Below, one piece after another: positions 1-64,000 of a stretch of 64,000 bases of DNA. How positions within the stretch are numbered: position 1 is the first letter of the stretch; each line of letters opens with the position of its first letter. Position numbers and translations under genes: made by a program. This DNA comes from Candidatus Peribacteria bacterium (GTDB lineage Bacteria > Patescibacteriota > Gracilibacteria > Peribacterales > Peribacteraceae), in assembly GCA_023038255.1 (NCBI GenBank), contig CP082927.1, positions 268,436 through 332,435 of the forward strand, in the 5' to 3' direction. Under the pieces are notes generated by a model, which was given only the letters and a program-made list of their open reading frames with translations, was not told the DNA's origin and did not search any database.

Positions 1-2
1 CC

Positions 3-3000
3 ACCTCCACTGCATCCCGCCATATCCTCTTTGGATACAGAGGGAACTTTGATACCCGTCTCTGGAGAAGCTCTGCCACGGTACTGTCGACAAACGGTAC
101 CTTCTCCGGTGCATCTCTGTATGCAGACAACACCATTCGTGGTGCAGGTCTCTCTGATTGTGACAATGCATCCACCAGTAAGCTTCTCTGGGACAGCACA
201 ACCGGCCGCTTCTCCTGTGGTACGGATGGAGGAGGTACAGGTGGAAACTTTGTGGAGATTGGGGGAGATACCATGACCGGTTCTCTGGTGACTCCGGGCT
301 TAAACCTCTCCGGTGTCACGCTCAGCAGCATCAATGGCTTTCAGAAGTATCTCAATATTACCAATGCAGGTCTTGCAACGCAGGGCATTACGCGTCTGAC
401 ACAGGAAGGGAACATTACCAATATCGGTTCCATACAGGCCGGTAGTGCACTGTTTACTTCGGCAGGAGCATTCCCAAGTGCGGTAACGTATGCGGGTACC
501 AGCAATTTCTACAGCGTCGCTTTGGGCGACATTGATGGAGACGGATCGGTTGATATGGTAACCGGAACACTGAATGGTCAGTACTCAAAATTCCTCAATA
601 ACGGAGACGGAACCTTTGGTTCCCGCAGTGATTTTACAACAGGCGGAACCATTTACGGTTTGCAATTGAGCGACTTGAACGGAGACGGAATGTTGGACAT
701 TGCCGCCGCGGATGGATCGGATATGGTTGTGCAATTGAATAACGGAGACGGAACGTTTGCGACAAAGGTGTCGTATGCCGCTTCCTATCCGGTGAACATT
801 GCTACCGCCGACGTAAACGGAGATGCAAGACCGGACGTGCTTGTTGCGGAAAATATCGACAATACGGTCTCTGTCTACATTAACAATGGAAACGGAACAT
901 TCGCCGCAAAAGTGGATTACGCAGCTAACGTCGGGCATACGTTCGATGTCGAAGCGGGGGATATCAACGGAGACGGTTATATGGACATTCTTGCATGTGG
1001 TGGCAATGACAACGTGGTTTCTACATTCCTGAACAGAGGAAACGGAACCTTCGCCGCAAAAGTGGATATCAGCACGCAAAGCAGCATCAATTATATGGCG
1101 GTCAGTGACGTAAACATGGATGGCGCAGTGGACTTCGTCACCATTTCTTCCACGCAAACGAATGCATCCGTACACATCAATAACGGAGACGGAACTTTTG
1201 CGACAAAAGTGGATTATCCAACCGGAACAAGCGGGCACGATATTCGTCTGACCGATGTGAACGGAGACGGTGTGCCCGACATCGTCCTTGCAAGTCCTGT
1301 TGTTCTTTTGAACAAAGGAAACGGTACCTTTAATACGGCAACAAATTACTCAACGGCAGGAAATGCGTTCACTCTCGATACTGCGGATCTGAACAGAGAT
1401 GGAAAGCAGGACATTGTGACAATTGCCAATGCGGATAACACGGCACATGTACTGTTGAATAGATCCACTCCGACACTCTCGGTACAGGCCGGAACAGGAG
1501 GCATGGTTGGTATCGGCACAACAACACTGAAAGCAAAGTTCACCATTAGAAGTACGACCAGTTTCGGAACAGGTGCATCCATCTACGCCTCTGGTGCGGT
1601 TCTTACATTGCAAGCAAGCACGCAGTCCGGTGCCCGCACGCCAAACCTCCTCTTCGGTTACCGCGGCGCCTTCGACACACGCATCACCCGTACATCCACA
1701 GGATCCCTCACCTTTGCATCCAACACGGGAGTTCTTCTCACTCTGAACACCGAAAGAGCAGATGCCACCGGTAACGTCTTCCAGATCATCTCCGATGCAA
1801 CCACCTCCTTCGGTGGACCAGACGAAAACAAAGTCTTCCGCATCCAGGCCAACGGTGCCACCTTCGCAGACGGTGCCTACACCTCAAACGGCGCCGACTA
1901 CGCCGAGTGGTTCTACTCCGGCAACGAGAAACTCAAATCCGGTGAAGTCGTCTGTATCGATATCACCAAGAACAACACTGTGAAGCGTTGTCTCAACGAA
2001 GCAGACAGCAATGTCATGGGTATCGTCTCCACGAACCCCGCCTTCATTGGTAACGGCATCACCGGTGCAGACGGCATCATCCCTCCGGGATATGCCTTAA
2101 TCGGTCTCATCGGACAGGTGCCGACCAAAGTGATTGTCTCCGGTACTGGTTCCATCCGTCCGGGTGACGCTCTCACACCTGCCTCCACTCCAGGCTACGC
2201 TCGCAAGGCGATGCCGGGTGAATCGACAGTCGGTGTCGCGCTCGAAGGTATTGCATCCGGCGAAGGCGTCATCAACGTCCTCATCTCCCGCAGAAACTCT
2301 TCCATGACCGTGGATGCCGTCGGACAGAAGGTGCTTGATACCATCGCTTCCATGAAGATCGGTGATGAAGTGCAGCTGATGGTTGCATCCAGTCTCGAAA
2401 ACCTGAATGTCGATTCCCAGATCCAGGAAGAAGTGCAGAAGCAGGTCTCCGGCATCAAGTCCTATGATGCAGATATTCTTTCTCTTCAGACAGAGCTGGA
2501 TGACCTGAAGAACCAGCTTGCTCTCATCAAGAGTCAGACAGGCTCCACCACCACAGTTATCACCACCACAGGTTCTGCGCTCGCTGCAGATCTCACGGCT
2601 GCCACACTCGTCCTCGAGCAGACACTGGCAACCGGAGGGGATGCCAGAATCGGTGGCGATCTCCACCTGGATGGCACGCTGATGGCTTCCTCCCTCTTTG
2701 TCCCGAATGGTCTCTCCATTGATGGAGGTGCAACCATTACAGGCACCCTTGCAGCAACCACCATCCACAGCACATCCGGTGCAACCATCGACGGTACACT
2801 GACCGTGAATGGAGACATCCGAATCAGCAGCGGATCATTGCTCTTCGATTCCGGTGCAACCCTGAGTCTTTCTGATCTTGTCGTCGAACGCAGTCTCATC
2901 ATCCTTGGGGATATTACGATCGATGGACTCGCACGGTTCTTTGGAAATGTTGAAGTGCATGGGGAACTCCGCGTCTCCGGCAGACAGGCCGGTACCGTGA

Positions 3001-3821
3001 CCATCCCCGCACACACAACTGGTGCAACTGTTCTCTTCTCATCCGGCTTCACCGCAGTTCCTGTCGTGACTGCATCGCCCAATGACTTCGTTCTCTCCGC
3101 ATGGCGCATCAAGCCGGTCACACAGACAGGATTCACCATCGAATTCGCTGCCACGCAGGACACAGATGTTGTCTTCTCCTGGCATGCACTCATCAGCATG
3201 GGAAGCGGCTTCACGGTTCAGCCAAACGCCGTTGCCGACACCTCCATGATCTTCCCGATGGGCTCCGACAATATCCCGGTCTCCAGTGATATGTACTGGA
3301 ACGCCTGTATCAGAAGCATTGCCATCTTCGATGCAGACGGCAAGCCTCATTCCTGTGCCCGTTACCACGAGGACTACACCTGGACACAACCGGATCTGCA
3401 TATCGATTTCCTCTGGAACACCGCCATCACTCCTCCGCTCCTTCATCTCCCGGATGGGTATACACTGGAAGTGACAGAGGATGCGGAGAGTATCCGCAGT
3501 GCGTTCAATATGGGTGATCCGATAGAAGAATCATCTGCAAGTTCTGAGCCAGTGATCGAATCACCGTCTTCCTCTGCATCTTCAGTGGAAGAAGTAATCG
3601 AGGAGGTCGATGGAGGAGCAGAGGCATCATCCTCATCAGTAAGTTCTGAAACAGTAACCTCGGAAACCTCTGCTTCCTCGGCCACATCGGAAAACCCCAC
3701 TCCCACAGAAGAACTGACGATCGCTCCAGCTGCGACAGAACCAGAAACTCCTGTTGTCACAGAGCCAACGCCGACTCCTGAAGCCGAGCCGCAGCCTGAA
3801 GCACCTGTTGTGACAGAATAA
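3..3821 (+). CDS. Giant surface protein, 5'-truncated by window edge (FG-GAP propeller, G2-peptidase-like module)
   Basis: The frame is open from the first bases of the window, so the N-terminus lies outside; about 1272 residues are visible. An LFGYRG.FDTR motif near nt 24 recurs near nt 1650. Between about nt 513 and 1466 lie seven FG-GAP/VCBS repeats with Ca2+-binding DxDGDG-type loops (for example GDIDGDG, SDLNGDG, GDINGDG), enough for one seven-bladed propeller. A module starting with ADYAEW at about nt 1890-2310 resembles the G2 self-cleaving (intramolecular chaperone) domain of phage tail-spike-like proteins. A short coiled coil (about nt 2400-2540) and beta-rich stalk follow. The last 110 residues are a Ser/Glu/Pro/Thr tail without an evident sortase motif or membrane anchor. 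Probably exported and attached to the cell surface; adhesion is inference. Confidence 0.85.
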   Translation, partial: TSTASRHILFGYRGNFDTRLWRSSATVLSTNGTFSGASLYADNTIRGAGLSDCDNASTSKLLWDSTTGRFSCGTDGGGTGGNFVEIGGDTMTGSLVTPGLNLSGVTLSSINGFQKYLNITNAGLATQGITRLTQEGNITNIGSIQAGSALFTSAGAFPSAVTYAGTSNFYSVALGDIDGDGSVDMVTGTLNGQYSKFLNNGDGTFGSRSDFTTGGTIYGLQLSDLNGDGMLDIAAADGSDMVVQLNNGDGTFATKVSYAASYPVNIATADVNGDARPDVLVAENIDNTVSVYINNGNGTFAAKVDYAANVGHTFDVEAGDINGDGYMDILACGGNDNVVSTFLNRGNGTFAAKVDISTQSSINYMAVSDVNMDGAVDFVTISSTQTNASVHINNGDGTFATKVDYPTGTSGHDIRLTDVNGDGVPDIVLASPVVLLNKGNGTFNTATNYSTAGNAFTLDTADLNRDGKQDIVTIANADNTAHVLLNRSTPTLSVQAGTGGMVGIGTTTLKAKFTIRSTTSFGTGASIYASGAVLTLQASTQSGARTPNLLFGYRGAFDTRITRTSTGSLTFASNTGVLLTLNTERADATGNVFQIISDATTSFGGPDENKVFRIQANGATFADGAYTSNGADYAEWFYSGNEKLKSGEVVCIDITKNNTVKRCLNEADSNVMGIVSTNPAFIGNGITGADGIIPPGYALIGLIGQVPTKVIVSGTGSIRPGDALTPASTPGYARKAMPGESTVGVALEGIASGEGVINVLISRRNSSMTVDAVGQKVLDTIASMKIGDEVQLMVASSLENLNVDSQIQEEVQKQVSGIKSYDADILSLQTELDDLKNQLALIKSQTGSTTTVITTTGSALAADLTAATLVLEQTLATGGDARIGGDLHLDGTLMASSLFVPNGLSIDGGATITGTLAATTIHSTSGATIDGTLTVNGDIRISSGSLLFDSGATLSLSDLVVERSLIILGDITIDGLARFFGNVEVHGELRVSGRQAGTVTIPAHTTGATVLFSSGFTAVPVVTASPNDFVLSAWRIKPVTQTGFTIEFAATQDTDVVFSWHALISMGSGFTVQPNAVADTSMIFPMGSDNIPVSSDMYWNACIRSIAIFDADGKPHSCARYHEDYTWTQPDLHIDFLWNTAITPPLLHLPDGYTLEVTEDAESIRSAFNMGDPIEESSASSEPVIESPSSSASSVEEVIEEVDGGAEASSSSVSSETVTSETSASSATSENPTPTEELTIAPAATEPETPVVTEPTPTPEAEPQPEAPVVTE

Positions 3822-3969
3822 TCAGAAAAAGGGACGACCGTTCACCAAACGCTTGTGTCTTTTTGCGAAAGGAGAAAAATGTGGTCAATGCGGTGCGGTG
3901 TCGGGCTCTTGCAAGATCCTCATCTCTTCCTATACTTGAATCCTTCGTCCGCTTTTCCTCAATCTTTCC

Positions 3970-4380
3970 ATGAAACCACGTCTTATTATCCCGATCGCTC
4001 TCGTTGTCCTCGTTGTCGTTGTCATTGCTCTCGATGCACAGCGCCGTCAGGCAAAAGCTGAACTCCAGCAGATGTCTGTGAAACTTGATCAGCTGCAGGG
4101 TGGCAATACCGCCGAGAACCAGCAGCGCGCCAAAGAAGTTGTGGAAATGGTCAAAACACACATGACGCTCGACACATCCGTCGAGCCGACTGTCGCCACC
4201 ATTGTTGATGTCGAAAAGCTGAAGGCCCAGAACCCGTTCTATAACAGCGCAAAGAACGGTGACTTCCTGATTGTCACCCCTAGCCGTGCCATTCTCTACG
4301 ATGCAGGTGCCGATGTCATTCTCGACGTTGTTCCGGTGCAGATCGACCAGACACCGCCGTCATCTGCAGCAGCTCAGTAA
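3970..4380 (+). CDS. Small membrane-anchored protein with coiled coil
   Basis: Encodes 136 residues. Residues about 4-22 form one hydrophobic segment (IPIALVVLVVVVIAL), followed by a charged, Gln-rich helix likely to be a coiled coil, then a compact domain ending in a Pro/Ser/Ala tail. The layout suggests a single-pass protein with its soluble domain outside the membrane. It lies 148 bp after the giant surface protein and 11 bp before another membrane-anchored gene, so the two small genes may be co-transcribed. I do not recognise the family. ATG at 3970 puts the hydrophobic segment right at the N-terminus. Confidence 0.75.
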   Translation: MKPRLIIPIALVVLVVVVIALDAQRRQAKAELQQMSVKLDQLQGGNTAENQQRAKEVVEMVKTHMTLDTSVEPTVATIVDVEKLKAQNPFYNSAKNGDFLIVTPSRAILYDAGADVILDVVPVQIDQTPPSSAAAQ

Positions 4381-4391
4381 CCTTTTCTCTT

Positions 4392-4868
4392 TTGCCTTCC
4401 ACACAACAGCCGCGGGGAACAATTGTCCTCCCGGCTGTTTTTGTATGGTCCGCATCGGTCCTGCTGCTGGGCATTGGTCTCTGCCTCGGTATTCTCCTTG
4501 TGACTGTTTTCCGCTCTGTACAGCATAGAATTACCATTCAGGATTCCGATGCTGCCGGTCTGCCGTCTGTCACAATCGAGGGCTGGAGAAACGGGGCGCT
4601 CGCAGGCAGTGTCCGCAATGGTGCTGTGCTTGTAGTAGGGGAGCAGGTTGCCGTGACCGATGGCAGTGGCGCGTTTGCCGTACGCAGTTTGTCTGTGCCG
4701 CAGAATGCATCTGTTCAGGCGCCACCCACAGGGTCTGTGTTTGTTGCATCAAAACGCGGCAAAAAATATTATCCGGTTGGAAGTGCGAACGCAGATCGAT
4801 TGTCTCCTGCGAATAAAATATATTTCCCGAATGCAGCTGCTGCAGAAGCGGCAGGATATACTAGGTGA
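4392..4868 (+). CDS. Membrane-anchored protein with degenerate Ada/thermonuclease-type C-terminal zinc module
   Basis: 158 residues with a transmembrane segment at about 12-38 and an outside beta-rich region. The last 40 residues (VASKRGKKYYPVG, then NKIYFPNAAAAEAAGYTR) follow the pattern of the small Ada-like metal-binding module often found at the C-terminus of secreted nucleases and CPR exported proteins, which normally reads KYHxPxC..A..I...N.i.F.s..eA...GY.P. The cysteines that bind zinc in that module are absent here, so the fold may be kept without the metal. It starts 11 bp after the previous gene. Function unknown; a cell-wall or DNA-binding role would be guesswork. Confidence 0.7.
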   Translation: MPSTQQPRGTIVLPAVFVWSASVLLLGIGLCLGILLVTVFRSVQHRITIQDSDAAGLPSVTIEGWRNGALAGSVRNGAVLVVGEQVAVTDGSGAFAVRSLSVPQNASVQAPPTGSVFVASKRGKKYYPVGSANADRLSPANKIYFPNAAAAEAAGYTR

Positions 4869-5057
4869 TCTGCGAAATTCTACATTCGAATGAAAAGGAA
4901 AAATCTTCTATTTTTGATATTTTTCTTAGAATTCCTCCAGAGTGTAGATTTTAGAATTTACAGCCGGGATAGAAGAAAATCTTCCTAAAAAACCTGACAT
5001 TATTCCCGGTATTCCCTGTTCTTACACACACAAAAACGCTAGGCTGTCTCTATTCCT

Positions 5058-6968
5058 ATGGCACCACGACGATCTCCGGGTAACAGACAACAATGGCTTC
5101 TGAGCGTCCTGCTCTTTGCGGGCCTCATTATGCTGTCTTTCTACTATATCGGTGCTCCCAGTCGTGAGCTCGAACAGAAATACGCTGATGCGCCGGTTGT
5201 GCCACTCAGTAACATCACGCAGGGATATAAAGAAGGCACATTCAAGACCATCACCATCCGCGACAGTAAAGTCTTTGCAGAAACCTCGACGGGCGCCTAC
5301 GTGCAGTCCTATAAGGAAATGCTCGATACCGTGAGCCAGCTTGGATGGAACGATCCCGCCAACGCCACCATCGTGACCGTCGAAAACCGCGAAGCCACCA
5401 ACATGCTGATGGCCGCACTGCCCGATCTGCTCCTCTTCCTTTTGATTATCGGTGGAGTCGTCTGGCTCTTCCGCGGCATTGCACGCTCGCAGAATAACGC
5501 GCTCTCATTCGGAAAATCCCGCGCCAGAGTCGCCGATCCGAAGCAGGTGAAGACGCGCTTTAAGGATGTGGCTGGTGCCGATGAGTCCAAAGAGGAACTT
5601 GTCGAAGTCGTCGACTTCCTTAAAAACCCGAAGAAATACATGGATATCGGTGCCAAGATTCCAAAAGGCGTTCTGCTCGTCGGTCCTCCGGGAACCGGTA
5701 AGACATTGCTCGCCCGCGCAGTCGCCGGTGAAGCAGGTGTACCGTTCTTCTCAATTGCCGGTTCTGAATTCGTGGAAATGTTCGTGGGAGTCGGTGCATC
5801 CCGCGTGCGCGATCTCTTTGTCCGCGCAAAACGCAACGCACCCTGCATTATCTTCATCGATGAAATCGATGCCGTCGGACGTCAGCGTGGAGGCGCAGGA
5901 TTCGGGGGAGGACACGATGAACGCGAACAGACCCTCAACCAGATCCTCACCGAAATGGACGGATTCGAGCAGGGGACAAACGTCATCGTCATGGCCGCCA
6001 CCAACCGTCCGGATGTGCTCGATAGCGCCCTTCTCCGACCGGGCCGCTTTGACCGCCACGTCTATATTGATAAGCCGGATCTCGAAGCCCGCGAGCAGAT
6101 TCTCATGGTCCACGCCCGCAACAAGAAAGTCGCAAAGGGCGTCGATTACCTCGCAATTGCCAAGCAGTCGATCGGCCTTGCCGGTGCAGATCTGGAAAAC
6201 ATCATGAACGAAGCTGCTATCTTCGCTGCCAAGCGCCGTCACCCGGCCCTCACGCAGCAGGATATGGTCGATGCACTCGAGAAAGTAACCATCGGTCCTG
6301 AAAAGCGCTCCCGCAAGCTCAATCAGAAAGAGAAAGACATCACTGCCTACCACGAGCTTGGTCATGCCATTGTCGGCTACCTCTGCAAAGAATCCGACAA
6401 GCTTCATAAAATCAGCATCGTCTCCCGCGGTTCCGCACTCGGTGTCACCTGGTTCCTGCCGGAAGAAGACGTCTACACCACCAGCAGGCAAAAATTCCTC
6501 GATGAAATCTGCGGACTCCTCGGTGGTCGCGCTGCAGAGCAGCTCATCTTCAAAGACAGCACCACCGGTGCCAGCAACGACCTCGAACGCGCCTCACAAA
6601 TCGCCCGTAACATGGCGATGCGCTACGGCATGGATGATGAACTCGGACTCGTGGTCTACGGCGAGCGAGCCGGCTCCGCAGCACTCGGTGCAGACCTCGG
6701 CATGAGTCGCAATTTCTCGGAAGAGAGTGCAAAGAAGATTGACCACTTTGCACAGACGACCATCGCAGAACAGTACAAGCGCGCAGCAGGATTCCTGAAG
6801 CAGCACGAAAAGAAGCTGCACGAACTTGCCAAGGTGCTCCTGAAGGACGAAACAATGTCTGTGGAAGAGTTTGTGGCGATCTTTGAAGGAAAGCCGGTGC
6901 CACCGAAGAAGACGAAGAAGGCGGAGCAGGAGTTGAAGGAGATGGAGGAAAGTGAAAAGAAGGCATAA
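5058..6968 (+). CDS. ftsH: ATP-dependent zinc metalloprotease FtsH
   Basis: 636 residues, the usual length. FtsH is a hexameric inner-membrane AAA+ protease that extracts and degrades damaged membrane proteins and short-lived regulators. Two transmembrane segments (about 13-32 and 122-140) flank an extracytoplasmic domain. The AAA module has Walker A GPPGTGKT at about residue 209, Walker [16 protein letters not shown], and the second region of homology [21 protein letters not shown]. The zinc site HELGH at about residue 432 fits HExxH, with Leu instead of the usual Ala. The C-terminus is Lys/Glu rich. The gene stands alone behind a 189-bp AT-rich leader; a TAGGCT hexamer lies 12 nt before the ATG. 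Confidence 0.98.
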
Positions 6969-7018
6969 CAAACAGGAAGCCAAAGCCTCCTGTAGTGTTC
7001 TGTCTGCGATTCTCGATC

Positions 7019-7288
7019 TTAGAGAAGGCCAAAGAAGTTGAGCACCGTCAGCAAGACGATGGCCACGCCCCACACTGTGAAAATCAGGCAGGTACGCCGG
7101 ATTCTTTTTTGACTGCGCAGAGCCTGCTCCAGTCCTTTGCAGACAAGGGAATGTTCACCCAGAGTAACCTGATAGTTTTTCAGCTGCTCCTCAGATTCAC
7201 GCATGTCACTGCCTGCTCCAAAAAATTCTTTCAGACTCCAGATAATCATGGTCATGCCCAAAAGAACATATTCCAGATGGTTTGCCAT
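7019..7288 (-). CDS. Small two-helix membrane protein
   Basis: 89 residues with a hydrophobic N-terminal helix (about 7-20) and a second at 67-88, separated by a charged cytoplasmic or external loop. The ATG at 7288 is preceded by a textbook Shine-Dalgarno AAAGGAGG, which is unusual in this window. Upstream is a sigma70-type promoter (see 7354-7382). It converges on ftsH with a 50-bp gap. No family recognised. The strong ribosome site and promoter make it a real gene despite its size. Confidence 0.75.
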   Translation of the reverse strand: MANHLEYVLLGMTMIIWSLKEFFGAGSDMRESEEQLKNYQVTLGEHSLVCKGLEQALRSQKRIRRTCLIFTVWGVAIVLLTVLNFFGLL

Positions 7289-7353
7289 AGTGGCCTCCTT
7301 TTTGCTTCGAATGAGCGGACAGAAACGGTCTTACCTGAATGGTAATTATTATG

Positions 7354-7382
7354 AAAATAGAATAAATATATAAATTAGTCAA
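7354..7382 (-). promoter_or_regulatory. Sigma70-type promoter of the two-helix membrane protein
   Basis: On the minus strand TTGACT (7382-7377), a 17-nt spacer and TATTTT (7359-7354) lie about 65 nt upstream of the start codon. The interval 7289-7588 (300 bp) otherwise holds only AT-rich sequence; I see no gene in it. Confidence 0.5.
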
Positions 7383-7588
7383 TTATATGCACCGCACACT
7401 CACAAAGGAAACGATGCAGTATTCTTTCTGGTGAAATTTTTCTGGTTGATTGTTCAAGGAAAAAATACAGAAGAGGCGTTTATCATCTCCTCAAAAGACA
7501 TGCAAAAAGGCAGTGAGTTTATTCTGTGTAAGCAGGAAGAGTGAAGTGAATGGTGGCGCGGGGGTTACTGAATTCTATATTTTAAATT

Positions 7589-8677
7589 TTAGTATCCAAT
7601 CTTGCTTTTTATAATCTTGTCCTCAGGAATCTTCTGAATTGTCGGTTCCATGTAGGCTACGTTCTTGAAGAAAGCTTTGTCGTTATTAACTATCGCTTCT
7701 AATTCAGGAAAACGAGCAATACGAGTTCCTGTTCTGCCTTCTTTTTCAAATGGTTCGATCCAGAGAAAGGCATGTTTTTGATTCTTTGCCATATCAACCA
7801 GTGTAACTCCTGGTTTTTCACCTATAACCACCACATAATCAAACTTTCCCTCTTTCCTAAGGGCTTTTGCTTGTTCCACAGCACTTGATGTCTGTTGCCT
7901 AATTTCTTCTTCTGATTTTGGAGGGATATATCCAAGGAAGCATCTGCTTTCAGCAATTGTTGGGGAACTAACTGCAAAGCAATCTTCACGAAAGCATGTG
8001 CTTACCAATTTGTCCTCGAAAAGAAAAAGAAGGTCGGGCTGCCATCTGCCTCCTGTTTCATCGATGTATAAACCACCCACTGCCCCTCCCACTCCGTGAT
8101 TCATTAAATCATCGAAGACACCGTATATTTGAAAAATACCAAGCATAGAAGCCAACTGGAGTTTTGGCTGATGCACAGTGTCGGGCAAAATATGTGACAA
8201 TGAAATTTCTGTAAAATTTCGATGAGCTTGAGGAATACTTCCGATTTGAACCAATACCTCGTTGTTCCTTACTACATGGTCATCCTTAGAATTAAACGTT
8301 ACTAAACATGGATGCCCCTTTTCGTAATACCCAACAATTATTTTCACTTTCCGATCCGAAGGAGTCGGTGCATGTAAGTTAATTGCCCAATTAAGTGCAT
8401 CCGTAGGACTTTTCCCCTTATCCAATTCATCGTAAAAAGCTTTCACGATTTCCCTCGCTAAAGACACATCTCCTGCAAAAGTTATCCCAACATTGTTTTT
8501 CAAATGCAATTTCACATCGCGCTCTTCAACTTTTCGTTTTTCCTCTTTTATATGTTGCTGACCGAAGCTCGATTTTGGCCTATCTAAGTCTTGGACATTA
8601 TCTCCCCTAGTAGTAATCGCTGTATCTGCGGCTAAAAAAACTTCCGATTCTGTTTTCCATCCCAATGCATACGTCAT
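7589..8677 (-). CDS. Proteasome-like Ntn hydrolase with C-terminal extension
   Basis: 362 residues from ATG 8677; the frame continues upstream only into tRNA-Leu, so this start is preferred. Removing the initiator Met leaves an N-terminal Thr, and the following residues (TYALGWKTESEVFLAADTA) match the start of proteasome beta/HslV subunits: Thr1, Gly5 and Asp17 fall at the expected numbering. After an insertion, VKLHLKNNVGITFAGD matches the strand with catalytic Lys33 and the following TxAG turn. The usual beta-subunit core is about 200-230 residues; here about 150 more form an unrecognised C-terminal part. Function is inferred: a self-activating peptidase or amidase, perhaps relating to the Anbu/HslV/proteasome superfamily. 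The gene is AT-rich compared with ftsH and ligA and adjoins a tRNA, both signs of acquisition. Confidence 0.7.
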   Translation of the reverse strand: MTYALGWKTESEVFLAADTAITTRGDNVQDLDRPKSSFGQQHIKEEKRKVEERDVKLHLKNNVGITFAGDVSLAREIVKAFYDELDKGKSPTDALNWAINLHAPTPSDRKVKIIVGYYEKGHPCLVTFNSKDDHVVRNNEVLVQIGSIPQAHRNFTEISLSHILPDTVHQPKLQLASMLGIFQIYGVFDDLMNHGVGGAVGGLYIDETGGRWQPDLLFLFEDKLVSTCFREDCFAVSSPTIAESRCFLGYIPPKSEEEIRQQTSSAVEQAKALRKEGKFDYVVVIGEKPGVTLVDMAKNQKHAFLWIEPFEKEGRTGTRIARFPELEAIVNNDKAFFKNVAYMEPTIQKIPEDKIIKSKIGY

Positions 8678-8698
8678 ATCTGATTTAGAAACCCTATA

Positions 8699-8785
8699 TG
8701 GTGCCGTGGAGAGGACTCGAACCTCCACATCCTTGCGGACTCATGCCCCTCAAGCATGCGCGTCTACCAATTTCGCCACCACGGC
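8699..8785 (-). tRNA. tRNA-Leu (anticodon GAG)
   Basis: Read on the minus strand the acceptor arm GCCGTGG pairs with CCACGGC. The anticodon arm CATGC-TTGAGGG-GCATG carries GAG, a long variable arm (AGTCCGCAAGGAT) is typical of class II tRNA-Leu, and the T arm contains GGTTCGAGTCC. The discriminator A and the CCA end are encoded (8702-8699). The 3' end lies 21 nt from the start of the Ntn hydrolase gene on the same strand. Confidence 0.95.
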
Positions 8786-8974
8786 ATGTGGGTTTCCCTG
8801 TATAGGAAATGTGCGACGAGGGCTCAAAGTGTAGCAAGGATTTGGCCGGGGGCAACAGGGAAAAGTATCTATGAGGGGTATGTATAGCCTCTAAAAGAGT
8901 AAAATGGCCATTCATCCATGCATGACTGTTTTCTTTGACAAATATACTAAACATGACCGATAATAGCTGCATGA

Positions 8975-9223
8975 ATGGGGCGCTACGGAGTGCCCGCTTT
9001 TACGGTCCTTGAACAATTAGTAAGGTTTGCTGAGATGCACGGAAGTCAGACAAGTGTGCTTCTAGAGGAAGCTGAACAACACGTTTCCACCGCGAAGGAA
9101 GCACCACAGGGACGGCACCCGGATAGTTATCAATTCTGGACGCCTACACCTCCTCTTCACGAAGTGATTGATCAATTCAATCTGCACAAAGAGTGGGAGG
9201 CAATGAGAAATACGGGACTGTAG
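8975..9223 (+). CDS. Hypothetical 82-residue protein
   Basis: A soluble, mostly helical protein (MGRYGVPAFTVLEQLVRF...), with no signal peptide, membrane segment or motif I recognise. Support for a real gene comes from its own intrinsic terminator 40 bp downstream and from being the only long frame in the gap between tRNA-Leu and the rel gene. There is no Shine-Dalgarno; an AT-rich GATAAT lies about 10 nt upstream. Transcribed away from the tRNA. Confidence 0.5.
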   Translation: MGRYGVPAFTVLEQLVRFAEMHGSQTSVLLEEAEQHVSTAKEAPQGRHPDSYQFWTPTPPLHEVIDQFNLHKEWEAMRNTGL

Positions 9224-9261
9224 ACATTCATCGTGTGGCATCTTATCGCCACATACCTCCG

Positions 9262-9297
9262 CCGGAGTGTACCCCTCGTGGTGCACTTCGGTTTTTT
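9262..9297 (+). terminator. Intrinsic terminator
   Basis: A 12-bp stem (CCGGAGTGTACC against GGTGCACTTCGG, with two G-U pairs) around a CCTCGT-type loop is followed by TTTTTT. It ends the short + strand gene at 8975-9223. Confidence 0.8.
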
Positions 9298-10717
9298 ATA
9301 CCCGCACTTTCTGCTTCTTCTCTTTTTTGATGATGGACTGCAGCAGCTTCTTCGTCTGCGCGTGCTGGCAGGATTTAATATATTCCTGATACGGAAGGGG
9401 AATAGCGCCTGTCACAATTTCCACCGTGTCTCCATCATGCAGTTCTGTTGCGAGCGGGTGGAAGCGGCCGTTGATGCGTACGCCGGTAATGGTGAGCGGA
9501 TCGATATGCAGACTGAGGCATGCGAAGTCGAGTGCGGTGGCAGGCGGACGGACGTGGTAGAGATTGTTGTCCGGATCGAACAGGACAATGTCTTCTTCAT
9601 TGAAAGATTTGCGGAGTGCCTGCTCGAATTCCTCCGGTGTGTGTGGGAGCATTTTCAGACTTTCAAGATTCCGGAACAGATTCGCGCGGGACGGCTGGCT
9701 GTTGAGTGCGTAACTCAGATCTTTATACGTCGTGTGCGACGCAATGCCGTTCTCACATTCTTCATGCATTTGCTGCGTGCGGATCTGGATTTCAATCGGA
9801 AGTACCGAGACACCCGGCAGGGGATACACAACCGTATGGATTGAACGGTAGCCGTTTTCCTTTGGGGTGCCGATATAGTCCTTCAAACGGCCTGGAATCG
9901 CGTGCATGGAACTATGGACGATTCCCAGGGCGCGGTAGCAGTCGTCCTGTGTGGGGACGAGAATGCGCAGTGCCAGGCGGTCCGTGAGCTTGTCGAAATT
10001 TCGGTTTTTCAGGACCATTTTCCGGTAGGTGGAATACAGACCTTTAATACGTTCATCAATGCTGATCTCCAGTCCTGTCTCCCGCAATTTGTTCGCCAGA
10101 AATGCATGCGTGTGCTTCAGACACGCGTGGTCGATCCGTTTCCAGGTCTCAAATTCTTTCTGGATTTTTTTTGCGATGGTCGGCTGCAGTTCCATAAAAC
10201 AGATATCTTCCATCTGCCATCGCCAGCGGTGAAAGCCGAGTCGTCCGGAAATCGCGCTATACATGTGGAGCGTTTCGTGCGCGAGTTCTTTGCGGCGCTT
10301 TTTGTTGAAACGTTTGATGTGCCGCACGTCATTCAGACGGTGAGCCATGCGCAGGAGCATCAGGCGCGGATCTTCCATGAAGGCGCCGATCACCATATCA
10401 AGATCGTCACTGTTGGCATCAATGTGCAGTCTGCGGAGTTGATGCATGCGTTCGACAATGGATTTCTCATCAGTGTTCAGTGGTGAGGCGGCGAGCAATT
10501 CTTTTCCATCCGGATGCACGAGAATATCGTGCGCGATTGCAATCGCCAGCATCGATTCGTCTTTGGTTGTTTCGGACAGGACTGCTGCAAGTTCGCGTCC
10601 GTGTGATGCGTATGTTTCTCCGCTTCCGCGCTTTACATCTTTCAAATACCGCTGCGCGTACGCCTCTACTTTTTGCAGGCGCGATGAACGGGCCGTTGCG
10701 GGTGGGCGGGCAGTCAT
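9296..10717 (-). CDS. rel: RelA/SpoT-family (p)ppGpp synthetase
   Basis: 473 residues from ATG 10717; an earlier in-frame ATG (10762) would overlap ligA. The N-terminal third is an HD-type domain, but the usual HDxxED hydrolase signature is replaced by HDILVH, so hydrolase activity is doubtful. The synthetase domain is well kept: IKGLYSTYRKM, then KDYIGTPKENGYRSIHT and EIQIRTQQMHEE. A TGS domain (about 390-450) follows, and the ACT/RRM domains of long Rel proteins are missing. It makes the alarmone (p)ppGpp during the stringent response. It starts 13 bp after the ligA stop. A TGCTATAAT extended -10 sits inside the end of ligA, 12 nt before the start, so it may have its own near-leaderless transcript. 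Confidence 0.9.
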   Translation of the reverse strand: MTARPPATARSSRLQKVEAYAQRYLKDVKRGSGETYASHGRELAAVLSETTKDESMLAIAIAHDILVHPDGKELLAASPLNTDEKSIVERMHQLRRLHIDANSDDLDMVIGAFMEDPRLMLLRMAHRLNDVRHIKRFNKKRRKELAHETLHMYSAISGRLGFHRWRWQMEDICFMELQPTIAKKIQKEFETWKRIDHACLKHTHAFLANKLRETGLEISIDERIKGLYSTYRKMVLKNRNFDKLTDRLALRILVPTQDDCYRALGIVHSSMHAIPGRLKDYIGTPKENGYRSIHTVVYPLPGVSVLPIEIQIRTQQMHEECENGIASHTTYKDLSYALNSQPSRANLFRNLESLKMLPHTPEEFEQALRKSFNEEDIVLFDPDNNLYHVRPPATALDFACLSLHIDPLTITGVRINGRFHPLATELHDGDTVEIVTGAIPLPYQEYIKSCQHAQTKKLLQSIIKKEKKQKVRV

Positions 10718-10730
10718 GACCGGAGGGGGA

Positions 10731-12944
<2,214 letters not shown>

Positions 12945-13046
12945 CTAAAAGTCTTTATAACATACGAAGAAATTTTTTCTCCAATCGTCAATTGCAACTT
13001 CCCCATAATAAGGAAAGATACGGCACATTCTTCTCACCCCCATATA

Positions 13047-13295
13047 ATGACCAGCCCACACGACCAGTCAGAAAAAATTTACCGCCTGATTCTCGATCAG
13101 CTTGAGGAATTGTGGCTGCTCTATGCGGACACCGATGATGAAGAGGAGGCAGGAGAAGATGCGCCCGAAGAGAGCGACCGCGATATTGTCGATGCCATGG
13201 TCGAAGACGGCACCGAGCGCGGGATTGATGAAGAGAGCCTGGAGAAAGTCTTCAAGGCAGTCTCTGCTCTCGCAAAGAAAGCGCAGGACGCGTAA
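13047..13295 (+). CDS. Small acidic protein
   Basis: 82 residues, strongly acidic in the middle (TDDEEEAGEDAPEESDRD), with amphipathic helices at both ends. No membrane segment or known motif. It is divergent from ligA across a 144-bp gap, and its stop is followed within 3 bp by a heptanucleotide repeat and then pilT. Function unknown; the acidic composition suggests a protein-binding or chaperone-like adaptor, but that is only a guess. Confidence 0.6.
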   Translation: MTSPHDQSEKIYRLILDQLEELWLLYADTDDEEEAGEDAPEESDRDIVDAMVEDGTERGIDEESLEKVFKAVSALAKKAQDA

Positions 13296-13297
13296 CC

Positions 13298-13325
13298 GGT
13301 TACCGGTTATGGGTTATGGGTTATG
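13298..13325 (+). repeat. Heptanucleotide tandem repeat, copy 1
   Basis: Four consecutive 7-nt units: GGTTACC followed by three GGTTATG. Related four-unit arrays lie at 20542-20569 (other orientation) and 34502-34529. It resembles the short tandemly repeated heptamers of cyanobacteria in design, not in proven origin. Confidence 0.8.
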
Positions 13326-13367
13326 GGGGACTTGAAAGTCTCTGTATTGCTGTTTCAGGCAGTTTTA

Positions 13368-13396
13368 TTGATCTAAAACGCTACATACGCTATACT
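13368..13396 (+). promoter_or_regulatory. Promoter of pilT
   Basis: TTGATC (13368-13373), a 17-nt spacer and TATACT (13391-13396). The start codon is only 7 nt beyond the -10, so the transcript should start at or next to the ATG. Confidence 0.65.
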
Positions 13397-13403
13397 AATA
13401 GGT

Positions 13404-14441
13404 ATGACAACAAACTCCCTTCCCCGTTCTATTTTCCAGAAAGCAACCGAGGCCGGTGCGTCCGACGTGCATATTGCCGTTGGCTCGCCGCTCCTTTTCC
13501 GCATCAGCGGAGAGCTCGTGCCGCAGACTAAAGGAAATATTACCGAAGCGGATGCGACGGGGTTTGTAAAAGCGGTTCTGAGTGAACCGGACTACAAGCG
13601 TTACAAAGAGCAGAAAGAAGTCGACGTCTCCTATTCCCTTGCGGACGGCACACGTCTGCGTGTGAACTGTCACTACGAGCGCGGCAATCCAGGACTGGTT
13701 GCCCGCGTCATCCCGCAGGATATTCCCTCACTCGACGCACTCGGACTCGAACAGATTGTTCCGTCATTCGCACAACACTCTGAGGGTCTCATTCTCTTCA
13801 CCGGTCCGACCGGCACAGGAAAGTCCACCTCACTCGCATCCATGATGCAGTATATAAACGAAACAGAGGCACGCAGCATGGTCACACTCGAAGACCCCAT
13901 CGAATTCCTCTTCCCGCAGGGCAAAGGTCTCATTCGCCAGCGTCAGCTGGGACAGGACTTCCTCTCCTTTGCAGAAGCCCTCAAGCGTGTGCTGCGCCAG
14001 GACCCGGATATCGTGATGGTGGGAGAAATGCGCGACCCGGAAACCATCGCCGCCGCCCTCACCCTCGCAGAAACCGGTCACCTCATTCTCGCAACCCTCC
14101 ACACCCCCAACGCCATCCAGACCGTTGACCGTATTATCGACGTCTTCCCGCCGTACCAGCAGCCGCAGATCCGTTCACAGCTCAGCATGTCTCTGAAGGC
14201 CATTGTGGCCCAGCGCTTGCTGCCGAAAGTGGGTGGGGGACGCACGGCGCAGCGTGAAATTCTCATCAACACTCCTGCCGCCAGCAACATCATCCGCGAC
14301 AACCGCATTCAGGAGCTCAAGTCCGTGCTCCAGACCGGTGGCGATACCGGGATGATTTCTTTTGAGAAGGATGCCAAGAGGCTCCTGAAAGAAGGGCTCA
14401 TCAGCAAGGAGACGTATGAGTGGACGGAGGTGCAGGGGTAA
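13404..14441 (+). CDS. pilT: Type IV pilus retraction ATPase PilT
   Basis: 345 residues, the normal PilT length. PilT is a cytoplasmic hexameric ATPase that depolymerises type IV pili, giving twitching motility and DNA uptake. The N-terminal PAS-like domain is followed by the RecA-like ATPase: Walker A GPTGTGKST at about residue 134, the Asp box (VTLEDPIEF), Walker B (DIVMVGEMRDPET) and the His box (GHLILATLHT). The PilT-type C-terminal region is present, although the AIRNLIRE motif is replaced by NNIIRDNRIQ-like sequence (NIIRDNRIQEL). No other pilus gene lies in this window. Leaderless start predicted. Confidence 0.95.
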   Translation: MTTNSLPRSIFQKATEAGASDVHIAVGSPLLFRISGELVPQTKGNITEADATGFVKAVLSEPDYKRYKEQKEVDVSYSLADGTRLRVNCHYERGNPGLVARVIPQDIPSLDALGLEQIVPSFAQHSEGLILFTGPTGTGKSTSLASMMQYINETEARSMVTLEDPIEFLFPQGKGLIRQRQLGQDFLSFAEALKRVLRQDPDIVMVGEMRDPETIAAALTLAETGHLILATLHTPNAIQTVDRIIDVFPPYQQPQIRSQLSMSLKAIVAQRLLPKVGGGRTAQREILINTPAASNIIRDNRIQELKSVLQTGGDTGMISFEKDAKRLLKEGLISKETYEWTEVQG

Positions 14442-14477
14442 GGGGTTTGTTGTGATGTGGGGACCTGCCATTTTCCC

Positions 14478-14600
14478 TTATTTTTTCCATATTCTGGAAA
14501 CGTATCTGGCACATTCGCCGATGATGATTAGTGGCAGGAGTGCGATCATGAGTAGGATCGCGCAGAGCAGAAAACAAACATCCCTCAATGTGTGTCGCAT
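14478..14600 (-). CDS. Possible 40-residue single-pass membrane peptide
   Basis: An ATG at 14600 opens a 40-codon frame ending in TAA: a basic N-terminus (MRHTLRD), one hydrophobic helix (VCFLLCAILLMIALLPLIII) and a basic tail (RYVSRIWKK). It lies 25 nt downstream of the structured RNA on the same strand, so it may be the gene that this RNA controls. The frame can be extended upstream, but only through the RNA structure. No Shine-Dalgarno and no homologue known to me. Confidence 0.35.
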   Translation of the reverse strand: MRHTLRDVCFLLCAILLMIALLPLIIIGECARYVSRIWKK

Positions 14601-14623
14601 GTCAGAAAAAGGAATGGACGTAC

Positions 14624-14740
14624 AAAAGGGCCGTCCGAGCCGGTTGACCCATGCCACTTCAAGGGAACCCCTCGGAGCGCATGACCGTGCAGAGACGGCC
14701 CTTCCGGGGCTCTTATGGGGTAAAACTGTGGCATGGGTCT
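14624..14740 (-). ncRNA. Candidate structured RNA with interlocked (pseudoknot) stems
   Basis: Two perfect complementary pairs are interleaved on the minus strand: stem 1 is a 12-bp GTGGCATGGGTC-type pair (14739-14728 with 14657-14646); stem 2 is a 10-bp AAGGGCCGTC-type pair (14703-14694 with 14635-14626). The order 1a-2a-1b-2b is that of an H-type pseudoknot. The RNA ends in GGCCCTTTTG. Part of stem 2a can instead form a local GCCC-CGGAA-GGGC hairpin, and CGAGGG-GTT-CCCTTG forms another in the loop. A promoter ends 6-7 nt before stem 1. It matches no RNA class I can name (not tmRNA, RNase P, SRP or 6S). The whole gap 14442-15025 holds no other gene apart from the possible small peptide. Confidence 0.5.
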
Positions 14741-14745
14741 TCTTC

Positions 14746-14773
14746 ATCGTATCAATTCACGCATAAGAAGCAA
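14746..14773 (-). promoter_or_regulatory. Candidate promoter of the structured RNA
   Basis: TTGCTT (14773-14768), 16-nt spacer and TACGAT (14751-14746) on the minus strand. The expected transcription start (about 14739-14740) coincides with the first base of stem 1. Confidence 0.45.
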
Positions 14774-14991
14774 TGTGTCGTTTTGTGAATCAGATTTAGT
14801 GATATGCGAATGTAGTTCGCGTCAGACGTTCTAAGTAATAATGAAATGGCGTCCTGTACCAATGCGTCTTCCGATGTAAACAATCTGCAAAGAACGGCAG
14901 GTAGATTTTCTATATTCCTATAAAAAGTCGTGAAAACCCTTATTTAACAATAAATATAAGCCTCAGTTTCAGTTGCGAGTCGGTCGTTTTC

Positions 14992-15020
14992 TTGTAAGAA
15001 AGACGCATAAGTGCTATAAT
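14992..15020 (+). promoter_or_regulatory. Extended -10 promoter of the sensor kinase
   Basis: TTGTAA (14992-14997), 17-nt spacer ending in TGC, then a perfect TATAAT (15015-15020). The ATG is 8 nt further on, so the mRNA should be leaderless or nearly so. Confidence 0.75.
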
Positions 15021-15028
15021 TAGAAGTG

Positions 15029-16489
15029 ATGGAGAATTTAAAAAAATATAAAAAATTGCAGGGACTTCAACAGTTATTCCACGGTGAGTACAGAAGTATT
15101 TACGTTTTAGGAGCTTTTACAATTTTGGCATCTGTAATTACTTATGTATTATTTTCATATACAGAAAATTTACTTAAAGAAAGATTACAAGAAAGATTGC
15201 TAGCTATTGTCTCTACGGCAGCCACCCAATTTAAAGCAGAGGAAATTGAGGAAATTCGAAGCATTGACGATATTGGAACTAAAGAGTTTGAGCATTTGGT
15301 TTATCAGCTAAATCAAATTAAAGATGCAAATACCAATATTCGTTATGCATATTTAATGAGACGAACAAACGACCCAGATATTTTGGAATTTGTGGCAGAT
15401 GCTGAATCTTTAAAAACCGAAGATGAATTGGATGTTAATGATGATGGAATTTTGCAAGACGATGAAATGGCTCCTTTGCCAGGCGACCCTTTTGAAATTA
15501 ACACTTATCCTGTATTAAAAAATGAAGCTTTTTATCATGCAGCAGTTGATAATGATTTAGAGGAGGATCAATGGTCAGTCCAGATGTCTGCATACGCGCC
15601 TATTTTTGACTTAACAGGAAACGTGACTGCAATTGTAGGTGTAGATGTAGAGGTTAGTGATTTTCTAGCATTAACAAGATCCACACTTTTGCCGTTCCTG
15701 CTTTTTGTTTTATTTTTAATATTCCTTTTGACTCTCTTGACTTTAATCTTGGTGAGAATCTGGAATGAAAAAGTTAAAGCAGTAGAAGAACTTGATCGTC
15801 AAAAAGACGAATTGCTAAGCATAGTAAGTCATCAGCTTGCGACTCCAATTTCTGCAATTAAATGGAATTTGGAAATGATGATTGATGGGGACTTGGGTAA
15901 ATTTGCAAAAGAACAATTGAAAACAATAAAGTCCTTATCGGAAATTTCCGATGGCTTATCTGATCTTGTTAGCATGATCTTAGATGTTTCTCGTATTCAA
16001 TTGGGCAGAGTGCATATAGAACAGCAAGAAATGGATCTCGAAAACTTCTTTAAAGAATTACTTGATGTAATTAAGCCAAAAGCAGCCGAAAAAAATATTG
16101 AATTACTTGTTAAATTGCCATCTAAATATCCTAAAGCCATGCTGGATAAAAGGTATACTCATATGACAATAGAGAATATTCTTAGTAATGCGGTAAAATA
16201 TACGCCCAATAATGGTTCAGTTAACCTTTCTGTAGAAATCCGAAATAAAAAATTATACTGTGCTATAAAAGATACTGGTGTTGGTATTCCAAAAGCTGAT
16301 CAGGTTAAGATTTTTGGAAAATTATTCCGTGCTAGTAATGTTAGAAATACAGTAGATGGAAATGGTTTTGGATTGTATGTCGCTAAAGGTGCAATAGAGG
16401 CACAGGGAGGAAAAATTCGCTTTGAAAGTGAGGAGCAAAAAGGAACAACATTCTTTATTGAATTACCTTTAGAAGGACAGAAAAAATAA
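15029..16489 (+). CDS. Membrane sensor histidine kinase with EF-hand-like loop
   Basis: 486 residues from ATG 15029 (GTG 15026 is an alternative). Two transmembrane helices (about 28-47 and 214-238) enclose an extracytoplasmic sensor of about 165 residues that contains DVNDDGILQDDE, a canonical 12-residue EF-hand calcium loop. The kinase core has the H box (SIVSHQLATPISAIKWN), N box (IENILSNAVKYTPNN), G1 (DTGVGIPKADQ) and G2 (GNGFGLYVAKGAI). No clear HAMP domain lies between the membrane and the H box. It would autophosphorylate on His and pass phosphate to a response regulator; none is encoded nearby, so it is an orphan. The gene is much more AT-rich than ligA or ftsH. Confidence 0.92.
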   Translation: MENLKKYKKLQGLQQLFHGEYRSIYVLGAFTILASVITYVLFSYTENLLKERLQERLLAIVSTAATQFKAEEIEEIRSIDDIGTKEFEHLVYQLNQIKDANTNIRYAYLMRRTNDPDILEFVADAESLKTEDELDVNDDGILQDDEMAPLPGDPFEINTYPVLKNEAFYHAAVDNDLEEDQWSVQMSAYAPIFDLTGNVTAIVGVDVEVSDFLALTRSTLLPFLLFVLFLIFLLTLLTLILVRIWNEKVKAVEELDRQKDELLSIVSHQLATPISAIKWNLEMMIDGDLGKFAKEQLKTIKSLSEISDGLSDLVSMILDVSRIQLGRVHIEQQEMDLENFFKELLDVIKPKAAEKNIELLVKLPSKYPKAMLDKRYTHMTIENILSNAVKYTPNNGSVNLSVEIRNKKLYCAIKDTGVGIPKADQVKIFGKLFRASNVRNTVDGNGFGLYVAKGAIEAQGGKIRFESEEQKGTTFFIELPLEGQKK

Positions 16490-16500
16490 TATTTGCATGG

Positions 16501-17391
16501 TTAAGAAACCATCCAAACACCGAAACACATTACGAGAACTAGCATAATTTTATAATGTAATTTGTGCCAAACTTGCTTGTCACCCAATTTTGGAAAAAAG
16601 AATAGAAAAAGAAGACTTAGTAAAAAAGCATATGCGGACATAGTGGTTTCAGCAGCTGCGACCAGAGAAGGCTTGCCTGTTGCAATTCCTCTTTGTGCAA
16701 AGAATAGTGCAGCTAAATTTGCAATTTCAATAATTATAAAAAATCGCAGCATAGTAATGATTGTTTTGATATTTCTTACCATTACGATTCTGATATTTTT
16801 AAATAACAAGGGAACTAAACCAGCAAAAATAAGGCCACATGTTATTATTAGGAATCCTAAGAAAAAAGGTGTTTCTGCAAAGACAATTTCTTCAAGCAGA
16901 TAAACTCCAACCTGCATTATGCAGGCACAGATCATCAATAAAAAAGAGCGCCATCTGGTTTTTGTTTCTCCATCAACGAGGCACATTGCGATTGATGCTA
17001 GTGTTAGAATTGCGATTCCTGCATATTCATAGAGTGAAAAAAATCTTCCATAAATCGCAAAAGTAAGCAGTGGTAGCAATACTGGGATTAGATTCCAATA
17101 TGCTGCAACGATTCCTGCTTCGCTATATTCTAATGCTTGGAAGTATAGCGCTTGGCTGATCTGTATTAGCACCCCCGCTAAAAATGCTAAAATGACAATT
17201 TGTATAGGTGGAAAGGTCCAATCAACAAAAGGACCGACAAATGGGATAAGTTGGAATACCACAAGGGATGCAATTGAGCTTGTTATTACGCCCATCCAAG
17301 GTTTTTCAAATATTTCCCCTACACAATATGAATCAAGTACATGAACAACTGCGAAGAAAAATGCTGCAAGTAACGCAAAAACTAACCACAT
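16501..17391 (-). CDS. EamA/DMT-family membrane transporter
   Basis: 296 residues made of about ten hydrophobic helices in two similar halves, as in the drug/metabolite transporter superfamily. Features include an N-terminal WLVFALLAAFFFAVVHV helix, a SEAGIVAAYWNLIPVLLPLLTF helix pair end to the first half, and GKPSLVAAAETTMSAYAFLLS in the second half. Substrate unknown; the two polyamine-type enzymes next door make a polyamine or related metabolite a possibility, but only by proximity. The start ATG 17391 is 6 nt after TACTAT. AT-rich like the surrounding island and convergent with the kinase gene. Confidence 0.85.
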   Translation of the reverse strand: MWLVFALLAAFFFAVVHVLDSYCVGEIFEKPWMGVITSSIASLVVFQLIPFVGPFVDWTFPPIQIVILAFLAGVLIQISQALYFQALEYSEAGIVAAYWNLIPVLLPLLTFAIYGRFFSLYEYAGIAILTLASIAMCLVDGETKTRWRSFLLMICACIMQVGVYLLEEIVFAETPFFLGFLIITCGLIFAGLVPLLFKNIRIVMVRNIKTIITMLRFFIIIEIANLAALFFAQRGIATGKPSLVAAAETTMSAYAFLLSLLFLFFFPKLGDKQVWHKLHYKIMLVLVMCFGVWMVS

Positions 17392-17479
17392 ATATAAATA
17401 GTACTCTTTATAACTAAAACATTAATGCCATAGTTTTGTTAATTTTGCAAATTTTTTAAAAAGTGTTAATATATAACTA

Positions 17480-17508
17480 TTGGACTAATGCATTAAGTAA
17501 AGTACTAT
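17480..17508 (+). promoter_or_regulatory. Promoter of the deoxyhypusine-synthase-like gene
   Basis: TTGGAC (17480-17485), 17-nt spacer, TACTAT (17503-17508). The leader to the ATG at 17532 is about 17 nt. It diverges from the transporter promoter. Confidence 0.5.
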
Positions 17509-17531
17509 TTAGTTAATTTCCTTCGCAATTT

Positions 17532-18497
17532 ATGACAAGCATCTCTGGCTTCATGGAAAGAAATTACAGACATTTTAATAGTAGAGAGACGCTTGATGCA
17601 GCAAAAGCTTGGAAAAAACATTCAGAAGAAGGGGGCAAAATGTTTCTTGCAATGGCAGGGGCAATGAGCACTGCTCAGATTGGTATTTCACTGGCAGAGA
17701 TGATACGTGCCGACAAGATTCACGCTATTAGTTGTAGTGCAAATAACTTAGAAGAAGATATTTTTAATCTTATAGGACGAAAGGCATACTTTGCCGTATC
17801 TGAATATCGAGATCTAACCCCAATTGAAGAGGAAAAATTATATAATGATAATTTAAGTAGGATTACAGATGTATGTATTCCAACAGAGACGTTTACACAC
17901 ATTCGTAAAGAAATAGTGCCTTTGTGGCAAAAGGCTGAAAGGGAAAATCGCAGACTTTTTCCTTATGAATTTTTTTATGAAATGATTCGTTCCGGAGTTC
18001 TTGAAGAGCATTATCATATTGATCCCAAAGATTCATGGGTTATTGCAGCATGTGAAAAGAATTTACAAATATTTACCCCTGGTTATGAGGATTGTACAAC
18101 GGGTAATATTTTTGTTTCATGTGTTATGGATGGGCAAATAAAAAATGTAAATACAATTCGCTCTGGAATGGAGCAGATGGAATCTCTTGCAAATTGGTAT
18201 TTAGAAGAAGCTAATAAAAATTCAATTGGTTTCTTCCAAATTGGTGGTGGCATTGCTGGAGATTTTCCTATTTGCGTTGTTCCAATGTTAATTCAAGATT
18301 TGAAACGTGCTGTTCCATTTTGGGGTTATTTTGCACAGATTGGAGATTCAACAACGTCGTATGGCTCTTATTCAGGAGCTGTGCCTAATGAAAAAATAAC
18401 ATGGGGGAAACTTAACGCCGCTACGCCCAAGTTTATGATTAACTCGGATGCAACAATTGTTGCACCTTTAATCTTTAATTATGTTTTAGGTAATTAA
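17532..18497 (+). CDS. Deoxyhypusine-synthase-family enzyme
   Basis: 321 residues, family length. Eukaryotic and archaeal deoxyhypusine synthase moves the aminobutyl group of spermidine to a Lys of eIF5A using NAD+; bacterial members act on small amines (for example homospermidine formation) because bacteria lack eIF5A. Family signatures are visible: an N-terminal MAGAMSTAQIG stretch, the GGGIAGDF loop, GDSTTSYGSYSGA, and EKITWGKL, whose Lys (about 293) aligns with the catalytic Lys329 of the human enzyme. It faces an AdoMet-decarboxylase-like gene end to end with 11 bp between. Exact substrate unknown. AT-rich island member. Confidence 0.85.
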   Translation: MTSISGFMERNYRHFNSRETLDAAKAWKKHSEEGGKMFLAMAGAMSTAQIGISLAEMIRADKIHAISCSANNLEEDIFNLIGRKAYFAVSEYRDLTPIEEEKLYNDNLSRITDVCIPTETFTHIRKEIVPLWQKAERENRRLFPYEFFYEMIRSGVLEEHYHIDPKDSWVIAACEKNLQIFTPGYEDCTTGNIFVSCVMDGQIKNVNTIRSGMEQMESLANWYLEEANKNSIGFFQIGGGIAGDFPICVVPMLIQDLKRAVPFWGYFAQIGDSTTSYGSYSGAVPNEKITWGKLNAATPKFMINSDATIVAPLIFNYVLGN

Positions 18498-18508
18498 TAA
18501 ATAAGAAA

Positions 18509-18982
18509 TTAGTTTGATCCAAAGCGTTTATCTAAAATAACCATTGCACCCTCCCCGCTAATTTCCCAAATAGACCTCTCTGCCCGTACGTCTTTTCTAT
18601 ACAAAAAATCTGCATGCCATTTCGCCAATGCTAAATGTTTATCGATAATCGGAATAATTTGCTTCCAACTGAAGTGTTTACAGCTGTAGAAGTCCATATG
18701 AATGTTCGGATTGTTTCCATCCGGTTCAATGAAGTAGTGTCCGCTGATGTGGCTGGTAGTAATAGGTTGAATAAAGGACCAGCCTGGAGCGCGAAGGTCT
18801 GCAGCTGGATAGATTTCGAGTCGGCCCAGCTTCTCCATTCCAAGTTCCGCCAGTAAGTCATTGATTAAATTATTGGTTATCTCATCCATGCGGGACTGAT
18901 CCAATCCTTCTTTTAGGAATGCGTCTAGAATCATCATTTCATGACTGAGCACAATCGGTTCAGTAGACAATTCTTTTGACAT
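18509..18982 (-). CDS. S-adenosylmethionine-decarboxylase-like protein
   Basis: 157 residues. The core TTSHISGHYF...IHMDFYSC aligns with the prokaryotic SpeD core (T. maritima SESHLTIHTWPE...FFTC): Ser77 takes the place of the self-cleaving Ser that becomes the pyruvoyl group, His82 that of His68, and Cys101 that of Cys83. The residue before Ser is Thr instead of Glu, and there is a short insertion before the Cys. AdoMet decarboxylase makes decarboxylated AdoMet, the aminopropyl donor for spermidine. The assignment is by motif only. Convergent with the deoxyhypusine-synthase-like gene; no spermidine synthase is nearby. Confidence 0.65.
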   Translation of the reverse strand: MSKELSTEPIVLSHEMMILDAFLKEGLDQSRMDEITNNLINDLLAELGMEKLGRLEIYPAADLRAPGWSFIQPITTSHISGHYFIEPDGNNPNIHMDFYSCKHFSWKQIIPIIDKHLALAKWHADFLYRKDVRAERSIWEISGEGAMVILDKRFGSN

Positions 18983-19053
18983 ATTGAAAGGAAGTTGATG
19001 GAAAGTAGAAAAAATGTACCACCCGTCAGTTTTTTGTCAAAGAAATCATACTA

Positions 19054-19082
19054 TTGACAATAAAACAAAAAACTGTTATTTT
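19054..19082 (+). promoter_or_regulatory. Promoter with consensus -35 ahead of the lipoprotein gene
   Basis: TTGACA (19054-19059), 17-nt spacer, TATTTT (19077-19082). The roughly 70-nt leader contains a GATGGCT-TGG-AGCCATC hairpin at 19097-19113 or so before the start. Confidence 0.6.
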
Positions 19083-19158
19083 ACCATAACCGCATCGAGA
19101 TGGCTTGGAGCCATCAAAAGAGGCGGAAATGGTCCTTTGTTCCATGGAAGGGAACGAC

Positions 19159-19371
19159 ATGAAGAAGATCCTTCTCAGCGTTGTGTGTCTGATCATACTC
19201 TCGGGCTGCATGGCCCCCGGTCGAATCCACGATTCGCATCTGGTCTGGGACATGCAGGAAAAGTTGGGCTCGCAGATTCCCGCATGGGAAAAGAAGCCTA
19301 AACCTCCGAGTCGTATGAGAACACTCCCTTCAGGGAGTATCGTGGCGGAATCGCCGATTGCACAACGTTGA
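19159..19371 (+). CDS. Small lipoprotein
   Basis: 70 residues from ATG 19159: a basic start (MKK), hydrophobic helix and lipobox LSGC, so it should be lipidated on the Cys and held at the outer face of the membrane. The mature part is short and Pro/Lys rich (EKKPKPPSRMR). A GGAAGG purine run about 8-9 nt upstream may act as a Shine-Dalgarno. It has its own consensus promoter and a hairpin downstream. Function unknown; small size is typical of entericidin-like or structural lipoproteins. Confidence 0.7.
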   Translation: MKKILLSVVCLIILSGCMAPGRIHDSHLVWDMQEKLGSQIPAWEKKPKPPSRMRTLPSGSIVAESPIAQR

Positions 19372-19405
19372 TGAGAAAGAAATAGATGACTGCAATGCAG
19401 GGACC

Positions 19406-19437
19406 ATGAGCTTTGTTCTTCACAGGACAAAGCTCAT
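19406..19437 (+). terminator. Long hairpin after the lipoprotein gene
   Basis: ATGAGCTTTGTTCT pairs with AGGACAAAGCTCAT (14 bp, one G-U) around a TCAC loop. It is followed by TTATAA, not a clean T run, so termination is likely but not certain. Confidence 0.5.
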
Positions 19438-19461
19438 TTATAATGTATGTAGGTTTTTGTT

Positions 19462-19524
19462 GGACCGCTGCCGCGGGGGCATTCTTTTTGGCCATGCCCC
19501 AAAAAGAATCAAAAAGTGCGGTCC
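19462..19524 (+). repeat. Dispersed double-hairpin element, copy A
   Basis: Outer stem GGACCGC/GCGGTCC (19462-19468, 19518-19524) encloses inner stem ATTCTTTTTGG/CCAAAAAGAAT. Copy B at 26146-26207 has the same plan with changed but still paired bases. Both copies are followed by C-rich sequence (CCCCTTCACCCCCC). The gap 19372-19709 (338 bp) holds this element and no gene; open frames across it are repeat artefacts. Confidence 0.7.
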
Positions 19525-19709
19525 GGCCAGTGCATTCCCGCTGACCCCTTCACCCCCCCCCGTTTACCCTGAGCCCCCCGCACTTCGATTCGTTGCGACT
19601 CACTCAGTGTCGGCCTCTACATCTCTGACGCACCCATGAAAGGGGAATTTCTTGCTTTATTGGATTAGCACTCTAGTATAGGGAGTGATATTTATTTTCA
19701 CCTATCCAT

Positions 19710-19976
19710 ATGGCAGAAAAAGAACGAGCTAAGGAACTTGGAGGCATTACCGTTGATGTTGCGGAGCCTCGACGATTTTTTTGTGATCGAGCGTTTGTTC
19801 TTAACAATGACGAACACTTTGTCCTTGCACTGCAAACAGGGTCAGTTATTGACGCTCAATATGCTTTCACGCCCAAGCATATGAAGCGTTTACTGCTCCG
19901 TATAAAGGAAAAGCTCGACGCGTATGAAGCACAGAATGGCATACTAGATGTGACACTACCTTCCGATGAGGTATGA
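19710..19976 (+). CDS. Small protein resembling DUF3467
   Basis: 88 residues. The pattern AFVLNNDEHFVLALQTG... followed by FTPKHMKRLLLRI and YEAQNG resembles DUF3467 proteins (strand-rich first half, a P.H..R.l...L...l..YE..fG helix in the second). Function of that family is unknown. The stop overlaps the start of the next gene by 4 nt (ATGA), which suggests translational coupling. No Shine-Dalgarno. Confidence 0.65.
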   Translation: MAEKERAKELGGITVDVAEPRRFFCDRAFVLNNDEHFVLALQTGSVIDAQYAFTPKHMKRLLLRIKEKLDAYEAQNGILDVTLPSDEV

Positions 19977-20353
19977 GCGGCGAGATAGTTATCACCCCAG
20001 AGCTAGAAAAGACAGCTAGCATTGCATTGCAGTGCATATCTGCCCATGGCACATTTCTTAAGTGGATACTCGGTATCGTCGGAGTGGCTTGGGTTACCAC
20101 TGTGTGTGGGGCTTACAGGCTTGGGAAAATACGTCGTGAGATTGAATTCCAAGGACAGTTGATACGGGGGGACTTTTCTGGCAACAGGCAACCAATCGGC
20201 ATTCCTAAAGGGTCTGAGACCGATTCCGTCCCACTACAGTTGCCGAATAAAACTTCTTCTGGAGATTCTCATATGCTCCGATTGCCAGCGTTCCAACGAC
20301 TAGACCACCAAGAGGCATACCCAAAATCAGACCAGCCCAAAAGCCAAGAATAA
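19973..20353 (+). CDS. Single-pass membrane protein coupled to the DUF3467-like gene
   Basis: 126 residues. One hydrophobic segment (about 30-47, WILGIVGVAWVTTVCGAYRLG) follows a short N-terminal helix. The rest is polar and low in order (Gln, Pro, Ser). Start overlaps the previous stop by 4 nt. No family recognised. After it, the interval 20354-20633 holds two repeats and no gene. Confidence 0.6.
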   Translation: MSGEIVITPELEKTASIALQCISAHGTFLKWILGIVGVAWVTTVCGAYRLGKIRREIEFQGQLIRGDFSGNRQPIGIPKGSETDSVPLQLPNKTSSGDSHMLRLPAFQRLDHQEAYPKSDQPKSQE

Positions 20354-20454
20354 ATGGATCGTACATAAGAACCTCTTAGGTTAGGGCTCCCAGCCCTTGG
20401 GTGCATTAGGTATATACGGGCGCTCAGTGTCCTTCTCCTGTTGCGACAGTCGAA

Positions 20455-20534
20455 GGGTGGCCGGACACCTCGCCATGGACGACGGGCCCTCATTTTCCCT
20501 GCAGGAAAATGGACCTGGTGGAATTTCTTTTATG
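20455..20534 (+). repeat. Second dispersed element, copy C
   Basis: GGGTGGCCGGAC, then a CCTCATTTTCCCTGCAGGAAAATGG palindrome-type hairpin (stem ATTTTCC/GGAAAAT) and ACCTGGTGGAA-TTTCTTTTA. The same order of blocks occurs at 26244-26317, directly behind the double-hairpin copy B. Confidence 0.7.
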
Positions 20535-20541
20535 TATTTCC

Positions 20542-20569
20542 CGGTAACTGATAACCGGTAACAGGTAAC
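20542..20569 (-). repeat. Heptanucleotide tandem repeat, copy 2
   Basis: On the minus strand four 7-nt units read GTTACCT, GTTACCG, GTTATCA, GTTACCG. It lies immediately after copy C of the second dispersed element and ahead of polX. Confidence 0.7.
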
Positions 20570-20633
20570 GAGAGGCAAGTGGGCGGCAGGGGGGAGGGTG
20601 GCTCTGAAGAGCGGGGTGAGGCAGAATATCCTC

Positions 20634-22364
20634 ATGACCAACGCCGACATCGCTGCTGTCTTCGAGCGCATTGGCGCCGTGCTGAATCTGCAGGGGGAAA
20701 ATCCGTTTCGGGTGCGGGCGTACGATCGTGCGGCGCAGACCATTGCGTCTATGTCGGAGGAGCTGAAGACCGTGCTTGCCAATGGCGGACGTGATGCGCT
20801 TCTGGAAATTCCGGGCATCGGGAAAGATCTGGCGGACAAGATTGAAGAATTGCTCAGTACCGGCAAACTCGAATACCTCATCGAGCTGCAGAAGAAAGTA
20901 CCGAAGGGGCTCTTCGATATTATGGAGATTCCCGGCATGGGTCCGAAGAAGACGAAATTTGTGTGGGAGGAGTTCAAGGTCACAAGTATTCCGGAACTGG
21001 AGACACTCGCAACATCCGGCAAACTGATTGGGCTGAAAAGCTGGGGCGAGAAATCCGTGCAGAATATTCTGAGCGGCATTGCGGCCAAGGCCAAAAACGG
21101 CGGACGGACAGCGCTGCCTGTTGCCATGGCGATTGCGGAGCAGATGAAGGAGCGGCTGATGGCGTCCAAGCTGTGTACGAAGGTGGAGATTGCGGGAAGT
21201 ATGCGGCGGCGCAAGGAGACGATCGGGGATATTGATTTTCTGGTCTGCGGCAAAAAGGTGCAGGAGATTATGGAGGTGTTTTGTACCGGTGAGGGCGTGG
21301 CGGAAATTCTTGCCAAGGGCGAGACCAAATCGAGCGTGCGGCTGGAGAGCGGACTGCAGATGGATTTGCGTGTGGTGCCGGAGGAAGTGTTTGGGGCAGC
21401 GCTGCATTATTTTACCGGCAGCAAAGAGCACAATGTGCATATCCGACAGATTGGTATCCGCAAGGGGCTCACGATTTCCGAATGGGGCGTGTACGAAGGA
21501 ACTGCAGAGAAAAAAGGAAAGCTGATGGCGTCTAAAACCGAGGAAGATGTGTACAGGGCAATCGGTCTTACGTACGTGGAGCCGGAATTGCGCGAGGACA
21601 GAGGGGAAGTGGAGCTCGCGCAAAAAGGGAAACTGCCGTCGCTTATTACTGAAAAAGATTTGCGTGGGGATCTCCACATGCACAGTACGTTCAGTGATGG
21701 CGCAGCGTCGATGATCGACATGGCGGAGGCGGCAAAAAAACTGGGACACGACTACATCGCCATCACGGACCACGGATCTGCAATGGGCATGGTGTATGGA
21801 ATCAAAGAGGACAATATTGATGCGTATCTGAAAAAAATTGAGGAAGCGCGGAAGGCCGTGCCGGGGATTCACATTCTGGCAGGCGTGGAAGTCGATATCG
21901 AAAAAGACGGATCGCTCTATCTGTCCGACAGCGTTCTGAAGAAACTCGATTGGGTCGTGGCAGCAGTCCACGGGAATTTTGCAATGAGTGAGGAAGACAT
22001 GACCAAGCGCATCCTTAGAGCTCTGGAGAATCCCTATGTCCGGCTCTTTGCCCACCCGACATCCCGCCTCCTCCTCAAGCGTGATCCCATCCGGTACGAC
22101 ATGGATGCCGTGATGAAAAAAGCGGCAGAGAAGGGGATTGCCCTGGAGATCAATGCATCACCGGACAGAATGGATCTGCATGATCAGCATGTACGGCGTG
22201 CGAAAGAAGCAGGGGTAACGCTCTGTATTGATAGCGATGCCCACCGGCCTGGAGGGCTGGATTATCGTTTCGGTCTCATCCAGGCGCGCAGAGGGTGGAT
22301 TGAGAAAAAAGACGTGCTCAATACAAAAACCTGGGCGCAGTTTGAGAAGTGGCTCAAGCGTTGA
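20634..22364 (+). CDS. polX: Family X DNA polymerase with PHP domain (PolX)
   Basis: 576 residues from ATG 20634; the frame upstream of it runs into repeat-bearing sequence. Bacterial PolX fills short gaps in base-excision repair and has a 3'-5' exonuclease/AP endonuclease in its PHP domain. Order: N-terminal 8-kDa-like and HhH region (LEIPGIGKDLADKIEELL), polymerase palm with AGSMRRRKETIGDIDFLV (two catalytic Asp in DID) and a third acidic site in LQMDLRVV, then the PHP domain with GDLHMHSTFSDG, AITDHG and the later INASPDRMD and SDAHRP metal-binding segments. Length matches the family. It stands alone and meets a zinc-ribbon gene end to end. Confidence 0.96.
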   Translation: MTNADIAAVFERIGAVLNLQGENPFRVRAYDRAAQTIASMSEELKTVLANGGRDALLEIPGIGKDLADKIEELLSTGKLEYLIELQKKVPKGLFDIMEIPGMGPKKTKFVWEEFKVTSIPELETLATSGKLIGLKSWGEKSVQNILSGIAAKAKNGGRTALPVAMAIAEQMKERLMASKLCTKVEIAGSMRRRKETIGDIDFLVCGKKVQEIMEVFCTGEGVAEILAKGETKSSVRLESGLQMDLRVVPEEVFGAALHYFTGSKEHNVHIRQIGIRKGLTISEWGVYEGTAEKKGKLMASKTEEDVYRAIGLTYVEPELREDRGEVELAQKGKLPSLITEKDLRGDLHMHSTFSDGAASMIDMAEAAKKLGHDYIAITDHGSAMGMVYGIKEDNIDAYLKKIEEARKAVPGIHILAGVEVDIEKDGSLYLSDSVLKKLDWVVAAVHGNFAMSEEDMTKRILRALENPYVRLFAHPTSRLLLKRDPIRYDMDAVMKKAAEKGIALEINASPDRMDLHDQHVRRAKEAGVTLCIDSDAHRPGGLDYRFGLIQARRGWIEKKDVLNTKTWAQFEKWLKR

Positions 22365-22511
22365 TCACTGTTGTCCGTTGTCGCAACAGGTCTCGCACAA
22401 CACCCCGCAGACACTGCAGTGCTTTTTCAGTCTGCGTTCTATTAATGTGCCGCCACAGACAAGACAGCGTTCTTCAAGAGGACACTGTGTTATGGCCTGA
22501 GTTTCCACCAT
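22365..22511 (-). CDS. Small zinc-ribbon protein (48 residues)
   Basis: ATG 22511 to TGA 22365. The sequence has the CxxCGG...C.VCG..CETCC spacing of a tiny zinc ribbon (CLVCGGTLIERRLKKHCSVCG, then ETCCDNG), a pattern found in many short bacterial proteins with a CPxCGG...C..C....E.CC plan. Role unknown, probably protein or nucleic-acid binding. It overlaps the upstream membrane-protein gene by 22 nt in a different frame and abuts the polX stop, so it is easily missed. Confidence 0.7.
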   Translation of the reverse strand: MVETQAITQCPLEERCLVCGGTLIERRLKKHCSVCGVLCETCCDNGQQ

Positions 22512-22660
22512 GTTCCTATGAGGGAAAGGCCAATCACTATGAAGAACGTGGCGACTATGTATGCAATCAGATCCGGCTGGATAAGAATCATGATGCCGAA
22601 GAGGAGTGCGAGGAGGCCGCTGGAGAGCAGGGAAGACCCGACGAGAGAAGATGGACGCAT
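22490..22660 (-). CDS. DUF3096-like small membrane protein
   Basis: 56 residues from ATG 22660, placed exactly 6 nt after TATACT (22672-22667). Two hydrophobic helices with ALLFGIMILIQPDLIAYIV and FFIVIGLSLIG match the DUF3096 pattern of a GILIL..P.ll.yIVa...i.iGl stretch. An in-frame ATG further upstream is rejected because it would run through the preceding terminator. It overlaps the zinc-ribbon gene by 22 nt, forming a compact two-gene unit. Confidence 0.7.
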   Translation of the reverse strand: MRPSSLVGSSLLSSGLLALLFGIMILIQPDLIAYIVATFFIVIGLSLIGTWWKLRP

Positions 22661-22689
22661 GGCAGTAGTATAACTGTGATTTGTGATAC

Positions 22690-22722
22690 GAAAAAGCAAG
22701 GCACCCGTGAAGGTGCCTTGGC
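22690..22722 (-). terminator. Intrinsic terminator
   Basis: On the minus strand AAGGCACC-TTCACG-GGTGCCTT is followed by GCTTTTTCG. It ends the 242-residue gene at 22767-23495 and separates it from the DUF3096-like promoter. Confidence 0.75.
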
Positions 22723-22766
22723 AGAAGGTCATTCGGATGGAGGATGTGACGCTTTGATGGAAATTG

Positions 22767-23495
22767 CTACAACAGCGCAGGGTTCACGTGGCAATCGGTC
22801 AGTTTGCGGCCGGGGAATAGCGCCTTGAAATGCGCCGGGCCCAGGATAGACAGTTCATGCTTGGCCGATGCAATGGCGTCTGCATTGCCGTTCTTTTTAC
22901 AGTGTGTCAGGTGATCAGTGGCGCGGGTGCAGGCGTTGCCGTACATGAGGAAGCCATTGTTCTGTTCTTTGCCGGCGAGGAACAGTCGCATTTGGTGTGT
23001 GAACAGGAAGGCAAACAAGCCATCCTGGTCTCCCTCCTCGATTTCTCTCGCAGCGATAAGCGCGTCGGCCCCGTGCTTGCTATGGGCTCCAGAACGAGAG
23101 CTATACGCCTCCGCATACAACGTTTTTCCCGTCAGCGGTTCCTTCCAGCCGATGGCGCCCAGTGACGCGATCGCGTAGGCATTCGCATAGAACTTCACCA
23201 GAGCCGGACGGGGTGTGGTTGAAGCCGCGTAACTGGCGAAATCCGCATACAGGTCTTGGCAGACAGGCACGTCAGTCGCCTTGAAAGTCGCCTTGTTAAA
23301 CCGACGAATCGATTGCAGCAAGTTGAATGTTGCCGTGCCGTTCCACGGAGACGGAACCGTCTCGGCAATCACATTCAGTTGCTGTGCATGATGCAGCACA
23401 CGGTGCTGCCGCAGCAATTCTGTCAGCAGATCCTCGTTCCAGTGTTCAACATGCAGCCAGCCTTCTCCATGGGCAGGTAGGGTCGTGGTTTCCAT
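22767..23495 (-). CDS. Unknown soluble protein with clear ribosome site
   Basis: 242 residues, no signal peptide and no membrane helix. It is rich in Ala, His and aromatic residues, mostly helical by appearance, with scattered Cys and His (HCKKNGNAD, DCHVNPALL) but no motif I recognise. The ATG is preceded by AAAGGAG at 10 nt, one of few Shine-Dalgarno sites in the window, and the gene has its own terminator. It is divergent from the MGMT-type gene across 168 bp. Function unknown. Confidence 0.7.
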   Translation of the reverse strand: METTTLPAHGEGWLHVEHWNEDLLTELLRQHRVLHHAQQLNVIAETVPSPWNGTATFNLLQSIRRFNKATFKATDVPVCQDLYADFASYAASTTPRPALVKFYANAYAIASLGAIGWKEPLTGKTLYAEAYSSRSGAHSKHGADALIAAREIEEGDQDGLFAFLFTHQMRLFLAGKEQNNGFLMYGNACTRATDHLTHCKKNGNADAIASAKHELSILGPAHFKALFPGRKLTDCHVNPALL

Positions 23496-23663
23496 TGTCT
23501 ACATTCTCCTTTGAAGTGAATGACCAATAACGAGCTAACATCGCTGGTTACAGTCATCAAAAATGTTAGTTGCAGTAACCTACTATTTTTTAGGAACGTG
23601 TCAAATATTGTAAACATCAGGAAATTCTTGCTATCCCCCGCATCATTCGCCATCCTTTCCTCT

Positions 23664-24140
23664 ATGCCCTCCACCCTTACACAGGCAATAGTGTCCACTC
23701 CGGTCGGTTCATTAAAGGTGACAGCATCGGAAAAAGGGCTCGTAAAAGTGTCATTAATGAACAAAAAAGGAGATCAGCAAAAACCGCAGCAGAAACTGCT
23801 CAATGAAATTATAAATCAAATAAAAGAGTACTTTGCAGGACACCGGAGGATGTTTGATGTCCCTCTGGATCGGGAGGGAACTGACTTCCAGAAAAAAGTC
23901 TGGAAGGAGACGGCAAAAATCCCCTTTGGAAAGACTCTCACCTACAGCGATATTGCCAAAAAGATCGGACATCCGAAGGCGGTGCGGGCGGTGGGGACTG
24001 CTCTTGGGAAGAATCCCGTCTGTATCGTGATTCCGTGTCACCGGGTTCTGCCTAAAAGCGGGGGAATCGGGAGCTATGCGTATGGGGCAAAGATGAAGAA
24101 ATGGCTCCTTTCCCATGAGACGACAGTCACAGCATCCTAA
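23664..24140 (+). CDS. ogt: Methylated-DNA--protein-cysteine methyltransferase
   Basis: 158 residues from ATG 23664; a longer frame upstream lacks similarity. The protein removes O6-alkyl groups from guanine by irreversible transfer to its own Cys. The active-site motif IPCHRV is present (Cys about 125), preceded by the helix-turn-helix DNA-binding part (TYSDIAKKIGHPKAVRAVGTALGKNP) and followed by GSYAYGAKMKKWLL. The short N-terminal domain is typical of Ogt-type single-domain proteins without the Ada regulator part. Confidence 0.95.
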   Translation: MPSTLTQAIVSTPVGSLKVTASEKGLVKVSLMNKKGDQQKPQQKLLNEIINQIKEYFAGHRRMFDVPLDREGTDFQKKVWKETAKIPFGKTLTYSDIAKKIGHPKAVRAVGTALGKNPVCIVIPCHRVLPKSGGIGSYAYGAKMKKWLLSHETTVTAS

Positions 24141-24209
24141 AAAGCCCGAATTCGCACCTGAAAGCACTGTTTCCAGTTGCTTTTTCACGTTAAAGCCTCT
24201 ATACAGTGT

Positions 24210-24242
24210 GCTCGCGCCTCCGGCTTTCGCGAGCGCTTTTCT
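24210..24242 (+). terminator. Hairpin between ogt and typA
   Basis: GCTCGCG/CGCGAGC (7 bp, 24210-24216 with 24228-24234) is followed by GCTTTTCTTT. A TATACA hexamer just upstream at 24200 could be the typA promoter, in which case this hairpin would sit in the typA leader. Confidence 0.5.
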
Positions 24243-24252
24243 TTAAACCACT

Positions 24253-26046
24253 ATGGATATCCGCAATATCGCCATTATCGCACACGTTGACCATGGAAAG
24301 ACTACCCTCGTTGATGCCCTTCTGAAGCAGGGTGGAGCCTTTGAGGCACACGAGACAGTGGGAGAGCTGATCATGGACTCCAATGATCAGGAACGTGAGC
24401 GCGGTATCACCATTTACGCCAAGAATACGTCTATCCAGTACAAGGATTGTAAAATCAATATCGTCGATACCCCGGGACATGCCGACTTCGGATCCGAAGT
24501 GGAGCGTATCCTCCGGACTGTCGATTGTGTTTTACTCTTGGTAGATGCACAGGAAGGACCTATGCCGCAGACAAAATTTGTTCTTAAAAAGTCGCTTGAA
24601 TTAGGGCTCCGTCCAATTGTGGTTATCAATAAAATTGATAAACCTGCTGCAAGAGCCATGAAAGTGATCGACATGGTGTTTGATCTCTTTGTGACATTGG
24701 GTGCTACCGATGAACAGCTTGATTTCCCTTATATTTTCACCATTGCCCGCGAAGGAATTGCGAAGAAGAATCTGGAAGATGAATCTACGAACTTAAACCC
24801 GCTCTACGATCTCATCATGGAACATGTAAAGCCTGCAGATCAGAATATCGAGGCTCCTTTCCGTATGCAGCCCTCCAGTCTTGGTTACGACAACTACGTC
24901 GGACGCCTGGCTATTGGACGCGTGTATGAAGGAATTGCGAAAGTGGGAGACAAAGTCTTCATCCGCAATCTCGAGGGAGAAGTGCGCACAGGAAAAATTG
25001 CGAAGATCTTCATTTACCTCGGACTCAAGCGTGCAGAAGTACAGGAAGCACGCGCCGGAGATATTGTTATTATTGCAGGTATCCCCGACATCTACGTAGG
25101 AGAAACAATCGCAACTGCTGAAGACACACCGGCATTGCCAACGCTCAAAATCGACCCGCCCACTGTCACCATGACCTTCATGGTCAATGACTCTCCCTTT
25201 GCCGGCAAAGAAGGAAAGCTTGTGACTACCCGCCATATCAAGGCTCGTTTGGACAAAGAAAAGGAAACAAACGTGGGACTGAAGGTAGAGGAGGTCCCGA
25301 ACAGCGATAGTTATCAGGTATCAGGACGTGGAGAGCTGCACTTGTCCGTGCTCCTTGAATCCATGCGTCGCGAAGGATTTGAAGTACAGGTCAGTCGCCC
25401 GCAAGTGATTATGCGGACGGGAGAGGGAGGCAAGAAGGAAGAGCCGATCGAACAGGCAATTATCGATGTGCCGGAAGCGTATCAGGGAACCATCATCAAC
25501 CTGCTCAATGCCCGCAAAGGAGAGTTGGTCGATATGCGCACAGAAGAAGGTCACACTCGTATGGAATTCAAAGTACCGACGCGCGGATTGCTCGGGTTCC
25601 GTGGCGAATTTGTTGTAGAAACACGCGGTGAAGGAATTCTGAACCACTCCTTCATTGAGTATGCTGAATACAAGGGTGATCTGCCCGGCCGCACGCGTGG
25701 TTCCATCATCTCCATGCTTGCAGGAGAGGCAACCGGTTTCGATCTCTGGAAAATACAGGAGCGCGGTGTGCTCTTTATTGGACCTCAAACCAAGATGTAC
25801 GAAGGAATGATTATTGGTGAGAGTGCAAAAGAGCAGGATATGGCGGTCAACGTTACCAAGGGCAAGAAACTCAGTAACATGCGTTCGTCCGGTGCCGACG
25901 AAGCCATTACCCTCGTGCCCGTGAAGCCGATGAGTTTGGAACAGGCGCTTGAATATATTGCCGATGATGAATTGGTAGAAATAACGCCCACCAACATTCG
26001 TCTTCGCAAGAAGCTTTTGACGGAGAATGAGCGTAAGCGCGGGTAA
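24253..26046 (+). CDS. typA: Ribosome-associated GTPase TypA/BipA
   Basis: 597 residues, usual for the family. TypA is a translational GTPase related to EF-G, binding the 70S ribosome and helping 50S assembly and stress growth. G1 AHVDHGKTT, the switch-I RERGITI, G3 DTPGHADF, G4 NKIDKP and the GTPase domain II barrel are present, followed by EF-G-like domains III and V and the TypA-specific C-terminal domain (GEATGFDLWKIQERG, QTKMYEGMIIGE). It is a single gene. The downstream 330-bp gap holds dispersed repeats only. Confidence 0.97.
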   Translation: MDIRNIAIIAHVDHGKTTLVDALLKQGGAFEAHETVGELIMDSNDQERERGITIYAKNTSIQYKDCKINIVDTPGHADFGSEVERILRTVDCVLLLVDAQEGPMPQTKFVLKKSLELGLRPIVVINKIDKPAARAMKVIDMVFDLFVTLGATDEQLDFPYIFTIAREGIAKKNLEDESTNLNPLYDLIMEHVKPADQNIEAPFRMQPSSLGYDNYVGRLAIGRVYEGIAKVGDKVFIRNLEGEVRTGKIAKIFIYLGLKRAEVQEARAGDIVIIAGIPDIYVGETIATAEDTPALPTLKIDPPTVTMTFMVNDSPFAGKEGKLVTTRHIKARLDKEKETNVGLKVEEVPNSDSYQVSGRGELHLSVLLESMRREGFEVQVSRPQVIMRTGEGGKKEEPIEQAIIDVPEAYQGTIINLLNARKGELVDMRTEEGHTRMEFKVPTRGLLGFRGEFVVETRGEGILNHSFIEYAEYKGDLPGRTRGSIISMLAGEATGFDLWKIQERGVLFIGPQTKMYEGMIIGESAKEQDMAVNVTKGKKLSNMRSSGADEAITLVPVKPMSLEQALEYIADDELVEITPTNIRLRKKLLTENERKRG

Positions 26047-26110
26047 TTAGTGTCACACTGAGCTCGTCGAAGTGTGTCATGCTGAGGACACTCGAAGCAT
26101 GTCTGTACTA
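26047..26110 (+). repeat. Pair of imperfect palindromes of the CTGAG...TCGAAG type
   Basis: Two adjacent short palindromes follow typA: TCACACTGAGCTCGTCGAAG-TGTG and CATGCTGAGGACACTCGAAG-CATG. They belong to the widespread intergenic type with CTGAG at the left and TCGAAG at the right of a small hairpin. They may act as a transcription end or mRNA stabiliser. Confidence 0.65.
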
Positions 26111-26145
26111 TAATCTCTTCTCTTTCTATGTAGATTCCCTCCGGG

Positions 26146-26207
26146 GGCCGCTGCCGCGGGGGCATTCTTTTTGCCCGTGCAGCAAAAAGAATCAAAAAGT
26201 GCGGTCC
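26146..26207 (+). repeat. Dispersed double-hairpin element, copy B
   Basis: Outer stem GGGCCGC/GCGGTCC and inner stem ATTCTTTTTGC/GCAAAAAGAAT. Compared with copy A (19462-19524), the inner closing pair is swapped (G-C to C-G) and the outer A-T is a G-T, so pairing is kept although sequence changed. Confidence 0.75.
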
Positions 26208-26243
26208 GGGCCAGCCGCCCCTCCACTTGCCCCTTCACCCCCC

Positions 26244-26317
26244 GGGTGGCCGGACTCCACCCCGACGAAACCTCATTTTCCCTGCGGGAAAATGGACCTG
26301 GTGGAACTTCTTTTTTA
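26244..26317 (+). repeat. Second dispersed element, copy B
   Basis: GGGTGGCCGGAC ... CCTCATTTTCCCTGCGGGAAAATGG ... ACCTGGTGGAACTTCTTTTTTA, nearly the same as 20455-20534. The hairpin here is ATTTTCCC-TGC-GGGAAAAT (8 bp). The rest of the gap to 26376 holds no gene. Confidence 0.7.
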
Positions 26318-26376
26318 TTAGAACAAACAGAACTCCCTCGCCCGTTCCGGGAGAGGGGCGGGGAGAAGGAGTGGTC

Positions 26377-27249
26377 TCACAAACTCAGTACTTTCACCTT
26401 CCGATGTGCGCAATCCTTGCTGCACGCAATCATCTTTCCTGACTGCTGACACCCCTGGCAGATCACAGAATCCTTGCTGCACACATGACACGCTCCGCGC
26501 AGGTCGCCCGGATTGCCGCAGTGGACGCAGAGGGTGTAGCGCTGGCTTGGTTTGAGATCCTGATCCACCGCCACACGGTGATCAAACACAAAGCATTCGC
26601 CTTCAAATTTTTCGGACGGGCACTGTTCCAGGTAATTCAGAATCCCTCCCTGCAGCTGATACACATTCTTATAGCCTTCTTCCTGCATAGCCAGAATCGC
26701 TTTTTCGCAGCGGATGCCGCCGGTGCAGTACATCAGAACTTTCTTGTCCTTTGGAATGCCGGAGTGTTTCACGAAGTCCGGGAATTCCTGGAAGGTTTCT
26801 GTCTGCGGATCAATAGCGCCTTTGAACATGCCAATTGCGGTTTCGTAGGTATTTCTCGCATCAATCACCACCACATCCTCCTCATCCATCACTCTGTTCC
26901 ATTCCTCCGGTGAGAGGTGATGATTCATGTCGCTGTCCGGATGCATGTCCGGGTTTCCGATGGCGACAATCTCTTCGCGGATCGTGACCTTCCATCTCTT
27001 GAACGGTTTCTCCGCTGTCGTGCTGTCTTTAAAAATCACGGAACCGAAACGTTCTGTAATCAGTGTCTTGAATGCGTCGATCGATTCTTTTGTTCCCGCG
27101 ACTGTTCCATTAATCCCTTCATGCGCGACCAGCAGCAGGCCACAGAGCTGATGATCTGTGCCGGCATCAAAGAGTGACTGGCGCACGGCCTCCACATCTG
27201 CGATGTGCAGGAACTTGTAAAACGCGGTGATAGACCAGGTATTCTGCAT
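26377..27249 (-). CDS. trhO: tRNA uridine(34) hydroxylase TrhO (rhodanese family)
   Basis: 290 residues. TrhO (YceA) makes 5-hydroxyuridine at the wobble position of some tRNAs, the first step to mo5U/cmo5U. The N-terminal acylphosphatase-like domain (GINGTVAGTKESIDAF) is followed by a rhodanese domain with VVIDARNTYE and the active-site loop YCTGGIRCEK, then the Cys-rich C-terminal region (CVHCG...CHVCS...CQGCQ...CSKDC) that likely binds zinc. Length is close to proteins of Gram-positive bacteria. It is divergent from the P-type ATPase, with only 54 bp between starts. Confidence 0.93.
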   Translation of the reverse strand: MQNTWSITAFYKFLHIADVEAVRQSLFDAGTDHQLCGLLLVAHEGINGTVAGTKESIDAFKTLITERFGSVIFKDSTTAEKPFKRWKVTIREEIVAIGNPDMHPDSDMNHHLSPEEWNRVMDEEDVVVIDARNTYETAIGMFKGAIDPQTETFQEFPDFVKHSGIPKDKKVLMYCTGGIRCEKAILAMQEEGYKNVYQLQGGILNYLEQCPSEKFEGECFVFDHRVAVDQDLKPSQRYTLCVHCGNPGDLRGACHVCSKDSVICQGCQQSGKMIACSKDCAHRKVKVLSL

Positions 27250-27303
27250 ACGACTAGTGAAACAGAGACGCAGGGCCGCCGCAAGCCGTGTTATACTGGG
27301 CCC

Positions 27304-29805
27304 ATGATCACCGCACTTTCCATAAATGACGTTCTTGAACGCTTTAAAGCATCCAATGAGGGTTTGGCTGATTCTGCCGTCCAGGGAGTCCGGGCAGAAT
27401 ATGGCTGGAATGAGCTGCCGGAAAAGAAAAAATCACTGTTTGTGCTCTTTTTGCATCAGTTCAAAGATATCCTGATTTACATCCTCATCGGCGCCCTGGT
27501 GCTGATGATCGGAATGCGCGTGGCAAGCGGGGATGCATCCATTGAAAGTTCCATCGATATTATCGCGATTCTTCTGATTCTCGTCCTGAATGCGGGGCTC
27601 GGATTTATCCAGGAGTTCCGGTCGGGACAGGCATTGCAGGGTCTTCGGGAACTCACATCGCCACAGGCACGAGTGCGCCGCAATGGGAAAGAGTTTTTTA
27701 TTCCCTCGCGCGAGCTTGTGCCGGGTGACATTGTTATTCTGGAAACAGGGGACCGCATTTCTGCAGACGGCCGTGTGCTGGAGGTCTCGCATCTGGAAGT
27801 GAATGAATCGAGTCTGACGGGAGAGAGTATCGCCGTCGCAAAAATAACGGAGCCCATTGCAGGAACACTCTCCATCGGCGAGCGGAAAAATATGGTGTTT
27901 GCAGGAACGCTCGTGACGCGTGGAGCAGGGATCTACATGGTGACCGCGACCGGACTCCAGACAGAAATCGGCACCATTGCATCGCTTGTGGCAGCTGCAG
28001 AAGCGCCGCCCACGCCGCTGGAAAGGCGTATGAAAAAACTGAGCGGTATGATCGGTATCGTTGTCCTGTTCCTGTGTGCCGGTCTCGCATTCGTCCAGTG
28101 GTCGCGCGGCGTGCCGACTATCGAGATTGTGTTGCTTGCTATCAGCCTTGCAGTTTCTGCGGTGCCGGAAGGATTGCCTGCTGTCGTGACGGCGTGTCTG
28201 GCGATGGGTGTGCGCCGCATGGCCGGACTGCATGCTCTGGTGATGCAGCTCGACTCGCTTGAAACGCTTGGCAGCATCAGCGTGATCTGCAGTGATAAAA
28301 CCGGAACCATCACCGAAAACAGAATGAAGGTGCGTGAGACATGGGTGGGAGATGATGACGGCGATGATGAAGAATTGCTGATCCAGATTGCGGCATCGTG
28401 TAACCGCGCACAGTTACCGAATCTGGGTGATCCGACTGAGATCGGATTGCTGCGGTATGCAGAAGATAAAGGTGTATCGCGTCTGCATTTTGATGAAGAG
28501 GAAATCCCGTTCAGTTCCGAGAGCAAGTACATGCAGACACGTCATGGAGAGCGGTCGTTCCTGAAAGGCGCGCCTGAAAAAATTCTCGCCCTCTGCACAG
28601 AGCCCGATGAAAAAATGATTGAAGATGAAAGTCATGCGATGGCGCTGCGCGGACTCCGGGTCCTTGCAATGGCTGTCATTGAAAACAGCGAGATCCGCTT
28701 TGTCGGACTGATGGGCATGGAAGATCCTCCCCGCGATGCCGTCAAGCCCGCCATGCTCGAAGCGCGCACCGCCGGTATCCGTACTGTGATGATTACCGGT
28801 GACCACGCTGATACCGCCCTCGCGATCGCGCATCAGGTCGGGATAGAAGGGGATGTGATGGATGGTGCGATGCTCGATACGCTGTCTGAAGTGCAGCTCA
28901 GAGAAACTGTCAAAACAGTCTCTGTCTACGCGCGCGTCTCACCCACTCATAAAATTTCTATCCTGAAAGCGCTGCAGTCACACGGACACATTGTTGCGAT
29001 GACAGGCGACGGCGTGAATGATGCGCCCGCACTCAAAGCCGCAGACGTTGGCATTGCGATGGGCAAAGACGGGACGCAGGTTGCGCGCGAGGCTGCGAGC
29101 CTTGTGCTCACTGACGATAACTACGCAACTATTGTCGCGGCTATCCGCGAGGGCCGCCGCATTTACGATAACATCCGCAAATTCATTCTGTACCTCGTCC
29201 GTGCAAACGTCGGACAGATTCTCCTCTTCACGATCACGGTGCTTCTTGGGCTTCCGTTGCCGTTACTGCCCATCCATATTCTCTGGATCAACCTGATGAC
29301 CGATGGTCTGCCCGCCCTTGCACTCGGTATGGAAAAAGCGGAACCCGATATTATGCAGCGCCCCCCGCGTCCGCAGAAAGAACAGATCTTCACCGGTGTC
29401 TGGGCACACTTGTTTATTGCAGCACTTATTTCCTGTGGCATCACCTTTGTCCTGTTCCTGTGGCTGCTCTCCACGGGTGACACGCTCAACCACGCGCGCA
29501 CGATGGCGTTCACGTTCTCCATCATCTTTGAAATTCTTCTCGCATTCCACAGCCGCAGCCTGCTCCCGGTCTGGGCGATCGGCATGTTTAAAAACCGCTG
29601 GCTCAATCTCGCAGCACTGCTACCTCTCATTCTCCAGGCACTTCTTCTCTTCACACCGCTCAGAGAGATATTCTCACTTGCAGCGCTGGACGCACGGGAT
29701 TTTGTGATTCTCATCACGGCGGCCGCAGTCGGCTTCCTGTTCCTCGAAGGAACAAAGCCTCTCTTTGCGGAGCGGACAGTGCAGCGTCAGACGCTCTCAG
29801 CCTAA
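27304..29805 (+). CDS. P-type cation ATPase, Ca2+ (P2) type
   Basis: 833 residues from ATG 27304, which is 6 nt after TATACT. P2-type ATPases pump Ca2+ or related cations out of the cytoplasm. Signature segments: actuator SLTGES, M4 SAVPEGLPAVV (Ca2+-site PEGLP), phosphorylation DKTGT with Asp at about 331, TGDGVNDAPALKAADVGIAMG hinge, and M6 LMTDGLPALALGMEK. Ten membrane helices are expected; there is no N-terminal metal-binding domain, which sets it apart from CopA at 51.6 kb. Na+ or Mn2+ transport cannot be excluded. It ends before a bidirectional-looking hairpin. Confidence 0.93.
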   Translation: MITALSINDVLERFKASNEGLADSAVQGVRAEYGWNELPEKKKSLFVLFLHQFKDILIYILIGALVLMIGMRVASGDASIESSIDIIAILLILVLNAGLGFIQEFRSGQALQGLRELTSPQARVRRNGKEFFIPSRELVPGDIVILETGDRISADGRVLEVSHLEVNESSLTGESIAVAKITEPIAGTLSIGERKNMVFAGTLVTRGAGIYMVTATGLQTEIGTIASLVAAAEAPPTPLERRMKKLSGMIGIVVLFLCAGLAFVQWSRGVPTIEIVLLAISLAVSAVPEGLPAVVTACLAMGVRRMAGLHALVMQLDSLETLGSISVICSDKTGTITENRMKVRETWVGDDDGDDEELLIQIAASCNRAQLPNLGDPTEIGLLRYAEDKGVSRLHFDEEEIPFSSESKYMQTRHGERSFLKGAPEKILALCTEPDEKMIEDESHAMALRGLRVLAMAVIENSEIRFVGLMGMEDPPRDAVKPAMLEARTAGIRTVMITGDHADTALAIAHQVGIEGDVMDGAMLDTLSEVQLRETVKTVSVYARVSPTHKISILKALQSHGHIVAMTGDGVNDAPALKAADVGIAMGKDGTQVAREAASLVLTDDNYATIVAAIREGRRIYDNIRKFILYLVRANVGQILLFTITVLLGLPLPLLPIHILWINLMTDGLPALALGMEKAEPDIMQRPPRPQKEQIFTGVWAHLFIAALISCGITFVLFLWLLSTGDTLNHARTMAFTFSIIFEILLAFHSRSLLPVWAIGMFKNRWLNLAALLPLILQALLLFTPLREIFSLAALDARDFVILITAAAVGFLFLEGTKPLFAERTVQRQTLSA

Positions 29806-29825
29806 AAAAGATCACAGCGTACTAA

Positions 29826-29852
29826 AAATACCCGATACTCCATCGGGTATTT
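29826..29852 (-). terminator. Intrinsic terminator
   Basis: AAATACCCGAT-ACTCC-ATCGGGTATTT is a perfect 11-bp stem. On the minus strand it is followed by TTTAG-type T-rich sequence, ending the small gene at 29864; it may also stop the P-type ATPase transcript. Confidence 0.75.
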
Positions 29853-29863
29853 GAAGAACAATG

Positions 29864-30058
29864 TCAGGCTGTAGCTGCGTACAGGTATACAGCGAGCGTC
29901 GTGATAAAGAGAACAGCACCTGCCAGTCCGAGAAGCGGCAGCTCCGGACCGAGGTCAGAACCAAAATGTGAATGCCGGTGATCAGAGTAGGAGAGTCGCA
30001 TACCTATAAGACCCAGTGCGCGTTCCATACTTACAAAAAAGACTAACATTGCATACAA
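29864..30058 (-). CDS. Small membrane protein with His-rich loop
   Basis: Up to 64 residues (a start at the internal ATG 30028 would give 54). A hydrophobic C-terminal helix (LGLAGAVLFITTLAVYLYAA) follows a short polar loop with several His (SDHRHSHFGSD). It has its own terminator. No family recognised; the His cluster could bind metal ions, and the neighbour is a cation pump, but a link is speculative. Confidence 0.5.
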   Translation of the reverse strand: MYAMLVFFVSMERALGLIGMRLSYSDHRHSHFGSDLGPELPLLGLAGAVLFITTLAVYLYAATA

Positions 30059-30145
30059 ATTTTGTACGTTCGTCCAATCGAACTGATTTGTACGTGCAAA
30101 TCGGGAGTATGATATGTCCGTTTATTCTTCCTACCCTCCTTCTTT

Positions 30146-30433
30146 ATGTGTGGACCTTGTTGTGAATGCGGCGCCTGTAAGGCTGTCCGCGCAATCGCAT
30201 CCCTTCTGCTTCTTGCCCTGACCGTCGCGGCGTTCATCGGCGTCTGGAATACGCACATGGTGAATGGTGCGTGGGTCTTTGGTGGAAACGATGCATCCAT
30301 TGCCATTCTTGCTGCAGTGGCGGCACTCGCAGTCTTCCACAAGACATCGAAGAAGCTCTGCCCGTGTAAGAGCAAGGCCTGCGGCACTGTGTGTCCGGGT
30401 TGCGGCAACATGCCGTGTACCTGCAAGCACTAA
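30146..30433 (+). CDS. Cys-rich small membrane protein
   Basis: 95 residues. The N-terminus has MCGPCCECGACK, two hydrophobic helices follow (about 18-35 and 50-64), and the C-terminus is again Cys-rich (LCPCKSKACGTVCPGCGNMPCTC). Thirteen or so Cys at both ends on the same side of the membrane suggest metal binding or disulfides. TACCCT lies 8 nt before the ATG. A strong terminator follows. Function unknown. Confidence 0.7.
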   Translation: MCGPCCECGACKAVRAIASLLLLALTVAAFIGVWNTHMVNGAWVFGGNDASIAILAAVAALAVFHKTSKKLCPCKSKACGTVCPGCGNMPCTCKH

Positions 30434-30448
30434 ATCGTCTGCGTTCAG

Positions 30449-30477
30449 AAAGACCTCTCGCAAGAGAGGTCTTTTTT
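30449..30477 (+). terminator. Intrinsic terminator
   Basis: AAAGACCTCTC-GCAA-GAGAGGTCTTT with an 11-bp perfect stem runs into TTT. It ends the Cys-rich gene and overlaps the stop codon of the convergent FAD oxidoreductase gene. Confidence 0.9.
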
Positions 30478-31936
30478 AGAAAGATGCTAGTGCAGCTTTC
30501 GCTGCCCAGTACCCGCACATGCCATGCACGCCCGGCCCCGGCGGGGTTGATGCGGAGCACAGAAAGAGACGCGGATGCGGCGTGCTGTACGGATGACGAA
30601 TCGAAACAGGACGCGTGAAGAGCTGGCGCAGATCCATGACGCCACCCGTGATATCTCCACCGATATTATTCGCATTGTGTGCTTCTACATCTTTTGGACG
30701 CATGACCGACCGCTTCAGGATTATTTTTCGGAATCCCGGCGCAAACCGCTCGATCTGTTCTTCCATCGCATCGGTCATATCTTCTTCCGATCCATGCGGC
30801 ACATGACAGTACGCCCACGCGGTGTGTTTGCCGTGCGGCGCGCGTGTGTCATCAAAGAGACTCGGTTGCGTCAGGATCAGAAAGGGGTAATCCGATACGC
30901 GTCCGTTCCATGCATCGCGCTCACTCTGTGCAATTTCCCCGAATGTCCCGCCGATGTGTACGGTTGATGATGATCTGCATCCTTCCGCTGTCCACGGAAT
31001 CGGCCCATCGAGTGCCCAGTCTATTTTAAAGACAGATGGACCGTAACGCAGTGTCTCTACTTTTTTTGTGAATCCCCGGGGCAATGCATCGCCGGCAATC
31101 TGTATGAGTGACCGGGGCGACGTATCGAAAAGGACAACATCGGATTCCGGAAGATCGTCCAGTGATGTCACGCGTGTGCCTGTGACAACCTCACCGCCGA
31201 GTGACTGCAGATACCGGATGAGAGCCCACGTGATCTGCTGCGAACCTCCTCTCGGCAGCGGCCATCCTTTGTCATGCAGCGTCAGTCCAAGCATGATCGC
31301 AATGCCTGCGCTGAAACGTTTTTCAAATGGCAGGACAGAATGCGCTGCCAGTCCGCCAATGAGTGCACGTGCTTCTTTAGAGCGGAACCGCCGTCGCAGG
31401 CGACGGGCTGACTGGAGGAGAATCCATCCGAGACGAACAAGGAGCAGGGGAGTCTTTGGCGCTTTTAATGGACCTAAAGTCTGTTCAAAAATTGTGTTCA
31501 GATAGGGGAGGTAGGGGAGCATCAGCGTCCGGTACTGATCGCCATCTTCATGGAGACTTTCACACATCGCATCCAAGTCACGCTCAGCGACCAAAGCGGT
31601 CCCATCATCAAACGGATGAGCCAGCGGATGCGGGGCGTGAATCCAGCTCAGACCGAATTGTTCAAGCGGCAGTGACCGGAAAAACGGCGAGGCAATACCG
31701 AGCGGATGGATTGCGGAACACACATCGTGCATGAAACCGGGCAGTGTGAGTTCCATGGAGCGCGCGCCACCACCGGGCAGATCATTCGCTTCCATCACAA
31801 GCACACTCTTTCCTGCCTGTGCCAGTGTGATTGCCGCAGCCAGACCATTCGGACCACTGCCGATCACAATTGCGTCGTATCTATCACCCGATGGTGATGT
31901 GCGGAGAGAAGGTGGTGGCAGAAGGGCGGCACTCAT
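30476..31936 (-). CDS. Phytoene-dehydrogenase-like FAD oxidoreductase (PYROXD2 type)
   Basis: 486 residues. The N-terminus carries the dinucleotide-binding fold AIVIGSGPNGLAAAITLAQAG, followed by VMEANDLPGGGARS, as in the CrtI/PYROXD2 group. The C-terminal FAD signature is LFLCSASTPPGPGVHGMCG. Not a true carotenoid desaturase by context, since no other carotenoid gene is present. Substrate unknown. Its ATG overlaps the stop of the upstream methyltransferase (ATGA), so the two are translationally coupled and probably work together. Confidence 0.85.
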   Translation of the reverse strand: MSAALLPPPSLRTSPSGDRYDAIVIGSGPNGLAAAITLAQAGKSVLVMEANDLPGGGARSMELTLPGFMHDVCSAIHPLGIASPFFRSLPLEQFGLSWIHAPHPLAHPFDDGTALVAERDLDAMCESLHEDGDQYRTLMLPYLPYLNTIFEQTLGPLKAPKTPLLLVRLGWILLQSARRLRRRFRSKEARALIGGLAAHSVLPFEKRFSAGIAIMLGLTLHDKGWPLPRGGSQQITWALIRYLQSLGGEVVTGTRVTSLDDLPESDVVLFDTSPRSLIQIAGDALPRGFTKKVETLRYGPSVFKIDWALDGPIPWTAEGCRSSSTVHIGGTFGEIAQSERDAWNGRVSDYPFLILTQPSLFDDTRAPHGKHTAWAYCHVPHGSEEDMTDAMEEQIERFAPGFRKIILKRSVMRPKDVEAHNANNIGGDITGGVMDLRQLFTRPVSIRHPYSTPHPRLFLCSASTPPGPGVHGMCGYWAAKAALASF

Positions 31937-32484
31937 TTGATGTAGAGATGAATCCCCTGTTCACTTTTGTCGGGCTTCAGTGTCTTCATGGAAAACGAAT
32001 TGGAAACCACGCGGCAGCCGGGTTTCAGCTGCGGCCAGATTTTTGTGTAGAACTGTTTCATGGTATCCGGCAGCAGGTAACAGAAAACGACATCGGCTTG
32101 TGAATAATCCTGTTTCCAGAAATCCCCGAAACGGATGGAGCTGCGGGGATGAAAGAAGGAGCGGATTTTTGCATACAGGTAGGCCGGAACCGCAAATTCA
32201 TAGCCGGTTGCTGTTGCACCCTGCCTCGCCGCCTCAAACACCAGCCGTCCGTCGCCGCAGCCGGGATCAATCACGACATCATTTTTCTTGATGGCTGCAA
32301 AGCGCATCATCAGGCGGATGTCGCGTTTGAAGCTCGGGATAAAAGGCGGACTTTTCCGGAAACCAAGAATGAGGTCGGGAATACAGAATATGAGGATGAC
32401 GGTTTCCACAATAATCTGCGTCCGTAAATCAATGTTGCTCCACGAAAGAAGAGCCACGACCAAAAGCAGAAGGAGAATATGCAT
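31933..32484 (-). CDS. Membrane-anchored class I methyltransferase
   Basis: 183 residues from ATG 32484, which is 6 nt after TACTAT; the GTG five codons earlier is rejected. A hydrophobic N-terminal stretch of about 40 residues is followed by a Rossmann fold with motif I VVIDPGCGDGRLVFEAA and ATGYEFAVPAYLYAK, resembling the FAM173/ATPSCKMT-type lysine methyltransferases. Motif IV region reads QADVVFCYLLPDTM. Substrate unknown; coupled to the FAD oxidoreductase gene. Confidence 0.8.
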   Translation of the reverse strand: MHILLLLLVVALLSWSNIDLRTQIIVETVILIFCIPDLILGFRKSPPFIPSFKRDIRLMMRFAAIKKNDVVIDPGCGDGRLVFEAARQGATATGYEFAVPAYLYAKIRSFFHPRSSIRFGDFWKQDYSQADVVFCYLLPDTMKQFYTKIWPQLKPGCRVVSNSFSMKTLKPDKSEQGIHLYIK

Positions 32485-32580
32485 GGATGCATAGTACACG
32501 ATTGTCCCTATTCTTGTTTTTTGTAAGACGATGCCCGTCTATACGTCATAGTATCTGTTCACATCCTTCCCCTCTTTTGT

Positions 32581-32823
32581 ATGGATATCTTGTGGTTTCT
32601 TCTCGTTGGTCTGATTGCCGGTTGGCTCGCTGGCGTGATTGTACGCGGCGGCGGATTCGGTATTGTCGGCAACATTGTGGTCGGTATTGTCGGAGCGCTC
32701 CTCGGAGGATTTATCTTCCGCGTCCTGAACGTGACTGCCTACGGCACGCTCGGCAATATTGTAATGGCCGTTGTCGGTGCGGTTATCCTGCTTCTGCTCG
32801 CACGTATGCTGAAGCGGGCATAA
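32581..32823 (+). CDS. GlsB/YeaQ/YmgE-family membrane protein
   Basis: 80 residues, three hydrophobic helices with the family pattern: LIAGWLAGVIVRGGGFGIVGNIVVGIVGALLGG then a final helix. Members are called transglycosylase-associated or stress-response proteins, though the mechanism is unknown. Family length fits. It has its own terminator 18 bp after the stop. Confidence 0.9.
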   Translation: MDILWFLLVGLIAGWLAGVIVRGGGFGIVGNIVVGIVGALLGGFIFRVLNVTAYGTLGNIVMAVVGAVILLLLARMLKRA

Positions 32824-32840
32824 ATACTGAGAAATCCTGA

Positions 32841-32865
32841 AGGGCGGCCTCCGGTCGCCCTTTTT
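32841..32865 (+). terminator. Intrinsic terminator
   Basis: AGGGCG-GCCTCCGGT-CGCCCT followed by TTTT; ends the YeaQ-type gene. Confidence 0.85.
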
Positions 32866-32922
32866 GTGTGTGGTTTTAGGGTGCAAAATCTGCTATACTA
32901 ATCAGATTACACCCATACACAC

Positions 32923-33330
32923 ATGTTTACCTTTCTGGAAGAACTCATTCAGGTCGGCACACTGAGCACAATCAGCCGCTTGCTCGGAGAAGCTGTGGGC
33001 TACATCGGCATTATGATTATTATGTATGGCGCGCTGATGGGTGTCTGGATGTTTGCGGTGCAGATCATCAAAAAAGACAGAACAGTTTCCGGTATCCGCA
33101 TTGAACTCGGGCAGTATCTGACCCTCGGTCTCGAATTTCTCATCGGGAAAGATATTATTGAATCACTGGTAAACCCGAGCTGGGATGACCTTGGGAAACT
33201 CGGTGCCATCATTGTGCTCCGTTCCATTCTCACGCTCTTCCTCGAACGTGAACTGATGCTGATCAAGAAAGAGGAATTGCCGCATGCGACCCCGCGACGT
33301 AGCCGGTCGTCCAGCAGATCTGCAAACTGA
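32923..33330 (+). CDS. DUF1622 membrane protein
   Basis: 135 residues. The pattern RIELGQYLTLGLEFLIGKDIIESLVNPSW and IVLRSILTLFLERE is that of DUF1622, a two- to three-helix inner-membrane family of unknown function. TATACT lies 23 nt before the ATG, giving a short leader. The basic C-terminal tail (RRSRSSSRSAN) overlaps the end of the convergent flavoprotein gene by 68 bp. Confidence 0.85.
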   Translation: MFTFLEELIQVGTLSTISRLLGEAVGYIGIMIIMYGALMGVWMFAVQIIKKDRTVSGIRIELGQYLTLGLEFLIGKDIIESLVNPSWDDLGKLGAIIVLRSILTLFLERELMLIKKEELPHATPRRSRSSSRSAN

Positions 33331-34540
33331 ATCCGCCGGATGGTCTGTCGAAATCCAGAATATCTCCTGCAAGGAATAAATTGTCGTACAGTTTTGAACG
33401 CATGGTTTTGAATTCCACTTCTTTCAGAAGGACACCGCCACCCGTCACGACCGCTTTATCGGTCCCGAGTAACCCGGATACATGCAGTGGAACATTTTTG
33501 AGAATAGTGACGAACGCGGTGCGGTCTTCTTTGGTGAGTTGATAGAGGGGCGTGTCGGTATTGATATGCGCGAGCTTCAGGAGAATATCCCCCAGTCTCG
33601 GTTGTACAATATCGCCGATGTTATTGCGGATCAGTTTGTTTTTCCCCTGCTCAAACACGTCCAGCACTTTTCTGTCGAGCGCACCGGGATCAAGCGCCGG
33701 GAACAAATCGAGCGAGAGCAGGACCTCCCCTTCTTTAAGCAATGCCCCGATCTGCTTACTCATATTGAGGACCAGCGGTCCACTGAGGCCGGTATGTGTG
33801 AAGAGCATTTTTCCTTTTGCTGCCGCTTTCTTTTGACCATTCTGCAGAATCGTCAGCTGCACATTTTTGAGAGAGATGCCCATCACTTTTTTCACCCACG
33901 TATCTTTCAGGGTGACTGGGACCAATGCAGGATCCGGTGTAATCACCGTATGTCCAAGATTGCTCAGCCACGAAAATCCGTCACCGGTTGATCCGGTTTC
34001 AGGATGTGAGAGCCCGCCCGTTGCAAGAATGTAGTGGCGCGCAGAAATTTTTCCATCCGCAAGAACAATGCCCGTAATTTTTCCGTTCGCGCCTTCGATT
34101 CCTTTCACTTCTGCATCCGTCCGGATCTCCACATTACCTTCCTGCATATATTTGAGGAGCACCAGTCGCACATCCGCTGCTTTCTCGGAAACCGGAAATG
34201 CACGCTGTTCCGCTTCGACTTTAATTTTCAATCCGCGCTGCTCAAAAAAATCGCGCGTGGCCTGCGCGTCGAATTGTGAAAACACGGAGAACAGGGATTT
34301 TCCTTTCTTGCCGTATTTATCAACGAGTCTATGGGTATCAAATTCTGCATTCAGAATATTGCACCGCCCGCCACCGGTGATGAGGAGTTTTTTTCCGGTT
34401 CCCGGATTTTTTTCGAGCAGGATCACTTTTGCCCCGAGCTCAGCAGCTCTTCCGGCTGCGATCATGCCGGCAGGGCCGCCGCCTATAACGATAACATCGT
34501 GGGTTATGGGTGATCGGTTATGGGTTATGGGGCGTGACAT
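33263..34540 (-). CDS. HI0933/BaiN-family flavoprotein
   Basis: 425 residues. NAD(P)/FAD-dependent oxidoreductase of the HI0933-like group with VIVIGGGPAGMIAAGRAAELG, the GRCN loop (ITGGGRCNILNAE), and the C-terminal FDRPSGGFSLQICWTTGYVAG signature. Physiological substrate unknown in most members. The first 15 codons include a four-unit heptanucleotide repeat (encoding PITHNRSPITH), which pushes the start upstream of the place where relatives begin. TAGGCT is 9 nt before the ATG. The 3' end overlaps DUF1622 on the other strand. Confidence 0.9.
   Translation of the reverse strand: MSRPITHNRSPITHDVIVIGGGPAGMIAAGRAAELGAKVILLEKNPGTGKKLLITGGGRCNILNAEFDTHRLVDKYGKKGKSLFSVFSQFDAQATRDFFEQRGLKIKVEAEQRAFPVSEKAADVRLVLLKYMQEGNVEIRTDAEVKGIEGANGKITGIVLADGKISARHYILATGGLSHPETGSTGDGFSWLSNLGHTVITPDPALVPVTLKDTWVKKVMGISLKNVQLTILQNGQKKAAAKGKMLFTHTGLSGPLVLNMSKQIGALLKEGEVLLSLDLFPALDPGALDRKVLDVFEQGKNKLIRNNIGDIVQPRLGDILLKLAHINTDTPLYQLTKEDRTAFVTILKNVPLHVSGLLGTDKAVVTGGGVLLKEVEFKTMRSKLYDNLFLAGDILDFDRPSGGFSLQICWTTGYVAGSHAAIPLS
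34502..34529 (+). repeat. Heptanucleotide tandem repeat, copy 3 (inside a coding region)
   Basis: Four 7-nt units: GGTTATG, GGTGATC, GGTTATG, GGTTATG. It lies within codons 4-13 of the flavoprotein gene on the opposite strand. Confidence 0.8.
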
Positions 34541-34605
34541 ATGGGTTTTAGCCTATCAGAGATTGGCGATAGGATCTTTGGGTATGGATGTCTTATACTG
34601 AGGCT

Positions 34606-35184
34606 ATGCCCAAAGCTCCGCCAAAGCCGGTTCTCACCTGCAAATCCCAGAAAGACTGGGAAAAGTGGCTCAGTAAGAATTATACGGATGAAGTGGGTGT
34701 GAATCTGCAGCTGTTTAAAAAAGATTCCGGCAAGCAGACATTCACCTACGACGAAGCGCTCGACAGTGCGCTGTGTTACGGATGGATTGACGGTCAGAAG
34801 AATACGTATGATGCAGAGTCGTGGGTGCAGGCGTTCACGCCGCGCCGCAAACGCAGCCCGTGGTCGAAGCGCAATATTGAACATGTAAAGCGACTTATTA
34901 AAGAAGGACGCATGCAACCGTCCGGTCAATTGCAAATTGATCTTGCGAAGAAAGACGGCCGCTGGGACCGTGCGTACGATGCGGCATCGGCATCAGTGAT
35001 CCCCGAAGATTTTTTGTCGGCACTGAACAAGAATAAAAAAGCGAAAGCATTTTTCGAGACGCTCAACAAAGCAAACCGGTATGCCATCACCTATCGGTTA
35101 CAGACTGCAAAGAAACCGGAAACGCGTGAAAAGAGAATGGCACTGATTCTCGAGATGATGAAAGACGGAAAAAAGTTTCACTGA
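34606..35184 (+). CDS. YdeI/OmpD-associated family protein
   Basis: 192 residues from ATG 34606, placed 6 nt after TATACT; an in-frame ATG 6 codons earlier would overlap that hexamer. The family signature is present: WEKWLSKNY, ALCYGWIDGQ, FTPRRKRSPWSKRN and an EGRMQPSG segment, with a C-terminal helical part (DUF1905/YdeI). Some members are linked to bacteriocin or antimicrobial tolerance, but the biochemistry is unknown. Convergent with a YibE/F gene, 6 bp apart. Confidence 0.88.
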   Translation: MPKAPPKPVLTCKSQKDWEKWLSKNYTDEVGVNLQLFKKDSGKQTFTYDEALDSALCYGWIDGQKNTYDAESWVQAFTPRRKRSPWSKRNIEHVKRLIKEGRMQPSGQLQIDLAKKDGRWDRAYDAASASVIPEDFLSALNKNKKAKAFFETLNKANRYAITYRLQTAKKPETREKRMALILEMMKDGKKFH

Positions 35185-35190
35185 ATGATC

Positions 35191-36339
35191 TCAATGATGA
35201 TGCCCCATTGCTGTGCTCTTCACCGGGCGTGATCCCGGCTTTGCCCGCAGCATCTGTGAAGCAAAATACGTGGCGACCGGCACAGCAACGACGAGTGTCA
35301 TACTTCCGACCAGCGTGCGTACAATTTCCTCCGCAAGAAATTCTCCGTTGAGCGTGACCCAGAGCGGATAGGTCGCCTGCGTTTTGAAGAGAAGCAACAG
35401 CGGCAGCGATGCTCCGGCGTAGGCGAGAGCGAGAGTATTGATGAGTGATGCAATATGTTCTCGTCCCACAGAGAATCCTGCTTTCCGGAGATCATGGATT
35501 GAAAGTGAGGGATTCGCTTTGCTGATTTCATCAACCGCCGCACACTGTGCGGTTGTAATATCATCAAGCACACCGAGACAGCCGATAATCATGCCGCCGA
35601 GCAGCAGTCCGCGGAGATCAACAGATTGCAGCGGGCCCGTCTGCAAAAACACCGCCTCTTCCGATCCCAGACCGAAGAGCGCAGCTGCATAGACATACAG
35701 AATCGACACAAGGACCGCAATGACGAGTGTCACAACAGTACTGAGCAGTGCAACGGATGAGCGTTTGTTGAATCCATGCGCAAGATACAGAGACGAACAC
35801 GCAATTGCTGCAGCACCAATCAGGCATGTGAGAAGCGGATCATCACCGGCAACAATGCGCGGGAGAATGTAGAGCACGAGAATGAGAATGCTTGCCGCAA
35901 GTCCGACAATCGAGGTCAGTCCGGTTTTGCGTCCGAGCAGAATCGTCACACCCACAAACGCAAGAGTGAGCCAGATAAGTGCCGGGAGACGATAGGATTC
36001 TTTGATGAGATACAATTCGCTGCCGTCCGCGCTGAATGTTTTACTGAGCACAATAACGCGCCCGACATCCAGCCGCATATCTGCACGGTTATTCACAATG
36101 CCGTTCTCCGCCGGAATTTCTTTCCCTGCCTCCGGTCCGCTGAGAATTTTCAGGCGCAAATGCTGCACAGTCTGCTTCATTCCAAAATCATCGTTTGTCT
36201 CTTCACTCATGATGGCAATGACCTCCGCTTTTGAAAATTCCTCCCGCGGTTCGCTCTCCTGTGCAAAAGCGATGGATGCACTCAGGAAAAGACAGACGGC
36301 TCCGGTCAGTATCACCGATGATCGGCTGAAATATCGCAT
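35191..36339 (-). CDS. YibE/F-family membrane protein
   Basis: 382 residues from ATG 36339. A signal-like N-terminal helix (MRYFSRSSVILTGAVCLFLS...AFAQ) leads to an outside beta-rich domain of about 110 residues, then seven or eight hydrophobic helices typical of YibE/F proteins (ILLGRKTGLTSIVGLAASILILV; GGMIIGCLGVLDDITTAQ; AGASLPLLLLF). The family is thought to be transport-related without proof. It begins 22 bp after a DUF305 lipoprotein gene on the same strand, so the two form a likely operon. Confidence 0.88.
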   Translation of the reverse strand: MRYFSRSSVILTGAVCLFLSASIAFAQESEPREEFSKAEVIAIMSEETNDDFGMKQTVQHLRLKILSGPEAGKEIPAENGIVNNRADMRLDVGRVIVLSKTFSADGSELYLIKESYRLPALIWLTLAFVGVTILLGRKTGLTSIVGLAASILILVLYILPRIVAGDDPLLTCLIGAAAIACSSLYLAHGFNKRSSVALLSTVVTLVIAVLVSILYVYAAALFGLGSEEAVFLQTGPLQSVDLRGLLLGGMIIGCLGVLDDITTAQCAAVDEISKANPSLSIHDLRKAGFSVGREHIASLINTLALAYAGASLPLLLLFKTQATYPLWVTLNGEFLAEEIVRTLVGSMTLVVAVPVATYFASQMLRAKPGSRPVKSTAMGHHH

Positions 36340-36361
36340 ATACGTACGTTGCAGGAAAAAA

Positions 36362-36688
36362 TCAGTAGCCCCATGCGTCTTTCCACTGTTGCATGAGCGC
36401 AATCTCTTTCTGCTGTGTATCAATAATAGCCTCTGCAAGCGTGTGAATGGCCTCATGCTTTGCATGGTCGAGTGCCAGCTCCGCCATATCGACTGCACCT
36501 TCGTGATGTTCGATCATTGCATCAATAAATGCTTTGTCGAAGTCGTCCCCGGTTTTTCCTTCCAGCGATGCGGTCATGTCATGCATGCTCATGGAATCAT
36601 GCTGGTCCTCTGTCCGTGTATCGACAGTGGTGCAGGCGCCAAGCAAAGCAGTGAGTACTATGAGGGACAGTGTGGATGCTTTTTTCAT
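36362..36688 (-). CDS. DUF305 lipoprotein
   Basis: 108 residues with a lipoprotein signal (LTALLGAC lipobox), a Met/His/Asp-rich linker (DQHDSMSMHDM) and a DUF305 helical core with AFIDAMIEHHEGAVDMAELAL and the WKDAWGY end. DUF305 belongs to the ferritin-like/periplasmic group and often sits with copper genes; Met/His richness suits metal binding. A second, membrane-spanning DUF305 protein lies at 51016-51588 in the copper operon. First gene of an operon with YibE/F. Confidence 0.9.
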   Translation of the reverse strand: MKKASTLSLIVLTALLGACTTVDTRTEDQHDSMSMHDMTASLEGKTGDDFDKAFIDAMIEHHEGAVDMAELALDHAKHEAIHTLAEAIIDTQQKEIALMQQWKDAWGY

Positions 36689-36738
36689 GAGAAGAGTGGA
36701 AGCAAGTGTGTTGATACTACTCCATTCACTCTCTTATA

Positions 36739-36769
36739 AAAACACCCCGTAGAAGTAACGGGGTGTTTT
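36739..36769 (-). terminator. Intrinsic terminator
   Basis: AAAACACCCCGT pairs with ACGGGGTGTTTT around AGAAGTA. T runs exist on both sides, but it directly follows the minus-strand gene ending at 36788. Confidence 0.85.
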
Positions 36770-36787
36770 TTACTTTCTCATGATTCT

Positions 36788-37684
36788 TTATCTGTCACAC
36801 TTGCCTTTGAATTCCAGGCGGAACGATCCATTCAGATCGCCTTTCAGCTGCAGTTCCGCTTCGCCGGTTGTATCAACGTTCGCAAAGACGCCTGTGGCGC
36901 TTTTAACCGTGTACCGGAAGGACTTCGGGAGAGTGGAGAATCCGCTTTGTACCGGACCCTCGAGATGAAGCACCAGTGTTCCCTGCGTGGATTGTGTGAT
37001 GGTGATATCGCCCGCTGCGCGTCCGACTGCTACAAATCCGAGTCCATTGATGACGCCATTCATTTGCACAGAACCGCCATTCACAGATCCGGTTCCGGTC
37101 AGAGAGAGCTTGCGCCCTTCGTCATTAATGGGGGAGGTGAGTGTGAACGCACCCGTCAACTTGCCTGAGAGATCCGAACAGGCAACGGTGGATGCGGAGG
37201 AAGCGCTCGATGTGGTGGAGCTCTGTCCACTGGAGACGGATGACGTGCTGGAACGGGAGGAAGACCATTTCTTCATGCACGAGAGAGCCGCTTTGCTGTA
37301 GACCTGGCGTGCATCATTTTTTGCCTGAAGCAGTTTTTTCGATGCAGTGTTATAGGAACTGGTAAATGTTTTCTCTGCGGCAGCAATCGCAATGGCGCGC
37401 TCAGAGACACTTACTTTTGCCCATGCAGACACTTCAGCGTCTGTTTTGATTTTCAACGCGCTCACAATCGATTGATTGTATGCATTGAACGCATCGACAA
37501 ATGCTGTGCCGCGCTGTCTTACTGCAGCCTGCATACAGGCAGGATCGGCGTTGGTCTTTCCAAAGAGCTCAATGTTTGCATCAGCTCTCGCGCCGAGGTG
37601 AAGGCCATTATCATTTTTTGCCATGACGGGCAAAGCGGATAGCAGGGAGAGAAACGCTGCGCCCGCAACAATAGATTTTTTCAT
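36788..37684 (-). CDS. Secreted protein with helical region, Ser linker and beta domain
   Basis: 298 residues from ATG 37684. Signal peptide (MKKSIVAGAAFLSLLSALPVMA), then a helical stretch of about 120 residues resembling coiled-coil spacer regions, a Ser/Thr-rich linker (SSSRSSTSSVSSGQSSTTSSASS), and a C-terminal beta-rich domain of about 120 residues with one Cys pair (CSDLSG...KGKC). No known domain. Exported, probably surface-exposed; its role is unknown. Confidence 0.8.
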   Translation of the reverse strand: MKKSIVAGAAFLSLLSALPVMAKNDNGLHLGARADANIELFGKTNADPACMQAAVRQRGTAFVDAFNAYNQSIVSALKIKTDAEVSAWAKVSVSERAIAIAAAEKTFTSSYNTASKKLLQAKNDARQVYSKAALSCMKKWSSSRSSTSSVSSGQSSTTSSASSASTVACSDLSGKLTGAFTLTSPINDEGRKLSLTGTGSVNGGSVQMNGVINGLGFVAVGRAAGDITITQSTQGTLVLHLEGPVQSGFSTLPKSFRYTVKSATGVFANVDTTGEAELQLKGDLNGSFRLEFKGKCDR

Positions 37685-37767
37685 AGGGAAGAATGTGGAA
37701 AGAAATAAAAAGCGCATAACAGAACTATGACCCGCCTGCAGCATATGTCTTACCGGAAAACCGGATA

Positions 37768-37799
37768 TTAAAAAAAACCGGGAACAGTAACGTTCCCGG
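37768..37799 (-). terminator. Intrinsic terminator
   Basis: CCGGGAAC-GTTACT-GTTCCCGG on the minus strand is followed by nine T residues. It ends the lipoprotein gene at 37817. Confidence 0.9.
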
Positions 37800-37816
37800 A
37801 TCTCTTTTTCAGACCT

Positions 37817-38305
37817 TTATTCAAGCATATCCGGATATTTTTCCGCGATGGTGCTCTGCATTTTTGTCACATAGTCGTTGCCGTACTGTTCCGCTTTCGT
37901 ACCGTGCTCATCAAGAATCTCTGCAGCTTTTTCGGTAATCTTTGACGGATCGTTTGCGATATCAACAATGCCCTGCACAGCAAGATTCATTTCCTCAATG
38001 GAGGACACAAGATGCGGATGTGCATCGCTCAGGATAGATGGCACATTCATATCTTCTGCGCGCTCCGCAAGGTCTTTCATTCTGGTTGCAACAGCCTGCA
38101 ACTCTGCTTTCTCGGCCTCTGTCCATGAACCGATATTGGCCTGGACATTCATGAGTGTGCTGAATTGCGTACCGGCATCGCTTAATTCCGTTCCAATGTC
38201 TTCTCCTTCACTGAGATACTCTTCAACTGCTGCACGGTCAGCATCGCTGCATGCGGACAGGAGGACAAAAGCGCTGAGAACAAGAGGCAGGAGGCGGGTA
38301 GTCAT
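37817..38305 (-). CDS. Helical lipoprotein of unknown function
   Basis: 162 residues from ATG 38305: signal with LLSAC lipobox, then an all-helical body rich in Asp/Glu/Ala. No domain recognised. The start at 38335 would add ten codons before the signal and is disfavoured. TATATT lies about 17-20 nt upstream. It ends at a strong terminator, so it is a single-gene unit. Confidence 0.75.
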   Translation of the reverse strand: MTTRLLPLVLSAFVLLSACSDADRAAVEEYLSEGEDIGTELSDAGTQFSTLMNVQANIGSWTEAEKAELQAVATRMKDLAERAEDMNVPSILSDAHPHLVSSIEEMNLAVQGIVDIANDPSKITEKAAEILDEHGTKAEQYGNDYVTKMQSTIAEKYPDMLE

Positions 38306-38394
38306 GAAAGAAAAGAAAAAAGAATATAGACACATTGTACACGATCTTCGCGTTTTTTCGACGCATGTTTCACAATTTTCTTACAAGTGATTCG

Positions 38395-38600
38395 TATACT
38401 CAGGTTACTTGGTTAACCATCACTTTTACTTCTTTCCTCCTCCATTCCCATGAGTACACAGATTCACTCCCATGACCGCCGGACGTAACCGCACCCGCGA
38501 GACGTCTATGATGAAAAGAGCGGGCATCCGCACTCAAAAGGCTGTAACCATCTGCATGGATTCATTCAGGATGGCAAGCAGCCTTTTTTGCTGAGGACGG
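38395..38600 (+). ncRNA. Candidate small transcript with operator-like palindrome and terminator
   Basis: TATACT (38395-38400) is followed by the palindrome TGGTTAACCA (38410-38419). A pyrimidine-rich leader leads to ATG 38450, which opens only a 12-codon frame (MSTQIHSHDRRT). A hairpin AAAAGGCTG...CAGCCTTTTTT (about 38537-38591) closes the unit. This could be an sRNA, a leader peptide or a decayed gene; the promoter and operator resemble those of the exported protein at 46623. The gap 38306-38682 holds no larger gene. Confidence 0.4.
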
Positions 38601-38682
38601 CCAAATGCATCCGGCATTTGTAAGAATGGCGTCGCTATTCTGTCTTATGTGTGATTTACTTCTCTTTTCCCCACCTTCTATT

Positions 38683-39348
38683 ATGTTTGTAAGACAATCA
38701 CTCAGCCTGGGCATCATCGGCTCCATGCTTTTGGGCGCCACGGCCTTTGCAGAGGACGCGGCATTTTCCCAGAAGCCGTTTACGGATGTTCCGGAAAGCA
38801 GTACGTATTTTGAAGGTATTGAATATCTCCGCACCCAGAATGTCCTCAAGGGATATCTGGACGGAACATTTAAGCCGTCATCCCGCATCAACCGCGCGGA
38901 ATTTCTGAAGTTTGTGATTAACCCGCTCATTCTCGATACGAACAACATGAGTAGCTGTGTGAATGACAGTCTGACGGAGACTGCACAGACCGTCTTCTTC
39001 TCCGATGTGGCGAGAGACGCGTGGTATGCCACGGAAGTCTGTTACGGAAAAATCAAGCACCTTATTGACGGTTACCCGGATGGCACATACAAGCCTGCAG
39101 CTTCCATTAATTTTGCTGAAGCGGCAAAAATCATCTCCAATGTGTTCTCTCTGCAGATTGAAAACGAAGAGGCCGGAGAATTCTGGTACCGCCCGTACGT
39201 CAAGCGTTTGTCCGATCTCCACGCTATCCCGACGAGCATCAAGCGTTTTGATCAGATCCTGACACGCGGAGAAATGGCAGAAATCGTCTTCCGTCTGAAG
39301 GCAGACAGAGAGGATAAAGCGTCTGCAAATTTCAGCGCTATCAAATAA
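38683..39348 (+). CDS. SLH-domain surface protein
   Basis: 221 residues from ATG 38683: signal peptide (ending ATAFAEDAA) followed by three SLH motifs, with F.DVPESSTYFEGIEYL, GYLDGTFKPSSRINRAEFLKF, GYPDGTYKPAASINFAEAAK and a more degenerate third copy (ILTRGEMAEIVFRL). SLH domains bind cell-wall polymer and anchor S-layer-like proteins. It lacks any other domain, so it may be a stand-alone wall-binding protein. Ends at a strong terminator. Confidence 0.92.
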   Translation: MFVRQSLSLGIIGSMLLGATAFAEDAAFSQKPFTDVPESSTYFEGIEYLRTQNVLKGYLDGTFKPSSRINRAEFLKFVINPLILDTNNMSSCVNDSLTETAQTVFFSDVARDAWYATEVCYGKIKHLIDGYPDGTYKPAASINFAEAAKIISNVFSLQIENEEAGEFWYRPYVKRLSDLHAIPTSIKRFDQILTRGEMAEIVFRLKADREDKASANFSAIK

Positions 39349-39369
39349 AACATCTATAGGATGATCCTG

Positions 39370-39397
39370 AAAGAGCGTGCTCTGCACGCTCTTTTTT
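39370..39397 (+). terminator. Intrinsic terminator
   Basis: AAAGAGCGTGC-TCT-GCACGCTCTTT followed by TTT, an 11-bp perfect stem after the SLH gene. Confidence 0.92.
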
Positions 39398-39487
39398 ATG
39401 TTCCCCGTATTCTTTCAGAACACGCTTCGTACAACTGCGATAGTGCTTTCTCGTCATGAGTGGCCGGCATTCTGCGTCATACGTGTG

Positions 39488-41836
39488 ATGCACCTGACGT
39501 ACCGCAAACAATGGCACAGTCTGGAACAAAAAATTGCGGAGATATCTGCAAATGTTATGGACCTTCTCCGCCATCTGATGTCAGCGGATGGATTCTTTTC
39601 GCTCTATGGAACGTTCTATGAATCAGTGCGTCCAGTGGGGATTTTTCTCGTAGATCAGATAAGTCTCTCTATCAATCGCCTGCGTCACCCTGTTTTTGAT
39701 GTCGGACAATCACGCACATTTACCGAAGAACTGCGATGGCTGTTTGCCAGGAAGTGGATCCTGATTGCATGCATTCTTCTTTTTTTCGGATGTGCGGTGT
39801 TTGCCGCTTTCATGATGACGCTTCCCGATGTGCATGATGCACGTCTATGGAAAGCGCCCGGCAGTATTGCCGTGAAAGACCGCGATGGGGGCGATATGTA
39901 TTTTGCCTATGAGAAAGAAGATCGCGTCTGGCTGCAAAGCAATGAGATTCCGGATGTGGTCAAAGATGCTTTCATTGCCATAGAGGACGAGCGTTTCTGG
40001 AGCAGAGGGTGCATCGACTGGCGCGCGATCGGTCGTGCCGTTCTGGCAAATACCACAGATTACAAATCACAGGGTGCATCGACCATCACCCAGCAGCTTG
40101 TACGCACAGCACTTCTCACACCTGAAAAGAAATTTGTCCGGAAAATAAAAGAGCTGACGCTTGCATGCGAACTCGAAACAGTGCTCAGCAAAGACGAGAT
40201 TCTCACGCACTACTTAAACTGGATCAGTTTTGGCGGAGTGACAGCCGGCGTGCAGCAGGCGAGCAGGCATTTTTTTGGAAAAGATGTACGTGAAGTAACG
40301 GTCGCGGAGGCTGCGGTGCTTGCATCCCTCACACAGCGGCCGACGTATTACAGTCCATACGGATCACACAGGTATACGCAGTTATCCGCATCAGGGAGCG
40401 GAATGATGATCGGATTAACCGGAACATCGGCGCTGCTTCCCGGCCGCAGCGGCCCTATGATCCTCGGGGGTCGTGCACATCAGGTGCTCGCGAATATGGA
40501 GGAGCAGGGGTACATCAATACTGCATTGAAGAACGATGCTGACCGTGAACTGCTGACGCTGCGTTTCCAACCCAACGTCCGCACCATGCAGGCACCGCAT
40601 TATGTCCTGAGCATGTTGGAGACGCTCCGGAAAAAACTGCCGGCAGGCGCGCTGCATGATGAACTCTCCGTGACGACAACTATCGATTCTGCACTTCAGA
40701 AAAAGGCCGAAACACTTGCTGCTGCCCATGCAAAACGTATCGCAGAAAAATATAATGCGCACAACATTGCGATGATTGTCGCGGACACACATACGCAGGA
40801 AATTCTTGCATATGTCGGGAATGTCGATTTCTTCGGAAGTGCGAGCGGATCAAAAATCGACATGGTGACTGTCCCGCGTCAGCCCGGTTCCAGCTTCAAA
40901 CCCATTGTCTATGCTGCGACTATGCAGCATGCAGGATGGGGACCGACAACAATTGTTGCCGACACGCCGCTCACCATTGGTGGACAGAGCCCGAGAAATT
41001 ACGCGGGTGATTTTGAAGGAAAAATCCCGCTCATCCAGGCACTCAATCACTCCAGAAATATTCCTGCTATCCGCGCATTTTCCGCAGTCGGTGAAGATCG
41101 CATTCTGAATTTTGCTGCACGTATCGGTGCTGCGACGCCGCTTTCGACGCGCACAGAACTGACCAAAGACGGTCAGGCATTCGATTATAACTGGCCGCTC
41201 GCCATCGGCGCTGCAGAAGTGCCGCTTCTGGAAATGGTGCAGGCATACTCCACTTTTGCCAATAGCGGTGTGTACCGTCCGCTCACCGGTGTCCGCGCAG
41301 TAAAAGATGCATCCGGCAATTCCTACCTACCAGAAAGCCGCAGCGGTTCGGAAGTGATCCCCTCCTCCGTTGCAGATGCCATCACTGCCATGCTCAGTGA
41401 AGCCAGCAGCCGTCCCGAAGGATTCTGGCGGACGGTGACGAATGTGCCGGGTATCGACGAAGCTGTGAAAACAGGGACAAGCAACGTCTGTCTGGAGAGA
41501 AGCAAAACCGCCTGCAAAAAAATGCTGCCGCGCGATGTCTGGAGCATCGGCTACACGCCGCAGTTTATTGTCGGTGTCTGGATGGGCAATGTCGATGGAT
41601 CACCACTGACGGCGAATGCAGACGGACTCAATGCCGCCGTTCCTCTCTGGCGCGAGATGCTTGTCGCTGCACACGACAGTCCCATGGCCAAAGATTCTCT
41701 GCGTGCATTCACTGGTACGCGTGCGCCGTATTATGCGCAGCATCCCACTGCCAAACCCAAACCTGTCGTCGTTTCTCTGGAAGAGCCGACATGGATGAAA
41801 CGTGGAAACCGCGCAATCCTGTCGCGCAGAAACTGA
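39488..41836 (+). CDS. Class A penicillin-binding protein (glycosyltransferase/transpeptidase)
   Basis: About 782 residues from ATG 39488; longer starts overlap the terminator, and the exact start is uncertain. It polymerises and cross-links peptidoglycan. A cytoplasmic part of about 80-90 residues precedes the membrane helix (LIACILLFFGCAVFAAFMM). The GT51 domain has AIEDERFWSRGCIDW, SQGASTITQQLVR and YLNWISFGG-like motifs. The transpeptidase has the catalytic SxxK (QPGSSFKP), SxN (NHSRN) and KTGTS. Length fits PBP1A-type enzymes; the active sites are intact. Confidence 0.95.
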   Translation: MHLTYRKQWHSLEQKIAEISANVMDLLRHLMSADGFFSLYGTFYESVRPVGIFLVDQISLSINRLRHPVFDVGQSRTFTEELRWLFARKWILIACILLFFGCAVFAAFMMTLPDVHDARLWKAPGSIAVKDRDGGDMYFAYEKEDRVWLQSNEIPDVVKDAFIAIEDERFWSRGCIDWRAIGRAVLANTTDYKSQGASTITQQLVRTALLTPEKKFVRKIKELTLACELETVLSKDEILTHYLNWISFGGVTAGVQQASRHFFGKDVREVTVAEAAVLASLTQRPTYYSPYGSHRYTQLSASGSGMMIGLTGTSALLPGRSGPMILGGRAHQVLANMEEQGYINTALKNDADRELLTLRFQPNVRTMQAPHYVLSMLETLRKKLPAGALHDELSVTTTIDSALQKKAETLAAAHAKRIAEKYNAHNIAMIVADTHTQEILAYVGNVDFFGSASGSKIDMVTVPRQPGSSFKPIVYAATMQHAGWGPTTIVADTPLTIGGQSPRNYAGDFEGKIPLIQALNHSRNIPAIRAFSAVGEDRILNFAARIGAATPLSTRTELTKDGQAFDYNWPLAIGAAEVPLLEMVQAYSTFANSGVYRPLTGVRAVKDASGNSYLPESRSGSEVIPSSVADAITAMLSEASSRPEGFWRTVTNVPGIDEAVKTGTSNVCLERSKTACKKMLPRDVWSIGYTPQFIVGVWMGNVDGSPLTANADGLNAAVPLWREMLVAAHDSPMAKDSLRAFTGTRAPYYAQHPTAKPKPVVVSLEEPTWMKRGNRAILSRRN

Positions 41837-41851
41837 TGCAGATGTCCGGTG

Positions 41852-42277
41852 TTATGCGCACTTCGGACACAGTCCGTAAAATTCGAGCGAGTGACTTTGC
41901 ACATTAAATAACTTCTCCTGCCGGATTTTTTTCTCGATCACCTGCAGATCCGGTTCCATGTGCACATCTTCGACTGTGTTGCAGCCCGTGCATACCAGAT
42001 GATGGTGATGTCCTTCCGACGAGCGACAGTAACGTTTCACGCCGTCTTTCAGGCTTACTCCGTGCAGGAATCCTTCGTCCTCCAGGAACGCGAGTTCGCG
42101 GTATACTGTCACATTGCTGACATCCATCTGTTCTTTTCTGAGCAGTGCATGCACCTCCAGCGCGGACAGGGGATTTTTGCTGTTCGTCACGAGAGCAATC
42201 ACCGCCTTTCGGGCAATGGTAATTCTATGTCCTTTCTTCTTCAGGGCATCGATGATGGAAGAATCAGTCACGGTCAT
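41852..42277 (-). CDS. Fur-family metalloregulator
   Basis: 141 residues, normal length. Winged helix at the N-terminus (GHRITIARKAVIALV...), dimer/metal domain with HHHHLVCTGC and the C-terminal CPKC zinc pair. Being directly downstream of a ZIP metal transporter gene (14 bp apart, same strand), it is probably a Zn- or Fe/Mn-responsive repressor of that operon (Zur- or Fur-like). A 19-bp palindrome in front of the ZIP gene is the likely operator. The subtype cannot be fixed from sequence alone. Confidence 0.93.
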   Translation of the reverse strand: MTVTDSSIIDALKKKGHRITIARKAVIALVTNSKNPLSALEVHALLRKEQMDVSNVTVYRELAFLEDEGFLHGVSLKDGVKRYCRSSEGHHHHLVCTGCNTVEDVHMEPDLQVIEKKIRQEKLFNVQSHSLEFYGLCPKCA

Positions 42278-42291
42278 ACGAAAGAGGGGGA

Positions 42292-43044
42292 TTATTCAAA
42301 CAGAACCATTGCATACATCAGTGCCATTCCCGCAAGAATACAGAGGAACTGCACGATGCCATGAGGCAGCCGTGTTTCTTTATGGAGTTCAGGAATCAGA
42401 TCGGATCCTGCAATATACAGAAGATTACCTGCAGCAAACGGCAACATCATATCGGCGAGGCCTGCGGATGATTGTGCGAAGACAAGAACCAGAATCGCAC
42501 CGAGCAGACAGGCGACACCGGAAAGGAAATTGAAGAAGAGCGCTTTCTTGCGTCCGAATCCTGCATGCAGCAGCACCGCCATATTTCCGACTTCATGCGG
42601 GATCTCATGGAGAATAACGGCCAGTGTGGTGGAGAGACCGATAGCGGGGCTTGCAAGATATCCCGCTGCAATCACGAGGCCATCAATGAAATTATGCAGT
42701 GTCTCGCCTGCCATATTCATAATACCCATCGGGTGATGATGATGTTCGCCGGACGGCAACACATGACAGTGGCGCCAGTGAATGAATTTTTCAAGAATGA
42801 ACGAAAAGAGAATGCCACCGAGCACAACAAGCAGGCTGCGGGAGAATGTCTCTGTGTTTTCTGCCAGGTCCGGCAAAATGTGGATGAAAACGTCACCGAG
42901 CAGTGCGCCAGTCGACAGACTGACAAAAGAAAGGAGGACTTTCCGGATCACCTTTTCTTCAAAGAGAAAGAGGACGATGCCAATCAGCGCCAGTAAACCG
43001 ACGACAATGACGCTTATAAGGGTGTATACAGTCGTGAGAAACAT
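42292..43044 (-). CDS. ZIP-family metal transporter
   Basis: 250 residues, eight helices expected. ZIP proteins move Zn2+, Fe2+ or Mn2+ into the cytoplasm. Key motifs: HNFIDGLVIAAGY in helix IV, HEIPHEVGNMAVLL in helix V (metal-binding His/Glu), and a His-rich loop (HCHVLPSGEHHHHP) between helices III and IV. It is followed by a Fur-family gene. A minus-strand promoter TTGCAT-N17-TAATCT overlaps the palindrome at 43104-43122, and a TACAGT hexamer lies closer at about 43073. Confidence 0.93.
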   Translation of the reverse strand: MFLTTVYTLISVIVVGLLALIGIVLFLFEEKVIRKVLLSFVSLSTGALLGDVFIHILPDLAENTETFSRSLLVVLGGILFSFILEKFIHWRHCHVLPSGEHHHHPMGIMNMAGETLHNFIDGLVIAAGYLASPAIGLSTTLAVILHEIPHEVGNMAVLLHAGFGRKKALFFNFLSGVACLLGAILVLVFAQSSAGLADMMLPFAAGNLLYIAGSDLIPELHKETRLPHGIVQFLCILAGMALMYAMVLFE

Positions 43045-43081
43045 ATGCAGACGCGGGAAGGAGACGCAAAACTGTACCGGC

Positions 43082-43144
43082 AGATTAATGCATATGAATT
43101 ACAAATGCAAATCATTTGCATTATGAGAAAACATGCTCTATAGT
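43082..43144. promoter_or_regulatory. Divergent promoters sharing a 19-bp palindrome (Fur/Zur-box candidate)
   Basis: AATGCAAAT-C-ATTTGCATT at 43104-43122 is a perfect 9-1-9 palindrome, the size of Fur-family operators. Its right TTGCAT (43116-43121) is the -35 of a promoter with 17-nt spacer and TATAGT (43139-43144) reading to the cold-shock gene. Its left arm gives TTGCAT-N17-TAATCT (43087-43082) reading to the ZIP gene. Confidence 0.7.
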
Positions 43145-43197
43145 TCCTGCAAGAAGAGTTTTTCTTCTGTTTTTTATCACTTTTTCATCTCATTTTT

Positions 43198-43398
43198 ATG
43201 GCAAATGGAACCATTAAAAAGAAAATGGACGACAAAGGCTTCGGATTCATTGCTGTAGAAGGCGGTGGAGAAGACCTTTTCTACCACATGTCCGCTACAA
43301 ACGGACAGTTCGAGTCTATGTCCGAAGGAACTCCTGTGAGTTTCGATGTTGAGGACAGTCCTAAGGGCAAGAGAGCAATCAACGTTGTTGCCGCCTAA
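43198..43398 (+). CDS. csp: Cold-shock protein (CspA family)
   Basis: 66 residues, a single OB-fold cold-shock domain with RNP1 KGFGFI and RNP2-like EDLFYHM; it binds single-stranded RNA/DNA and melts mRNA structure. The basic start KKKMDDKGFG and acidic end are normal. A leader of about 47 nt precedes the ATG, as is usual for csp genes, and a terminator follows. Its promoter overlaps the metal-box palindrome, so metal control is possible but unexpected. Confidence 0.95.
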   Translation: MANGTIKKKMDDKGFGFIAVEGGGEDLFYHMSATNGQFESMSEGTPVSFDVEDSPKGKRAINVVAA

Positions 43399-43410
43399 TT
43401 GTCGAACATC

Positions 43411-43440
43411 AACGCCCTGGCTTCGGCTGGGGCGTTTTTT
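43411..43440 (+). terminator. Intrinsic terminator
   Basis: AACGCCC..GGC-TTCG-GCT..GGGCGTT followed by TTTT after the cold-shock gene. Confidence 0.88.
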
Positions 43441-43486
43441 GTATCCGGCCGATTGGTATCTGTTATGACTATGCTACAGTGCGCAT

Positions 43487-44818
43487 ATGACGATTCAGTC
43501 TGTGCCGTGGATACGGATAGCATTGTGGTGTCTGTGTGCAGTGCCTCCCGCAGTTGCCGCATGGACGACGTATCACTTTACGGTGTTTGTTCCGAGTGAT
43601 CATTTTTTTGATTTTCTCCCGCTCACCGAAAGCATTGTGAAAAAGGGATATCCGACTGCATCAGTGCTTTTTACCGGTATCAATGAGCATATCGTTTTGT
43701 CTTTCAATCTGATGTTTTCATTCTTCGGGATGCTGCATCCCGCACTTCTGCCTCCGACGAAAGCAAGCCTGATTTTTTATACAATTCTCACGCATCTCAG
43801 CATTCTGTGTACCGCTTTCTTCATACAGCGTCTTGCTGAGCGGACGCACACAGCACTGCCTGTCTGGCAGAGAATGCTTCTGTTGTTTACTGCCATTGTC
43901 ATTCTCTTTTCTCCGGTGCCCTGGATTTCCTGGGTGCAGCCATATGTCAGTTTCACGCTGATTGTAACACTTGCAGTGGCTGTTCTTTTCATCCTGTTTG
44001 TGAAACCGCATTCGTGGATGGCACTGATGGGGGCAGCAGGACTTGCAGTGTTCGCATCGTTCGGTCTGACATTCGGCTTTGCCATCTGGCCTGCAGCCCT
44101 TCCGGTTCTCCTCACACATACGCCAAAGAGATGGAAATATCTGCCGCTCACAGTCTGGATTGCAACCGGGCTCCTGTGCGTGCTCATTTTCCTGACGACA
44201 CGTCTGCAGTATCACCAGGACCTGGAGCAGTTTGTCCCATGGAAATTTTTCACATTCACGATGATTCTTCTCGGATCATCGCTCTCTGAAGATTGGTTCC
44301 GCACCGGCATCTTCGGAGGAATACTGTGCTGCGTACTGCTCCTCTCCCTGTGGAGAGTGCGCAGGTCAGTGAAACAGGCATCCCCATGGATTGGTGTCGT
44401 TATTTTTGGAGTGACGTGTGCGTTGCTGATTGCATTCGGACGAGCGAGCTTTGGGGATATGTATGGCTTGCAGGCGCGGTACGTTATTTTCACCTGCATA
44501 CCCTGGATTGGTACTGTCTACCTTCTTGCTCTTTCGAAAAGCAAATGGCTGCTTGCGGTGTTCGTCGTGTGTATTCTGTATCTTCACCTTGGATCGTGGC
44601 CCCGCATGATGCCCCGTTTTGAAAACTGGCGCATAGGACAAGCACAGGCGGAGCGCTGTTTTCAGTACTACAAAACTGCCCCTGATACCTGCCTTGCTGT
44701 CCTCAGCTTTGGTCCCACTTATGCGGATATTGTCCGAAACGGTGCGGCAAAAATGGAAGAGCTGGGTTTATTCACGCCCGATCCGTCCGTGCAGCCCGAT
44801 AGTGTGACAGGGCGGTAA
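43487..44818 (+). CDS. Polytopic membrane protein, GT-C glycosyltransferase-like
   Basis: 443 residues with about ten to eleven hydrophobic helices and a first loop with SDHFFDFLPLTESI, an acidic loop where GT-C lipid-linked glycosyltransferases keep their active site. The C-terminal 60 residues are soluble. No family can be named with certainty. TACAGT lies 6 nt before the ATG, with a TTGGTA -35 at 16 nt. Cell-surface sugar transfer fits with the nonulosonic-acid genes 3 kb on, but that is inference. Confidence 0.7.
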   Translation: MTIQSVPWIRIALWCLCAVPPAVAAWTTYHFTVFVPSDHFFDFLPLTESIVKKGYPTASVLFTGINEHIVLSFNLMFSFFGMLHPALLPPTKASLIFYTILTHLSILCTAFFIQRLAERTHTALPVWQRMLLLFTAIVILFSPVPWISWVQPYVSFTLIVTLAVAVLFILFVKPHSWMALMGAAGLAVFASFGLTFGFAIWPAALPVLLTHTPKRWKYLPLTVWIATGLLCVLIFLTTRLQYHQDLEQFVPWKFFTFTMILLGSSLSEDWFRTGIFGGILCCVLLLSLWRVRRSVKQASPWIGVVIFGVTCALLIAFGRASFGDMYGLQARYVIFTCIPWIGTVYLLALSKSKWLLAVFVVCILYLHLGSWPRMMPRFENWRIGQAQAERCFQYYKTAPDTCLAVLSFGPTYADIVRNGAAKMEELGLFTPDPSVQPDSVTGR

Positions 44819-44829
44819 TGTGGCATCGA

Positions 44830-44857
44830 TTGCTGATACGGAAAGATGTGGTATAGT
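44830..44857 (+). promoter_or_regulatory. Promoter of the 36-residue peptide gene
   Basis: TTGCTG (44830-44835), 16-nt spacer, TATAGT (44852-44857), followed by a leader of about 28 nt with AAAGGAG. Confidence 0.65.
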
Positions 44858-44891
44858 TTTCTTGACGTATTCCGTCTAGAAAGGAGAGCGC

Positions 44892-45002
44892 ATGAAACAC
44901 TTTCTCATACGCATGCGTCGTTGCCTTGTGGCGTGTGCCACAACGCTGATGGTCGTACTGAACGTTGTGACGAACATTGCAACATTGATAACGTTCGTAT
45001 GA
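44892..45002 (+). CDS. 36-residue hydrophobic peptide
   Basis: ATG 44892 to TGA 45002. A basic N-terminus (MKHFLIRMRRCL) precedes one hydrophobic helix (VACATTLMVVLNVVTNIATLITFV) that runs to the last residue. A perfect AAAGGAG lies 5-6 nt before the ATG, a promoter is in place and a terminator follows, so this is a complete small gene. Size and layout resemble small membrane peptides or type I toxins; there is no evidence of an antitoxin RNA. Function unknown. Confidence 0.7.
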   Translation: MKHFLIRMRRCLVACATTLMVVLNVVTNIATLITFV

Positions 45003-45009
45003 CACCCCC

Positions 45010-45048
45010 GCGGTAGCGAGAGTTCATCTCTTCCTACCGCAATTTTTT
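45010..45048 (+). terminator. Intrinsic terminator
   Basis: GCGGTAG/CTACCGC with an inner GAGA/TCTC stem, followed by AATTTTTTC. It ends the peptide gene and overlaps the 3' end of the convergent membrane protein gene. Confidence 0.85.
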
Positions 45049-45435
45049 CTTGCTCAGCATTCCGCCAACCCATCCCGCTCCCAAAGACAGAATCGCCAGC
45101 GCGATCGGATACCAGTGCTGACCCAGGTGCCACATGGCAATCCCGCCTGCAATGTTTGCAATGAAACCAAGTACACCAAGAATCATCGCATGACGCATCG
45201 GATTGCCCGGCGCCAAGCGTGCGGCGATGTAACATCCAATGAATGTGTAGATAGTTCTGTAGAGAGTGGCCCAGAGCAGTAACCACGTCGGTGAACCGTT
45301 TGCCTGCTGCTCTGCAAAACTCGGGAAGACGCCTGTCGATTCCAGAATCGCGTCGGTGGCGACGGATAAGACTGCACCAATAACAATACCGAGGACAATA
45401 ACACCAATACTGCGGAAGATTTTTGTGGAAGGCAT
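45034..45435 (-). CDS. Small integral membrane protein
   Basis: 133 residues from ATG 45435, placed 6 nt after TATCCT; an earlier ATG is rejected. Four hydrophobic helices (IFRSIGVIVLGIVIGAVLS; LLLWATLYRTIYTFIGCYIAA; MILGVLGFIANIAGGI; ALAILSLGAGWVGGML) and a basic end (SKKKLR). It resembles small multi-pass proteins of unknown function. No motif that sets a role. Confidence 0.75.
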   Translation of the reverse strand: MPSTKIFRSIGVIVLGIVIGAVLSVATDAILESTGVFPSFAEQQANGSPTWLLLWATLYRTIYTFIGCYIAARLAPGNPMRHAMILGVLGFIANIAGGIAMWHLGQHWYPIALAILSLGAGWVGGMLSKKKLR

Positions 45436-45641
45436 ATAGGCAGGATAATCTGGATTGCGGGCGCATTGCAACTTTGTGATGAGAACTTTAAATTTTTTTT
45501 ACACACTCATTTCATGTTCAATCCATACCCGATGCGGTTGTGGGTCGGACATTGCCGAGAGGAAGAGGGCTGGAGAAATAAATCATTAGTTTCTCTGCAT
45601 TTTCGTATGGTATTTCCGGAAAGACCTGTACGATCACCCGT

Positions 45642-45998
45642 ATGGACGCAACAAATTCTCCACGTACAAAACCGCTTTACCGCGGCACGCAGGCTGTCTG
45701 GTACATTCTCGGCCTTCTTGAAATACTGCTGGCATTCCGTTTTCTGCTGAAACTGTTTGCGGCCAATCCGCAGGCGGGATTCACGCAGTTCATCTATAAC
45801 GTCACTGCGCCTTTTGCTGCACCGTTTCTGAATGTGTTCCGTATTTCCCGCGTGGAAGGAAGTGTTCTTGAGTGGACAACGCTGCTGGCGATCGTCGTGT
45901 ATTGGCTGGTGGCATGGGGCATCATCAAGCTCCTCGTTATTGGCAAGCCGGTCACGACGCCGGAAGCTGCGGTGAAGCTGGACAGACAGGATAGTTAA
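45642..45998 (+). CDS. YggT-family membrane protein, paralogue 1
   Basis: 118 residues. Two hydrophobic helices with TQAVWYILGLLEILLAFRFLLKL, FIYNVTAPFAAPFLNVF and LLAIVVYWLVAWGIIKLL match YggT proteins, which are linked to cell division, osmotic stress and membrane organisation. TACGAT lies 7 nt before the ATG. It is about 80 percent identical by eye to the paralogue at 60351-60707. Confidence 0.85.
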   Translation: MDATNSPRTKPLYRGTQAVWYILGLLEILLAFRFLLKLFAANPQAGFTQFIYNVTAPFAAPFLNVFRISRVEGSVLEWTTLLAIVVYWLVAWGIIKLLVIGKPVTTPEAAVKLDRQDS

Positions 45999-46066
45999 GA
46001 AACGGTTTATCGCTGTTTCTGCCTCTACGGTGTGTTATACCCCATTTCTGGTATACTGCCCATACT

Positions 46067-46501
46067 ATGAACATGTTCAAACCAACCAAGGCAACAACTA
46101 TCAAAGAGTATATGGATGCCCTTCCGCCTGAGCGCCGTGAGCCTATGGAATATCTGCATGCATTCATTCAGAAAACAGCGCCAGCACTGAAAGCACACTT
46201 TGCCTATAACATGCTCGGGTACGGATCGTTTCCCTATCTGAATGCCAAAAAAGAAATGGTCAAATGGCCCGTTCTTTCATTGGCGAATCAGAAACAGTAT
46301 ATGAGTCTGTACGTGTGCGCTTTGGAGAATGGAAAATATATCGCGGAACTGAATGCAAAAGATCTCGGAAATGTGAGCGTCGGAAAGAGTTGCATCCGTT
46401 TCAAAAAGATTGACGATCTGAATCTCGACACATTGAAGAACGTGATCAAAGCTGCGGAGAAAAACCCCGGACTTGTCAGTGCCGCCCAGAAAAAGACGTA
46501 A
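46067..46501 (+). CDS. DUF1801 (YdhG/YobT) family protein
   Basis: 144 residues. Pattern TIKEYMDALPPERREPMEYLHAFI, a FAYNMLGYGSFPYL region and SLYVCALENGKYI are those of DUF1801, a small soluble alpha/beta family of unknown function. The C-terminal part is usual for iron-chaperone-like annotations. TATACT lies 9 nt before the ATG. Confidence 0.85.
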   Translation: MNMFKPTKATTIKEYMDALPPERREPMEYLHAFIQKTAPALKAHFAYNMLGYGSFPYLNAKKEMVKWPVLSLANQKQYMSLYVCALENGKYIAELNAKDLGNVSVGKSCIRFKKIDDLNLDTLKNVIKAAEKNPGLVSAAQKKT

Positions 46502-46579
46502 GCCACTCTGCAATCTGTCGCACTAAAAATCACACACATATCACAGAAATGCGACATTCAATGCGTAGACTGATGTCAT

Positions 46580-46589
46580 TGGTTAACCA
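46580..46589. promoter_or_regulatory. Operator-like palindrome TGGTTAACCA
   Basis: A 10-bp palindrome that starts 8 nt after TAGACT (46566-46571). The same palindrome sits 9 nt after TATACT at 38395-38400. It would overlap the transcription start, a usual place for a repressor. Confidence 0.5.
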
Positions 46590-46622
46590 GTCGTTTCTTA
46601 TTTTTTTCATCATTATTCTCTT

Positions 46623-47240
46623 ATGAAAAAATCATTTGCCCTCGGTGCAGTGTCCGGCATTTCCGCACTCACGCTTGCGTTTCCTCTCGTCGCGCAGTTT
46701 GCAGGCGCACAGGATTCCGGCGCACCAGCAAAAACTGAATCCGCAGACGACAGTCATGCTTTCTTTAGGCACAACATGAAGCCCGATTCAACACAGGAAG
46801 GTATCCAGAAACGCATTGATCATGACACTGCATTTCTTGCAAACATCGATGCCATGATCGCCATCCAGAAAACTGCAACCCAAGCCCACAAAGATGCACT
46901 GACCGCAGCGCTGGCAATCACCGATGACAACGCGCGTGCTGCTGCAGTCAAAGCTGCGGATGAAGCACAGCGCACATCCGTGGAGACTGCTATGGAGGCA
47001 AATCCGGCATTCAAAGATGCGATGCCTTTTGGCGGCGGAATGCACAAAATGAAGATGCGCGGTGGCCACGGTCCAATGGGTGGCGACCTTGCAGAGAAAC
47101 TCGGTATGACCCAGGACGAACTGAAGTCTGCTATCGAGGCAGGTAAAACGATTGAAGATATCGCAAAAGAAAAGGGGATCGAACTTCCGGCACGTCCTGC
47201 CTTTGGCAGAATGATGCACGACGAAGTCGACGCTCAGTAA
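46623..47240 (+). CDS. Exported helical protein with Met/His-rich patch
   Basis: 205 residues: signal peptide (ending QFAGAQDSG), helical Ala/Asp/Lys-rich body, then GGGMHKMKMRGGHGPMGG, which may bind metal, and a C-terminal helical motif (LAEKLGMTQDELKSAIEAGK, EDIAKEKGI) that resembles tandem small helical repeats of CPR exported proteins. The leader of about 35 nt carries the TGGTTAACCA palindrome. Terminator follows. Function unknown. Confidence 0.8.
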   Translation: MKKSFALGAVSGISALTLAFPLVAQFAGAQDSGAPAKTESADDSHAFFRHNMKPDSTQEGIQKRIDHDTAFLANIDAMIAIQKTATQAHKDALTAALAITDDNARAAAVKAADEAQRTSVETAMEANPAFKDAMPFGGGMHKMKMRGGHGPMGGDLAEKLGMTQDELKSAIEAGKTIEDIAKEKGIELPARPAFGRMMHDEVDAQ

Positions 47241-47262
47241 TCGGTGAGAAGACGGTACAAGG

Positions 47263-47289
47263 AAGGAGCTGCGGAAGCGGCTCCTTTTT
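47263..47289 (+). terminator. Intrinsic terminator
   Basis: AGGAGC-TGCGGAAGCG-GCTCCT followed by TTTT after the exported protein gene. Confidence 0.85.
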
Positions 47290-47402
47290 ATAACACATCG
47301 TCCACACCCTTTGTCCGCATGCTGTGTCGCTTCTTCAAGAGATGCAGCATAGAAAAAGCCGACGTTTGACGCACAAAGAACGATAGCTCTATATTGCGTC
47401 CT

Positions 47403-48380
47403 ATGTCTTTTATCATTGCAGAGTGCTGCCAGAATCATCAGGGATCGCGTGAGACACTGCAGAGAATGATCCGCGAGGCGGCGCTTGCAGGAGCACGATA
47501 CGCAAAAATTCAGACGATTTTTACGGAAGACCTCGTGCCCCGCGGACGTTTTGAGGAAGGACTGATAGAAGAGAATGGTGTCATGAAAACCATCAGGCGT
47601 CCGTATGCACCGGAATATGAACGGTTGCATTCTCTGGAACTGAGTGAGGACGATCACCGCTGGTTTATCGATGCATGCAACAATGCCGGCATAACCCCCA
47701 TCACCACTGTTTTTTCGCGCTCGCGCATTCCGATGCTGGCGGCTCTTCCCTGGCCCGAGCGCGTGGTGAAAGTCGCGAGTTGTGACTGTGGAAGCCATCA
47801 GATGATTGAAGAACTTTGTGCGCATTTTGATCACCTGATTATTTCCACTGGGGGCGCATACGAAGAGGAAATCCGTCGCACTGCAGAGATTGTACGCAGA
47901 CAGAAAAAAAAGCTGACGCTGCTGCATTGTGTAACGCGCTACCCGAATCCTTTGCACGCATGCAACCTCCGGCGGATGGAATGGCTGCGCTCCTTTGCCG
48001 GTGAGGTCGGCTGGTCGGATCACACCCATGTGGAACGCGACCGTCTTATTGCAGCCAAAGCCGCGCTTGCACTGGGCGCTGATGTGATTGAACGTCACTT
48101 TACCGTGCTGGGCGCTCCGGATACGAAAGACGGACCCGTATCCATCACTCCTGCGTTGCTGGCGGATCTTTGCGCATATACCGCACTCCCGCAGGATGAA
48201 CAACGACGGCTGGCGCAAGCCGGCTGCTCGGAAGAAGACTGGCGCATGATGCTGGGGGAAAAACAGCCACCCATCACCCATGAGGAAATGCTGAACCGCG
48301 ATTATTACCGCGGCCGTTTTGCAAGCAGGGTGGGGGAGAAATACATATGGAATTGGTCTGAAGAACCGGTATTCTCCTGA
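47403..48380 (+). CDS. neuB: NeuB-family nonulosonic-acid synthase
   Basis: 325 residues from ATG 47403, which is 7 nt after TATATT; a TTG three codons earlier is rejected. NeuB condenses phosphoenolpyruvate with an amino sugar to make sialic, legionaminic or pseudaminic acid. Motifs: IIAECCQNHQGS, AGARYAKIQT, VKVASCDCGSHQMIE, ISTGGAYEEEI, HCVTRYPNP, GWSDHT, GADVIERHFT. The C-terminal antifreeze-like SAF domain of many NeuB proteins is missing. First gene of a three-gene cassette. Confidence 0.92.
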   Translation: MSFIIAECCQNHQGSRETLQRMIREAALAGARYAKIQTIFTEDLVPRGRFEEGLIEENGVMKTIRRPYAPEYERLHSLELSEDDHRWFIDACNNAGITPITTVFSRSRIPMLAALPWPERVVKVASCDCGSHQMIEELCAHFDHLIISTGGAYEEEIRRTAEIVRRQKKKLTLLHCVTRYPNPLHACNLRRMEWLRSFAGEVGWSDHTHVERDRLIAAKAALALGADVIERHFTVLGAPDTKDGPVSITPALLADLCAYTALPQDEQRRLAQAGCSEEDWRMMLGEKQPPITHEEMLNRDYYRGRFASRVGEKYIWNWSEEPVFS

Positions 48381-48382
48381 GT

Positions 48383-49327
48383 ATGACGTCTGTTCTTGCG
48401 GCTTCGGATAAGGGCGAACGATATGCCCGCATAGCGGCTGTGGGGTACGATTATGCCTCTATCCCAAAGATGGCAGTGACCTGCTGCAATTTGTGCAACG
48501 GGAAAGATTTGAAGGTCATCTCGCATTATGACCGGTACGGATTTTCTGCTCCTGCATGCATGTGCAACACCTGCGGGCTCGTGTTTCTGAATCCTGTCAT
48601 GACATCTACCGGATATACGGAATTCTATGCCCATATGTATCGCCCTCTTCTCACCGCGTATTACAATCAACCCTACACTGCAGAGACCATTCAGCCGGAG
48701 GCGGAGATCTATGCACTGGCACTCATGGAGCGCCTGCGTCCGTTTGCAACTGTGTTTGCCGGACAACGGGCGCTGGATATCGGCGGGTCCATTGGTGCGG
48801 TTGCCGGTGCGCTTCTCAGAGAATGGAATACAGAGACAACGGTCCTCGATCCTTCGCCTGATGAATTGAAAAAAGCAGAAGCGCGCGGCGCACATGGTAT
48901 GCAGGGTCGCATAGAAGATCTTCCACAAACCGATCAGTCATTCCCACTCATCACGCTTTGCCGGACCGTGGATCATCTGACCGATATTGCATCGGCTCTG
49001 CGGATGATTCGTTCCTGCATAGCGGATGGCGGATTATTTTTTGTGGATATTGTTGATCTCTATCGTGCCTGTGCACAGAAAGACAATGATCTGATGGAAG
49101 CGGTGAAAATCGATCATCCGTATTATCTCACCACAGCCACAATGCGCACGTATCTTGCGCGTGCAGGATGGCGGATTATGGCGGAGGATCTGTATGGGTC
49201 ATTGCATACAGGATTTTTCTGCACACCCGCAGAACCCGATCCGGAGGCAATGCCGTCCGCTGCATCAGTGCAGATTATGGAAGATTTTCTCCAGACTATC
49301 CATTCCTCCTCGGCCCGGTATGCGTAA
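48383..49327 (+). CDS. Zinc-binding class I methyltransferase
   Basis: 314 residues. An N-terminal four-Cys zinc module (CCNLCNG...CMCNTCGLVFLNP) precedes a Rossmann fold with ALDIGGSIGAVAGALL (SAM loop), as in the sugar C-methyltransferase group. The position between neuB and neuA, starting 2 bp after the neuB stop, suggests it modifies the nonulosonic acid or a precursor. Its stop overlaps the neuA start by 8 nt. Confidence 0.85.
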   Translation: MTSVLAASDKGERYARIAAVGYDYASIPKMAVTCCNLCNGKDLKVISHYDRYGFSAPACMCNTCGLVFLNPVMTSTGYTEFYAHMYRPLLTAYYNQPYTAETIQPEAEIYALALMERLRPFATVFAGQRALDIGGSIGAVAGALLREWNTETTVLDPSPDELKKAEARGAHGMQGRIEDLPQTDQSFPLITLCRTVDHLTDIASALRMIRSCIADGGLFFVDIVDLYRACAQKDNDLMEAVKIDHPYYLTTATMRTYLARAGWRIMAEDLYGSLHTGFFCTPAEPDPEAMPSAASVQIMEDFLQTIHSSSARYA

Positions 49328-50075
49328 CACGTCCGGTCCGATCCTCGGCATTATTCCTGCGCGTAGCGGGTCCCAAGGGGTGCCGCATAAAAATATACGG
49401 CTGCTTGGAGGAAAGCCGCTTTTGCAGCACAGCGTCCAATCGGCACTCGCGTCCGGTATCTTCGATCGCATCATTCTTTCCACCGATTCTCCTGAATATG
49501 CCTCCATCGGCGAAGCGGCCGGTGCAGAGGTGCCATTTCTTCGTCCTGCAGAATTGTCCGGGCATGATGTGCCCATTCAGGGTGTTCTGGAACACGTCGT
49601 GCACTCGGTGGAACAAAGCGGCTGGAGTCCGTCACTTGTGTTTCTGCTGAATCCCACTTGTCCGTTTCGTGAGCCTTCACATTTTCTTTCCGCTCTGGAG
49701 GTGCTTCGTACATGCGAATGCGATTCCGTTGTGAGTGTTCAGCCGGTGCCGCTTTGTCTGTGTCCGCATTATGTCCTGCGCATGGAAGGTGGGACGCTCC
49801 AACCGTTTTTGGCCGAGGGGGCACAGGTGTATCGCCGGCAGGATGTGACACCGGCATACGTGCGTGACGGACTTATCTATGGTGTGCATCGCGATGTGCT
49901 GATGGAAAAGCACACACTCTATGGCGATGATTGCCGGCCTCTCTTTTTCTCCGTGCCGGACCATGTGAATATCGATACTGAAGCAGACTGGCAGCACGCC
50001 GAGCACGTCTGTCGCATGCGTGAAGAGGCTGCATTTACAGCAATGCCAGCAGGTGCCTTGTCTCCTGCGCGGTAA
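49320..50075 (+). CDS. neuA: CMP-nonulosonic-acid synthetase (NeuA family)
   Basis: 251 residues from ATG 49320 inside the end of the methyltransferase gene. NeuA activates nonulosonic acids as CMP sugars. The nucleotidyltransferase signature IIPARSGSQGVPHKNIRLLGGKPLL is near perfect, followed by STDSPEYA, FLLNPTCPFREP and the NIDTEADWQ end. With NeuB it gives a short route to a CMP-activated sugar; no transferase, epimerase or capsule genes follow. Its 3' end overlaps the convergent gene by 41 bp. Confidence 0.93.
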   Translation: MRNTSGPILGIIPARSGSQGVPHKNIRLLGGKPLLQHSVQSALASGIFDRIILSTDSPEYASIGEAAGAEVPFLRPAELSGHDVPIQGVLEHVVHSVEQSGWSPSLVFLLNPTCPFREPSHFLSALEVLRTCECDSVVSVQPVPLCLCPHYVLRMEGGTLQPFLAEGAQVYRRQDVTPAYVRDGLIYGVHRDVLMEKHTLYGDDCRPLFFSVPDHVNIDTEADWQHAEHVCRMREEAAFTAMPAGALSPAR

Positions 50076-50940
50076 AATGTACGCACAGTCCGTCGCGCTC
50101 TTTCCACCACCAGGAATCCCCATCGGGACGAATCAGCGGAGCGCTGCACCAGCGGCCAGGCGGCAGTGATCCTGCGTCCTGCCATTGCACTGCATCTGCA
50201 CTTTGGATGAGGCGACATTGCAGGGAATCCCAGCAACGGAAATCATCAGCACGTCCATACCAGAGAATGGCGCGGTAGCCGCTTCCACAGAGAAAGGGCA
50301 GGAGCTTATACAGCTGCACATCTTCAAAGCCCGGTAGAGGAAGAGCAACCGGCCCGACCAGATTTTCAAACATCGTCATGCGGCCATTTTCTTTTCCATA
50401 GAGGATACCCATACGCCGTTGTATCAGACATTTTTCGACATGGGGTGGCGTTCTGAAAAAACTCCGGAAACCCGCCTGCCCAGGTGATTGATGCAGTGTC
50501 CACTGTTGCTGATAGCAGAGGAATTCATCTGCATGAGACACGAAGGCACCAATGCTGTCATTAATACCCGTAATAGCCGGATTGAAACGGGATGCTTGCC
50601 ACTGCAGACCATCCGAAGAGGTATAGATATGAATCCCGCTGCGATTCTCTCCTTCCTGATTCCAGCAACACAGTACCCATTGGCTGTCGTGTCGTATCAC
50701 GCATGCATCAGACAACTGCCCCCAGTCCGGCGCATGCTCTGCCCGCAGGAGTTCGCGTTCCCACAGGATGGTTCCCTCTGCGTCTATCTCCCGCGCCATC
50801 AATACATTCTGTTCCCGCGTTTCCCCGTAGCGAACGCCGTAGAGACGGGTCAGGGAAGGGGAAAGGGGAATAACAGACGACACACACCATCCGACACGTC
50901 CTGCATCTGTTCCGGTGATACTTCCATGTGTGTGCTGCAT
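50035..50940 (-). CDS. Beta-propeller glycosidase-like protein
   Basis: 301 residues with repeated W/Y-rich strands (SSDGLQWQ, SADAVQWQDAG, DDFRCWDSLQC) and a five-bladed-propeller look, as in GH43/GH32-type or sialidase-like proteins. No signal peptide. TATTAT lies 7 nt before ATG 50940. The overlap with neuA suggests a related function, such as a glycan-recognising enzyme, but catalytic residues cannot be assigned. Could also be a non-catalytic propeller. Confidence 0.6.
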   Translation of the reverse strand: MQHTHGSITGTDAGRVGWCVSSVIPLSPSLTRLYGVRYGETREQNVLMAREIDAEGTILWERELLRAEHAPDWGQLSDACVIRHDSQWVLCCWNQEGENRSGIHIYTSSDGLQWQASRFNPAITGINDSIGAFVSHADEFLCYQQQWTLHQSPGQAGFRSFFRTPPHVEKCLIQRRMGILYGKENGRMTMFENLVGPVALPLPGFEDVQLYKLLPFLCGSGYRAILWYGRADDFRCWDSLQCRLIQSADAVQWQDAGSLPPGRWCSAPLIRPDGDSWWWKERDGLCVHFTAQETRHLLALL

Positions 50941-50967
50941 TGCAGCAATAATAGCGCATGCCGCAAA

Positions 50968-50999
50968 AAAAAGCGGGATGACGTGCCATCCCGCTTTTT
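50968..50999 (-). terminator. Intrinsic terminator of the copper operon
   Basis: AAAAAGCGGGATG pairs with CATCCCGCTTTTT (13 bp) around a six-base loop, and T8 follows on the minus strand after the DUF305 gene. Confidence 0.92.
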
Positions 51000-51015
51000 G
51001 GCATCTCTGTGCCGA

Positions 51016-51588
51016 TTATTCCGTATAGCCCCAGTCCTTCTGCCACTGCTTCATCCTATCAATCTCCTGCTGCTGTGCTGTGATGATAGCGTCGGCCATC
51101 GTTTTGATTTCGTCATGCTTGGCAGCAGACTTGGCGGCAATAGCCATATCGATGGCGCCCTGATGGTGGGGGATCATTCCCTCTATAAACGCCGCATCAA
51201 ATGCATCACCGGTTTTGCCGGCAAGCATCTGAGACATATCGTCCATCGACATGCTCATGGCGTCATGATCCATCATGTCATCGTCGTCCATGTCCATCAT
51301 CATGTGCATGCCATTCATGCCGCCGTTACCGTAGCGCGTTTCGGTCATCATGCCATTACGCTCGATGCGCTGCATTGGCAGAGTCAGGAGAGTGATCAGA
51401 CAGACGGCAACACCTCCAAGGAAGAGCCACAGTCCCCATTGCTTCATCTGCGCAGCAGTCAGTGTTTTGGCTGCCCAGATAATGAGCAGCAGCACGCCGA
51501 TGGTTGCCGCAAGCATGCCGACAGAGTGAAGAATCCACAGAAGTATAAGACCAATATCCGGGCCGGTGGTGTACATCGTGTCCATCAT
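51016..51588 (-). CDS. Membrane-bound DUF305 protein
   Basis: 190 residues. Two hydrophobic helices (about 12-40 and 51-69) precede a Met/Asp-rich stretch (MMMDMDDDDMMDHD) and a DUF305 domain (AFIEGMIPHHQGAIDMAIAA...MKQWQKDWGY). Met/His/Asp clusters fit copper binding. It is 42 bp after copA on the same strand and ahead of the operon terminator, so it is likely the last gene of the copper unit. Related to the lipoprotein DUF305 at 36362-36688. Confidence 0.9.
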   Translation of the reverse strand: MMDTMYTTGPDIGLILLWILHSVGMLAATIGVLLLIIWAAKTLTAAQMKQWGLWLFLGGVAVCLITLLTLPMQRIERNGMMTETRYGNGGMNGMHMMMDMDDDDMMDHDAMSMSMDDMSQMLAGKTGDAFDAAFIEGMIPHHQGAIDMAIAAKSAAKHDEIKTMADAIITAQQQEIDRMKQWQKDWGYTE

Positions 51589-51630
51589 AGGAGGGAGAGA
51601 GAAAGAAATAAGAAAAAATAAAACGCAGGA

Positions 51631-53958
51631 TCAGGAGCTGACGCGGGCGAAAAAGAAGAAGAGCGCCGCAAAGCCGATTGTCATAATGAGGGGTGCCGCA
51701 TCGGACAGAATATTTCTCTTGTTCGGATGGAATCCTTTCAGGAGGAGTGAGTTTGAGACGACCGACACCGAGCTGAACGCCATCGCCAGACCCGCCAGTT
51801 CCGGTCGCAGTACAATGCCAAATCCCATAAACAGACGCGCGGCAATGGGAATGCCGACAATGTTATAGAAGAGCGCGAAGAACATGTTCTGACGGATCTT
51901 CGTGACAGTTGCGCGGCTGAGTTTGATGGCAGTGACCACATCGCGCAGATCATTTTTTACGAGCACTATGCCGCCTGTTTCCATTGCGATATCCGTGCCG
52001 CTTCCCATTGCGATGCCCAGTTCTGCCTGTGCAAGTGCGGGACTGTCGTTGATGCCGTCACCGACCATCACGACTTTCTTGCCGATCGCTTGCAGCTTTT
52101 TGATTTCATTCGCTTTATCTGCAGGAAGAACGTCGGCAAGCACGTGATCAATGCCGACATGCTTCGCAATGGCTTCGGCAGTCCGCCTGTTATCGCCGGT
52201 CATCATATACACCTCGATGTCCATCATTTTTAATTGCTGCACTGCTTCCTTTGATGTGTCTTTTACGGTATCGGCAACGGCAATGATGCCGATCACTTTC
52301 TGTGTGGTTGCAAGAATCATCGCGGTCTTTCCCGCTTCTTCCAGCTGTTGCATCGCAGCCTCCTGCTCTTTCATATCAATGCCTTCTTTCTGCATCAGCG
52401 CGCGGTTGCCCAGCAGATATTTTTCTCCGCCGATCGATCCTTCGACGCCGTGGCCGGGGATTGCCTGGAATGCTTCAACTTCGCTCAGTGTGACACTTTT
52501 GGCTGTAGCATGCTGGACAATGCTTTCTGCCAGCGGATGTTCGGAACCCTGTTCGAGTGATGCGGCGATGGCGAGAAGATCATCTGCGTTACCAACGAAT
52601 GCGACGATATCGGTGACCTCAGGTTTGCCTTTGGTTAATGTTCCCGTCTTATCAAACACAATCGCACTGATGTTGTTCACCGCTTCCAGCGGTTCTCCTC
52701 CGCGGATGAGAATACCATTCTCCGCACCTTTGCCTGTTGCGACCATAATGGCAGTCGGGGTGGCGAGGCCGAGGGCGCAGGGGCAGGCGATCACAAGGAC
52801 CGAGACGGCGGAGAGGATCGAAAATGAGAGCGTCATACCGGCAACCATCCAGCCGATGAGCGTGATGATGGCGATGACAATCACCACCGGCACAAACCAC
52901 GAGGATACTTTGTCCGCAAAATCCTGAATGGGTGCTTTGGATCCCTGTGCCTCCTCCACAAAGCGGATAATCTGCGCGAGTGCGGTCTCGCTGCCGACTT
53001 TCTCCGCGCGGAATTCAAGAGTGCCGTTGCCGTTTATGGTGGCACCAAACACTCTGTCACCTTCTTTTTTCTCGACCGGAATACTTTCGCCGGTCAGCAT
53101 CGATTCATCCACCGATGTAAGTCCTTTCAGCACAATGCCGTCCACAGGAATTTTTTCACCGGGACGGACAATCACAATATCGCCGGCAATCACTTCTGCC
53201 ATAGGAATATCCATCGTTTGGCCATCACGGATGACACGTGCGGTTTTTGCCTGCAGATTCATCAGTTTCTGAATCGCTTCGGATGTTTTGCCTTTGGCCC
53301 GCGCTTCCATCCATTTCCCGAGGAGGACGAAGGTAATCAGGAATGCGGCGACCTCAAAATACAGGTCATGAACAGTGCCAATGATTGTTCCTTGCGCAAA
53401 AACATGAACAAATAAATTATACAAACTGTAGAGATACGCGGTGTACGTTCCAATCGCAATCAGGCTGTCCATGCTGAAGGTTCCCATGCGCAGGCTCGAT
53501 ATAAATCCTTTGAAGAAACCGGAGCCAAGCCAAAACTGTACCGGCGTTGCAAGTATGAGTGAGGCGATTCCCATGTAAGGCATGAATGTTTCGAAAAGAG
53601 GGGACGCCGGGAAAAACGCGATCATCATAAAGACCAGCATCGGCATGCTGAGGATGAGGCCGATGAAAAATTTTGTCCGGTACTCTGCCGTTTCTTTCTC
53701 TCTGCGTGTGCGATCCAGCTCTACACCATGATGTCCGTGATGCTGGGGCTCTGCGCCGTAGCCTGTTTTGTGCACAACATGCATCAGGTCATGCTCGGAT
53801 ACTTTTGCAGGGTCGTAGGTGATGCGTGCTTTTTCCGCACCATAATTCACGCTGGCATCTTCCACGCCCGGTGTCTTCTTCAGTTTGCGGGTAATGAGCG
53901 CGGCGCAGCTGGCGCAGTGCATGCCGGTAATGGTGAGATCGCATTTTTGGGTAGTCAT
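51631..53958 (-). CDS. copA: Copper-exporting P1B-type ATPase CopA
   Basis: 775 residues. One N-terminal HMA domain (GMHCASC) is followed by a His-rich linker (HHGHHG), eight membrane helices with the CPC metal site ([16 protein letters not shown]), phosphorylation DKTGTLTKG, the HP motif ([13 protein letters not shown]), and [20 protein letters not shown]. It pumps Cu+ out of the cytoplasm. Its start overlaps the stop of the CopZ-like gene by 4 nt, typical of a csoR-copZ-copA operon. Confidence 0.96.
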
Positions 53959-54170
53959 GCTACAGGAAGAACTTTGTACACAGGATTCAGGCTTTCAATT
54001 TCTTTGGTCCATGTATCCAGATCAAACTCGTCATCATGATCAATGACGACAGTCTTGGTCATCAGGTCGACAGCGACATCCTGAATGGATGCATCATCCT
54101 TGCTGACGTCTTTAATAAGCATGGCACAGCCTTCGCAATGGATACCGGGGATAGAGACAGAGGTTTTCAT
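53955..54170 (-). CDS. copZ: CopZ-like heavy-metal-binding chaperone
   Basis: 71 residues, one HMA fold with GIHCEGC. It would bring Cu+ to CopA. The acidic C-terminal half ([11 protein letters not shown]) is usual for soluble HMA chaperones. Overlaps copA by 4 nt and follows csoR by 21 bp. Confidence 0.88.
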
Positions 54171-54191
54171 AGAAGTGAGAGCGGAAGAGAA

Positions 54192-54461
54192 TTAACGTTT
54201 GGAGAGGCCGACAACTTTAATAATTTCATCGATAAATTTGTCTTTGTCAGCATCAGAAGACATTTTTTTGACCGCACAGGTTTGAAGATGGCTTTCGAGA
54301 ACCGCTGACTGGATATGTTTGATGTGGCCCTGCATAGCCAGAGCAATTTCCAGAACATCGACACAATAGACATCGTCTTCGACGTCTTTGCGCAATTTTA
54401 CCGTTAAGCCCTCCAGCCTCTTGATGGCAGCGAGTGTTTTCTTTTTTGCATCGTCTTTCAT
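54192..54461 (-). CDS. csoR: CsoR-family copper-sensing repressor
   Basis: 89 residues from ATG 54461. All-helical DUF156/CsoR protein with the Cu+ ligand set Cys-x24-His-x3-Cys exactly in place (VYCVDV ... ESHLQTC). Apo-CsoR binds G-tract operators; Cu+ releases it. First gene of the csoR-copZ-copA-DUF305 unit and likely autoregulated through the operator at 54469-54491. Confidence 0.93.
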   Translation of the reverse strand: MKDDAKKKTLAAIKRLEGLTVKLRKDVEDDVYCVDVLEIALAMQGHIKHIQSAVLESHLQTCAVKKMSSDADKDKFIDEIIKVVGLSKR

Positions 54462-54468
54462 GACAATA

Positions 54469-54521
54469 GGGGGTAGGGGTAGGGGGTACCCATACTCTAT
54501 TCCTGTTTTGTACCGCGTCAA
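54469..54521 (-). promoter_or_regulatory. Promoter and G-tract operator of the copper operon
   Basis: Minus-strand TTGACG (54521-54516), 16-nt spacer, TAGAGT (54499-54494). Directly behind it, GGGGGTAGGGGTAGGGGGTACCC on the + strand (54469-54491) is a G-rich direct repeat ending in a GGGTACCC palindrome, as expected for a CsoR-type site over the transcription start. Confidence 0.7.
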
Positions 54522-54530
54522 CAGAATTCT

Positions 54531-55886
54531 TCAGATGACATTGAACGTTCCCCGAACCATGCCCATAGAACACATAAAGGCGAGAGGCCCCCGTTGGGCG
54601 GGCGCCGTGAAGGTGATAATGTTTTCCCCCGTGCGCAGCGGCTGTGAGATATTGAGAGAGGGGATGGTCAGAATACCCGTGCACCCGGCTGCATTGGTTC
54701 CGTCCACTTTCCAGCGAACCGGAATACCTGCTTTGAGTGTTATGACATTCGGTTCGTAGGTGCCGTATGGCGTCACGGTCATTGCTACTTCCTGCACCGA
54801 ACCCACCATGGTCGGCAGTCCTGCATTCTGCTGATCCTGCAGCGTGGGGCCACCTGTCACATTGAATCCTGTAAGCGCCAGACCGCTATTCAGATTGAAC
54901 AGCGCGAGCACGAGCACGAGTGTGCCGGAAAACCGCAGAAAGAAATTCAGGGATGTGCCTTTGGCATTGGAGGAAAGAGCGCTGATGCCGAGGAGTGCGG
55001 GAAGCGTGCCCAGTGCAAAGACAAACATGATGACGGCACCCGTTGCAAACGTGCCGGATGCAAGTGCTGCCAGCTGCAGCGACTGCGTAAATCCGCAGGG
55101 CAGGAAAAATGTGAGTGCACCAAGGATGAAAGGCGCCGCCGCATGGTCGCTTTCAGACAGTCCTGCAATCCAGCGCGAAAATTTTTTCGGGGGACGGATG
55201 GGGAAGCTGCCTTTTCCGACAATACCGAGGATACTCAGTGCCAGATACAGCATCACCAATGCGACAACGATATTCATATAGCCGGTCATCTGTGTGCTGA
55301 GCGTGATCGATTGCCCGATCACGCCGACGAGCCCGCCGAGAACAAAGTACGACACCAATCGCCCGAGATTGAACTGCAGCAGTGGTTTGAATTTCTGCGC
55401 AGCGGTTTCGGCTCTGTGAACCGCATTATGCTTTGCCGCAAGAGCAAGCAGTAATCCGCCCGTGACCGCCAGACAGCTGCTGGTGCCGGCCACGAGGCCG
55501 ATGACAAAAATACCGCCCACCGAAAGGATGCCGGAGGTCGACGGGGCCAGCGACATTAGGTCGAATGTCTGCAGGAGTGTGTAGAGCGCAAAAATAACAA
55601 TCAGCGATGCGCCGATCTCGATCCACTTTCGTGTATCCGGTGAGAGGGTGGCGCCATTCTCCACAACACTGTATCCGGCATCATCAATCACTGCGGTCAG
55701 ATGTTTCGTATCCAGATGTGCGCCTTTCTTTGGAGTGATCCTCGCAATGCCTTTCCTGTAATCCACATCAACAGATTGCACACCTTCCATTTTGCCGATT
55801 TTTCGTTCGAGTAGGAGTTCACAGCTGGCACAGGTCATGCCGCCAATGTGAAACACGGTGCAGGTATTGAGAGTGTTGCGAGGCAT
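54531..55886 (-). CDS. HMA - TauE/SafE-like membrane domain - cupredoxin fusion
   Basis: 451 residues from ATG 55886 (a GTG at 55907 is possible). Order: HMA domain with GGMTCASC, a membrane helix, six helices of a TauE/SafE/DsbD-like transporter (AGTSSCLAVTGGLLLALAA; PCGFTQSLQLAALASGTF), and a C-terminal cupredoxin-like domain (AAGCTG...FMCSMGMVRGTF) with Cys, Met and probable copper ligands. This plan is known from putative copper-handling sulfite-exporter-family proteins. Probably exchanges copper or reductant across the membrane. 26 bp after dsbB. Confidence 0.88.
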   Translation of the reverse strand: MPRNTLNTCTVFHIGGMTCASCELLLERKIGKMEGVQSVDVDYRKGIARITPKKGAHLDTKHLTAVIDDAGYSVVENGATLSPDTRKWIEIGASLIVIFALYTLLQTFDLMSLAPSTSGILSVGGIFVIGLVAGTSSCLAVTGGLLLALAAKHNAVHRAETAAQKFKPLLQFNLGRLVSYFVLGGLVGVIGQSITLSTQMTGYMNIVVALVMLYLALSILGIVGKGSFPIRPPKKFSRWIAGLSESDHAAAPFILGALTFFLPCGFTQSLQLAALASGTFATGAVIMFVFALGTLPALLGISALSSNAKGTSLNFFLRFSGTLVLVLALFNLNSGLALTGFNVTGGPTLQDQQNAGLPTMVGSVQEVAMTVTPYGTYEPNVITLKAGIPVRWKVDGTNAAGCTGILTIPSLNISQPLRTGENIITFTAPAQRGPLAFMCSMGMVRGTFNVI

Positions 55887-55912
55887 ACGACTGAGAAAAG
55901 GAGTCACTGCAT

Positions 55913-56476
55913 TTACTTTTTTGTCTTCAGCACCATCCCCGCTCCGAGTGCATTCATCAAAAATGCCGTGAGTGCCATGCCCGGAACCGTGATGTACCCG
56001 AACATCACAAAGGGTGTCTTCACACAGGATTCACCCGATGCATCACAAGGAGTGGCAGGGTTGGTGGGGGCAGCGATGATGTCGTACATCTGGATGTAGT
56101 AGTGCCAGGCCGCATAGCCGGCGCCTATAAGAGAAAGGGCCAGGATGTAGCGTGCCACATTCCGGTCGCGCTTCCAGAGGGCGATCATTAGAAGGATGGC
56201 CTGCGGATACATGAAGATGCGCTGGATCCAGCAGTATTTACAGGGATTCCAGCCGCTGATTTCCGAGAAATAGAGACTGCCTGCAATGGACACGAGCGTG
56301 ACGATCAGTATAAGAATGAGTCCATTCTGTGACGTCCATGTGCTGATGCGGTTCGTTTTCTTTGTAAAAAATTCAATCACAACGGCAGCAAGAATAACGG
56401 CGGAGATGATCTGGCCGATGACGACCAGTACAGAGAGAAACGGGACGACGTTCCAGGTGAATTGTGAGAGGTTCAT
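55913..56476 (-). CDS. dsbB: Disulfide bond formation protein DsbB/BdbC
   Basis: 187 residues from ATG 56476, placed 6 nt after TACCAT. Four membrane helices; the first Cys pair is in NPCKYCWIQR and the second in CDASGESC. DsbB reoxidises the thiol oxidase DsbA and passes electrons to quinone. It is the first gene of a two-gene unit with the HMA-TauE-cupredoxin gene, suggesting that disulfide formation and copper handling are linked here. Confidence 0.92.
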   Translation of the reverse strand: MNLSQFTWNVVPFLSVLVVIGQIISAVILAAVVIEFFTKKTNRISTWTSQNGLILILIVTLVSIAGSLYFSEISGWNPCKYCWIQRIFMYPQAILLMIALWKRDRNVARYILALSLIGAGYAAWHYYIQMYDIIAAPTNPATPCDASGESCVKTPFVMFGYITVPGMALTAFLMNALGAGMVLKTKK

Positions 56477-56582
56477 AAGAATATGGTACATCGGATGGTA
56501 TGAATGTGAATAGATGACGCCAAATGCATAAAGATCTCACTTTTTTCTCGTCATCATTTTTCCTCTTGGTTATACTTCCCCC

Positions 56583-57494
56583 ATGCAAAAAATCATCCCC
56601 CACCTCTGGTTCGATACACAGGCTGTGGAAGCGGCACAGTTTTACGTCTCTGCGTTTGGCAACGATTCCAAAATCACGCATCAGTCAAAAATCACAAATA
56701 CTCCCTCGGGTGATTGTGACATCGTCTCGTTCGATCTCTGCGGCTATTCCTTTATGGGCATCAGTGCCGGCCCGGCATTTACGATCAATCCATGTATATC
56801 GTTCATGCTGAACTTCGATCCGTCGAAAGATCCGGATGCCCGCAAAAATCTCGATGTACTTTGGGAGAAGCTCTCTGATGGCGGAACAGCATTGATGCCA
56901 CTGGATACGTATCCGTTCAGCGATCACTACGGATGGATTCAGGATAAGTACGGCGTGAACTGGCAGTTAATACTTACCAAACCCGAAGGCGAACCACGTC
57001 CGTTCATTATTCCGTCCCTGATGTTTACAGGAGATATGACGGGCAAGGCAGATGAGGCGATCGATTTCTATGTGTCAGTCTTTAAAAATTCCAAGCGCGG
57101 ACTCACCGCCCCGTATCCGGAAGGCGCATCCCCGGAGCCTGCCGCCAAGATTATGTTTGCGGAGTTCATGCTGGAAGGTCAGTGGTTTACGGCGATGGAC
57201 AGCGGACACATGCACAAGTTTGGCTTTAACGAAGCGGTGTCGCTCTTGGTGAATTGCAAAGATCAGGAGGAGATTGATTATTACTGGGACAAACTGTCTG
57301 CTGTGCCAGAAGCCGAACAATGCGGATGGCTGAAGGATGCGTACGGACTCTCCTGGCAAATCTCTCCCGCCGCGATGATGGACATACTGGGTGGTGGCAA
57401 TCAGGAGAAGATCGACCGCGTCATGCAGGCATTTATGCCTATGAAGAAGGTGAATATTGCCGCGCTGACAGAAGCGGCGGAGGGGAAATACTGA
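56583..57494 (+). CDS. Two-domain VOC/PhnB-like protein
   Basis: 303 residues built of two PhnB-type VOC (glyoxalase-fold) domains: IIPHLWFDTQAVEAAQFYVSAF at the start of the first, IIPSLMFTGD...AIDFYVSVF at the start of the second, and DKYGVNWQL / DAYGLSWQI at the ends. The 3-demethylubiquinone methyltransferase name often given to this group is unlikely to be right. Function unknown. TATACT lies 6 nt before the ATG. Confidence 0.88.
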   Translation: MQKIIPHLWFDTQAVEAAQFYVSAFGNDSKITHQSKITNTPSGDCDIVSFDLCGYSFMGISAGPAFTINPCISFMLNFDPSKDPDARKNLDVLWEKLSDGGTALMPLDTYPFSDHYGWIQDKYGVNWQLILTKPEGEPRPFIIPSLMFTGDMTGKADEAIDFYVSVFKNSKRGLTAPYPEGASPEPAAKIMFAEFMLEGQWFTAMDSGHMHKFGFNEAVSLLVNCKDQEEIDYYWDKLSAVPEAEQCGWLKDAYGLSWQISPAAMMDILGGGNQEKIDRVMQAFMPMKKVNIAALTEAAEGKY

Positions 57495-57537
57495 AGCAGT
57501 CGTGTAACCTTTTAGACTCTTTCCCGTAAAAATAGGT

Positions 57538-57933
57538 ATGAAGAAAACCCTCCTGATCATCATCGCCGTTGCTGTTTTCCTTGTTGCCGGTTTCTATGCA
57601 TTCAATGCCTATATCTACAACGAAAAGCAGGGTGATGGAAAGGACATCACGTCCTACCGCGGCACATTAAGCGGGGAAGTGGTCTGTTTGCCGCATGTAG
57701 ACACAAGCGGGCCGCAGACCATGGAATGCGCGTACGGACTGAAAACCGATGCCGGGGAATACTATGCGCTCGATCTTGCAACCATGTCGCAGGAACATCC
57801 ACCACTCGAAACAGGGGAACGTATCAGTGCAAACGGGCTCATCACTCCTATTGAAATGCTGAGTTCTGATTACTGGCGGGTTTATGCTATTGAGGGAATC
57901 TTTTCGGTAACAGATTCTGTCAGGAGATTATAA
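57538..57933 (+). CDS. Membrane-anchored small domain, paralogue 1
   Basis: 131 residues. One N-terminal helix, then YIYNEKQGDG and a compact domain (YRGTLSGEVVCLPH...SGPQTMECAYGLKTDAGEYYALDL...ANGLITPIE). The C-terminal domain has an OB-fold-like beta rhythm. The same domain forms the C-terminal half of the protein at 60752-61402. No family recognised. Confidence 0.75.
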   Translation: MKKTLLIIIAVAVFLVAGFYAFNAYIYNEKQGDGKDITSYRGTLSGEVVCLPHVDTSGPQTMECAYGLKTDAGEYYALDLATMSQEHPPLETGERISANGLITPIEMLSSDYWRVYAIEGIFSVTDSVRRL

Positions 57934-58001
57934 ATATCTTCAACTCTTACAGGCAACAATGATGACGGTATGCGCTCGCGTACTGTTTGTTTGTCAGACT
58001 C

Positions 58002-59504
58002 TCATGATGCGCAATATCCATCTGTCGGGTCTGCATCCACGTCGGGCTGCTCACAATAGGTGCCGCAGAAATCTGCCGGACACTGGCAATAACCGCCAAA
58101 TGCGTCTGGCACACACACACCATGATTCACACACCCTTGAATAGCGCCATGATCATAATTGCAGCCCGCGTCATTCAGCTCGCAAATATCTCCGCTGTAT
58201 ATGTCGACGCAGCTGCAAGAATAGGTTCCACCCGGTCCATTTGTGCATACTCCTGCATTTAAGCAGGGGTCGGTCGTGCATTCCCCTGGCCCCACTGTCA
58301 GTGTCATCGTTTGTATGCCGCTCGTATAATTTCCATTTGCAGCTTGTGTTGCAGTAATAGTCGAAGTGCCGTTTGAAACAAGTGTAACAGTACTTCCTAC
58401 AATAGTGGCAACCCCTGTATTGCCACTGCTAAAAGTAAATGCACCTGCGCTATTGGACGTAGGTGCTGTGATTGTGAAAGGAATATCCCCCATCTGTTTT
58501 ACAGCATTGCTAAAAGTGCCAATCGTTGGTGCAATGGTATTGACTGTGAGTGTTGCTGTTTGCACTCCTGATGTGTAGTTTCCATCTGCAGCCTGTATTG
58601 CTGTAATAGTCGTGCTTCCTGCTGCCACAAGAGTGACCGTGTTTCCTGCAACAGTTGCAACACCGGTATTGCTACTCACATACGAAAAAGCACCTGCGCT
58701 ATTGGAAGTGGGGGACAGTGCGAATGCCGCATCGCCGTAATTTTTACTGATGGCGCCAAATGTGATGGTTGGTGATGAGAGGATGGTTTGACTGCTTGTA
58801 CTCTGACTGCTCGGTGCCTGAGCCTGGCCGTTACCCCCTCCGCCTCGTCGCTTGGATGGTATGATTTTTTTCAGAACGTCCGCAGCAAAATGTGCAGGAC
58901 TCGATTCACGGTTTTTCATCGATCGATACACCATGCCACTCACTTTTCCTCTGCTGATAGCGGTGGAAACGCCGAGTTGCCCTTGTGCCTCCAGAATGCC
59001 CGCGCTTTTTGCAAGATGCACATAGGGCGCATACCAGGCCGATGGGTCCACATCATTGTAGGGTGCAACTGATGATGTCTGCATGAGCTCGTATCCGTAC
59101 ATATTCACAATCATTTTGATAGCTTCAACAGTATTGACAGGATGGTCCGGCTTGAATGTGCCGTCTGCATAGCCGCTGATCAGCTTCTTGTCTTTTGCGT
59201 AACACACAAACGGCGCAAACCATTGCTTTTTCACATCCGGAAAACAATCGTGATATTCCTGCACAGAGGGACTGATATCCAGACTGCCTATCAGTATTTT
59301 CAAAAGCTCGGCGCGGTTGACAGTGCCCTCCGGCCTGAATGTTCCGTCTGCGTATCCTGTAATGATATTTTTTTCTTTCAGGTATTCGATAGCCGCTTTA
59401 TCCGTACTCTGTGTAATATCGGACAGTGATGCCGCAGAGGTCAGAGTTGTCCCGATCGCACATGCGCACAAAACGCCGACACCTATTCTTTTCAGAGGAT
59501 GCAT
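58002..59504 (-). CDS. Surface protein: SLH x3, Ig-like x2, EGF-like x2
   Basis: 500 residues from ATG 59504, placed 7 nt after TACAGT. Signal peptide, then three SLH motifs (YLKEKNIITGYADGTFRPEG, AKDKKLISGYADGTFKPDHP, ILEAQGQLGV), a Gly-rich linker, two near-identical bacterial Ig-like repeats (TSNSAGAFSYVSSNTGVATV; TSNSAGAFTFSSGNTGVATI) and a Cys-rich C-terminus with two EGF-like modules (CLNAGVCTNGPGG-TYSCSC; CVNHGVCVPDAFGGYCQC). EGF modules are rare in bacteria. Probably displayed on the cell surface and used for binding. Confidence 0.88.
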   Translation of the reverse strand: MHPLKRIGVGVLCACAIGTTLTSAASLSDITQSTDKAAIEYLKEKNIITGYADGTFRPEGTVNRAELLKILIGSLDISPSVQEYHDCFPDVKKQWFAPFVCYAKDKKLISGYADGTFKPDHPVNTVEAIKMIVNMYGYELMQTSSVAPYNDVDPSAWYAPYVHLAKSAGILEAQGQLGVSTAISRGKVSGMVYRSMKNRESSPAHFAADVLKKIIPSKRRGGGGNGQAQAPSSQSTSSQTILSSPTITFGAISKNYGDAAFALSPTSNSAGAFSYVSSNTGVATVAGNTVTLVAAGSTTITAIQAADGNYTSGVQTATLTVNTIAPTIGTFSNAVKQMGDIPFTITAPTSNSAGAFTFSSGNTGVATIVGSTVTLVSNGTSTITATQAANGNYTSGIQTMTLTVGPGECTTDPCLNAGVCTNGPGGTYSCSCVDIYSGDICELNDAGCNYDHGAIQGCVNHGVCVPDAFGGYCQCPADFCGTYCEQPDVDADPTDGYCAS

Positions 59505-59650
59505 TGATGCGACTGTAGAGAATGCCAGAAAGCAGTACAAAGAATTCGGCTCGACACGATTGTGAGTGTACAGGTGGATGATGCTCTGGAGTGCTCATGC
59601 AGAGATATCGCCGTATCTTTGTGTTCTTTCCTCTGCTACCGTCTGCATCT

Positions 59651-60277
59651 ATGTGTTTTTCCGCAACCGCTAGTTTCACCGCAGGAGTCGGTTTGAGTAT
59701 GATCGGCGGCGTCACGCTTGCGAGCGTCAGGAAAACATCCGATATTCCGTTTGCCGCAATCCCGCTTCTGTTTGGTATCCAGCAGTTGGCGGAAGGGGTC
59801 ATCTGGCTCTCATTTGAGAATCAGGTGCTGCTTTCTGTGATGACCGTCATCTTCCTGCTTTTTTCTCATGTCATCTGGCCGACCCTGCTTCCGTTCAGCG
59901 TGTTTATGCTGGAGCCGCAGCGCTGGCGGCGTATTGTTCTGTCTTTTTTTATAGGAATCGGCGGCATTGTGAGTGCATATTTTCTGTATTACCTCACGCA
60001 GGAACATGTGCAGGCCGTGGTGGTGAATGACTGTATTGCGTATGTTGCCCCGCATTTCTTCCGCACCTTTGTGTTGTCTCCCTATACCGCGGCAACGTGC
60101 TTCAGCTGTCTTTTCTCGAGTCACAAGATGGTGAAGGTATTTGGGATCGTTGCATTTTTGTCTGCCGTGGTCGCATTCAATTTTTTTCAGGAGAACTTTG
60201 TGTCCGTCTGGTGTTTCTTCGGTGCACTGCTGAGCGTCATCATCTATCTGCATTTCCGGCAGCGCAAAAAAATCTAA
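59651..60277 (+). CDS. DUF6629-like membrane protein
   Basis: 208 residues from ATG 59651 (a longer start at 59591 is possible). It begins MCFSATASFTAGVGLSMIGG, the typical start of this multi-pass family, with about six or seven helices and PLLFGIQQLAEGVIWLS in helix 2. TACCGT is 8 nt upstream. Function unknown. Confidence 0.75.
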   Translation: MCFSATASFTAGVGLSMIGGVTLASVRKTSDIPFAAIPLLFGIQQLAEGVIWLSFENQVLLSVMTVIFLLFSHVIWPTLLPFSVFMLEPQRWRRIVLSFFIGIGGIVSAYFLYYLTQEHVQAVVVNDCIAYVAPHFFRTFVLSPYTAATCFSCLFSSHKMVKVFGIVAFLSAVVAFNFFQENFVSVWCFFGALLSVIIYLHFRQRKKI

Positions 60278-60350
60278 GAAAGAGGAATGCTCATCAATTT
60301 CCTTGAGATTTTTGTATTCACTACGCCGAAAGCACTGTATCTTCTTTTGT

Positions 60351-60707
60351 ATGGAACCCACACACTCATCACGAACGAGACCTCTCTACCGTGGCACACA
60401 GGCCGTCTGGTACATTGTGGGGATTCTTGAGGCATTGCTCGCATTTCGTTTTCTTTTGAAACTTTTGGCAGCAAATGCACAGGCAGGATTCACGAGTTTC
60501 ATCTACACCGTTACCGCACCCTTTGCTGCACCGTTTCTGAATGTCTTCCGCATCTCCCGTGTGGAAGGAAGTGTGGTGGAATGGACTACAATTTTAGCGA
60601 TGCTCGTGTACTGGCTTCTTGCGTATGCAGTCATCAAGCTTCTTGTGATCGGCAAACCCGTCTCGACTCCAGAGGCGGCGGTGAAGCTGGATATGCAGGA
60701 TAAGTAA
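60351..60707 (+). CDS. YggT-family membrane protein, paralogue 2
   Basis: 118 residues from ATG 60351, which is 7 nt after TATCTT. It has the same helices and end (LLVIGKPVSTPEAAVKLD) as the protein at 45642-45998. The pair suggests a duplication, with the second copy next to another duplicated gene. Confidence 0.85.
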   Translation: MEPTHSSRTRPLYRGTQAVWYIVGILEALLAFRFLLKLLAANAQAGFTSFIYTVTAPFAAPFLNVFRISRVEGSVVEWTTILAMLVYWLLAYAVIKLLVIGKPVSTPEAAVKLDMQDK

Positions 60708-60751
60708 GGGATTTTGTTTGCTGATGATGCGACGGGTGGTATGGTTTTGCC

Positions 60752-61402
60752 ATGACAGCACGCACATCCACAGGAATTATTTTTGCAGGATTATACGCAC
60801 TTCTGTGCAGCATCCTTATTGCAACACAGGGACTTTTTGGTGAGAGCTTTATTGCCATTCTTCTCGGTTTTCCGCTTAGTATGGTCCTTGCAAGTATGGA
60901 ATTTGGGAATGTCAGCGGACTCCTTTTGTACGTACTGGTGCTTTTGCCCATAGTTATCAATGCTTGTGCGCTCTATTGGCTGGGATATTTTGTGGGAAAT
61001 TACAAGATGATCAGACTGCCGCTTATTATCCTTGGGGTGCTTGGACTGCTTGTCGGCGGATTTTTTGCATTCAATAGTTATATCTACAATGAGAAGCAGG
61101 GAAACGGCGAAGCGGTGGAGCCGTATCGGGGCACGCTCAGTGGCGAGGTTGTCTGTCTTCCCCATAAAGACACCAGCGGCCCCATCACTCTTGAATGCGC
61201 TATTGGCATGCGCACCGATGTAGGCGAGCACTATGTATTGGATATGACGCTTCTGTCTCAGGAAAATCCTCCACTGGATACAGGTGACCGCTTTACTGCA
61301 AATGGACTCATCACACCAATCGAACGTCTGAGCACGGATCAGTGGAACAAATATGACGTAGTTGGAGTGTTTTCAGTCACTGATTCACTACAGAAGTTCT
61401 AA
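60752..61402 (+). CDS. Membrane protein with C-terminal domain shared with 57538 gene
   Basis: 216 residues. Three extra N-terminal helices, then the YIYNEKQG segment and the same domain as in the 131-residue paralogue (YRGTLSGEVVCLPHKDTSGP). TATGGT lies 6 nt before the ATG with TTGCTG at a 16-nt spacer. No family recognised. Confidence 0.75.
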   Translation: MTARTSTGIIFAGLYALLCSILIATQGLFGESFIAILLGFPLSMVLASMEFGNVSGLLLYVLVLLPIVINACALYWLGYFVGNYKMIRLPLIILGVLGLLVGGFFAFNSYIYNEKQGNGEAVEPYRGTLSGEVVCLPHKDTSGPITLECAIGMRTDVGEHYVLDMTLLSQENPPLDTGDRFTANGLITPIERLSTDQWNKYDVVGVFSVTDSLQKF

Positions 61403-61413
61403 GCGTGCATTTT

Positions 61414-62052
61414 TTACTTCTCGCACACAAATCCGAATCTTTTCATGAGCCGTTCATTCACGCGGCCGAGCATTTTTTCGTCAGTGCTGAACCAGCTCAT
61501 CACGCGGTCGCAGACACGGGTTTGCATGTCGCTTTCGGGTGCTGCTGCGTGCGTTGTGGCCTGTTCACGCAGGACACGCAGTTCTGCCAGCGTGGGGGCT
61601 TGCCCGCCACCGCTTCCCGGTTTTCCACGCTTTCCGCCTCCGGAGTGTGATACCGGTGCTTCAGAAGATGCTGCAACAACAGTCACAGTCAGAGGGTCTG
61701 CGCTTCCCGCGCCGGATGTTAAACCGCCGCCGCTGCTTCTCCCGAAAATACTGTAGTAATATGTACCGCTTTCGAGAAGAACATCTTCGTATGAGGTCGT
61801 TGTATTATCTGCAGTCGTGAGAATCATCGTTCCTTCGGACATGTTGGATGGTGCTGCAGAGGTACTGCGGCGGAGCACAAAATGATTCGTTCCACCCGGA
61901 ACATTCCAGGAGAGCGTCACTGTTGCGTTGCTCACGGAGGCCGTGAGGGTCGGTGGTACCAATCCATCTGCAAACACCGGCACCATAGACATGCACAGCA
62001 TCGTGCTTCCCATGGCAATAATTGCGCCGAAGTGCAGACGTGGAAAACGCAT
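61414..62052 (-). CDS. Exported protein with fibronectin-III-like domain
   Basis: 212 residues from ATG 62052. Signal peptide (ending PVFADG), one Fn3-like domain (LTASVSNATVTLSWNVPGG...YYYSIFGRSSGG), a Gly-rich linker (SHSGGGKRGKPGSGGGQ) and a C-terminal helical module with two Cys (RVCDRVMSWFSTDEKMLGRV...GFVCEK). The Cys pair may form a disulfide. TAGAGT is 8 nt before the ATG. Surface or secreted; role unknown. Confidence 0.85.
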   Translation of the reverse strand: MRFPRLHFGAIIAMGSTMLCMSMVPVFADGLVPPTLTASVSNATVTLSWNVPGGTNHFVLRRSTSAAPSNMSEGTMILTTADNTTTSYEDVLLESGTYYYSIFGRSSGGGLTSGAGSADPLTVTVVAASSEAPVSHSGGGKRGKPGSGGGQAPTLAELRVLREQATTHAAAPESDMQTRVCDRVMSWFSTDEKMLGRVNERLMKRFGFVCEK

Positions 62053-62132
62053 CTACTGCAACTCTATTCCTTGTGGTCAGTGATCTGCAATTGCGGACTG
62101 TGACAGACAGAAGTGTAGCTCTGTTTACATGC

Positions 62133-64000
62133 TCATCGGGCAATCTGCAAAGCCAGTGTTATCATTTTTGCAACTTCCGCGCGGTTGATGGGCGCATTTG
62201 GTCGGAACGTATTCTGTCCGTCATCACCGCTCACAATGCCAAGTCTGGTTGCAGTTGCCACGACCGGTGCGTACAGGGACCCGGTTGGGACATCCGCGTA
62301 GAGAGCTTCATCTTCTGTGAGGGGGATTTTCAAAACCTCGAGCAGCGTCTGCAGGACAATGCCGCGTGTAGCGGGAGATGCAGCCTGCACAGTGTGAGTG
62401 AAGGCCGAGAGTTTCATGGCAGATGCCGCTTCCACATACGGAGCGGCCCATGCATCGCCCGATCCCTCTGCACCGACAGGAAATGCCGCCAGCTGTGTTG
62501 CGACTTTTGCCAGCTGCCCGAGCGTGATCATATCGGCGGGGCCATATAATCCGGTCAGCTCACCGTTTTTGTTTTTGTACCCTGAAAAAATACCTTCGCT
62601 GATGACCGTGTGGACCGGACAGGCAAACCATTCGCGTACAGGAACATCCTGAAACAGGACAGGCTGTGACTGGATCGACAGAAATAGTTTATTATTTTTT
62701 CCGGGAATTTTTTCTGCGGAACATGTTGGGACAGGTGCTGAAGATGTTCCAGCGACACTCGCGGAGACGGGGGTTTTGGTGATCGATCGACAATTGCTTC
62801 CTCTGCATCCACCATTACCTCCCCCCGAGACAGTTGCAGTATCGGTTGTCGCAGCAGCGACAGGGATGCCGAAAATACCAAATGATGAAAAGTCGGTTGT
62901 CGTACAGGAGAGGACATTTGTGGTCGTATTGTGCGTACATGTCAGTTCGTCCCATGCAGTGGCTCCTGACCCGAAGCGGTAGACACCGAGTGACGATTCC
63001 ACGAGGCCGGCCACATCATTTTCATGATAGGCAAACGTGACTGACAGCGGTTCGTCGAACGATGTTACTCTGGTGGAGTCGGGACAATACGCCGACAGGT
63101 CATGTGCGGACACAATAGTGTTGCGGCCGGACGGCGCACCGAGTTCTGCTTTGACGGGAACCGGATCAAGTCCCTTGAGCTGGAATTGCGCACCAGTGGG
63201 ACAGGTGCCGTTGGTGGCGATGTACCCTGCGGGAACGCTCAGAGAAACAGAGCTTCCTGTCAGGACAATGCTCCCGGTTGAGCCGTTGGCGTTCCAGATA
63301 ATGTTTGTACCGGTACTGGTGCGCACTGTTGCATCACCCGTGCAGCCAGCTGTCGTAAAGGTGTGACCTCCTGATGTTGCGGTATTGGATGCGGCGTCTG
63401 TGGAGGTGACGGCATAATAATAGAGTGTGCAGCGGAGCAGACCGGATAGAGACATGGAGTGTGACGTGACGCGCGGGGACGTGTCGGCCACGGCAGTGTC
63501 TGTGCCATAAGAAGGAGTGAGACCGTATGACACTTTCGTGGATGCATTTTCATCTGTTGTCCATGTAATCACTGCACTGCTGGTGGTGATGGAGCCCGTG
63601 CCTACGGCAGTGATAACCGGCGGATTACGTTCGGTGATGGTCACGTTCACGGTAATCGTATCGGTGGCGCTGCCATCGGATACCTGCACGATAAAGCTGT
63701 CTGATCCGTTGTAATCAGCATCCGGCACATAGCTGATGTCCATACTATCTCCGGCCCCGCTTGCTGTAGCTGTTCCATGAGAAGCAGCACTTGAAATACT
63801 CCAGGTGAGGCTCTGATACTCCGCATCGGTTGCACTCAGCGTGAGTGCGAATGCCTGTGGCGTAGAATTCTGATCCATAGTCACGCCCGTACTGCTTCCG
63901 GTGGTAATCACTGGTGCATTGTTTGTCGCCGTAAAGGTGATGTTGCGATAGGTGGAGTTACTCTGTCCGTTGCTCGCATCGGTCACCGTAAAGGTAACGG
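62133..64000 (-). CDS. Large surface protein with cadherin-like, Fn3-like and SLH domains, 5' end outside window
   Basis: Frame is open through the right window edge (VTFTVTDASNGQS continues upstream), so the N-terminus is missing; about 620 residues are visible. Order: Ig/cadherin-like repeats (PVITTGSSTGVTMDQN; SDSFIVQVSDGSATDTITVNV), a purple-acid-phosphatase-type Fn3 (ITWTTDENASTKVSYGLTP; CTLYYYAVTSTDAA), a beta region, a Ser/Gly linker with RGSNCRS, and three SLH motifs (VREWFACPVHTVISEGIFSGY; YVEAASAMKLS; YAPVVATATRLGIVSGD...NRAEVAKMI). SLH at the C-terminus anchors it to the wall. Another member of the surface protein set. Confidence 0.88.
   Translation of the reverse strand, partial: VTFTVTDASNGQSNSTYRNITFTATNNAPVITTGSSTGVTMDQNSTPQAFALTLSATDAEYQSLTWSISSAASHGTATASGAGDSMDISYVPDADYNGSDSFIVQVSDGSATDTITVNVTITERNPPVITAVGTGSITTSSAVITWTTDENASTKVSYGLTPSYGTDTAVADTSPRVTSHSMSLSGLLRCTLYYYAVTSTDAASNTATSGGHTFTTAGCTGDATVRTSTGTNIIWNANGSTGSIVLTGSSVSLSVPAGYIATNGTCPTGAQFQLKGLDPVPVKAELGAPSGRNTIVSAHDLSAYCPDSTRVTSFDEPLSVTFAYHENDVAGLVESSLGVYRFGSGATAWDELTCTHNTTTNVLSCTTTDFSSFGIFGIPVAAATTDTATVSGGGNGGCRGSNCRSITKTPVSASVAGTSSAPVPTCSAEKIPGKNNKLFLSIQSQPVLFQDVPVREWFACPVHTVISEGIFSGYKNKNGELTGLYGPADMITLGQLAKVATQLAAFPVGAEGSGDAWAAPYVEAASAMKLSAFTHTVQAASPATRGIVLQTLLEVLKIPLTEDEALYADVPTGSLYAPVVATATRLGIVSGDDGQNTFRPNAPINRAEVAKMITLALQIAR

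Follow-up and report, generated by a model that had tools for sequence, protein, structure and literature searches.

A candidate pseudoknot-capable small RNA between pilT and a histidine kinase gene in a Candidatus Peribacteria genome

In H-type pseudoknot riboswitches (preQ1-II, SAM-II, c-di-GMP-II, fluoride), two stems interleave and a local hairpin can rival one of them. An element of comparable architecture was examined on the minus strand of a 64,000-nucleotide stretch of Candidatus Peribacteria DNA (the window), which corresponds to bases 268436-332435 of a genome assembled as a single contig (1,239,242 bp, 99% complete). Like these riboswitches the element has two interleaved stems, one rivalled by a local hairpin. 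Compared with the families from general knowledge, its stems are longer and fully Watson-Crick and its loops are larger, and unlike them it has neither an Rfam match nor a regulated gene behind it. Intergenic bacterial small RNA genes, taken as a general kind, share with the element an intergenic position, a promoter of its own, a length of about 100 nt, a stem at the 5′ end and a GC-rich 3′ stem with a U run; the element differs from them in that its second stem is not a local terminator hairpin, having its 5′ arm inside the loop of the first stem, and in that its U run is short. Read on the plus strand, the order of the stems resembles the P1-P2-P1′-P2′ arrangement of HDV-like ribozymes. This class was rejected, as inspection revealed neither a P3 hairpin connecting P2 with P1′ nor a P4 hairpin nor a catalytic C segment, and there was no Rfam match. 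Among the open-access papers searched, none dealt with structured small RNAs from Peribacteria or from any other Candidate Phyla Radiation bacterium. The reading that we prefer, with a probability of roughly 45%, is a lineage-restricted, free-standing, pseudoknot-capable small RNA of about 116 nt encoded on the minus strand (14624..14739), with its +1 at G14739 and its 3′ end near 14624.

A first-pass annotation had claimed two perfect interlocked stems of 12 and 10 bp, and both were read directly in the sequence. In stem 1, GACCCATGCCAC (5′ arm, 14739-14728, entered in the feature list as GACCCAUGCCAC) pairs with GTGGCATGGGTC (3′ arm, 14657-14646, entered as GUGGCAUGGGUC) over 12 bp, closing a 94-nt domain. 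In stem 2, AAGGGCCGTC (5′ arm, 14703-14694, entered as AAGGGCCGUC) pairs with GACGGCCCTT (3′ arm, 14635-14626, entered as GACGGCCCUU and followed by UU-GUAC) over 10 bp. Every pair is Watson-Crick and the arms follow one another in the interlocked order ABAB. The competing local hairpin was likewise found as described, with GGCCGU (14700-14695) facing ACGGUC (14688-14683), so that it spans 14683..14700 on the minus strand. Single-sequence prediction adds a possible inner helix within stem 1, GAGCCCC (14712-14706) with GGGGUUC (14671-14665). The proposed promoter, the UUUU run and a peptide frame behind the element, for which the annotation had left the strand unstated, are all minus-strand features.

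Inverted repeats alone are common: a Markov control predicts 0.5 of at least 12 bp and 7.7 of at least 10 bp per window. Interlocked 12/10 pairs are expected 0.005 times per window (order-2 Markov control), or about 0.1 times per genome, and the complete 1.24-Mb genome contains only one. The crossing-stem energy of the element (summed stacking of two crossing stems) ranked second among all 126-nt segments sampled in the genome, and none of 2000 dinucleotide-shuffled versions of that segment equalled it. The top-ranked segment and many other high scorers were repeated-word palindromes. The structure is unusual, yet it is not proof of function: the feature was picked by eye from 64 kb.

The repeated-word palindromes are intergenic features with arms of short repeated words of about 7 bases (GGTTATGGGTTATGAG ... 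CCCATAACCCATAACC), lying for example at positions 51432-51498, 89637-89718, 199869-199963, 727900-727981, 793927-794015 and 964819-964923 of the contig (G000:C1). A TTATGGG-like word is common to at least seven palindrome loci, and one locus (548872) carries a different word.

The 94-nt stem 1 domain folded at −42.9 kcal/mol, with z = −3.4 against 200 shuffles. When folding was computed on a growing chain, stem 1 formed first, from nucleotide 94 on, and the local hairpin held most of the stem 2 5′ arm (pair probability 0.84-0.96) before the 3′ arm was made. For the full-length RNA, about 83% of the ensemble adopted the stem 1 fold versus 17% the stem 2 fold, indicating that the two compete within an ensemble that covers nested folds; stems 1 and 2 could coexist only as a pseudoknot. 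The plus strand (−52.6 kcal/mol) folded as well as the minus strand (−51.4 kcal/mol). The choice of strand therefore rests on the promoter and not on folding.

The annotation had placed a promoter, TTGCTT-N16-TACGAT, so as to start transcription on the first base of stem 1. Both hexamers are present on the minus strand, the −35-like TTGCTT (14768..14773) lying 16 nt before the −10 hexamer TACGAT (14746..14751), and with the genome's own spacing, in which the first base of the −10 hexamer lies at −12, the start falls at 14739, as claimed. The genome lacks a Shine-Dalgarno signal, and TANN[AC]T is strongly concentrated with its first base exactly at −12 from the start codon (73 of 512 genes have it there, while the background is about 5 per position), suggesting that many mRNAs are leaderless. 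A promoter profile was built from 80 leaderless-gene promoters of this genome; it has TTG at −35 to −33 and C-G-N-TA-N-A-[AC]-T at −15 to −7. In the element, TACGAT conforms to the TANN[AC]T motif of positions −12 to −7, and the upstream hexamer begins with TTG, the −35 signal seen in promoters of this genome.

Six start-codon-adjacent columns were left out of the profile, on the reasoning that they should capture the start codons of leaderless genes and be irrelevant to an RNA gene. Scored in this way the element's promoter reached 8.48 bits, a strength found at 531 of 558,988 intergenic positions (0.095%), 344 of them at most 60 nt upstream of an ORF start. The best promoter scores of 38 known stable-RNA genes had a median of 7.1 bits, and 2.9% of random intergenic best-of-40 values reached 8.48 bits. 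With the six columns included the promoter scored 3.16 bits, below the 5th percentile of the training set (6.0) and attained at 0.5% of intergenic positions; the exclusion was decided after this first score had been seen, and both scores are reported. Compared with the E. coli consensus, the site agrees at 7 of 12 positions, which is common (70 sites of at least 7/12 in 661 nt). An earlier reading of the promoter as a chance match, drawn from the E. coli consensus counts and the all-column profile, was revised in light of the 8.48-bit score. The promoter is poor by the E. coli consensus and typical of stable-RNA genes on the genome's own profile. Among 25 listed orphan sites, ranked by fold z, the element has the longest stem at +1 (12 bp, the others at most 9), and the genome-specific profile found no plus-strand promoter in front of it.

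The 3′ end is less clear-cut than the description of stem 2 as ending in UUUU implied. The four U are present at 14627-14624, but the first two are stem 2 pairs and the free tail is only UU-GUAC. Stem 2 is GC-rich and carries the UUUU, but it encloses a 58-nt loop and was not called by a terminator scan. With half of the U run taken up by stem pairing, a strong terminator is not supported, and stem 2 is weak as an intrinsic terminator.

Searches for relatives returned the element itself. None of the 4227 families of Rfam 15 matched at gathering scores, in agreement with the suggestion of a class not yet described; relaxing the threshold to E ≤ 10 added only archaeal C/D snoRNA models at chance level, located outside the element at plus-strand position 14517. 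No homologue was found by blastn in the 96 relatives or in the genome itself, where the element is single-copy. A covariance search, proposed in the first-pass annotation, was run in 39, 74 (family) and 353 (class) genomes with a model (R1) made from the single sequence and comprising stem 1 and the inner helices, and only the element was found with confidence; other hits reached at most 17 bits, and those shown were partial or poorly paired and were rejected as chance. The same model gave no convincing relative at loci around pilT and kinase homologues, and the exact stem 1 pattern was absent from viral contigs. The compared genomes include no member of the same genus, and a model built from one sequence detects relatives only if they are fairly close; this outcome is what either a genus-specific RNA or a chance structure would give.

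A diverged housekeeping RNA was also considered and rejected. RNase P RNA (46208) and tmRNA lie elsewhere in the genome, whereas SRP RNA and its protein partner Ffh both went undetected. Across all 58 genomes searched (this one and relatives) SRP RNA (RF00169) was undetected, and Ffh (TIGR00959), undetected in this genome, was found in 14 of 14 controls; many CPR bacteria have been reported without SRP subunits (PMC8080830). The genome's 23S rRNA gene match contains a group I intron (RF00028), at about 194509-194771 of G000:C1 (L154 14509-14771).

The element occupies part of a 584-bp gap between two plus-strand genes: a pilT-family ATPase gene (13404..14441; TIGR01420), convergent with the candidate RNA, and a sensor histidine kinase gene (15026..16489; Pfam), divergent from it. 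The closest named relatives of the pilT gene are from Peregrinibacteria/Peribacteraceae. The kinase gene has its own near-leaderless promoter (TTGTAA-N17-TATAAT, 14992-15020; 10.4 bits on the genome-specific profile). The relative G022 carries, in this order and in convergent arrangement, pilT, a gene for a regulator (about 280 aa, weak MarR-like match), the histidine kinase gene and EamA; the regulator gene is missing here, and a search for its remnant detected none. The element sits where G+C drops from about 55% to 34%. Positions 14800-19000 form an AT-rich block (about 34% G+C versus 52% for the genome) with genes for the histidine kinase, an EamA transporter, a deoxyhypusine synthase-like protein and a SpeD-like protein. 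Two relatives, G020 and G022, retain part of this gene order, and the AT bias looks weaker in the G022 copy.

The chief rival to a small RNA, and one that has a substantial chance of being right, is that two unrelated inverted repeats interlock by chance in intergenic DNA drifting after loss of the regulator gene, with a coincidental promoter. Some 0.1 such pairs are expected per genome by chance, this one was picked out of 64 kb and is not conserved in the genomes searched, and the gap is lineage-specific, being filled by the regulator gene in G022; such an origin nevertheless calls for a second coincidence, a promoter of 0.095% frequency placed exactly on the first base of stem 1. A structure acting on the plus strand is improbable. 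It would separate pilT from the kinase gene, or cap the 3′ end of pilT mRNA, as a barrier that ends transcription or protects the message; the equally good folding of that strand and the position between two co-oriented genes would suit this role. Against it, the element begins 184 nt past the pilT stop codon, and a U-rich stretch with a weak hairpin lies closer to that stop; there is no U tail on the plus strand, and the kinase gene has a promoter of its own. Very improbable is a role at the DNA level, in which the element would serve as an operator dyad or recombination site bordering the AT-rich block. The drop in G+C and the strand symmetry of perfect inverted repeats fit such a site; against it, the element is single-copy and shares no repeat with the far edge of the block, and a relative shows synteny for pilT, the kinase gene, EamA and DHS, so that this is not a clear insertion.

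The annotation had also seen a 40-residue membrane peptide right behind the element, and a structured leader controlling it, as a riboswitch or a type I toxin mRNA, has a quite small chance of being correct. A hydrophobic frame of 40 codons does exist (14478..14600, minus strand), beginning 25 nt behind stem 2, and the closeness in energy of the stem 1 and stem 2 folds (83% versus 17%) is what a switch would need. However, the frame is non-coding by its hexamer score of −0.35 (genes: median 0.53, 5th percentile 0.02; shadow frames: median −0.50), no convincing homologue was found in 74 family genomes (best E 0.01, elsewhere), and it was judged to be no gene. An enclosing 89-codon frame, running from an ATG at 14747 straight through the RNA, scored −0.32 and was rejected as coding. 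By inspection, neither frame has a −10 element 12 nt before its start codon, and the plus strand in front of the element carries no antisense promoter. As there is no coding gene behind the element on the same strand, the riboswitch half of the original proposal is unsupported; a type I toxin-antitoxin mRNA is disfavoured by the same score and the lack of a convincing homologue. The free small RNA stays the best reading, since there is no Rfam match, the promoter lies at stem 1 and there is none on the other strand.

Pairing, rarity and a promoter typical of this genome are directly established for the candidate small RNA. Favouring it are the unique 12/10 pair, the 0/2000 shuffles, the domain z of −3.4, the 8.48-bit promoter at stem 1 base 1 and the early folding of stem 1; against it stand the absence of homologues in 353 class genomes, the 3.16-bit all-column score, the weak terminator and the competing nested folds. 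Transcription we infer from the promoter profile, stems and U run, and we infer likewise the knotted form, its stability and any target. RNA polymerase would start at G14739, so that the 5′ end would be buried in the 12-bp stem 1, which would close a compact 94-nt hairpin domain. The last ~20 nt may then displace the local hairpin and form stem 2 with the apical part of this domain, and the resulting H-type pseudoknot would close the 3′ end too. Both ends would thereby be protected, as expected of a stable RNA acting in trans or on a protein. It is a bolder and rather unlikely extension that the element represents a new small-RNA class confined to a single genus of Peribacteraceae. In such an RNA the 3′ end would pass through the 5′ hairpin, the terminator helix would double as a pseudoknot stem, and the molecule could flip between stem 1 and stem 2 folds.

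If transcribed, the element would be a concrete candidate for a structured small RNA with defined ends in Peribacteria, and a profile of leaderless-gene promoters can find stable-RNA genes in genomes that lack expression data. Promoter-like sites with no nearby ORF start and followed by stable folds also occur at G000:C1 941812 (minus strand, z −5.6), 722815 (plus, −2.5) and 31345 (minus, −3.3); these have no Rfam match and may be further unannotated RNAs.
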